Source: Candidatus Zixiibacteriota bacterium
GTDB taxonomy: Bacteria > Zixibacteria > MSB-5A5 > GN15 > FEB-12
Assembly (NCBI GenBank): GCA_022571985.1
Contig: JACZWU010000010.1
Location: forward strand, 68,322-100,321
DNA length: 32,000 nucleotides
Reading direction: 5' to 3'
Under the pieces are notes generated by a model. That model had not been told where the DNA came from and ran no database searches. It saw only the letters and a program-made list of their open reading frames with translations. Positions 1 through 32,000 of this stretch are shown in pieces. The translations under genes were made by a program, and so were the position numbers. How positions within the stretch are numbered: the stretch's first letter is position 1; every line of letters starts with the position of its first letter.

Positions 1-28
1 TTTGGTGTCAAAAATCCTGATTTATTTC

Positions 29-1342
29 TTATCTTTCAAAAACAATCCGGCCCCCAAGAACAGTTTTATAGACCTGAGCCGATAGCTTATAACCGTCAAA
101 CGGCGTGTTTCTGGACAATGAGTAAAACTTTTTAGGATCTACTGTCCACTGTTTATCCGGGTCTATAATAGTGATATCGGCTTCGGCGCCAACCGCTAAA
201 GTTCCGCCTTTCAGATCCAAAATTTTAGCCGGACTAATTGTCATTTTCCTGATGGCGTCAGCCCAGCTCAAAAGTCCTTTATCTATCAGGAAAGTTTTTA
301 TCAGACCGAGCGTAGTCTCAAGGCCTATCATTCCCGGAGGTGCCTGGTCAAATTCGCAGTCTTTTTCTTCAGCCGAATGAGGGGCATGGTCTGAGGCGAT
401 GCAGTCGATGGTACCGTCGATCAGACCCTCAATTACCGCATCCCGGTCACGAGCCGATCTCAGAGGAGGATTTACTCTCAAATTAGTGTTAAATTCTTTG
501 CCTATTTCTTCATCGGTAAGAATCAAATGATGAGGGGTGGCTTCGCATGTAACTCGCAGGCCCTCTTTTTTGGCAGTCCGGATAGCTTCAACCGCTTCTT
601 TGGTGGAGAGATGCTGAATGTGAATGCTGGCGCCGGTCAGGCGCGACAAAGCGATGTCACGCAGAACTGCTATTTCTTCTGCCACCGACGGCGTACCCGG
701 CAGACCCAGCCGGGTAGACTGGAAACTTTCGTTCATGACCGAGCCGATAGTCAGAAACTGGTCTTCAGCATGTTCCATCACCGGGATATCAAACATGCGC
801 GAATATTCCATAGCTCTTCGCATAATCTCCGGATTTTGCACATAGTTACCGTCATCGGTAATAGCGACCGCCCCAACTTTGACCAGATCGCCAATCTCTG
901 CCAGTTCTTTGCCTTCGATATTTTTTGTAATGGCGCCTACCACAAAGACGCGAGCATCGGCATCTTTGGCGCGGTCCTGCACAAACTTGACAGCTTCTTG
1001 AGAATCAATGCGGGGAGTAGTGTTGGGCATACAGCAGATGGTAGTAAAACCCCCGGCGGCGGCGGCGCGGCAGCCGCTTACAACTGTTTCTTCATCTTCG
1101 CGGCCGGGTTCCCGAAGATGCACATGAATATCTACCAGACCCGGCACCACCAGTTTGCCGGAGGCGTCGACTATTTTGTCTTCAGGAAGATTTTCAATTT
1201 GTTTTTTTAGTTCCGCAGATTCGATTTCAATGCCTGCGATTTTACCTTGGTTGATTAAAATAGTGGCATCTTTGCCGAATCCGAGCTCGGGGTCAATAAC
1301 TTTGCCTCCGCGAATGACCATGTCAAATTTATTTGTTGCCAT
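29..1342 (-). CDS. pyrC: Dihydroorotase (class I)
   Basis: Catalyses reversible cyclisation of carbamoyl-aspartate to dihydroorotate, the third step of de novo pyrimidine synthesis, in the cytoplasm. The 437-residue protein has the amidohydrolase hallmarks: the metal-binding pair DIHVHLREPG (His73 and His75), EHAED near residue 190, IQHLST, and the late SDHAPHS motif that supplies the catalytic aspartate. Length fits class I bacterial enzymes. The start is an ATG two bases after the pyrB stop (TAA-AC-ATG), so the two are almost certainly co-transcribed and possibly translationally coupled. It is the last pyr gene visible; the operon may continue beyond the left edge. The metal-ligand motifs are intact, which argues against a catalytically dead PyrC' partner of ATCase. 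Confidence 0.96.
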   Translation of the reverse strand: MATNKFDMVIRGGKVIDPELGFGKDATILINQGKIAGIEIESAELKKQIENLPEDKIVDASGKLVVPGLVDIHVHLREPGREDEETVVSGCRAAAAGGFTTICCMPNTTPRIDSQEAVKFVQDRAKDADARVFVVGAITKNIEGKELAEIGDLVKVGAVAITDDGNYVQNPEIMRRAMEYSRMFDIPVMEHAEDQFLTIGSVMNESFQSTRLGLPGTPSVAEEIAVLRDIALSRLTGASIHIQHLSTKEAVEAIRTAKKEGLRVTCEATPHHLILTDEEIGKEFNTNLRVNPPLRSARDRDAVIEGLIDGTIDCIASDHAPHSAEEKDCEFDQAPPGMIGLETTLGLIKTFLIDKGLLSWADAIRKMTISPAKILDLKGGTLAVGAEADITIIDPDKQWTVDPKKFYSLSRNTPFDGYKLSAQVYKTVLGGRIVFER

Positions 1343-1344
1343 GT

Positions 1345-2280
1345 TTAAGCTAATTCTTCCTTGCGCCCGGACAAAAGATACAAGACGGCCATGCGCACTG
1401 ACTGACCATTGGTAACCTGCTCCAGAATCACCGAGTTTTTAGAATCGGCGACTTCGCTTGAGATTTCTACGCCTCTGTTAATCGGGCCGGGGTGCATGAT
1501 AGTAAAATTCTTGTTCAGCCTTTTTAGTCTGTCTTTGGTCAGGCCGAACAAGTTGGTATATTCACGCTGCGACGGGAACAGCCCGGCCTGCTGGCGTTCC
1601 AGTTGTATGCGCATTACATTGACAACATCGACGCCTTCTAAAGCTTCATCAAGATTGGTATAAACATCACAGCCAAACCGCTCAACTTCCCGCGGCAGCA
1701 AGGTCGAAGGACCGCACAGGGCCACATCGGCGCCCATCGTCTGCAGACCCCAGAGGTTCGAGCGGATTACACGGGAATGCTTGACATCGCCGACCAACAG
1801 CACTCTGAGACCTTTGAGCCGGCCATATTTTTTGCGCATAGTAAACATATCAAGCAGCGCCTGAGTAGGGTGCTCATGACTGCCGTCACCGGCGTTGATT
1901 ATGTTGGCTTCCATGCAATTGGTCAGGAAATACGGCGCTCCCGGAGAGCTGTGCCGCACTACGGCCATATCTATTTTCATCGCCTCGATATTCTGAACAG
2001 TGTCACGCAGTGATTCGCCTTTTTTAACAGAAGATGTTGAGGTCGAAAAATTGACGGTGTCGGCAGATAATCTTTTTTCAGCAAGTTCAAATGAAATGCG
2101 GGTGCGGGTTGACGGTTCATAGAACAGGTTTACAATAGTAATGCCTCGCAGAGTCGGCACTTTCTTAATCTTTCTTTCTATGACTTCACTAAACGTTTCA
2201 GCCGTATCCAGTATCAGCGAAATATCGCTTTTGGGAGTGCTTTCTAGTCCCAAAAGATGCCGTGAACTTAACTGGCTCAT
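1345..2280 (-). CDS. pyrB: Aspartate carbamoyltransferase catalytic subunit
   Basis: Condenses carbamoyl phosphate with L-aspartate, the committed step of pyrimidine synthesis. At 311 residues it has the normal catalytic-chain length. The carbamoyl-phosphate loop FYEPSTRTRISFE (near residue 54), the SVKKGES loop, the HPTQALLD motif and the HPGPINRG segment are all present. The ATG start overlaps the pyrR stop in an ATGA arrangement, indicating translational coupling. No regulatory chain (pyrI) is seen next to it, so control is probably through PyrR rather than PyrI-type allostery. That last point is inference, because the rest of the genome is not visible. Confidence 0.97.
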   Translation of the reverse strand: MSQLSSRHLLGLESTPKSDISLILDTAETFSEVIERKIKKVPTLRGITIVNLFYEPSTRTRISFELAEKRLSADTVNFSTSTSSVKKGESLRDTVQNIEAMKIDMAVVRHSSPGAPYFLTNCMEANIINAGDGSHEHPTQALLDMFTMRKKYGRLKGLRVLLVGDVKHSRVIRSNLWGLQTMGADVALCGPSTLLPREVERFGCDVYTNLDEALEGVDVVNVMRIQLERQQAGLFPSQREYTNLFGLTKDRLKRLNKNFTIMHPGPINRGVEISSEVADSKNSVILEQVTNGQSVRMAVLYLLSGRKEELA

Positions 2281-2831
2281 CTGTTTCTCTCGTTTGCAAT
2301 TTCTACATAAACTTCGTCTTTGCCGTCAAGCTCTGTGACATTGACAACCACCTGGTCATCCATGGCAGTAGGTATATTGGCGCCGACATAGTCAGCTCTT
2401 ATCGGCAGCTCTTTATGGCCGCGATCTACTAATACCGCCAGCTGAATTGTCCTGGCCCGGCCAAAATCTACCATCTGGTCAAGCGCCGCCCGGACTGTGC
2501 GGCCGGTGTAAAGCACATCGTCTATGAGAATGACGTTCTTATCGCGAATTTCAAAAAGAATATCAGTTCTTTGCACTATCGGCTGCTCAAGCTTGGAATG
2601 GACGTCGTCACGGTACAGACTGATGTCCATAAGTCCGACCGGTACTTCGACGCCCTCGAGTTCTTTTATGGTGGCGGCGATTCTTTTGGCCAGTATCGCA
2701 CCGCGGGTCAGAATACCGATAATTACTAATGATTCTGCTCCGGAATTGCGCTCCAGTATTTCGTGGGAAATGCGTGTTAAAGCACGGCTTATCTTTTTAT
2801 CTGAAAGGATTATGTTTGGCCCCGGAGTCAA
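2277..2831 (-). CDS. pyrR: Bifunctional pyr operon regulator / uracil phosphoribosyltransferase
   Basis: PyrR-family proteins bind pyr leader RNA in response to UMP/PRPP and usually have uracil phosphoribosyltransferase activity. This 184-residue protein matches the family: the opening ALTRISHEILERN, the ILTRG loop, and the 13-residue PRPP site VILIDDVLYTGRTVRAAL near residues 100-117. The start is TTG at 2829-2831, with GGAG eight bases upstream. An in-frame TGA lies a little further upstream and no ATG intervenes. The TTG overlaps the stop of a 40-codon upstream ORF (TTGA), so its translation may depend on that ORF. It is the first pyr gene after the promoter at 3015-3042 and overlaps pyrB by four bases. 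Confidence 0.95.
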   Translation of the reverse strand: MTPGPNIILSDKKISRALTRISHEILERNSGAESLVIIGILTRGAILAKRIAATIKELEGVEVPVGLMDISLYRDDVHSKLEQPIVQRTDILFEIRDKNVILIDDVLYTGRTVRAALDQMVDFGRARTIQLAVLVDRGHKELPIRADYVGANIPTAMDDQVVVNVTELDGKDEVYVEIANERNR

Positions 2832-2950
2832 GCTGTCTTCTCCGCCGATAAAGATTCAATTTTTGAGTTTAAGTATGATGCGTCTGAATTGTTACGATTG
2901 AGCCGGATTTTGAGAAATTGCGGGTTCATATTCAGGTCCTTTAGCAGCAT
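2828..2950 (-). CDS. Putative pyr leader ORF (40 codons)
   Basis: An open frame between the pyr promoter and pyrR. It starts at ATG 2948-2950, has an AAGGTGG-type SD about seven bases upstream, and ends in a TGA that shares two bases with the pyrR TTG start. The predicted 40-residue product starts MLLKDLNMNPQFLK and ends SAEKTA. It is hydrophilic and resembles no family I know. Forty stop-free codons are not rare by chance (roughly one in seven), so the argument rests on the SD, the position and the TTGA overlap. It could be a regulatory leader peptide like E. coli PyrL, a small protein, or chance. I see no U-tract terminator after it, so classical PyrL-type attenuation is not supported. Confidence 0.42.
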   Translation of the reverse strand: MLLKDLNMNPQFLKIRLNRNNSDASYLNSKIESLSAEKTA

Positions 2951-2979
2951 CTCCGTACCACCTTAAAAGGGTTAGGGTT

Positions 2980-2996
2980 ATGCCGTATATCGGCAT
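2980..2996 (-). promoter_or_regulatory. 5' hairpin in the pyr leader
   Basis: A perfect 6-bp inverted repeat, ATGCCG / CGGCAT, around a 5-base loop. It begins roughly ten bases after the predicted transcription start of the pyrR operon and would form at the very 5' end of the mRNA. It has no U-tract, so it is not a terminator. It could stabilise the message or take part in PyrR-type control, but no PyrR-binding consensus could be recognised by eye. Confidence 0.35.
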
Positions 2997-3014
2997 CGGC
3001 AGCAAGTTCTGCAG

Positions 3015-3042
3015 AGTATAACTAATATCAGGGCTCAGTCAA
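3015..3042 (-). promoter_or_regulatory. Sigma70-type promoter for pyrR operon
   Basis: The minus strand carries TTGACT (-35, 3037-3042), a 16-base spacer and TATACT (-10, 3015-3020), each one base from consensus. This predicts a transcript starting near 3008 with a leader of about 175 bases before pyrR. It lies just beyond the hairpin that closes the upstream unit. Confidence 0.65.
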
Positions 3043-3046
3043 GCCT

Positions 3047-3084
3047 GCCGGAATAGCGGTACTGGGTCAGTTTCCTATTCTGGC
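3047..3084 (-). terminator. Hairpin at end of the ABC/small-membrane-protein unit
   Basis: Ten-base arms (3047-3056 and 3075-3084) pair at nine of ten positions, enclosing a second 4-bp stem (ACTG/CAGT). The distal arm includes the stop codon of the 65-residue protein. No U-run follows, so this is a 3'-end or processing structure rather than a textbook intrinsic terminator. It separates that unit from the pyr promoter only five bases further on. Confidence 0.4.
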
Positions 3085-3272
3085 CACCATCCCATGCTGT
3101 ACAAGAACTTAATCAACATTATAAAGAAGACTAAAGTCATACCAAACGCAACTAACGCGAGGTCACGAGGTAGAATCCCGAAATCCTCCCTTTTCTTTGA
3201 GTACCTATATCCTATAACGGCGTTAAGAATTGAGAAAACCATTATGAGAACAAAGATTATAAACTTTATCAT
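3075..3272 (-). CDS. Small two-helix membrane protein
   Basis: A 65-residue hydrophobic protein with two predicted membrane helices, at about residues 2-20 and 38-60. They are joined by a polar loop (YRYSKKREDFGILPRD) and followed by a short GWWPE tail. The ATG has a clear AAAGGA SD five bases upstream and begins 19 bases after the stop of the ABC ATPase gene, so it is very likely real and co-transcribed. I do not recognise the family. It is too small to be an EcfT or EcfS component, which have four to six helices. Possible roles are an accessory subunit for the neighbouring ABC protein or an unrelated small membrane protein. Confidence 0.7.
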   Translation of the reverse strand: MIKFIIFVLIMVFSILNAVIGYRYSKKREDFGILPRDLALVAFGMTLVFFIMLIKFLYSMGWWPE

Positions 3273-3291
3273 TACTTCCTTTATTCGAAGA

Positions 3292-4755
3292 CTAACTATT
3301 CGAGGCCGCTTCTTGCGCTTCAGGTGCTGAATTTCGTGTCATCCGCCTGTAATTGCCTCTGCCGTCTAAAGATACAATCCTGTCGGCCAATTTTTCTACC
3401 AGCTCCTGGTCATGGGTGATGATAATGATTCCCATCCCGGCTTTTTTGAGGCTTTCGGCCAGCAAAATGAACCTGCCGACGCCTTCGGGATCAAGGGCGC
3501 AGGTCGGCTCATCGAAAATTAAAAAGTCCGGATTTATAGCTAAAATAGCTGAAAAGGCAAGTCTCCTTTTTTCACCCAAAGATAACATCAGCGGGTCGCG
3601 CGACTTGAAAAGCTCAAACGAAAGGCCGGACAGATGAAAGAGAGCCTCAAGCTGTTTGTTATCCAGTTTCATGCCCAGATTTTCCGGTCCGAATTTTATT
3701 TCGTCCTGGCAGCTGTTTAGAAAGAACTGCCTCTCTGGCTGCTGCAAGGCTGCTGTAATTTTGCCTTTTGTTTCAGCTCGATTTAAGAGTTTTGCCGAAC
3801 TTGACAAGAAATTCAGTTCCCCTGAGTCCGGCTTTAATAACGAACAGAGCAGCATTACCAGAGTTGATTTACCGGAACCCGAGGGACCAACAACTGCGCT
3901 GATTTCGTTTTTATGAAAAGTTACGTTCAGGTTTTTTATTAACGTTTTACCGTCCGGGTAATCAAAACTCAGGCGTTTCAGCTCGATGGTTTCAATTTGT
4001 TTGTCGTCAGAATTACTTGAACCTAAGTCCGGTAAAGAAATTTCTTTGTGGCTGTTGAAATCAAACTTGAGGCCACACCTGACGCACAAATCGTTATCGG
4101 CTAAAATTTCATCAGGCTTGCCATCAGCTTCAATGCGGCCACTTGAAAAAACTATCAATCGCTCGTACTTTCTGGCCGTTTGCGGATATTGCGTAATGTG
4201 AATCAGCGTGAGCTGCGGGTTTTCTTTGCGAATTTTTTCAAGCTGCGAATTAAAAAGCTCTGTCCCCTGTTTGTCTAAATAAGATGACGGTTCATCGAGC
4301 ACCAGCACCGGCGGTCTGGCCACAAGCAGCGAAGCGAGTGATAGTCTTTGCTTTTCTCCGGTAGAAAGCTCCGAGGTCAGCCGTCCCCGAAGATGTCCAA
4401 TGCCCATGTCTGTGATGACTGCCTTGATGCGTCTTTCCATTTCCTCTTGTGCTATACCCAGATTTTCGAGGGCAAAAGCAATTTCTTTTTCTATGGTTAA
4501 AGCAATAATTTGATTGTCCGGATTTTGAAAAAGAAGCCCGACAGGAATGGGACAGTCGTCCGGCAAATTCAGCCGGTATCTGCCCTGCTCTGTCTTGATT
4601 AAACCTGCCAGGAGTTTGGCAAAGGTGGACTTACCGGAACCGTTGGCGCCCATAACACAGACTGCTTCACCGCGCTTTATATTTATACTGATATTTAAGA
4701 GTGCCGGTCGCTCTTCCGGCCCGTACCTGTATGTAACGTTTTCCAGAGTTATCAT
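3292..4755 (-). CDS. Dual-ATPase ABC protein, ECF/CbiO type
   Basis: Two ABC ATPase domains fused in one 487-residue chain, the architecture of duplicated EcfA/CbiO or YkoD-type energising modules for vitamin or metal uptake. Domain 1 has Walker A GANGSGKST (about 36-44), signature ELSTGEKQRL and Walker B VLVLDEPSS. Domain 2 has Walker A GPSGSGKST (about 290-298), signature LSLGEKRRL and FLIFDEPTCALD. The H-loop is ITHDQE in domain 2 but ITQYPQ in domain 1, so the switch histidine is replaced by Gln there. The Q-loop region LLFQNPDNQI resembles CbiO. I chose ATG 4753-4755 over the in-frame TTG two codons upstream. Neither has an SD, because a terminator stem ends eight bases before the ATG. 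No transmembrane or substrate-binding partner is visible, so the substrate is unknown. Confidence 0.88.
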   Translation of the reverse strand: MITLENVTYRYGPEERPALLNISINIKRGEAVCVMGANGSGKSTFAKLLAGLIKTEQGRYRLNLPDDCPIPVGLLFQNPDNQIIALTIEKEIAFALENLGIAQEEMERRIKAVITDMGIGHLRGRLTSELSTGEKQRLSLASLLVARPPVLVLDEPSSYLDKQGTELFNSQLEKIRKENPQLTLIHITQYPQTARKYERLIVFSSGRIEADGKPDEILADNDLCVRCGLKFDFNSHKEISLPDLGSSNSDDKQIETIELKRLSFDYPDGKTLIKNLNVTFHKNEISAVVGPSGSGKSTLVMLLCSLLKPDSGELNFLSSSAKLLNRAETKGKITAALQQPERQFFLNSCQDEIKFGPENLGMKLDNKQLEALFHLSGLSFELFKSRDPLMLSLGEKRRLAFSAILAINPDFLIFDEPTCALDPEGVGRFILLAESLKKAGMGIIIITHDQELVEKLADRIVSLDGRGNYRRMTRNSAPEAQEAASNS

Positions 4756-4757
4756 AA

Positions 4758-4811
4758 TCAAAAATGCCGATGTGCGTTTGTATTAAATCTATCAACAACG
4801 AACACCGGCAT
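4758..4811 (-). terminator. Rho-independent terminator after gcvPB
   Basis: On the minus strand the arms 4797-4811 and 4764-4778 pair at 14 of 15 positions (one G-U wobble, one U-C mismatch) around an 18-base loop. A short T-run follows (the last stem T plus four Ts). It sits 22 bases after the gcvPB stop, as expected for an intrinsic terminator. Its 3' end lies directly in front of the ABC gene start, where an SD would normally be. Confidence 0.7.
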
Positions 4812-4832
4812 ATAATTTAAACAGGCAATTTG

Positions 4833-6299
4833 CTATTCAATAAAAGCAACATCCAGATTTCTGACCGCGGCCACTTCGTCCAGCCTCCGTACCGGCGTAG
4901 TATGAGGAGCGGTGGTGACTGTTTCCGGTGACTCCTCAATTTCTTGTGCAATCCCGAGCATTGTTTCGGCAAAATAGTCGAGTGTCTCTTTGCTTTCGGT
5001 TTCAGTCGGTTCAATCATCATAGCTTCGGAAACTATCAGCGGAAAATAATTGGTTGGTGAATGTACACCAAAATCAAGCAGACGCTTGGAGATGTCATAG
5101 GTTCTGACGCCTTTCTTTTTTTGACGCTTGCCGGAAATGACGAACTCGTGCATGCAGTGAACATCGTAAGGAAGTTCATAGACATCTTTTAAGAGAACTT
5201 TCAGGTAATTGGCATTTAAGACAGCATTCTCACTTACTCTTTTTAGTCCTTTGCCGCCGTGGCTTAAGATGTAAGCGTAGGCACGGACGATGTTTCCGAA
5301 ATTCCCGTAAAAAGAATGCAGCCTGCCAATTGAATCAGGTCGTTTGAAGTTCAGAAACAGGTTGCCGCCGGAATCCTTTTCAAGATGGGGAAAGGGCAGA
5401 TATTTTTCAAGTTCAGTTGTAACGCCGATAGCGCCGGCGCCGGGTCCGCCGCCGCCATGCGGTGTAGAAAAAGTTTTGTGCAGATTAAAATGCATCATAT
5501 CAAAGCCGACATCGCCCGGACGGAAAATACCCATATTGGCATTAAGGTTGGCGCCATCCATATACATCAGGCCGCCTTTTGAATGCACAATAGCGGCAAT
5601 TTCTTTAACATGCGTTTCGAAAATCCCCAGCGTGTTGGGGTTGGTGGTCATAAGACCTGCCACAGTTTCGTCCATAACTTCGGCAACCGCGGCGGGTGAT
5701 ATTACGCCGTTTTCATTTGACGGAATCTGAACTGTGGTAAACCCCAGCGAGGCGACCGTGGCCGGATTCGTGCCATGGGCGGAGTCGGGAATAATTATCT
5801 TCGTGCGTTTTTCTCCGCGGCTTTTAAAATAGCTCCGCATGATAAGCAGTCCGGCAAACTCCCCGGCGGCGCCGGCGACCGGCTGCAGCGACAGCCCTGC
5901 AAATCCCGAGATTTCACGCAGGAACTCTGTAAGCCCCCACATTATTTTCAAAAGTCCACTGGTGGCGCTATTGGGACTAAGCGGATGCTGGTCTTTTATG
6001 CCTGCCATTGAAGCGGCTACATCGTTGACCTTGGGGTTGTACTTCATGGTGCAGGAACCGAGAGGATAAAAACCCCTGTCAATATGATGATTCTTGACCG
6101 ACAGATTCACAAAATGCCTCATAGCAGTCGGCTCGGTGACCTCGGGAAGTTTGGCGTCTGCCGTGCGTCTGAACTCGGCAGGGATAGCTGATAAGATTTC
6201 CTTTTCAGCAGAGAGTAGTTCAGGCAGAGTATATCCTGTCCGGCCGCTTTTGGACTTGTCGTAAATTAGTTTGCCGTCGTCAAATGATCTTGGTTTCAA
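4833..6299 (-). CDS. gcvPB: Glycine dehydrogenase (decarboxylating) subunit 2
   Basis: C-terminal half of the split P-protein of the glycine cleavage system. With GcvPA it decarboxylates glycine and passes the aminomethyl group to the lipoyl arm of GcvH. At 488 residues it has the normal two-subunit length. The PLP-binding lysine is Lys275 in NLHKTFSTPHGGGGPG. Other family signatures are FYPLGSCTMKYNP and DSAHGTNPAT. The start is TTG (6297-6299) with GAGGTG eight bases upstream. It lies three bases after the thioredoxin-TPR gene. A strong hairpin with a T-run follows the stop, so it ends its transcription unit. gcvT is not in the window. Confidence 0.96.
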   Translation of the reverse strand: MKPRSFDDGKLIYDKSKSGRTGYTLPELLSAEKEILSAIPAEFRRTADAKLPEVTEPTAMRHFVNLSVKNHHIDRGFYPLGSCTMKYNPKVNDVAASMAGIKDQHPLSPNSATSGLLKIMWGLTEFLREISGFAGLSLQPVAGAAGEFAGLLIMRSYFKSRGEKRTKIIIPDSAHGTNPATVASLGFTTVQIPSNENGVISPAAVAEVMDETVAGLMTTNPNTLGIFETHVKEIAAIVHSKGGLMYMDGANLNANMGIFRPGDVGFDMMHFNLHKTFSTPHGGGGPGAGAIGVTTELEKYLPFPHLEKDSGGNLFLNFKRPDSIGRLHSFYGNFGNIVRAYAYILSHGGKGLKRVSENAVLNANYLKVLLKDVYELPYDVHCMHEFVISGKRQKKKGVRTYDISKRLLDFGVHSPTNYFPLIVSEAMMIEPTETESKETLDYFAETMLGIAQEIEESPETVTTAPHTTPVRRLDEVAAVRNLDVAFIE

Positions 6300-6302
6300 G
6301 AA

Positions 6303-7259
6303 TTATTCACCTCTGAGTTCTCTAACCTGTTTGTTAGCATATTCTACATCTTCGGACTCCGGCCAGTTTTTCGCAAAATTGGCATAGGCGGTTATAGCTA
6401 AAGCGGTATCCCCTTTGCTCTTGTAGGTAATTGCAATGTAAAGTTCTGCCTCTTCTGCAAACTGTAAGCCTTTATATTTTTCCATAACGCTGTTATAAGC
6501 TTCAATGGCATTGCCAAACTCTTTGCCGCGGCGGTGCGAGTGCCCGACATAGAGCATGCCCTTGCCTTCAAACTCGGTTCCAGCATAATCGACTATTATT
6601 TGCTTGTAGGCTGCCATGGCTTCGTCATCATTTTTATTACGGCGCATCATGTCTGCTATCGCCATTGAGGCTTCGCCTGAAAGAGAATCCTTGTCGGCAC
6701 CGCTTAATATTTTATCAAACCATACTCTGGCGTTTTCGGAGTCGCCGCGATACTTGTATTTGTCAGCCAATGTATAATACAACGCACGGTCTTCGCTCTT
6801 TAGGGCGTCAGCAAGCACCGCCTGCAAAGTACCAATGCCTTTTTGATAGTCAGACATAGTTTTGATGAATTCATCGATTTCGAGATAACCGGATATGCGG
6901 TCTATCTCGTCACCGCTGCTTGAAGTAAGCACAAAGGTCGGGTAACCCTTTACGCCGAATTTTTTGGCTAAAACAGTATCTACTTCGGCATTGACTTTGG
7001 CCATTACTACTTCGTTGGTGAAATAGTCTATTGCCTGGGCGGTTATCATTTGTTCTTTGTCGAATTTCTTGCACCAGAAACACCAGTCTGTGTAAAAATC
7101 AATAATGATGGGCTTGCTGCCATCGGCCGCTATCTCTTTGGCCTTTTCAAAGCCTTCCACATAGGGTGCTTTGGTGACTTCTTGAGCATCCTGAGCAAAG
7201 GCTGACAGACTTAAAATAAACAGCGAGACAATAATTAGCAAAGTTGACCGCTTTTTCAT
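6303..7259 (-). CDS. Secreted thioredoxin-fold protein with TPR repeats
   Basis: A 318-residue exported protein. After the signal peptide (MKKRSTLLIIVSLFILSLSAFA) comes a thioredoxin-like domain with the active site DFYTDWCFWCKK (Cys60 and Cys63 from this start) and the cis-Pro segment KGYPTFV. This resembles Thioredoxin_7 and DsbD C-terminal domains. From about residue 140 onward are TPR/TolA-type helical repeats with YGF-like TEFEGKGML and NAIEAYNSVMEKY units. The ATG at 7257-7259 has GAGGAG seven bases upstream. The ATG ten codons earlier has no SD and would spoil the signal peptide. It is probably a periplasmic thiol reductase or chaperone-type protein. Its place between DUF2007 genes and gcvPB suggests co-expression, but no direct role in glycine cleavage is known. 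Confidence 0.85.
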   Translation of the reverse strand: MKKRSTLLIIVSLFILSLSAFAQDAQEVTKAPYVEGFEKAKEIAADGSKPIIIDFYTDWCFWCKKFDKEQMITAQAIDYFTNEVVMAKVNAEVDTVLAKKFGVKGYPTFVLTSSSGDEIDRISGYLEIDEFIKTMSDYQKGIGTLQAVLADALKSEDRALYYTLADKYKYRGDSENARVWFDKILSGADKDSLSGEASMAIADMMRRNKNDDEAMAAYKQIIVDYAGTEFEGKGMLYVGHSHRRGKEFGNAIEAYNSVMEKYKGLQFAEEAELYIAITYKSKGDTALAITAYANFAKNWPESEDVEYANKQVRELRGE

Positions 7260-7300
7260 AACTCTCTCCTCATTTAATAATTGGTTCATATAAATATTTA

Positions 7301-7675
7301 TTAAAACATTTTCTGTTTTAGGAAACTTCTCATAATTAGTTTTGCTTCAATCTTAAAATCACGCGGGACCATCATCAGTCTTTCATCATCAAAACCGGAC
7401 AGTTCAGCAAGGCGGTCATCGTCCAGTGGCGCATCGAATGGTTTTGCAAAAGTAGCAGGAATCATGACCGATGGAATATTGTTAGAATCCATTATGCGCT
7501 TGGCCTGTTCCAAAATCCTGGTACCGCTCAATTTGCCGACAACTACCCAGCTGTCATCAGGAGCTTCGGCTACCGGTCTGGTCGACTCAAGCTGCTCAAT
7601 AAGCTCATTGCTGCATTCCGGACAAATTATGATATCGGCTTGAAAATCAGAATTGCAGTTGGGACATAAAACCAT
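7301..7675 (-). CDS. Zinc-ribbon / DUF2007-like protein (copy 2)
   Basis: A 124-residue protein with an N-terminal zinc ribbon (CPNCNSDFQADIIICPECSNEL, two CxxC knuckles). A DUF2007-like domain follows (WVVVGKLSGTRILEQAKRIMDSNNIPSVMIP), the short alpha/beta fold annotated as putative signal-transducing protein. The ATG at 7673-7675 has AAAGGA nine bases upstream and begins five bases after the stop of its paralogue. An in-frame ATG eight codons earlier lacks an SD and would overlap that gene. It shares its layout with the upstream neighbour, so the pair looks like a tandem duplication. The biochemical function is unknown. Zinc binding is inferred from the four cysteines. Confidence 0.75.
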   Translation of the reverse strand: MVLCPNCNSDFQADIIICPECSNELIEQLESTRPVAEAPDDSWVVVGKLSGTRILEQAKRIMDSNNIPSVMIPATFAKPFDAPLDDDRLAELSGFDDERLMMVPRDFKIEAKLIMRSFLKQKMF

Positions 7676-7680
7676 TAAAA

Positions 7681-8028
7681 TTATTCCTTTCTGTGCCATT
7701 TTTCACCGAGCGTCATTTCAAGCGTCTCGGCGGCCTGGTCGGCGTATTCTTCGGGTACTAAAATTTCAAACCCGGCTGATGAATTTGAATGAAAGGGCGC
7801 CAATGGCAGCCCGACATTGCCGAAAAAACCGGATTTCGAAAACAGAACTGCCGGTATGTCACAGGATTTGAGAGTCTCCAGTCCCAGATCTGCCAGCATC
7901 TTATCTTCTATTATACCCAGCATAACCCACTCTTTAGTCTCAGGCTCAGAGTTTTTGGGATCGCTGCCACAGACATAGCAGGTCTGCAGATCGCCCGATA
8001 ATTCAGCTTTACATACTGGACAATACAC
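7681..8028 (-). CDS. Zinc-ribbon / DUF2007-like protein (copy 1)
   Basis: A 115-residue protein with the same plan as its downstream neighbour. It has two CxxC knuckles at the N terminus (MYCPVCKAELSGDLQTCYVCG), then a DUF2007-type domain (WVMLGIIEDKMLADLGLETLKSCDIPAVLFSKSG) and a C-terminal segment LVPEEYADQAAETLE typical of that family. It overlaps the 3' end of gcvPA by 20 bases, which ties its translation to the glycine-cleavage genes. No catalytic motif is visible. It may be a small metal-binding adaptor, and nothing in the sequence names a partner. DUF2007 assignment is from pattern recognition only. Confidence 0.75.
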   Translation of the reverse strand: MYCPVCKAELSGDLQTCYVCGSDPKNSEPETKEWVMLGIIEDKMLADLGLETLKSCDIPAVLFSKSGFFGNVGLPLAPFHSNSSAGFEILVPEEYADQAAETLEMTLGEKWHRKE

Positions 8029-9364
8029 TGGATACCGACAACTCCTTTAGTCCTTCAACAAGTTTATCAATTTCAGTTTCTGTTCTTTTCTCGGTGGCAG
8101 CGACAATCAAACAATCGTCCAGGCCGCTGTACCAGTTGCCGGCATCGATTCCCGGTAAAACATTTTGGTTAACTAATGTCTCAATAACTTTTTTAGCAGG
8201 GACCGGCGTCCGCAGAGCAAACTCCCTGACAAACGAGCCCTTAAAGTATGGCTCATAACCTTCCAGAGCGGTGATCCCTTCAAACGCCTTTTGCGCTTTT
8301 TCCATCGACAAAAGGGCAACTTTTTTAAGACCGGTTTTCCCCAGCAAGGTCATATAAATAGTCGCTGCGGTAGCACACAAAGCCTGATTGGTGCAGATAT
8401 TCGAGGTTGCTTTTTCACGGCGGATATGCTGCTCTCTTGTCTGAAGAGTCAAAACAAAACCGCTTTTGCCGTCTACATCTTTGGTGCGGCCGGCAATCCG
8501 TCCAGGTACATAACGTACAAGTTCTTTTTTGGTTGCAAAAAATCCTAAGAGAGGCCCTCCAAATGAGAGCGGTATGCCGAGCGGCTGGCCCTCACCGACC
8601 ACAATATCGGCGTCATATTCTCCGGGTGTTTTCAAAACCGCCTGGGCTATCGGATCGACCGACATCACTAACTTGCCGCCGACTTTCTTAATTAACTCCG
8701 AGGCTGAGCTGACATCTTCTAAGAGTCCAAAAAAGTTCGGCTGTGCCAATATTAAGCAGGCGCAGTTTTCGTCCAGTGTATCTTCCAGCCTCGTTAAATC
8801 GCTGTGGCCGTCTTTTAGTGCCACTGTCACCAGTTCGATATCCAGACCGCTCAAGTAAGTTTTGAGAACTTCCCGGTACAAGGGACTGACTGTTTCAGAA
8901 ACTACAACTTTATTACGTTTGGTAACGCGAATGGCCAAAAGTGCCGCTTCTGCGACTGCCGAAGCACCGTCGTACATCGAGGCGTTGGCGACTTCCATTC
9001 CGGTCAGGCGGCAGATATGGCTTTGAAATTCGTAAATAATCTGCAGAGTGCCCTGGGCAACTTCAGGCTGATAAGGAGTATAGGCCGTCATAAACTCCGG
9101 ACGGCTGAGAACTGCCGGCAGAGCCGCCGGTATAAAATGGTCATATACACCTCCGCCCGCGAAGCAGGCCAGGTCGGTTCTGGTCTCTTTTGACAGTTCC
9201 TCAAAATGTGACAGAATTTCCATCTCTGACATACTTGGAATATCAAGCGGGACTTTGAGGCGCAGTTCATCAGGAATAACGCTGAAAAGTTCTTCAATAC
9301 TCTTTACGCCGATTCTCTCAAGCATTTCCTGTCTGTCGTTATCTGTATTGGGAATGAATGGCAT
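8009..9364 (-). CDS. gcvPA: Glycine dehydrogenase (decarboxylating) subunit 1
   Basis: N-terminal half of the two-subunit P-protein, acting with GcvPB. The 451 residues match the family length. Signatures include FIPNTDNDRQEMLERIG at the N terminus, CFAGGGVYDHFIPA, TAYTPYQPEVAQGTLQ, NASMYDGASA and GEGQPLGIPLSFGGP. The ATG has AAGGA six bases upstream. gcvH lies 49 bases upstream, so gcvH and gcvPA form the core of this operon. The partner gcvPB comes only after three intervening genes, whereas gcvPA and gcvPB are usually adjacent. Confidence 0.96.
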   Translation of the reverse strand: MPFIPNTDNDRQEMLERIGVKSIEELFSVIPDELRLKVPLDIPSMSEMEILSHFEELSKETRTDLACFAGGGVYDHFIPAALPAVLSRPEFMTAYTPYQPEVAQGTLQIIYEFQSHICRLTGMEVANASMYDGASAVAEAALLAIRVTKRNKVVVSETVSPLYREVLKTYLSGLDIELVTVALKDGHSDLTRLEDTLDENCACLILAQPNFFGLLEDVSSASELIKKVGGKLVMSVDPIAQAVLKTPGEYDADIVVGEGQPLGIPLSFGGPLLGFFATKKELVRYVPGRIAGRTKDVDGKSGFVLTLQTREQHIRREKATSNICTNQALCATAATIYMTLLGKTGLKKVALLSMEKAQKAFEGITALEGYEPYFKGSFVREFALRTPVPAKKVIETLVNQNVLPGIDAGNWYSGLDDCLIVAATEKRTETEIDKLVEGLKELSVSSVLSSM

Positions 9365-9413
9365 TTATGTCCTTAACATTTGCTCTGTTTTTTGTTCGCC
9401 TGTTAAAATGTTT

Positions 9414-9794
9414 TTAATCAGCTATGATACTTTTGTAACTGGAGTCATCGAGTAATTGTTCAATCTCTGACGGCTTAGATAATTCTACTTTCATTATCCA
9501 GCCGGACTCATACGGCTCCCGGTTAATAATCATAGGGTCTGAGTCTAATATCTCATTCACCTCGGTCACTTTACCAGTTACCGGTGAAAATATGTCCGAG
9601 ACAGCTTTAACAGCTTCGATAGTACCAAAAGACTTCATCAGTTCCACCGCTGAACCGACATCCGGAAGTTCTACGAAAACGATATCGCCCAGTTCACTCT
9701 GGGCAAATTCCGTAATTCCGATAGTCGCAATATTACCTTCAATTTTGACCCATTCATGCTCTTTGGTGTATTTCAACTCAGACGGTACGTTCAC
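9414..9794 (-). CDS. gcvH: Glycine cleavage system H protein
   Basis: The lipoylated carrier that shuttles the aminomethyl group between P, T and L proteins. The 126-residue protein carries KYTKEHEWVKIEG at the N terminus and the lipoyl site GTIEAVKAVSDIFSPVTGKV with the modified lysine at Lys63. The C terminus has the expected EPYESGWIMKVELS. The start is GTG (9792-9794) with GGAG about seven bases upstream. It begins 22 bases after accC, so it is probably on the accC transcript. No lipoate ligase or lipoyl synthase gene is in the window. Confidence 0.96.
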   Translation of the reverse strand: MNVPSELKYTKEHEWVKIEGNIATIGITEFAQSELGDIVFVELPDVGSAVELMKSFGTIEAVKAVSDIFSPVTGKVTEVNEILDSDPMIINREPYESGWIMKVELSKPSEIEQLLDDSSYKSIIAD

Positions 9795-9816
9795 TCTTTA
9801 TCTCCAATTCCCTTTT

Positions 9817-11259
9817 TTAGCTGCCTTTATTCGCCGAATTATCTTTGACTAACTCGGCAGAGTCAGCCGTGCTTTCGCTTTCCTGCTTGACCGGCTTAAG
9901 AGCCCCGACTCTTTTTTCTCTTTCAATCATGTTTTCTAAAAAGCTGATATCGTATTTGCCTGACACGAAATCCGGGTCGTTAAGAATTTTTTTATGAATA
10001 GAAATCGTTGTCGGCACTCCTTCAACGATAAATTCGTCTAAGGCACATAGCATTTTCTTTATAGCTTCTCCGCGGGTCTTTGCCCGGACTATAAGTTTTG
10101 CAATCATTGAGTCATAAAAGGGAGGAATGGTGTAGCCGGTATAAACCGCTTTGTCAATGCGTACGCCAAAACCGCCCGGCACATGCAGTCCCGTAATTTC
10201 TCCGGGACCAGGACGAAAATCCTTATCAGGGTCTTCGGCATTTATGCGGCACTCTATTGAGGCCCATTTCGGTTTTAATTCTTCCTGCTTAAACGAAAGT
10301 TTTTCACCCATGGCAATCCGTATCTGTTCTCTGACAAGATCAACTTCGTAAGATTCCTCTGTAACGGGATGCTCTACCTGTATGCGGGTATTCATTTCCA
10401 TGAAGTAAAAATTAAAATCAGCGTCAACTAAGAATTCCATAGTCCCGACCCCGTGATAATCGACAGACTTTGCGCCCAGAATGGCGGCTTCACCCATTTT
10501 TTTTCTAAGTTCCGCAGTCATGACAGGCGATGGTGTTTCTTCCAGAAGTTTCTGGTGGCGTCTTTGAATTGAGCAATCACGTTCACCAACATGGACAGTA
10601 TTGCCAAAACTGTCGCCTATAATTTGTATCTCAACATGACGCGGCTTGATCAGGAATTTTTCCAGATATAAATCCGGGTTACCAAAGCTGTTAGCCGCCT
10701 CGGTTGAAGCCAGATGAAAACCGCGTTCAAGCTCGGCTATGTCGCGGCAGACACGCATGCCTTTGCCGCCGCCGCCGGCCACTGCTTTTAAAAGAACCGG
10801 AAAGCCGATTTCTTTGGCACATTCGGTGGCCTCTTCAAAAGTGGAAACAATACCGTCGGAACCGGGAATGACCGGCAGGCCGGCTTTGGCCATAAGTTCT
10901 TTGGCTCTGACTTTATCGCCTAAACTCCGGATCTGCTCCGGAGTAGGACCAATAAATTTGATTTCACAGGAAGCACAAATTTCTGCAAAATCGGCATTTT
11001 CTGCTAAAAAACCGTAGCCGGGATGGATAGCACCGGCGTTGGTAACTTCGGCTGCGGCAATTATCCGTTTAGGATCCAGATATGAGAGATTCGGCTGTGG
11101 AGGCCCGATACAGACGTCCTCGTCAGCAAATCTGACGTGCAGGGCGTCGCGGTCGGCCTCGGAATAAACTGCTACTGTCTTTAAGTCTAATTCCTTACAG
11201 GAACGAATAATTCTAAGGGCTATTTCACCCCGGTTGGCTATCAAAACTTTGTTAAACAA
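9817..11259 (-). CDS. accC: Biotin carboxylase subunit of acetyl-CoA carboxylase
   Basis: ATP-dependent carboxylation of biotin on the carrier protein AccB, the first half-reaction of malonyl-CoA synthesis. The 480 residues contain [28 protein letters not shown], the ATP-grasp glycine loop [10 protein letters not shown] (162-170), [15 protein letters not shown] and the CRINAEDP region. The last 25 or so residues are a polar tail not usual in AccC. The start is TTG (11257-11259) with AGGAG about nine bases upstream, and a sigma70-like promoter lies about 75 bases further back. An unrelated pilT gene separates it from accB. It could serve another biotin enzyme, but the nearby stand-alone accB favours acetyl-CoA carboxylase. 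Confidence 0.94.
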
Positions 11260-11334
11260 ACCTGTTCTCTCCTAAGCATGGCAGCCCAAATGACTGTTTC
11301 AGCCGGGCAGACCAAGAATTTTATATAACTTTTT

Positions 11335-11363
11335 AATATAGCTTAATTGAGGATATCAATCAA
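11335..11363 (-). promoter_or_regulatory. Putative promoter for accC-gcvH-gcvPA unit
   Basis: Minus-strand TTGATT (11358-11363), 17-base spacer, TATATT (11335-11340), in the 225-base gap between pilT and accC. The rest of this gap holds only a weak 5-bp hairpin (11402-11429) that might end the pilT transcript. I see no glycine-riboswitch core in it. Confidence 0.5.
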
Positions 11364-11484
11364 CTGCAATCTATAGAATCGCTTGTGGAAGCTTTGGAAA
11401 TGGCCTGGATAAATAAATACATCAAGGCCGTAAGAAGACATTGAATTGTCAGAATGGTTATATCAGGATGCCGCTGCTGCTGCG

Positions 11485-12642
11485 CTAATATTTGGTCATA
11501 TCAATCTTGCCTGAGCCGCCCATATTGCCAAAGGAGGCTCCATCTCCCTTTTCATCCTGCCAGCGGTCGGAAGAGCCTGTAATTCCTTTTAAGCGCAGGT
11601 CAAAATCATCCGGATTTGTCGCGTTTGCCATTGCTTCTTCAAAAGATACTAAGCCATCTTTGTGAAGTTTCATGATTGACTGGTCAAAAGTCTGCATACC
11701 GTATTGAGTGCCGCCCTGCTCAATATAATCAGGAATATTTATCGTTTTATCCGGGTCAATTATACATTCTCTGATAGCGCCTGAGTTTACCATCACTTCT
11801 ACTGCCGGAACACGCCCCGGCGAATCCGTTCTTTTTAAGAGCCTCTGGCAAATAATTGCTTTAAGGGTTCCTGCCAGAAGCAAACGTATTTGCTGGTGCT
11901 GATGAGGCGGGAAAAAAGAGATAATTCTGGTTATTGTCTCGACCACATTTAAGGTATGCAATGAAGTCATTACTAAGTGGCCGGTATCGGCGGCAGTCAG
12001 AGCGATGGATATTGTCTCCAGGTCACGCACCTCTCCGATCAAAATTGTATCCGGGTCCTGTCTGAAAGCATGCCGGAGAGCAGTCGCGAATGTTTCGGTA
12101 TCCCCGCCTACTTCGCGCTGGGCAATAATACATTTTTTGTCCCGGTAGATATACTCAATAGGGTCTTCAATCGTGATGATATTATCAGAACGATTGTTAT
12201 TCATATCTTCTATAAGAGATGCCAGGGTAGTCGACTTACCTGAGCCGGTCGTACCGGTTACAACTATCAGTCCGCGTCTCTCCGCTGTCAGTTTTTTCAT
12301 AATTTCGGGCAGATGCAATTCGTCAAAAGTCGGAACCTGCGTATTGACCGCCCGGATAGCAATGCCGCTGGTGCCTCTCTGGCGAAAAAGATTTATACGA
12401 AAACGGCCAAGCTTGGCGACCGAAAGCGCCAGATCAATTTCATGTTTTCTATGAAATCTTTCCTGCTGTTTCTCATTTAGAATCTGGGCAACAGTTTTAT
12501 CCATCTGCTCAATAGAAATCGGGTCAGTATTAATTTGCTCCAGCATACCGTTTACTCTGAGATGAGGTCTGATACCTACGCGAATATGTAAATCTGAAGC
12601 CTTGCGGTTGAGCATTTCAACCAGCATCTGCTTTAAAGTCAT
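11485..12642 (-). CDS. pilT: Type IV pilus retraction ATPase PilT
   Basis: A hexameric secretion-type ATPase that depolymerises type IV pili during twitching motility. At 385 residues it has the PilT N-terminal domain (MLNRKASDLHIRVGIRPHLRVNG), Walker A GTTGSGKST (130-138), the Asp box ITIEDPIEY, Walker B DTILIGEVRDLET and the His box HTLNVVETITRI. The PilT-specific AIRECI motif appears here as GAIRECIIDPDKT. The residues after about 350 form a glycine-rich tail that is not conserved in my recollection of the family. It lies between accB and accC with no other pilus gene visible, so it is positionally an orphan. Confidence 0.93.
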   Translation of the reverse strand: MTLKQMLVEMLNRKASDLHIRVGIRPHLRVNGMLEQINTDPISIEQMDKTVAQILNEKQQERFHRKHEIDLALSVAKLGRFRINLFRQRGTSGIAIRAVNTQVPTFDELHLPEIMKKLTAERRGLIVVTGTTGSGKSTTLASLIEDMNNNRSDNIITIEDPIEYIYRDKKCIIAQREVGGDTETFATALRHAFRQDPDTILIGEVRDLETISIALTAADTGHLVMTSLHTLNVVETITRIISFFPPHQHQQIRLLLAGTLKAIICQRLLKRTDSPGRVPAVEVMVNSGAIRECIIDPDKTINIPDYIEQGGTQYGMQTFDQSIMKLHKDGLVSFEEAMANATNPDDFDLRLKGITGSSDRWQDEKGDGASFGNMGGSGKIDMTKY

Positions 12643-12697
12643 GGATTCCCCTGATAATTAATTGCTTATAGATAATATCGGCAGAAACGAAGAAGGA

Positions 12698-13171
12698 TTA
12701 ATCTTGCTCTAGTAAAAAGAGCTCCTGGCCGAATTCCACTGGTTTACCGTTCTCTATCAGGATTTTAGCTATCCGGCCGCTATACTCAGACTCTATTTCG
12801 TTCATGAGTTTCATGGCCTCGACTATGCAGACTACATGGCCAGTATTGATCCTTTGGTTAACAGAGACATACGGGTCAGAATCGGGCGAGGGAGAGGAAT
12901 AGAAAGTACCCACCATTGGGGACTTGATTGCTTTGAGATTTGATACGGTTTTGGCTGGCGCCGGCTGCTCGGCAGGAACTTCAGCTGCTGGTTGCGCCGG
13001 TAATGGCTTTACGATCGCCTCAGCAGCCACGGGATTACGGCTGAAACCGTTTGAGGCAGAATTATTGGAATGGACAATTTTGACTCTTCTTCCCCAGCTG
13101 GAGACTTCGAGTGATTCAATATCAGACTCTTCCACCAGCCTGATTAATTTTTTAATGTAACTTTCTCTCAC
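12698..13171 (-). CDS. accB: Biotin carboxyl carrier protein
   Basis: Carries covalently bound biotin between the carboxylase and carboxyltransferase of acetyl-CoA carboxylase. It has an N-terminal helix ([19 protein letters not shown]), a Pro/Ala-rich flexible linker (about residues 50-80) and a C-terminal biotinyl domain. The biotinylation site is [11 protein letters not shown], with Lys121 in this numbering. I chose GTG at 13169-13171, preceded by GGGGATAAAAGAA. The resulting N terminus has the same length before LIxLVEES as E. coli AccB. The TTG six codons earlier has no SD. The product is 157 residues. The gene follows the M24 peptidase by 95 bases and precedes pilT. Confidence 0.92.
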
Positions 13172-13266
13172 TTCTTTTATCCCCGGCAAGATATTTTATC
13201 GGAAGCATCTGTCCGCCGCCTAAATATTCGCGTGATTTGCCAGCACAAAATTATATAACTTTTGGC

Positions 13267-14340
13267 TCAGAGCTCCAACAAGTTTTTTGAGGTTTTGTTC
13301 AGCACTTTGCCGCCCTTTCTGGTGACGATTACATCATCTTCGATTCTCACTCCACCCCAGCCAGAAATATATATTCCAGGCTCGATAGTAACCACCTGGT
13401 TGACCGACAGGCTATCATCGGACTTAGGTGATAAGCTTGGTCCGACATGCACGTAATAGCCGATGCCATGCCCGGTGCCATGGCCGAAATTCCTGCTATA
13501 ACCTGCTCTGGCAATAATATCACGGCAGGCTTTATCAACTAATTTGGCTGCAATACCAGCTCTTATTTTCCTTACCCCAGCCTTTTGGGCTCTCAGGACG
13601 ATATTGTAAATCCTTTTCTGCCTTGAACTTGCCTTGCCCATTACGACAGTCCTGGTCATATCAGATACGTAGCCATTGACCGTTGCCCCAAAATCAAAGG
13701 TTATGAAGTCACCTTTTTTGACCTTTTTGGCTGATGCTAAGCCATGGGGCATAGCTGAGCGGTATCCGGAGGCTACAATACTTTCAAAAGCCGGTTTTTC
13801 GGAGCCAAGCATAAGCATTTGATATTCTAGTTCTGCTGCCAGCTCTCTTTCTGAAACGCCCGGCTTGACCAGCTGCAAAATCCTGGCAAAGGCCTTATCT
13901 GCTATTTCGCAGGCTTTTATGATATTTTTTAGTTCAGCAGAATCTTTGATCCAGCCCAAATCTGCTAAAAGAGACTCGCTTTCGGTCAAAAGCGCTGCCG
14001 GGACTTTCTTCTGTAGCGACTTTCGCTTGGCGACAGACATATGCTCGGAGTCGATTCCGAGCTTTAAGTTTTTGCGCTGCAGCCACTTAAATCCATTAAG
14101 TGAGCCGATCGGCTCCGATGGAACTACATGAACTTTTGCTCCCTTGACCTGTTTAGCAGCTTGAATAGTATAGCGGGAATCAGTTAAAAAATGGGCTGCA
14201 TTTTGCATCACAATCAAAAGCCCGGACGACCCGGTGAAACCGCTCAAATATCTGATATGGTCAAGGTGATTGACTATCAGACCATCAAGATTCTCTGACT
14301 TAATCTTTTTTCTGAGAGCAGAAATTCTGCTAACTGACAT
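13267..14340 (-). CDS. Xaa-Pro aminopeptidase-like M24B metallopeptidase
   Basis: Removes N-terminal residues preceding proline, in the cytoplasm. A creatinase-type N-terminal domain (about 1-120) is followed by the pita-bread catalytic domain. Dinuclear metal ligands are visible: Asp in FDFGATVNGYVSDMTRT (two), His in GHGTGHGIG, Glu in TIEPGIYI and Glu in GVRIEDDV. Conserved HVGPSLSPKSD is also present. From ATG 14338-14340 the protein has 357 residues, normal for PepQ/YpdF/PepP2-like enzymes. An AAGGA lies about eight bases before this ATG. A TTG seven codons earlier would make a 364-residue form but lacks an SD. It overlaps the preceding TPR gene by 11 bases, so the two are coupled. Dipeptidase (PepQ) activity cannot be excluded. 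Confidence 0.92.
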   Translation of the reverse strand: MSVSRISALRKKIKSENLDGLIVNHLDHIRYLSGFTGSSGLLIVMQNAAHFLTDSRYTIQAAKQVKGAKVHVVPSEPIGSLNGFKWLQRKNLKLGIDSEHMSVAKRKSLQKKVPAALLTESESLLADLGWIKDSAELKNIIKACEIADKAFARILQLVKPGVSERELAAELEYQMLMLGSEKPAFESIVASGYRSAMPHGLASAKKVKKGDFITFDFGATVNGYVSDMTRTVVMGKASSRQKRIYNIVLRAQKAGVRKIRAGIAAKLVDKACRDIIARAGYSRNFGHGTGHGIGYYVHVGPSLSPKSDDSLSVNQVVTIEPGIYISGWGGVRIEDDVIVTRKGGKVLNKTSKNLLEL

Positions 14341-14971
14341 TCTCTTTTTCCTTCCGGGCAATAAATTCTTCGACCTCAGCCAGTTTCATCTTAAGATGCG
14401 AATCATGGTGGCGGCGACTGAGCTCCCTGAATATTTCAAGTGCCAGATTTGGCTGACCTTGTCTTAAATACAAATCCCCCATGGTCTCTGTCATAAATGG
14501 TGAGTCGGCCGGAAGCTCGCTTACAGTTTGCGTAGTTTCGGGGGGCTTCACAATTTTGATTGAAGACGGCTCTTCTGTTCGGGCAAAGGCGACTTCGCAT
14601 TTTAAGCCCCGGGTGTCTGGATCCAGTTCCATTACCCGGCTATAACTGGCCAGAGCAGTTACAACATTTTCCTGTTTGTAATAAATATCTCCCAGATATT
14701 TTAAGGCAGTGAGATTATCGGGGTCTTTAGTCAAAACATCGTAAAATTGATCCGCTGCCTGGTCAAAATCCTTTAGATGATAGAGTGCCAGAGCATAAAT
14801 TATCCGGCCCGACAGAGTAACATCCGAGTCGTTTAAATTTGCTTCGCAAATTTCTATCGTCCGCTTATAATCTTTGTCATTTAAAAATGATTCCGCCTGT
14901 ATTGGCCAAAAATCATTGTCATCGTTACCGAAATCCGAATCGGCTTCGATAAATTTATCTAAAGTAAACAT
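14330..14971 (-). CDS. TPR-repeat protein
   Basis: A 213-residue soluble protein made largely of tetratricopeptide repeats: ALALYHLKDFDQAADQFYDV, ALKYLGDIYYKQENVVTALASYSRVMELDPD and MGDLYLRQGQPNLALEIFREL. It has an acidic N terminus (DSDFGNDDNDFWP) and a charged C-terminal helix. No signal peptide or membrane segment is seen. TPR proteins act as scaffolds, and no partner can be read from the sequence. It sits between the heptose genes and the M24 peptidase, with whose start it overlaps, so it is probably part of the same operon. Confidence 0.82.
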   Translation of the reverse strand: MFTLDKFIEADSDFGNDDNDFWPIQAESFLNDKDYKRTIEICEANLNDSDVTLSGRIIYALALYHLKDFDQAADQFYDVLTKDPDNLTALKYLGDIYYKQENVVTALASYSRVMELDPDTRGLKCEVAFARTEEPSSIKIVKPPETTQTVSELPADSPFMTETMGDLYLRQGQPNLALEIFRELSRRHHDSHLKMKLAEVEEFIARKEKENVS

Positions 14972-15048
14972 AGGTTGCTGTCAATATCGCCGTGAAAGTT
15001 TTAAAAATCAAGGCTTTGCAGAATTCTGCTGCTGACTGATTAGCTCTC

Positions 15049-15519
15049 TCAGGATAGTTTCTTGAAAAGTTTGCTGCTGGAGCGACCAGCTGTAAGCCGT
15101 ACCCGCCGAACTTTGCCGCCGTAAGATTTTACGAACCTGGCGCCGACTATCTGACTTACTTTGTAATCGGCTCCTTTTACTAGAGTGTCCGGTCTGATCA
15201 ATTCAATCAGCCTCTCAGGAGTATCTTCGCTAAACAAAACCACATAATCGACCGGTTTGAGACTGGCTACGATAACAGCCCGGTCAGCTTGTTTTTGAAA
15301 CGGCCTCTTCTTCCCTTTGAGCCGCCTGACCGACGAATCTGAATTCATCCCGACAATAAGAATATCCCCGAGAGACCTGGCTTTGTGCAGATAGTCGATG
15401 TGGCCGCGATGGATTATGTCAAAAACACCATTGGTGAAGACTATCGTTTTGCGCTGCTTCTTTAGTTTAGTTAAGAGTGCCGGAAGATTTTTTTTTGAAA
15501 CAGGTCTGGCAGGTTTCAT
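15049..15519 (-). CDS. rfaE2: D-glycero-beta-D-manno-heptose 1-phosphate adenylyltransferase
   Basis: Transfers AMP from ATP to heptose-1-phosphate to make ADP-heptose for LPS inner core. The 156-residue nucleotidyltransferase has the cytidylyltransferase-like signature TNGVFDIIHRGHIDYL, with the HxGH pair at His37 and His40. It also has VGMNSDSSVRRLKG, the late RPDTLVKGADY and a Lys-rich end. In E. coli it is the C-terminal half of HldE; here it is a separate gene 38 bases after the kinase. The presence of both genes indicates an outer membrane with heptose-containing LPS, or at least ADP-heptose metabolism. Confidence 0.92.
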   Translation of the reverse strand: MKPARPVSKKNLPALLTKLKKQRKTIVFTNGVFDIIHRGHIDYLHKARSLGDILIVGMNSDSSVRRLKGKKRPFQKQADRAVIVASLKPVDYVVLFSEDTPERLIELIRPDTLVKGADYKVSQIVGARFVKSYGGKVRRVRLTAGRSSSKLFKKLS

Positions 15520-15557
15520 CAGCTAATTTTTTCGAGTTCTATTCTGCGCGTTTACGT

Positions 15558-16631
15558 TTAAAAATATTTTGCTGTTTCGGCTTCCGGAAATAGATTGCCT
15601 TCTTTTATATTATGTTCGAGCTCCTGCCGCAAATCGTCTATAGTTACAGTAGCTGTGCCGATTTCTCCGACAGTAAGCCCGGCTCCGGCATTGGCTACGA
15701 TTGCTGATTCCACCAGATCCGCACCGGCGCAGGTGGCCGCTACGAAGACTGCAATAACCGTGTCACCGGCACCGGTAACATCATAAACTTTTTTGGCAAA
15801 GGTAGGAATATGTGTCGGCTCGGAATCTTCGGTAAACAGCGACATTCCATCGGGACCGCGTGTTATTAAAATAGATTTGGCATGCAGACGTTTCAGCAGT
15901 CCCTTGCCTACTTCCAGCAAATCTTTTTCACTATGAATGCGCCTGCCATAGGCGAAGCCGGCTTCATGATGGTTTGGTGTTATCAGTGAAACCCTCTGGT
16001 AGTTATTAAAATGAGTTTCTTTGGGATCGACAGCAACAAAGATATTTTTTTCAAGGCAGACAGACATCAGCTTCTCAAGCAGAGACTGGTTGATAACTCC
16101 CTTGCCATAGTCGGAAATTATAACTGCCTGGATATCGTCGACTACCGACATGAACCTGCTGATTATTTCCTTTTCAACGTCCGGATTTACTTCATGACGG
16201 TCTTCTCTGTCGGCTCGGACTATCTGCTGGCTATGGGCTATGATTCTGGTTTTAATAGTAGTACATCGTGTCAAATCTGTTACTAACAAGTCATCGGAAA
16301 TTTTTTCAGTTTTTAAAAGCTGGGATATTTTAGAAGCAGCCTCGTCATCTCCGACTGTACCCAATAGCAGAGCTTCGCCGCCTAAACTGCAAATATTAGC
16401 AGCCACGTTGGCAGCGCCGCCCAAAAGAATCTTGCTTGATGAAATATTTACAACCGGTACCGGTGCTTCCGGCGAAATGCGGTCGACAGAACCGTACATA
16501 TACTCGTCGAGCATAATGTCGCCCAGTATCAAAACTCTGGCATCACCAAATCCGCTTATAATCTCTCTGATTCGCCGCAGGTCCAACTTTTTTTTATTTC
16601 CTTTTTGCTTCAGTCTGTCTGGTTTCCGCAA
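15558..16631 (-). CDS. rfaE1: D-glycero-beta-D-manno-heptose-7-phosphate kinase
   Basis: A PfkB-family kinase that phosphorylates heptose-7-phosphate at C1. It contains VLILGDIMLDEYMYGSVDRISPEAPVPVV, GGAANVAANICSLGG, and the anion-hole motif DVTGAGDTV with GAGD at 287-290, whose Asp is the catalytic base. The longest frame opens at TTG 16629-16631 with only a weak AAAGG near it. Family members usually start about 15 residues later, and a second TTG (codon 16) follows an AAGGA, so the start is uncertain. It is the first gene of the leftward unit and diverges from the DUF3467 gene across an 85-base region with a candidate promoter. Confidence 0.92.
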   Translation of the reverse strand: MRKPDRLKQKGNKKKLDLRRIREIISGFGDARVLILGDIMLDEYMYGSVDRISPEAPVPVVNISSSKILLGGAANVAANICSLGGEALLLGTVGDDEAASKISQLLKTEKISDDLLVTDLTRCTTIKTRIIAHSQQIVRADREDRHEVNPDVEKEIISRFMSVVDDIQAVIISDYGKGVINQSLLEKLMSVCLEKNIFVAVDPKETHFNNYQRVSLITPNHHEAGFAYGRRIHSEKDLLEVGKGLLKRLHAKSILITRGPDGMSLFTEDSEPTHIPTFAKKVYDVTGAGDTVIAVFVAATCAGADLVESAIVANAGAGLTVGEIGTATVTIDDLRQELEHNIKEGNLFPEAETAKYF

Positions 16632-16665
16632 AAGCCTTTGACTAAGCGACCGAAGCTGTTACTTT

Positions 16666-16694
16666 AGTACAAGAAAGAAAACTATTTAATTCAA
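16666..16694 (-). promoter_or_regulatory. Putative promoter for rfaE1 operon
   Basis: Minus-strand TTGAAT (16689-16694), 17-base spacer, TGTACT (16666-16671), in the divergent 85-base region. The rightward gene has a weaker candidate, TTGACT at 16638-16643 with TACTTT at 16660-16665. The two promoters would then face each other with interleaved elements. Confidence 0.4.
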
Positions 16695-16716
16695 TTGTTT
16701 AGAAAGGCAATAAAAT

Positions 16717-17049
16717 ATGGAACAGCCTCGTCCGCAACAAATTAGTGTCGAGCTTGGAGATAAAGAAGCCGAAGGAATCTATGCCAATCTGGTAATGATT
16801 GTGCACTCTCCGACCGAAATGATAATAGATTTTGCCCGGGTTATGCCCAGAATGCCCAAAACAAAGGTCTTATCACGTATTATCATGACACCAATGCACG
16901 CTAAGCTGTTTTTAAAGGCGCTTGACGATAATCTCAAAAAATTTGAAAAGCAGTATGGAGAAATAAAAATCCATGGCCTCCCCGGCCAGGACTCCAGAAA
17001 TATTGGTTTTGAGACCAGAACCGACGCCGAGGAAAAAAGCGGTGACTAA
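16717..17049 (+). CDS. DUF3467 domain protein
   Basis: A 110-residue soluble protein recognised as DUF3467 from GIYANLVMIVHSPTEMIIDFARVMP followed by KVLSRIIMTPMHAKLFLKALDDNLKKFEKQYGEI. This family is widespread in bacteria and archaea and has no established function. It is not a nuclease or an obvious DNA-binding fold by eye. The start is ATG with AAAGG upstream. The stop overlaps the GTG start of the branching enzyme by eight bases, so the two are translationally coupled. Whether it has a role in glycogen metabolism is only inference from that coupling. Confidence 0.85.
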   Translation: MEQPRPQQISVELGDKEAEGIYANLVMIVHSPTEMIIDFARVMPRMPKTKVLSRIIMTPMHAKLFLKALDDNLKKFEKQYGEIKIHGLPGQDSRNIGFETRTDAEEKSGD

Positions 17050-18790
17050 AGGCTCTTTTGCATTTGTCTTACATTCGCATCTGCCTTATGTCTTGTCGCA
17101 TGGCCGCTGGCCGCATGGCTCTGACTGGCTTTGTGAAGCGGCTGCCGAAACCTACCTGCCGATAATCAAAATATTAAGAGAGCTTCAGGCGAAGGGTAAA
17201 AGTCCTAAACTTACCATCGGCTTGTCCCCTGTACTGTGCGAGCAGCTCAGCGACCAGACTTTCAAAACAGAATTTATCAGTTATTTAAATTTAAAATTAA
17301 AATCTGCCCGAGATGATATTGATGAGTTTATAGGTTTAGATCAGCATAACCTGCTGGACATAGCTCGCTTTTGGGAGAAATGGTACTCTGCAGCGATTGA
17401 ACATTTCGACAGGCTGAATCAGGATATCGTCTGCGAGTTTAAAAAATTACAGTCTGACGGACTGGTCGAAATAATCAGTTGCGGTGCCACCCACGGTTAC
17501 TATCCGCTTTTGTCAAAAGATGAATCACTACAGGTGCAGACCAAGGCAGCGGTCAAAAATTATGAAAAACATTTCGGACTAAAACCAAAAGGAATCTGGC
17601 TGCCGGAGTGTGCCTATCGTCCATCTTATAATTGGACACCACCAGTGCCTATAAACGGGAAACAAGAATCGAGAATGCGCAAAGGTGCCGACGAATTCTT
17701 GAGCGAAAGCGGTATTGAATTCTTCATTGTCGATTCGGCCCTGCTCAAAGGCGGCGAAGCTATAGGCGCCTATCTTGACCGCTTTGAAAGCCTGCAGCAA
17801 CTGTTTGATCAATACAAAATAAGTGTGGCAAACCGTCCCGAAGAAAAAGACAAGACTCCCTATGAAGTTTATCTGGTGGCATCCGACCCCCGGAAAAAAC
17901 CGGTCGCTGTTTTTTCGCGCAATCCTGAAACAGGTGTCCTGGTCTGGCTGGGCAAGCATGGCTATCCCGGGGAAAGCGACTATCTTGAATTCCACAAAAA
18001 ACGCTGGCCGAGCGGTCACAAATACTGGTCGGTAACTTCGGCCAAAAGTGAGCTGGACGAAAAAGCAGAATACAATCGTGATGCTGCACTTGGTCGCATT
18101 GCCGAGAACGCCTCAGACTTTGTTTTGAAAGTCAAAGAGCTTTTGGGAGAGTATCATAGCATATCGGGCAAACCCGGGATTATAGTCTCTCCTTATGACA
18201 CCGAGCTTTTTGGACACTGGTGGTTTGAAGGACCGATGTTCTTAAAACAAGTGCTTGCGGAAATCGAAGAAACGCATAATATCGAAACTGTTTTTCTTTC
18301 GGACTATCTAGAAAAAACAAAACCGAGTCGAGTTATATCTCTCCCCGAAGGCAGCTGGGGCGAAGGCAATCATCATTATATCTGGCTGAACCAGGAAAAC
18401 GAATGGACCTGGAAACTTGTTTATCAATCTGAAAGCAAGATGGTTGAGCTAGCCCGCTACTGGACTGAAAAGACCGACAAGAGCGATAACGAACTGAAAG
18501 ATATTTTACTTCAGCTGGGTCGTGAGCTGATGCTGATGTCTGCCTCGGACTGGCAGTTTCTTATTTCAACAAAAGCCGCCAGCGATTACGCCGAACTACG
18601 TTTAAAAGAACATTATGAAGACTTCAAAAAACTTGCTAGCTTCGCAGACAAAATAATCGCCGGAGAATCACTCACGGGTGACGACAGAGAATTCTTAAGT
18701 GATTGTCAAAGGCGCGACAATCTGTTTCCTGAGCTTGAAATAGAATGGTTTGCCGGAGTAGAGTTTCCTGCCAAAGTTGAAGTTGCCTAA
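17042..18790 (+). CDS. GH57 1,4-alpha-glucan branching enzyme
   Basis: A retaining glycoside hydrolase family 57 enzyme that makes alpha-1,6 branches in glycogen. The conserved GH57 segments are present: FVLHSHLPYV at the N terminus, the nucleophile Glu189 in GIWLPECAYRP, and the acid/base Asp386 in SPYDTELFGHWWFEGP. A DUF1957-type C-terminal helical domain contains GRELMLMSASDWQFL. I chose GTG 17042-17044 (582 residues) because GAGGA lies nine bases upstream and family proteins begin just before the FVLHSHLPYV strand. An ATG 23 codons upstream has no SD and lies well inside the DUF3467 gene. No other glycogen gene is in the window. Alpha-amylase or 4-alpha-glucanotransferase activity is less likely given the WLPECAY and DUF1957 pattern. 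Confidence 0.92.
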   Translation: MTKGSFAFVLHSHLPYVLSHGRWPHGSDWLCEAAAETYLPIIKILRELQAKGKSPKLTIGLSPVLCEQLSDQTFKTEFISYLNLKLKSARDDIDEFIGLDQHNLLDIARFWEKWYSAAIEHFDRLNQDIVCEFKKLQSDGLVEIISCGATHGYYPLLSKDESLQVQTKAAVKNYEKHFGLKPKGIWLPECAYRPSYNWTPPVPINGKQESRMRKGADEFLSESGIEFFIVDSALLKGGEAIGAYLDRFESLQQLFDQYKISVANRPEEKDKTPYEVYLVASDPRKKPVAVFSRNPETGVLVWLGKHGYPGESDYLEFHKKRWPSGHKYWSVTSAKSELDEKAEYNRDAALGRIAENASDFVLKVKELLGEYHSISGKPGIIVSPYDTELFGHWWFEGPMFLKQVLAEIEETHNIETVFLSDYLEKTKPSRVISLPEGSWGEGNHHYIWLNQENEWTWKLVYQSESKMVELARYWTEKTDKSDNELKDILLQLGRELMLMSASDWQFLISTKAASDYAELRLKEHYEDFKKLASFADKIIAGESLTGDDREFLSDCQRRDNLFPELEIEWFAGVEFPAKVEVA

Positions 18791-18806
18791 ATTATCTCTT
18801 TTGTCT

Positions 18807-18833
18807 TTCCAGCGCAGGCTGGAATCCATCTTC
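18807..18833. repeat. Palindromic repeat, copy A
   Basis: TTCCAGC-GCAG-GCTGGAA, a perfect 7-bp stem with a 4-base loop, followed by TCCATCTT. It lies between the converging GH57 and FG-GAP genes, 16 bases after the GH57 stop. It belongs to the same family as the elements near 30832 and 31879 and could serve as a transcript 3'-end hairpin. Confidence 0.6.
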
Positions 18834-18887
18834 TGTTGCATTTGCCCTTCGACTGCCTCGAATACGCCCTGACCTACTATTACATTA

Positions 18888-20387
18888 TTAGCACGGTCCC
18901 GGTGCCGGACCGCTGCGGAAGATTCGGTCAACCAGGAAAGTCAGATCAAGGATATTGGATGAATTTCCGTCAGCATTTAAGTCACCCTCTACGGAACAGG
19001 GTCCAGAATCCCCGCTGCCCCTGAATATAAAATCCACTATGAATGTCAAATCCAGAATGTTGGCATCATTACCATCGCCATTTACATCACCCCTAATTCC
19101 AATACAACAGCAGTCCCCTGGAAAGACAAAGGTCCGCCCGCCGGGACCGCCGCCTGCTCCCACAATCAAGTCATCAAAACCGTCGTTATTTACATCACCG
19201 GCCGAAGAAACTGACTTACCATACCCGTCAAATTCAGTCTCGCCGGAGAAGATATAGATTGTTTCACCAGTTTTACCTGAAAAGACATAAGCCCGCCCGG
19301 CGCCAGTGCCACCAGCGTCATTACGATGAGCTCCCACTATTATGTCATCAAAACCATCGTTATTTACATCACCGGCCGAAGCTACCGACTGACCGAACCT
19401 GTCCCCTCCCGCCTCGCCGGTGAAAACATAAAGAGTGTCACCAGTCTGACCGGAAAAGACATAAGCCCGCCCGGCGTCAGTGCCTCCAGCGTCATTCATT
19501 GAAGCACCCACAATCAGGTCAGCAAAGCCATCGTTGTTTACATCACCGTCTGTCCCAACTGAAATACCGAAGCGGTCTTCTGCCGCCTCGCCGGTGAAAA
19601 CGAAAAGAGTGTCGCCCGTCTGACCGGAAAAGACATAGGCCCGCCCGGCATTGTTGCCACCAGCGTCATTAAAAATAGCTCCCACTATCAGGTCATCAAA
19701 ACCATCGTTATTTACATCACCGGCCGAGGCAACCGAACCCCCGAAATCGTCACCTGAGGTCTCGCCGGTGAAGACATAAATTGTATCACCTGTCTGGCCA
19801 GAAAAGACATCTGCCCGCCCGGCAAAGGACCCACCAGCGTCACTAAGAATAGCTCCCACAATCAGGTCATCAAAACCGTCGTTATTTACATCGCCGGCCG
19901 AAGCTACCGAACGACCGAACAGGTCAAGTGCCCCCACGCCGGTGAAAATATAAATTGTATCACCCGTCTTACCGGAAAAGACGTACGCTCGTCCGGCTTG
20001 GAACCCACCAGCATCATTATGGGGTGCCCCCACAATCAGGTCATCAAAACCGTCGTTGTTCACATCACCAGCGCCGGAAACTGAAAAGCCGAGGTTGTCC
20101 CCTGCTGCCTCACCAGTGAAGACATAAATTGTATCACCGTTCTGACCGGAAAAGACATAGGCTCGCCCGGCCCAAGTGCCGCCGGCGTCATTAAGCCAAG
20201 CTCCCACGATCAAGTCATCAAAACCATCGTTATTTACATCACCAGCCGAAGCAACCGAAATACCGAACTGGTCGCCCTTCGCCTCGCCTGTGAAGATATA
20301 GACCGGCGGGCACTGAGTATGGGCAGGTGATACAGCCACAACGAGAAACATAATTGATAGCAAAAAATTAAGTTTCGAGAATTTCAC
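18888..20387 (-). CDS. Secreted FG-GAP beta-propeller protein with dockerin-like tail (1)
   Basis: A 499-residue exported protein. A signal peptide (to about AHT-Q, residue 24) is followed by seven integrin-alpha-like FG-GAP repeats of 58 residues, each with a Ca-binding loop such as [15 protein letters not shown]. This predicts a seven-bladed propeller. After CCCI the final 70 residues are a dockerin type I-like pair of EF-hand-type loops, [18 protein letters not shown] and EGDLNADGNSSNILDLTF. The start is GTG (20385-20387) with AAGGA seven bases upstream. It is a tandem paralogue of the gene to its right. The likely role is extracellular adhesion or carbohydrate/protein binding. No catalytic domain is present, and no cohesin partner is in the window. 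Confidence 0.9.
   Translation of the reverse strand: MKFSKLNFLLSIMFLVVAVSPAHTQCPPVYIFTGEAKGDQFGISVASAGDVNNDGFDDLIVGAWLNDAGGTWAGRAYVFSGQNGDTIYVFTGEAAGDNLGFSVSGAGDVNNDGFDDLIVGAPHNDAGGFQAGRAYVFSGKTGDTIYIFTGVGALDLFGRSVASAGDVNNDGFDDLIVGAILSDAGGSFAGRADVFSGQTGDTIYVFTGETSGDDFGGSVASAGDVNNDGFDDLIVGAIFNDAGGNNAGRAYVFSGQTGDTLFVFTGEAAEDRFGISVGTDGDVNNDGFADLIVGASMNDAGGTDAGRAYVFSGQTGDTLYVFTGEAGGDRFGQSVASAGDVNNDGFDDIIVGAHRNDAGGTGAGRAYVFSGKTGETIYIFSGETEFDGYGKSVSSAGDVNNDGFDDLIVGAGGGPGGRTFVFPGDCCCIGIRGDVNGDGNDANILDLTFIVDFIFRGSGDSGPCSVEGDLNADGNSSNILDLTFLVDRIFRSGPAPGPC
19145..20300 (-). repeat. Seven in-frame 174-bp tandem repeats
   Basis: The conserved 'tacatcaccggcc'-like segment recurs at 19191, 19365, 19539, 19713, 19887, 20061 and 20235, exactly 174 bases apart each time. 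Each unit encodes one 58-residue FG-GAP blade. The copies are alike enough at DNA level to make recombination, and assembly collapse, plausible. Confidence 0.9.
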
Positions 20388-20498
20388 AGTATGTCCTTTT
20401 GTTGAAACGGACTTAATACTCTATTTCAGGCTGCGTAATTATAATTCTTGATGAAATATCAGCAGCCCACTGGACTCGTAATTAAAGAATTTGTACTT

Positions 20499-20528
20499 CA
20501 ATTTGCACAAAATAGGCCTGATTGTCAA
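20499..20528 (-). promoter_or_regulatory. Putative promoter of FG-GAP gene 1
   Basis: Minus-strand TTGACA (20523-20528), 18-base spacer, AAATTG (20499-20504), leaving a leader of about 105 bases before the GTG. The same arrangement, with TTGACA and AAATT(A/G) followed by GA(A/G)GTA and AAAT, occurs upstream of the paralogous gene, which supports function. Confidence 0.45.
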
Positions 20529-20561
20529 GGCTTTTTAGGATTAATTAGGGGAAAATCGAAA

Positions 20562-20626
20562 GTCAGGACGACAAGCCCTTTGACTCCCACGGAACTTCGT
20601 ACGCTCGGGACCGAATGGGTCCTGAC
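20562..20626. repeat. GTCAGGAC inverted-repeat element, copy 1
   Basis: GTCAGGAC (20562-20569) and GTCCTGAC (20619-20626) bound a 65-base element 12 bases after the stop of FG-GAP gene 2 and upstream of the gene 1 promoter. The 250-base gap 20388-20637 holds only this element, the promoter and the leader. Confidence 0.55.
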
Positions 20627-20637
20627 CTGCGATTATA

Positions 20638-22164
20638 TTATGGACATGACCCAGCAGCAGGGCCGCCGCGGAATATGAAATCTACCTGGAATGTCAAATC
20701 TAAAATATTTGCTGATTCTCCGTCAGCGTTTAAATCGCTCTCTTCCGGACAATAGCCAGAGTCCCCGCTGCCCCGGAAGATGAAATCTACAAGGAAAGTC
20801 AAGTCAAGAACATTGCCGTCATTACCATCACCATTGAGGTCGCCTCTATCAAACAGGCAGCAGCAACTACCTCCACCCAGATAGACATACACCCGACCGA
20901 GCTTATTACCGTAGTCATCGACGTAATTGGCACTAACTATCATGTCATCAAAGCCATCGTTATTTATATCACCAGCCGAAGCTACCGTTCGTCCGAAATA
21001 GTCTCCTGTTGCCTCGCCTGTTAATACCTTAAGCGTATCACCAGTCTGACCGGAAATAACAAGAACCCGTCCTGCGAAAAGGCTATTGGTGTCATTTATG
21101 GAAGCGCTGATTAATAGGTCATCAAAACCATCGTTATTCACGTCACCTGCCGAAGCAAACATGCGACCCATAAATTCTCCAACCCCTTCACCTGTGAAAA
21201 CATAAATTGTCTCGCCTGTCAAGCCGGAATAAACATAGGACCGGCCAGCAGCAAAAATTTCACCAGATCTATATAGATGAGCACCAACCATTATATCATC
21301 ATAGCCATCGTTATTTACATCACCCGCCGAAGATACCATTAGTCCGAACAAGTCAGCAGAAGACTCACCATCAAAGATATGAATAGCCTCACCGGACTGT
21401 CCGGAGAAAACATAAGCCCGACCTACACTAGGTCCGTCTGAGTCGTGCATATTAGCACCTATAATAATATCATCAAAGCCGTCGTTATTTACGTCACCCG
21501 CCGAAGCTACCGGTAAACCGAATAAATCTCCTTGAGCCTCGCCGGTGAAGACATAAATAGCCTCACCCGTCTGACCAGAATAAACATAGGCTCGCCCGGC
21601 GAGATCACCACCAGAGCTATTTGAATAAGCACCGACGACAATATCATCAAATCCATCATTATTTACATCACCGGCCGATGCAACAGAAGCTCCGAAATTG
21701 TCACTTACAGCCTCGCCTGTGAAAATATAAATTATATTTCCAGTCTGACCGGAATAAACATATGCCCGGCCGGCAGTATAGCCGCCAGCGTCATTCCACA
21801 TAGCACCAACTATCAGATCCGCAAAGCCGTCGTTATCGACGTCACCCGCCGAAGCTACCGAATAGCCGAATCGGTCTTGGGCCGCCTCAGCATCGAAAAC
21901 ATATAAAATATCTCCTGTTAAGCCGGAATATACATAGACACGCCCGGCATTTTTGCCAGCAGCTTCATTTGCTGGGGCACCGATGATTAAATCACTATAA
22001 CCATCATTATTGACATCACCCGCCGAGGCTACCGAAAGCCCAAAGAAATCTCCATGCGCCTCGCCTGTGAAAGTGTAGGCTGGTGGGCATTGGGAATACG
22101 CTGCCGAAAACATGAAAGATAAAATTATTACGCTTAGAAATAAATTAGATGTAGAAGCTTTCAT
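20638..22164 (-). CDS. Secreted FG-GAP beta-propeller protein with dockerin-like tail (2)
   Basis: Paralogue of the preceding gene. The 508-residue form starts at ATG 22162-22164, six bases after a strong GGAGGA. An ATG five codons earlier overlaps that SD and is rejected. A signal peptide ends near AYS-Q, followed by [12 protein letters not shown], which closely matches QCPPVYIFTGEA in the other copy. There are seven FG-GAP blades with [11 protein letters not shown]-type loops, one of which carries a single-residue insertion ([10 protein letters not shown]). A Cys-rich SCCCLF linker precedes the dockerin-like pair [16 protein letters not shown] and [16 protein letters not shown]. The blades have diverged more at DNA level than in gene 1. 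A surface or secreted binding protein is the best guess. Confidence 0.9.
20905..22075 (-). repeat. Seven 174/177-bp tandem repeats
   Basis: The blade-coding segment recurs at 20965, 21139, 21316, 21490, 21664, 21838 and 22012. Spacing is 174 bases except once 177, caused by one extra codon. It is homologous to the array in the adjacent gene but more diverged. Confidence 0.85.
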
Positions 22165-22268
22165 CTTATATCCTCCCATTAAGATGGACCTAGTGAACTA
22201 TTGCTGGACTAATCAAAGACGAACAACCTGCAGTTCAATAGACTTTTTTGATAAGAGTATTTCTACTC

Positions 22269-22297
22269 TAATTTGCTAAAAACGGGGCTTGTGTCAA
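22269..22297 (-). promoter_or_regulatory. Putative promoter of FG-GAP gene 2
   Basis: Minus-strand TTGACA (22292-22297, perfect -35), 17-base spacer, AAATTA (22269-22274), about 100 bases before the ATG. It aligns well with the region upstream of gene 1. Confidence 0.45.
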
Positions 22298-22331
22298 GGT
22301 ATTTGTTGGGTTATTCAGGTATGCATCATTA

Positions 22332-22363
22332 GTCAGGACCGCGCCAAGGAGGCGGGTCCTGAC
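22332..22363. repeat. GTCAGGAC inverted-repeat element, copy 2
   Basis: GTCAGGACC and GGTCCTGAC form a 9-bp stem continued by a CGCC/GGCG inner stem around AAGGA. It lies 28 bases after the corC stop, so it could end that operon's transcript, although no T-run follows on the minus strand. The outer arms and the adjoining ACCT match the element at 20562-20626. Confidence 0.55.
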
Positions 22364-22390
22364 CTACAATTCAATTTCTTTAGCTTAATG

Positions 22391-23662
22391 TTAAGTACTT
22401 TCGGTTGAGACTTTTACCAGTTTGATGCGGCGCTTTTCTACTTTGTCGATCTCAAATTCCAAATCGTTCCATTTAAGTTTCTGTCCGACAACAGGGGTTG
22501 TTCCGGCCAGGTTATATAGCAGCCCGCCGACTGTTTCATAGTCCCCCTCATCATGGTCGGTGTCCAGATAATCCTGCAGGCGTTCCACTCGCATAGTAGC
22601 ATTAATCAGGTAGCGGCCGTCGGTCAGTTTGACGAACTCTTCTTCTTCAGTATCATGCTCGTCATGAATTTCACCAACTATCTCTTCGATAATATCTTCC
22701 AGCGTTACCAATCCGGCGACCCCGCCGAGATCGTCCATGACAATTGCAATATGTTGTCTGCCGACTTTAAATTCCTGCAGCAAGTCGCCGATGACTTTGG
22801 TTTCGTTGACAAAATATGGTTTACGTAAATAACGGCTGATGTCGAAAGTTTCGCCGCGACCGGGCATCTGATTAAAGAGGTCTTTGACATAAATCATGCC
22901 GATTACCTTGTCTATCACTTCATCATAAACCGGATAACGCGAATGACCGTCTTGTAAGATAACTTCGCGAATTTTCTTAAACGACATCGATTTTTCGATA
23001 CCGGTGATTTCGACTCTGGGGATCATTACTTCGCGGACAACTTTCTGGTCTAAGAGAAATATCTGACCGATCATTTCTTTTTCGTCTTCTTCAACCAATG
23101 TCTCGCCGATTCCCGCCTGTTCAGCCAGGGATTCGATGGCGCGTTCGACAATTTCTTCTTTTTCTTCTTCTGTCACCGGTTCGGCAGCATTGGCTTTGAT
23201 AATTACGCTCCGGTATTTTTTTACGATAGGCAGCATCAAGAAGGTAATAATTCTGAGATACCAGAGTTTTCTTATCATTTTAGAATTGATTGCTGTTCGC
23301 GAGGCGCGCCTGGGAAGATACTCCACTATCAAAACATAACCGATCCAGACTGCAAGCAGAGACACGGACCAGATAGGAATTTCTACCAATATCATCTCGA
23401 TTGGAGTAGAGATAAGAAAAAGTACTGCCGCGACCGTTATGACAACCAGTGAAATAGCTTTATAGATTACAGCGACCTGAACAAATTCCTGCGGGTCGGC
23501 GGCTAAACGCTCCAGAAACTTCCTCTGGCCTATGCTGACTTTGTCATAGAGGGATTCAAGTTCGTCAGGGTCAAGATTTACTGCCAGTGAGTAAAGAGAA
23601 ACCCTATAGGCAATGCTATAAAAGAGTATTATCAAAGATAAGAACAACAACTGGTACCACAT
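22391..23662 (-). CDS. CNNM/CBS-domain HlyC-CorC family membrane protein
   Basis: A membrane protein of the CorC/HlyC/TlyC family, implicated in Mg2+ or Co2+ homeostasis. The 423 residues comprise a DUF21/CNNM membrane domain with helices at about 1-25, 60-85 and 92-115. A cytosolic CBS pair follows (VREVMIPRVEITGIE through GGVAGLVTLEDIIEEIVGEIHDEHD), then the C-terminal transporter-associated CorC_HlyC domain (YETVGGLLYNLAGTTPVVGQKL). The start overlaps the ybeY stop in TGATG, so the two are coupled. The order phoH-pgpH-ybeY-corC is a common bacterial arrangement. Direct ion transport by this subfamily is not settled. Confidence 0.93.
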   Translation of the reverse strand: MWYQLLFLSLIILFYSIAYRVSLYSLAVNLDPDELESLYDKVSIGQRKFLERLAADPQEFVQVAVIYKAISLVVITVAAVLFLISTPIEMILVEIPIWSVSLLAVWIGYVLIVEYLPRRASRTAINSKMIRKLWYLRIITFLMLPIVKKYRSVIIKANAAEPVTEEEKEEIVERAIESLAEQAGIGETLVEEDEKEMIGQIFLLDQKVVREVMIPRVEITGIEKSMSFKKIREVILQDGHSRYPVYDEVIDKVIGMIYVKDLFNQMPGRGETFDISRYLRKPYFVNETKVIGDLLQEFKVGRQHIAIVMDDLGGVAGLVTLEDIIEEIVGEIHDEHDTEEEEFVKLTDGRYLINATMRVERLQDYLDTDHDEGDYETVGGLLYNLAGTTPVVGQKLKWNDLEFEIDKVEKRRIKLVKVSTEST

Positions 23663-24102
23663 CAGCTGTCACCTGCCTTTAATTGTGACATAAAATATGT
23701 TTCACGATTTTGCATCTTGACAGCGTCATGTTTTTTCAAATGGTCATATCCCAATAGATGCAGAAGACCGTGGCAACAGAGCCTCAAAAGTTCGTTGCTG
23801 AAAGTACTAGCAAACTGTGGAGCCTGCACTCTGGCGATAGCGGTAGAGATGTATATCTCGCCAAAAACTGAGTCATCTCCGTTTGAGTCATCAAGGTTAA
23901 ACGACAAGACATCGGTGGCTTTATCTATCTGGCGATGAGATTTATTGAGCTGCCTGATTCGTTTTTTGGTGGTAAAAACGAGATTAATTCCGCTGCTTGC
24001 GTCTGTTTCGGTTTCTTTGCTCATAATTTTGTCAAAGAGATTGAAAATCTTTTGCCTGGGAACTCTCACTAAAACTTCTTTAAAAATGTAAAGCTTCATC
24101 AT
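23662..24102 (-). CDS. ybeY: Endoribonuclease / rRNA maturation factor YbeY
   Basis: A zinc-dependent single-strand endoribonuclease involved in 16S rRNA 3'-end maturation and 70S ribosome quality control. The 146-residue length is typical. The zinc site HGLLHLLGYDH places His111, His115 and His121, and the family pairs DVLSFNL and FGEIYIS are present. The start is one of two adjacent ATGs and overlaps the pgpH stop. It lies between pgpH and corC. Confidence 0.95.
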   Translation of the reverse strand: MMKLYIFKEVLVRVPRQKIFNLFDKIMSKETETDASSGINLVFTTKKRIRQLNKSHRQIDKATDVLSFNLDDSNGDDSVFGEIYISTAIARVQAPQFASTFSNELLRLCCHGLLHLLGYDHLKKHDAVKMQNRETYFMSQLKAGDS

Positions 24103-26354
24103 GAGACTTCGGCCGATGCCTCCTTTCTTTTTGGATATTCTATTCTGCGATGGAAAGCCGCAATTAAAATCAAAGAAAAAGCTTCTCTGATTTTCGCCAG
24201 ATCACGCAATGTCAGCGGACATTCATCTAACTCACCCGACTCGAAGCGATCGTTGATTATTCTCTGAATCAAATTATTTATCCGTGCTGGTTTGGGGTCA
24301 TCAAGAGTACGACTGGCGGCTTCGACCGCATCTGCCAGCATGGCGATACCCGTTTCTCTTATCTGTGGTTTTGGCCCGGGATAACGAAACTTGTCGATCT
24401 CCTTGGGGTCGCTGCCCTGCTCGATAGCTTTGTTATAAAAATAAGTCTGCACCATGGTACCATGGTGTTCTTCTATAAAGTTTAAAACATCATCCGGTAT
24501 ATCTTCTTTTTCTCCCAGCTGCCGGCCGCGTTTGACATGAGAAGAAAGAATTAAGGCCGACATAGTTGGCGTCAGCTGCTCATGCTTGGATTTTACGCTT
24601 AGCTGGTTTTCTACAAAGTATTCCGGAATTTCAATTTTTCCGATATCATGGAAATAAGCGCCGACTCGAGCTAATAGAGGGTTAGCATCTATCGCTTTGG
24701 CTGCCGCTTCACAAAGATTGCCGACTGATATCGAATGATGATAAGTGCCCGGAGCCTCGAGGGCCAGCCGCTTTAGCAGTGGGTGATTTAAATCTGACAA
24801 CTCAAGCAGAGTCAGGTCAGTGGTAATACTGAAAAGAGTCTCAACAAAAGGTATAAAGAAAATACTCAGTACGACAGAGACAAAGCCAGAGCCAGCTGCA
24901 TAGAGCAGCAATGTTTGCAGATCTCCGGCCGGATTAAGTTTGAGGCTTTCAATCATTATTACGAAAATCATGTAGGACAACACGGTTGTCATTACGATTC
25001 TTATAAACTGCGTGCGGCGGCGGACCTCGCTTGATATCAAACTTGTTACTGTGCCCATTGAAATGGTCAGAAATGTCAGGGTGAAATCAAAACGGTGCAT
25101 GACACCAAGCAGCAGAGCCAGAGCGATGGCAGAAATTATTCCAATTTGAGCGTCAAACAAGACAGTGATTACAATTGGCAGCATTGCTACCGGAAAAGCA
25201 TAAATTGGTATATCAAAGTTGGCCGCAAATTTTACGAAGACCAGCTGAATGGCAAAGACTAAAAGAACTGCCAGAAGTTTCTTATTTGAATTGTAAACAT
25301 CACTGCGAAAATAAAACAGATACAAAAACAGAATGCCTAAGGCCAGAAAGGTTAACAATATTCTTCCTGCCACCGGCACTGCTGCATAAAACCAGCCATC
25401 TTTGACAGCCTGTCTTTGCAGTATTTCAGTCATTATTTCAATTTTTCTTTCCTGGTCTTTGGTAATTCTGGCGCCGGCCCGGACAATTATATCCCCCTGT
25501 TTAACGACTTCTTTAACATCAGAGATTTGCTCAAACTCCTGCCCCAGCCTGGCCAGATATTCGGCTGCGTTATAATACAGATTGGGATGTAAAAAAGAGC
25601 GGCCGACCAGATTGTATAACTCTACGTCGATCGATTCAATGTCGTTCAATTTTTCCAGCGACTGCAGTAATATCGTCTGTGCTTCAGTAACATCGATTAA
25701 TCTTTTCCGGTTATGAAGCGACTCTTTTTCGCCCCTTCTGACAATGACAAATTTTATCTTAGGGTCTGAAAGAACATTCTTATCGGAAATCATTCCAATT
25801 TCATAGAATTCATTTAAGAATATGTTCTCCAGCGCTAAGGCGACAATTTCTGAAGATTCTATATGAATAGACCGCCTTATGGCCGTTTCACTCATCATCG
25901 GAAAGCGCGACGAAACTGTTTCGACAAGTTTATCTTCGGCGAATTCCGGCCGGTTTCGTAAATTCGCGCTCAGAGAATCAATCATGCTGAAAAACAAGTG
26001 CAGATTTTCAATCGTATTAGTGACGATGCCTGTATCGTAATCGAGAACATACGGCACCGACAGCCGGGCTTCGTTTCGTAATTCTTTAATCTCTTTATCG
26101 GTTCTTGTTACCGGAATGCGAAAGGGAGCTTCTATATCATCGTAGGAAATATCTCCGGCGCGCGGCATATCAAGCGGCTCAAGAAGTTCATCTCCCGGAT
26201 AAAACACGCCTATCAGTACTGCCGAAATAAGCAGGATAGCCAGCTTCTGAAATTTACTGCGGGCATCGGCTTTATGAATCTGACGGCTGGCGCTTTGTAC
26301 TTTGAGAGTGCGCTTAATGGCTCTTTTTAATTTTAGAAGCGGAGATGAAAACAT
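24099..26354 (-). CDS. pgpH: PgpH-type 7TM-HD cyclic-di-AMP phosphodiesterase
   Basis: A membrane-bound HD hydrolase; characterised relatives degrade c-di-AMP. The 751 residues are arranged as an N-terminal membrane anchor (about 37-52), a long extracytoplasmic 7TMR-HDED region to about 320, a block of about seven helices (about 325-520) and a cytosolic HD domain. Catalytic motifs are GTYHHSISVGNL, FHDIGKIE, EHHGT and LADAVEAASRTL. The start is ATG 26352-26354. It follows phoH by 19 bases and overlaps ybeY by four. No diadenylate cyclase is in the window, so c-di-AMP signalling in this organism is inferred from this gene alone. Confidence 0.94.
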   Translation of the reverse strand: MFSSPLLKLKRAIKRTLKVQSASRQIHKADARSKFQKLAILLISAVLIGVFYPGDELLEPLDMPRAGDISYDDIEAPFRIPVTRTDKEIKELRNEARLSVPYVLDYDTGIVTNTIENLHLFFSMIDSLSANLRNRPEFAEDKLVETVSSRFPMMSETAIRRSIHIESSEIVALALENIFLNEFYEIGMISDKNVLSDPKIKFVIVRRGEKESLHNRKRLIDVTEAQTILLQSLEKLNDIESIDVELYNLVGRSFLHPNLYYNAAEYLARLGQEFEQISDVKEVVKQGDIIVRAGARITKDQERKIEIMTEILQRQAVKDGWFYAAVPVAGRILLTFLALGILFLYLFYFRSDVYNSNKKLLAVLLVFAIQLVFVKFAANFDIPIYAFPVAMLPIVITVLFDAQIGIISAIALALLLGVMHRFDFTLTFLTISMGTVTSLISSEVRRRTQFIRIVMTTVLSYMIFVIMIESLKLNPAGDLQTLLLYAAGSGFVSVVLSIFFIPFVETLFSITTDLTLLELSDLNHPLLKRLALEAPGTYHHSISVGNLCEAAAKAIDANPLLARVGAYFHDIGKIEIPEYFVENQLSVKSKHEQLTPTMSALILSSHVKRGRQLGEKEDIPDDVLNFIEEHHGTMVQTYFYNKAIEQGSDPKEIDKFRYPGPKPQIRETGIAMLADAVEAASRTLDDPKPARINNLIQRIINDRFESGELDECPLTLRDLAKIREAFSLILIAAFHRRIEYPKRKEASAEVS

Positions 26355-26373
26355 TGTTTATATTGAATTGGTT

Positions 26374-27360
26374 TTAGCGATTTTTTCTGGACCTTGATTC
26401 GTGCTTCTCATATGCTTTAATAATGCTCTGCACCAAACGGTGCCTTACAACATCCCTTTCGGTAAGATAAACAAATCCTATACCGGGCGTATTTCCAAGT
26501 ATTTTCTGAACCTTTACTAAACCCGAGGCTTTGCCCGCATCCAGATCAATCTGTGTAATATCGCCTGTAATAACGGCTTTTGACTTCTCACCCAGCCTGG
26601 TTAAGAACATTTGCATCTGGGGGCTGGTGGTGTTCTGGGCTTCGTCTAAGACTAAAAAGGACTCATTTAATGTCCTGCCCCGCATAAAAGCCAGAGGAGC
26701 AATCTCGATAATTCCAATTTCAAGAAGTTTTCTGATTTTATCCGCTGGCATCATATCATATAAGGCATCGTAGACTGGCCGCAAATAAGGGTCTACTTTG
26801 GCGCGCACATCACCGGGTAAAAAACCAAGTGATTCACCGGCTTCTACCGCCGGTCGGGTAAAGACGATGCGCTCGACTTTTTTGGCCTTAAGTTCGGCCA
26901 GCGCCATCGCCACTGCCAGATAGGTCTTGCCCGTGCCGGCCGGGCCAATTGCAAAAACGATATCGTTTTTATCAACCAGTTCGACATATTCTTTTTGTCC
27001 GACAGTTTTCGGCTTTATATTTTTCTTAAGTGAGCTTGAGAGTAATGATTCCGTTGCGATAGAAGCAGCCGGACCAATACCATTTTCCTGCACCATCCCA
27101 ATAGCATAGTTGACATACTGTTCAGTTATAATTTCTCCTTGCTTGATGCGCGTGACCAGGTCGCTTATTACTCTAAGCGTTTTCCCCACATCGGGAGACG
27201 TGCCCTCGACAATTATTTTGTCTCCGCGCGCGATTATCCTGGTGCCCAGCCGGGTTTCAATTATCCGCAGGATTACGTCGTTCTGGCCAAAGAGCAGCCG
27301 CTCGTCTATGCCTTCGACTACAAAATTTCTTTGAACAGTTTCGCTTGTTTTAACAGTCAT
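26374..27360 (-). CDS. phoH: PhoH family ATPase
   Basis: A cytoplasmic P-loop ATPase of the PhoH/YbeZ group, thought to act with YbeY in RNA metabolism. The 328 residues carry an N-terminal KH-like region (about 15-75), Walker A GPAGTGKTYLAV (139-150), TRPAVEAGESLGFLPGD, Walker B LVLDEAQNTT and the conserved TGDITQIDL. The ATG is at 27358-27360, 11 bases after the aspS stop. It belongs to the aspS-phoH-pgpH-ybeY-corC unit. Confidence 0.95.
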   Translation of the reverse strand: MTVKTSETVQRNFVVEGIDERLLFGQNDVILRIIETRLGTRIIARGDKIIVEGTSPDVGKTLRVISDLVTRIKQGEIITEQYVNYAIGMVQENGIGPAASIATESLLSSSLKKNIKPKTVGQKEYVELVDKNDIVFAIGPAGTGKTYLAVAMALAELKAKKVERIVFTRPAVEAGESLGFLPGDVRAKVDPYLRPVYDALYDMMPADKIRKLLEIGIIEIAPLAFMRGRTLNESFLVLDEAQNTTSPQMQMFLTRLGEKSKAVITGDITQIDLDAGKASGLVKVQKILGNTPGIGFVYLTERDVVRHRLVQSIIKAYEKHESRSRKNR

Positions 27361-27371
27361 AATTTGCCCGG

Positions 27372-29201
27372 CTAATTTTTCTGTGAAGATTTTATGGTCA
27401 AGCCCAGCTCTTCGAGCTGATCGGCGTCTAATTCTGTCGGGGAACCGTCCATCGGCGAAACCGCATTGGCTGTTTTCGGAAAGGCAATTACATCGCGGAT
27501 TGAACTGCTGCCGGTCATCAGCGCTACTAAGCGGTCAAGTCCTGCCGCTATCCCGGCATGCGGCGGCGCGCCGTATTCGAAAGCCCGCAGCAAAAAACCG
27601 AACATTTTTTCAGCGCGCGCATTATCGATACCTAATATGTTTAAGACTTTCTCCTGCAAATCCCTGCGATTGATTCTCTGTCCGCCCGAGGCAATCTCCC
27701 AGCCGTTTATGACCCAGTCGTACTGTAAGGCTCTGGCCCGGCGCCAGGGATGTTCAGGACTATCAGTCGGAATGTTCGTATCAAAGCCTTCGTCTATCAG
27801 TTTCAAATCGCTTTCGTGGGGATGCGAAACGATGTTATGCATGGCGTCGAATGTTTTTTCTTCCTCGTTATAGTCAAACAGCGGAAAATCCTTTACCCAC
27901 AAAAATTCCCAGCGGCTTTTGTCTATCAAGTTATGCTTGCGGCCTAAATGCAGACGAAGCTGCCCCAGAATTGATTCTGTCTTATCTTTCTTATCTGAGA
28001 CAATAAAGAGCGCATCACCTTTGGCAACTTTGGCTTTTTCACAGAGCTTGTCTTTGACTGACTCACCGATAAATTTGAGAATCGGCGACTTATCTTCACT
28101 TTCTGTTCTTAGAATATAGGCCAAACCGCCGGCGCCGTGCTCTTTGGCTTTGTCAGTTAAGTCATCGATTTCTTTGCGCGAGTAGCTGCCGCCACTTTTT
28201 AAAACTATGCCCTTGACAACCCCGCCTTTGGCAACATTTTCTGCAAAAACTTTGAAATCACAGTCTTTGACAATCTCAGTCAAATCAACTAATTCCATAT
28301 CAAAACGAAGGTCCGGCTTATCACTACCCCAGCGATTCATTACTTCTTCATAAGTAAACTGCGGAAAGGGAGTTTTGACTTTGATATTCATAACCTCGCC
28401 AAAGACAACCGCCGCCATCTTTTCTATGACCGCAAAGACATCCTCAGGGGTAGCGAATGACATTTCCAGATCTATCTGAGTATGCTCAGGCTGGCGGTCG
28501 GCGCGTAAATCTTCATCGCGCATGCACCGCGCTAATTGAAAATATTTGTCGAACCCGGAGACCATCAGAATCTGTTTTAGTAACTGAGGCGATTGCGGCA
28601 GAGCATAAAATTTGCCGTTGTAAGTTCTGCTCGGCACCACATAATCGCGGGCGCCTTCGGGAGTAGAACGAATCAACATCGGCGTTTCAATTTCATAGAA
28701 ACCAACACTATCCAGATGATTGCGCACTGCCAGGGCGACTTTGTGTCTTAAGTGTATGTTATGCTGCAGAGGACCGCGCCTGAGGTCGAGATAGCGGTAC
28801 TCGAGCCGCAGCTGTTCGTTGGCTTTGCAGTCATCTGTAATTTCAAACGGCGGAGTTTTTGAGGCCGACAGAATATAAATTTCTTCGACATTGATTTCAA
28901 TCTCGCCGGTCTTGAGTTTATCGTTTTTGGTGCCTTGGGGTCGCTCGGCCACTTTGCCTTTTACCGCCACCACGAATTCGTTGCGACAGCGCTCAGCGTC
29001 GGCCATCATTTTTTGGGCAATTGCCTGGGGATTGATAACGACTTGCGTAATTCCGTAGCGGTCGCGCAGGTCTAAAAAGAGAACGCCGCCCAGATTTCGA
29101 TTGGCATTGACCCAGCCATTTAAGCGGATATCGGCGCCAATATCGGACGGCCTGAGTTCGCCGCAGGTATGTGTTCGTTTAAGCTCAGAAAACGAGATCA
29201 A
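27372..29201 (-). CDS. aspS: Aspartyl-tRNA synthetase
   Basis: A class II synthetase charging tRNA-Asp. The 609 residues have the bacterial layout: an OB-fold anticodon domain (LNGWVNANRNLGGVLFLDLRDRYG), class II motifs 1 and 2 (YEIETPMLIRSTPEGARDYVVPSR and the FRDE-like RCMRDEDLRADRQPEHTQID), an inserted GAD domain (about 290-420) and motif 3 GLDRLVALMTGSSSIRDVIAFPK. The start is TTG (29199-29201) with GAGGGA about seven bases upstream. It is the first gene of its operon. I cannot tell from the sequence whether it is discriminating or also charges tRNA-Asn. Confidence 0.96.
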   Translation of the reverse strand: MISFSELKRTHTCGELRPSDIGADIRLNGWVNANRNLGGVLFLDLRDRYGITQVVINPQAIAQKMMADAERCRNEFVVAVKGKVAERPQGTKNDKLKTGEIEINVEEIYILSASKTPPFEITDDCKANEQLRLEYRYLDLRRGPLQHNIHLRHKVALAVRNHLDSVGFYEIETPMLIRSTPEGARDYVVPSRTYNGKFYALPQSPQLLKQILMVSGFDKYFQLARCMRDEDLRADRQPEHTQIDLEMSFATPEDVFAVIEKMAAVVFGEVMNIKVKTPFPQFTYEEVMNRWGSDKPDLRFDMELVDLTEIVKDCDFKVFAENVAKGGVVKGIVLKSGGSYSRKEIDDLTDKAKEHGAGGLAYILRTESEDKSPILKFIGESVKDKLCEKAKVAKGDALFIVSDKKDKTESILGQLRLHLGRKHNLIDKSRWEFLWVKDFPLFDYNEEEKTFDAMHNIVSHPHESDLKLIDEGFDTNIPTDSPEHPWRRARALQYDWVINGWEIASGGQRINRRDLQEKVLNILGIDNARAEKMFGFLLRAFEYGAPPHAGIAAGLDRLVALMTGSSSIRDVIAFPKTANAVSPMDGSPTELDADQLEELGLTIKSSQKN

Positions 29202-29294
29202 TAATTTCCCTCTAACTCATTGCCGTATAAGTACTTAGCGATATTGACCGCGAAATATTTAAGGGCTTGTCGCATCATATTCTATCAAAATAAA

Positions 29295-29321
29295 GTTATA
29301 TAAATTAGGCGATTAAGTCAA
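29295..29321 (-). promoter_or_regulatory. Putative promoter of aspS operon
   Basis: Minus-strand TTGACT (29316-29321) with TATAAC (29295-29300) at a short 15-base spacer, in an A/T-rich stretch. The alternative -10 TAACTT at 17 bases is weaker. It gives a leader of about 85 bases. No other feature is seen in the 159-base gap. Confidence 0.4.
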
Positions 29322-29360
29322 GAAAGGGTATTTTAGTGCAAGGAAAGTCGCGTTACATAT

Positions 29361-30143
29361 CTATGGCCAGTAATTCGTTGCTATATATTGCTTGAATGCT
29401 TCAGTCGCAGTATCAGCCCACTTGGGTGGAGTCGGGTAAGATTCAAAAATAGTTCTCTTCCAAAGACCATGATAGATTGGTTCGCCCTTTTCAATTGTAA
29501 AATAATAGATCTCGCTATTTAAGCAGCCAGAAGGACAATCTCCATAGGCATAGCTGAAAAAATATTTGATAGTATGACGGTCACGTAACAGCACCAAGAT
29601 TGGACCACCACCAACCGGAATTGTAACAACGGAAGTCACCCGGATGAAACCGGGCAATCCCGCATACATATCGACCATACGAAGAGGATTGAGTCTACCC
29701 TCAAAGTGTAGATTTGCCCATTGCTGGTCTACAAATGAATATTGCCAAAATGTTATGGTGTCAATTCTATAAAAATTGTTCAGACTGTCCCAGTGATGAT
29801 ACTGATTCAAATTCATGCTGTCATATGTCGAAGAATCTACATATATACGAATATTGCTTACTTTCCAGTAGGGATCAAATAAGATATTCACGTGCACTAT
29901 AGAATCTGACCAGGTCTCCCTTATCAGTTCCAACTCTTCTTTTATCTGCTCGTATAGAGGCAACGGTGCGATCAATTTTCCTGACAAATGCAGCGCAGCC
30001 AACTCGGCCTCTTCATTCTCCATAGGCGTTGATGAAAAATTCGGGTCTTTTGGACCAGCCGGACTTAATGACTTGTCGTCGCAACTTACCAGCAAGACCA
30101 CCAACGAGAAAAAAAATATAATATATATTTTTGAATGCTTCAT
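29361..30143 (-). CDS. Predicted lipoprotein of unknown function
   Basis: A 260-residue protein with a lipoprotein signal: a Lys-containing n-region, a strongly hydrophobic stretch (IYIIFFFSLVVLL) and lipobox LVSC with Cys21, followed by DDKS. Asp at +2 would suggest inner-membrane retention by the E. coli rule, though that rule may not hold here. The mature part is rich in aromatic residues and beta-type segments and has no motif I recognise. AGGGG lies seven bases before the ATG, and a candidate promoter precedes it, so it seems to be a single-gene unit. It could be specific to this lineage. Confidence 0.8.
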   Translation of the reverse strand: MKHSKIYIIFFFSLVVLLVSCDDKSLSPAGPKDPNFSSTPMENEEAELAALHLSGKLIAPLPLYEQIKEELELIRETWSDSIVHVNILFDPYWKVSNIRIYVDSSTYDSMNLNQYHHWDSLNNFYRIDTITFWQYSFVDQQWANLHFEGRLNPLRMVDMYAGLPGFIRVTSVVTIPVGGGPILVLLRDRHTIKYFFSYAYGDCPSGCLNSEIYYFTIEKGEPIYHGLWKRTIFESYPTPPKWADTATEAFKQYIATNYWP

Positions 30144-30169
30144 TTTCTACCCCTTAAGTATGCAGTTCT

Positions 30170-30198
30170 AATATAATAAACGTGGAATGTCTTTACAA
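30170..30198 (-). promoter_or_regulatory. Putative promoter of the lipoprotein gene
   Basis: Minus-strand TTGTAA (30193-30198), 17-base spacer, TATATT (30170-30175), about 27 bases before the ATG. The divergent PTS gene has only a weaker candidate, TTGACT at 30229-30234 with TTATTT at 30253-30258. Confidence 0.5.
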
Positions 30199-30296
30199 TG
30201 TTTAAAGTTATTATCAGAAAAAGTGCCCTTGACTAAACGGCTGTTTTCGGCCTTATTTCAGGGTTTTGTGATTATGACGATAACAAAATTAGCATT

Positions 30297-30797
30297 ATGA
30301 ATATATCGCGATACTTAACAGAAGACTTAATCAAGCTCGAGATGGAAACCGTTATCGAGCCGCCGGATGAATCAAGCTCTTTAGTGCGCTGGCGCACCGC
30401 AGGGAAAGAAAAGATCCTCGATGAACTGGTTGGTCTTCTGGAAAACGACTCCCGCATCGGTAACCGCAAGAAACTTTACGAAGATTTTATCAATCGCGAA
30501 AAAAAAGCAACTACAGCTATCGGCCACGGCCTTGCTTTTCCGCATATACGCTCGATGCAGGCCAAAGAGTTTATGATAGCCTTTGCTCGCTCAAGTGAAG
30601 GCTATGATTTTGACTGCCCCGACGATCAGCCGGCACGTATGTTTTTTATCATGGCCGCACCGCCCTATGAAGACAATTTATATTTGAAAGTTTTTAAGAG
30701 CCTCTCAGAAATTCTGCAGTACGAATCGCTGCGCCATGAATTGTTAGAAGTGCAAAGCCCCGGCGAAATCATCCGCGCTATCCGCTCATACGAGTGA
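30297..30797 (+). CDS. PTS EIIA type-2 (PtsN-like) domain protein
   Basis: A 166-residue single-domain protein of the fructose/mannitol IIA superfamily. The phosphorylation site is read as His83 in GHGLAFPHIR, matching the GIAIPH motif. MFFIMAAPPYEDNLYLKVFKSLSEIL and the final EIIRAI segment are also typical. Residues 1-45 before the domain are longer than usual and unrecognised. No EI, HPr, IIB or IIC gene is nearby, so it is probably regulatory (PtsN-like) rather than a transport component. The ATG has no clear SD. Confidence 0.85.
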   Translation: MNISRYLTEDLIKLEMETVIEPPDESSSLVRWRTAGKEKILDELVGLLENDSRIGNRKKLYEDFINREKKATTAIGHGLAFPHIRSMQAKEFMIAFARSSEGYDFDCPDDQPARMFFIMAAPPYEDNLYLKVFKSLSEILQYESLRHELLEVQSPGEIIRAIRSYE

Positions 30798-30831
30798 GTG
30801 CCAGAATTCATTTTCAAGTTCCTTTCTGCCT

Positions 30832-30868
30832 TTCCAGCTTTAGTCCCTATAAGAGGCGGAGGCTGGAA
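30832..30868. repeat. Palindromic repeat, copy B (extended loop)
   Basis: Arms TTCCAGC (30832-30838) and GCTGGAA (30862-30868) are identical to copy A, and the same TCCATCTT follows. The loop is 23 bases rather than 4. It lies in the 126-base gap between the converging PTS and EamA genes. Confidence 0.55.
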
Positions 30869-30899
30869 TCCATCTTATAAATCAGACAGTTCTGTGGGC

Positions 30900-30918
30900 G
30901 GCAGACGTCTCGTCTGCC
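30900..30918. repeat. GGCAGACG hairpin
   Basis: GGCAGACG-TCT-CGTCTGCC, a perfect 8-bp stem six bases beyond the EamA stop codon. It may act as a 3'-end hairpin for the EamA transcript or be another dispersed palindrome. There is no T-run on the minus strand. Confidence 0.5.
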
Positions 30919-30923
30919 CCTTA

Positions 30924-31808
30924 TTAATCAACGTTTACGTTGCGCCCCCTCTTCTCTGCCACAAAAACCCCTGCCAAAACAAGCGCCCCGCCGATGGCAG
31001 CATACAGCCCAAACTTTTCGCCCAGATACGGCACAGCCAGAGCAGTCGTGGCCAATGGCTCCAAATACAAGAAAAACCCGGCGCCGGCTGCACCCAAAGC
31101 TGCTATGCCTTCCTGCCAGAACCAATGCGCCAGTCCGAGAGCAAACACTCCCAGAAACATCAGAGCCAATAGCGGCTCAAGCGGCAGCAGTGCAAATTTT
31201 GACAGGTCTGAGGTAAACAGTACATATATAAATATGACAACCGCCGAGGGAGTTAACACGGCAATTGAAACTAACAATGGACTTCCTCGTCTCGAGATAT
31301 CTCGTGTAGCAATAGTATAAAACGCCCAGGTGTGAGCTGAAGCCAAAACTAACCAGTCGCCGACCGAACCAAGCCAGCCCAAGTCTGTCAGGTCGCCTTT
31401 TGAGACCATTAAAATAATTCCGATGGTGGCAATAATTATTCCGGCAATTTGCTTAACGCCGATTTGTTCTTTTAATATAAAATATGCCAATACCGCCATC
31501 ACCAACGGCGTGACGGATATTATCCAGCCGGTGTTGGTAGCCGTGGTATAATTTATGCCGGTGATTTGAATCAAAAAATGAATCGTGATTATAATCGCGC
31601 CGAGTATGATGCCTTTGTAGTCGCGCTTCTCGAATTTAAATTTAATCTTCTTAGAGAGAAGTATCAAAAAAAGTACCGGCAGTCCGAACAAATACCGCAG
31701 CGCCATTACTTCGACAGGTGTGACATATTCAAGCGCTATCTTGGTAGCCACAAACGACCAGCCCCAGAAGATTACGCAGGCGAATAGCATTATTCGAGCG
31801 GCTATCAT
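30924..31808 (-). CDS. EamA (DMT superfamily) permease
   Basis: A 294-residue inner-membrane transporter made of two EamA repeats with about ten predicted helices. The first repeat includes WGWSFVATKIALEYVTPVEVMALRYLFGLPVLFLI and the second WLGSVGDWLVLASAHTWAFYTI. The conserved late segment ALGAAGAGFFLYLEPLATTALAVPYLGE is typical of DMT metabolite exporters. The ATG has AAGGA seven bases upstream. The substrate cannot be predicted. It converges with the PTS gene and lies between repeat elements. Confidence 0.92.
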   Translation of the reverse strand: MIAARIMLFACVIFWGWSFVATKIALEYVTPVEVMALRYLFGLPVLFLILLSKKIKFKFEKRDYKGIILGAIIITIHFLIQITGINYTTATNTGWIISVTPLVMAVLAYFILKEQIGVKQIAGIIIATIGIILMVSKGDLTDLGWLGSVGDWLVLASAHTWAFYTIATRDISRRGSPLLVSIAVLTPSAVVIFIYVLFTSDLSKFALLPLEPLLALMFLGVFALGLAHWFWQEGIAALGAAGAGFFLYLEPLATTALAVPYLGEKFGLYAAIGGALVLAGVFVAEKRGRNVNVD

Positions 31809-31855
31809 AAGCTTTCCTTGAGGGTAATGGCATCAAGATGGATTCCATCTCTTTC

Positions 31856-31896
31856 TGTCATTCCCGCTCTTCTTGTCATTCCCGCGCAGGCGGGAA
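31856..31896. repeat. TGTCATTCCCGC duplication and palindrome, copy C
   Basis: Two direct copies of TGTCATTCCCGC (31856-31867 and 31874-31885). The second leads into the palindrome TTCCCGC-GCAG-GCGGGAA (31879-31896). Loop and stem length match copy A at 18807, with one A-T pair changed to C-G. It overlaps the transposase C-terminal codons. Confidence 0.6.
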
Positions 31897-32000
31897 GGTG
31901 GATTCACATTTGAAGTGCAACGGTTTATTCCAAAATAGTTCTGCTGGGGTTCGAAAGTCCAGACATTTTCTTGGTGTGTTATTGTATGCCCGGATGAGTT
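31876..32000 (-). CDS. IS30-type transposase, C-terminal fragment (cut by window edge)
   Basis: An open frame of 40 codons enters from the right edge and ends at TGA (31876-31878). It reads LIRAYNNTPRKCLDFRTPAE, then LFWNKPLHFKCEST and FPPARE. The (Y/L)NxxPRKxLxxxTPAE motif is the conserved C-terminal end of IS30-family DDE transposases. The catalytic DDE residues would lie beyond the window, so intactness cannot be judged. The last six or so codons fall in a palindromic repeat. This implies that an insertion sequence occupies the DNA to the right. Confidence 0.75.
   Translation of the reverse strand, partial: LIRAYNNTPRKCLDFRTPAELFWNKPLHFKCESTFPPARE

Follow-up and report, generated by a model that had tools for sequence, protein, structure and literature searches.

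Tandem FG-GAP propeller genes with predicted dockerin tails and their putative cohesin partners in a Zixibacteria genome

The window, i.e. the whole stretch of 32,000 nucleotides analysed, contains two adjacent genes on the minus strand (Table 1), whose products are 61% identical across 507 aligned positions. For gene B, the in-frame ATG at 22164 with GGGAGG ahead of it seems to be the likelier start. A preliminary description of this DNA had presented them as two secreted seven-blade proteins without an enzyme domain, and this reading holds. Both genes are real, each with a leader and seven FG-GAP stretches (Pfam PF01839; E 2e-52 and 2.4e-53) from which the propeller is predicted, and no enzyme family scored over the Pfam cut-off in either product. 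Pfam found no T9SS C-terminal sorting domain (CTD; Por_Secre_tail/CHU_C) in either gene. Of two NCBIfam families, XAC2610_fam passes its cut-off in short segments within the repeats and SaoC falls short of its own; neither adds anything beyond an FG-GAP-like assignment.

Table 1. Features of the two propeller genes in the window.
Feature	Position	Strand	Description	Basis or remark
Gene A (P0001, 499 aa)	18888..20387	minus	Secreted seven-blade FG-GAP propeller with predicted dockerin tail	GTG start
Gene A signal peptide, aa 1-25	20313..20387	minus	Hydrophobic segment	Putative cleavage before Q/C, from sequence
Gene A propeller region	19113..20309	minus	Seven FG-GAP repeats	Pfam
Gene A tail	18891..19112	minus	CCC, two 13-residue putative Ca loops, mid Cys and terminal Cys; predicted dockerin fold	Structure prediction, profile, alignment
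Gene B (P0002, 513 aa)	20638..22179	minus	Tandem paralogue of gene A	Likely true start 22164
Gene B signal peptide region, aa 1-29	22093..22179	minus	Hydrophobic segment	Putative cleavage SAAYS|QCPP, from sequence
Gene B propeller region	20866..22092	minus	Seven FG-GAP repeats	Pfam
Gene B tail	20641..20865	minus	Organised as tail A, 76% identical to it	Alignment

The last ~74 residues of each protein are a predicted dockerin fold in a diverged form. AlphaFold2, run on 74 residues with an alignment of 88 tails from the same genome, gave a model with pLDDT 92 and pTM 0.81 that fits the dockerin fold, defined by two loop-helix repeats and a short joining helix. When this model was compared with the PDB, dockerins filled the top 26 of the 28 Foldseek rows, although at modest E-values (0.012 for the best, with probability 1.00), and the best VIA match was 4dh2_B (Z 9.8, 1.9 A across 68 residues). 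Run against the PDB, the family profile A3 recovered 17 sequences at E<=1, and the names and match positions mark 16 as dockerin-bearing (4fl4_A being the best, E 4.9e-6), which provides homology to known dockerins at the sequence level too. The tails thus seem to be dockerin-like, as first proposed. An alternative identity as a disguised T9SS CTD was rejected on the fold (AlphaFold2, Foldseek).

Pfam Dockerin_1 (PF00404) scored the tails below its 22.9-bit cut-off (tail A 13.1 bits, E 0.36; tail B 13.7 bits, E 0.22). Instead of the canonical 12 residues, the calcium loops have 13 in both repeats of both window tails, and the same is seen in 46 of 57 parsed rows of alignment A2 (59 rows, made of 58 tails with an adjacent Cys pair, CC, and of L144, which lacks the pair). 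The second calcium loop of the group 1 dockerin of R. flavefaciens, as described in PMC5429695, is coordinated at n, n+6 and n+12 and so also spans 13 residues. Because of this precedent, the long loops mark a dockerin variant and do not exclude the tails from the family.

The CCC cluster, previously noted as shared and unexplained, is indeed present in both genes. However, across A2 only its second (59/59) and third (58/59) cysteines are conserved, the first being found in 14/59, and the cluster is partly explained as belonging to a near-invariant four-Cys set, CC...C...C, formed by the CC pair together with one Cys in mid-tail and one at the end. These four probably make two disulfides that lock the tail. 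Positions 10, 11, 17, 18 and 22 of the F-hand are mostly I/V, L, V, D and R in both repeats, and D18 and R22 occur in all 118 repeats of the 59 rows; the two are not invariant beyond the window's genus. Such a uniform helix face is as expected if all tails bind one type of socket in two orientations.

A search for other proteins ending in such tails, suggested in the preliminary description, yielded 92 frames in the own genome, that of a Zixibacteria relative, with the tail <=15 aa from the C-terminus (58 with CC, 34 without). This count takes in four partial matches omitted from the 88-row alignment A3, and in one strict-peptide-pattern search the best 80 of 125 matches were kept. No residue follows the tail match in 60 of the 92 frames, and 85 show a hydrophobic N-terminal segment, judged by a crude hydrophobicity proxy on stop-to-stop frames, some of which are truncated where a contig or stretch ends. 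The families bearing the tail include propellers, subtilases, M14, M6 and reprolysin-type peptidases, and C-type lectin domains; no glycoside hydrolase was among the 25 families listed of 37 and of 36 in two censuses of the 92 frames. Almost all tail frames (92/93) lack a PNPF-type T9SS CTD motif in the last 120 residues, the exception being L149, where the tail is internal and the CTD stands at the end. This lack of an own CTD, with one exception in 93, was counted against docking. One protein of a relative (L282) continues for at least 78 residues after its CC tail. Propeller A is closest to that of L135 (73%), yet their tails are only 39% identical, and tail A is 75-76% identical to the tails of gene B and L154. 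Tails therefore appear to move between similar propellers, i.e. to be shuffled as modules.

The preliminary description had also stated that no cohesin or scaffoldin was visible nearby. This is true of the window, since its contig holds none of the 12 own-genome PF00963 matches (E<=10; 11 frames, versus 92 tails), but it is untrue of the genome, where the recommended search found cohesins by PF00963, by profile A8 and by predicted fold; an organism devoid of cohesins was accordingly rejected. The clearest case, L132, consists of a leader, a cohesin and a T9SS sorting domain. Its cohesin exceeds the PF00963 cut-off (28 bits) and was modelled by AlphaFold2 with pLDDT about 88; VIA matched the model to the cellulosomal cohesin 6kgc_A with Z 19.2, and 49 of the 50 matches listed were cohesin entries. 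All 16 PDB sequences hit by A8 at E<=1 were cohesin chains, so both predicted fold and sequence identify L132 as a cohesin protein.

A second small form, which is adaptor-like, combines a leader and one cohesin with the same dockerin tail. In the own genome its cohesin was recognised by A8 alone (E 9.3e-5), not by PF00963. The own small anchor and the own adaptor carry one cohesin each; two Pfam cohesin matches were found in an own 947-aa frame, and several relatives have two cohesin matches within one frame. Twenty relatives contributed 20 short cohesin frames, chosen from A8 matches by a length of 256-288 aa; of these frames, eight end in a T9SS CTD, 11 in a dockerin tail (all 11 with CC) and one is cut off. 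Frame length was the criterion for choosing the 11 anchors of relatives in A7, which were shown through a PNPF-type motif filter. T9SS machinery is represented in the own genome by SprA_N (E 6.7e-12) together with 28 Por_Secre_tail matches over the cut-off.

Among 54 family genomes, A8 gave a strong match (E<1e-30) in 43, as counted from the match table (12 of these proteins were read as sequence), and a match at a lax E<=1 in 53. The strong anchor is missing from all four members of the genus of G017 (G015-G018) and from G019, G021, G027, where it is split into pieces, G035-G037 and G049. G017, at 96% completeness, carries 25 tails (E<=1e-10), with no PF00963 or A6 match at E<=1e-3 and no A8 match at E<=1. 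The suspicion that genus g11 as a whole has tails and no cohesin was weakened by the small cohesin-CTD frames that A8 revealed in G016 and G018; in G015 the profile matched weakly (5.8e-7), and within g11 tails without cohesin stand only for G017. Nine genomes with fewer than 10 tails still have cohesins, and tail and Pfam-cohesin counts showed no significant correlation across the 54 genomes (rho 0.23, p 0.09). A2 acts here as a dockerin profile whose matches in distant families are not necessarily CC tails, with at most 44 candidates scored per genome.

The reading that we favour, and consider probable, is that the tails connect the propellers to cohesins displayed through T9SS. The products of genes A and B would be secreted, their tails would act as calcium-dependent dockerins locked by the disulfides of the CC...C...C set, and each tail would dock its propeller, presumably with a ligand role, into a cohesin. 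Proteins with the L132 architecture would hold that cohesin on the cell surface, and the cohesin-dockerin form would extend or branch the array. The two propellers would be 2 of about 92 clients with a common plug, and such sharing suggests a surface system that would work as a cellulosome does, with no cellulases visible. The earlier proposal that the propellers may be display modules fits the predicted tails and the own cohesin in a protein ending in a T9SS sorting domain. Neither situation named beforehand as speaking against it, a tail without a dockerin fold or a genome without a possible partner, appeared. Points that weigh against docking are the small number of own Pfam cohesin matches beside 92 tails, the lack of a significant count correlation, the tails of G017, the genomes in which the strong anchor is missing, the nine tail-poor genomes that still have cohesins, the own adaptor's cohesin being recognised by A8 alone, the variation of D18 and R22 beyond the genus and the extended L282. 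A wider version, which we offer only tentatively as a possibility, is a putative plug-and-socket surface proteome across the Zixibacteria phylum. In it the Cys-locked tail would be a general C-terminal address tag of roughly ninety secreted proteins, parallel to the T9SS sorting domain, and single-cohesin T9SS-anchored sockets with cohesin-dockerin adaptors would build the array, perhaps binding periplasmic clients and transporting them outward.

The tail could instead be mainly a C-terminal sorting signal, a dockerin fold read and maybe cleaved by an outer-membrane secretion machine, with the link to cohesins secondary. Its terminal position in 92/93 own frames, often with no residue following, would suit this, as would the lack of a T9SS CTD in tail proteins, the CTD slot that the tail occupies in otherwise similar short cohesin proteins, the excess of tails over cohesins and the tails of G017. 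We nevertheless regard it as unlikely, since in fold and sequence the tail is a cohesin-binding module and not the beta-sandwich of a T9SS CTD, the genome already holds T9SS-type parts with their own CTD, and L149 has both elements, the tail being internal. The T9SS CTD fold is treated in PMC4804311.

A tail that lacks any cohesin partner and works as a calcium-dependent structural cap or in self-association seems quite improbable. A role in folding is conceivable for the hydrophobic I/L at the loop-helix junction, for the invariant D18/R22 and for the four-Cys set, tail and cohesin counts are not significantly correlated, and Dx[DN]xDG calcium loops are described as common to many folds (PMC3123361). 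Against this stand the A8 matches across the family genomes, the adaptors that fuse a cohesin to the very same tail and the apparent movement of tails between similar propellers. The partner might also be the larger cohesin-like A6 proteins, most with a dockerin in cis and a T9SS CTD, and not the small anchor. The A6 domain occurs in 51/54 genomes (1-18 copies in those; 0, 1, 0 and 0 matches in G015-G018), and its PDB matches are nearly all cohesins. Of five complete own A6 frames, four (748, 865, 942 and 1519 aa) end in a T9SS CTD, L121 (257 aa) being the exception, and an own 3949-aa frame has a CTD match too; the A6 and A8 genome matches listed take in the stronger own ones. However, the matches to solved cohesins are partial and weak (best E 0.0012), and a dockerin follows the A6 domain in 12/12 loci read onward (two only partly covered) and in the same four own frames, not in L121, so that A6 may be occupied in cis. 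We consider this partner very unlikely.

Cohesins and dockerins are known mainly from cellulose degraders, and many other bacteria encode them for unknown purposes. Here one genome offers both putative partners, a likely surface anchor, a likely adaptor and about 92 candidate clients, so that the role of non-cellulosomal dockerins can be put to a direct test by means of small recombinant domains. Being Cys-bearing and apparently of a single specificity, such a dockerin could also find use in protein assembly.

The putative system resembles the clostridial cellulosome in the predicted fold of both partners, the duplicated calcium loops and the modular tail. It differs in its 13-residue loops in both repeats and in its listed clients (25 families per census), which are propellers, peptidases and lectin domains with no glycoside hydrolase. 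The long second loop is shared with the R. flavefaciens group 1 dockerin, whose first loop is described as typical (PMC5429695), whereas both are long here. The propellers share FG-GAP repeats with integrin alpha (in the PDB, the sequence of P0002 matches integrin alpha-4 best, E 9.4e-18); unlike it, they are bacterial, lack the other integrin domains and carry a dockerin tail. Similar ideas have already been proposed. The 'planctosome' of Nemodlikiaceae planctomycetes, holding M12B and M14 peptidases, is likewise described as a non-cellulolytic cohesin/dockerin complex with an adaptor bearing a dockerin and a cohesin (PMC6461901); the anchor described there is a lamin-tail domain protein, in contrast to the T9SS CTD here, and the phylum is another one. 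In the cloacimonadotal 'Ca. Stygibacter', a 3,755-aa multi-cohesin scaffoldin and at least five named dockerin proteins are reported, the dockerin-tailed secreted enzymes include S8 and C25 peptidases, and the scaffoldin is said, citing a T9SS review, to carry a C-terminal cell-surface attachment domain (PMC8542988). Unlike the system described there, the present one would rely on single-cohesin anchors and cohesin-dockerin adaptors, with about 92 proteins bearing a 13-residue-loop, mostly Cys-bearing tail.

Over 507 aligned positions the products of genes A and B are 61 % identical, so the pair most simply arose by tandem duplication, judging from sequence comparison. Both proteins carry a hydrophobic leader, seven FG-GAP repeats recognised by Pfam and a short tail after the propeller. 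Sequence matches to PDB showed integrin alpha chains as the closest solved relatives of the gene B protein. For gene B, the second in-frame ATG at 22164, preceded by GGGAGG (22164-22179), is the likelier start. The scanned neighbours are ordinary genes by Pfam: a GH57 branching-enzyme homologue on the opposite strand and CorC-like, 7TMR-HD, PhoH, PfkB-type and class II tRNA-synthetase genes. Beside both genes lies a palindromic element, AGGTCAGGACC...GGTCCTGACT, which folds as a hairpin (-29.9 kcal/mol, z -6.8, at 22331-22364; and -31.3 kcal/mol, z -2.6, at about 20555-20629). In 478 kb of other stretches of this genome, the sequence GGTCAGGACC has 6 occurrences where base composition predicts 0.6, so the element may be a dispersed REP-like repeat. 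Its frequency in the window alone is not striking (3 matches with one mismatch allowed against 0.97 expected, with 6 shuffles reaching 3).

Positions of the propeller genes and of the palindromic element in the window
Feature	Position	Strand	Remark
Gene A	18888..20387	-	tandem with gene B
Gene B	20638..22179	-	tandem with gene A
Palindromic element	22331-22364
Palindromic element	about 20555-20629

The preliminary description had seen dockerin-like double EF-hands in the tails, and the predicted structure agrees with this. AlphaFold2 modelled the 74 residues with pLDDT 92 from an alignment of 88 tails of this genome, with helices at 19-31, 40-43 and 54-66. Foldseek placed dockerins in 26 of its 28 rows, all ahead of the other two, although the E-values were modest (0.012 at best). 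The structural second-look comparison (VIA) gave 4dh2_B as the best match (Z 9.8, 1.9 Å over 68 residues), and among the matches listed all rows came from dockerin entries. The tail sequence profile also matched PDB dockerins (best E 4.9e-6). The Pfam dockerin model scored below cut-off on both tails A and B, perhaps because both calcium loops have 13 residues and not the usual 12. The 13 + 13 arrangement was present in 46 of the 57 rows that could be parsed out of 59. An R. flavefaciens dockerin with a 13-residue second loop has been described (PMC5429695).

Cysteines 2, 39 and 74 are invariant in all 59 rows of the tail profile (58 tails with the adjacent cysteine pair, CC, plus L144) and cysteine 3 is found in 58, while the first cysteine of the window's CCC occurs in 14. 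In tails from other genera, the pair is kept in 15 of 16 (the exception is L290) and the middle and near-terminal cysteines in all 16; CC is also present in 11/11 adaptor tails. The number and positions of these four cysteines fit two disulfides, which would tie the tail ends together. We also inspected F-hand positions 10, 11, 17, 18 and 22, the cohesin-contacting ones in clostridial dockerins. In both repeats these are mostly I/V, L, V, D and R; across the 59 rows, position 18 is D and position 22 is R in 118/118 repeats, and both positions vary in tails of other genera. So uniform a helix face points to a single kind of partner and to a symmetric plug that could dock in two orientations.

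Searches for such tails in other proteins and for cohesins, both proposed in the preliminary description, were productive in this genome. Tails A and B gave 105 matches at E<=1, and after fetching these places we recovered 93 frames with a tail at E<=0.001. The tail is C-terminal in 92 frames (58 with CC, 34 without), with no residues beyond the match in 60, 1-4 in 27 and 5-15 in 5. The one internal tail (L149:184-2508, contig C9) belongs to a frame that has a T9SS sorting domain at its end; this protein could serve as a natural control to tell which of the two labels determines location. At E<=1e-4, two Pfam censuses of the 92 frames listed 25 of 37 and 25 of 36 families; among the matches listed were FG-GAP_3 (10), subtilase (7), LVIVD (6), lectin C (3), SBBP (3), M14 (2) and Dockerin_1 (12). 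Three tandem frames of 1,175-1,201 aa (C9:253000-272500) all end in a CC tail. A further FG-GAP propeller gene, whose tail has CCC (L125:1539-3744, contig C4), is split into two overlapping frames of 249 and 490 aa, the frameshift being either genuine or an assembly error.

The tail profile matched 53 of 54 family genomes at E<=1e-10. At the same threshold it matched 108 of 132 phylum genomes, with at most 44 candidates scored per genome, and matches in distant families need not be CC tails. A pattern search of GTDB contigs with one strict peptide pattern recovered at least 78 tail loci among the best 80 of 125, all from four Candidatus Zixiibacteriota MAGs.

The tail appears to be an interchangeable module. 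The propeller most similar to that of gene A is the one of L135 (73 %), but the tails of the two are only 39 % identical and the L135 dockerin is a different one; tail A is 76 % identical to tail B and 75 % to the L154 tail. The L135 frame (1517-3052, contig C6) has a tail ending in CCQ and looks like a tail swap. The L135 tail may instead have diverged alone.

The cohesin model PF00963 gave 12 matches at E<=10 in 11 frames of this genome, and 9 of these frames also matched Por_Secre_tail. The clearest is a 333-aa frame at C5:121571 (L132), in which a leader is followed by a cohesin and a T9SS domain. The predicted structure of this cohesin superposed on 6kgc_A with Z 19.2 (2.0 Å over 140 residues, VIA), and 49 of 50 VIA rows among the matches listed were cohesin entries. 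A profile of this type (A8) retrieved 16 sequences from PDB at E<=1, every one a cohesin; among the 54 family genomes, 43 have a strong A8 match (E<1e-30) and 11 lack one. A8 also detected the cohesin of a 287-aa adaptor frame, leader-cohesin-CC tail (L106, E 9.3e-5), which had no PF00963 match at E<=10. In 20 short cohesin frames from 20 relatives, the end is a T9SS domain in 8 and a CC tail in 11, and one is cut by the contig end. A larger cohesin-like domain (A6), matching solved cohesins in PDB weakly, occurs in 51 of 54 genomes; a dockerin follows it in 12/12 loci read on and in 4 of 5 frames of this genome. In support of a T9SS, 28 sorting domains scored over cut-off, as did a partial match to SprA_N. 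A cluster at C11:5000-19000 holds three proteins that combine a T9SS tail with a cohesin or cohesin-like domain, adjoining a 381-aa protein whose tail is not of the CC class.

Tail-cohesin docking is a candidate interaction, suggested by sequences and by the predicted folds of the separate partners. In the most likely course of events, whose parts (tails, cohesins, T9SS domain) were found and whose binding, place and ligand steps we infer, tailed propellers would be exported by Sec and the tail folded by calcium binding and disulfides. It would plug, directly or via a cohesin-dockerin adaptor, into a cohesin anchored at the surface through its T9SS domain, and the docked propeller would show a ligand-binding or adhesive face. 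Tail proteins would perhaps cross the outer membrane bound to the cohesin-CTD protein, CTD being the T9SS sorting domain. However, several observations speak against docking. Cohesins are few relative to tails, tail counts did not correlate with Pfam cohesin counts across the 54 family genomes (rho 0.23, p 0.09), and in G017, a relative with tails, no cohesin was found by PF00963, A6 or A8. Among the 54 family genomes, 11 have no strong A8 match, and in another relative (L282) the CC tail is not terminal.

We found no paper among the open-licence full texts searched on dockerins in Zixibacteria/Zixiibacteriota or cohesins in Zixibacteria. The nearest precedents are Ca. Stygibacter, where dockerin enzymes are paired with a CTD-bearing cohesin scaffoldin (PMC8542988), and the proposed planctosome (PMC6461901); a 2024 survey also names presumably non-cellulolytic scaffoldin carriers, e.g. 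Limihaloglobus (PMC11557425). Given these two precedents, the principle is already known, and what is new here is the layout of single-cohesin anchor and adaptor, the cysteine-bearing tail and the scale.
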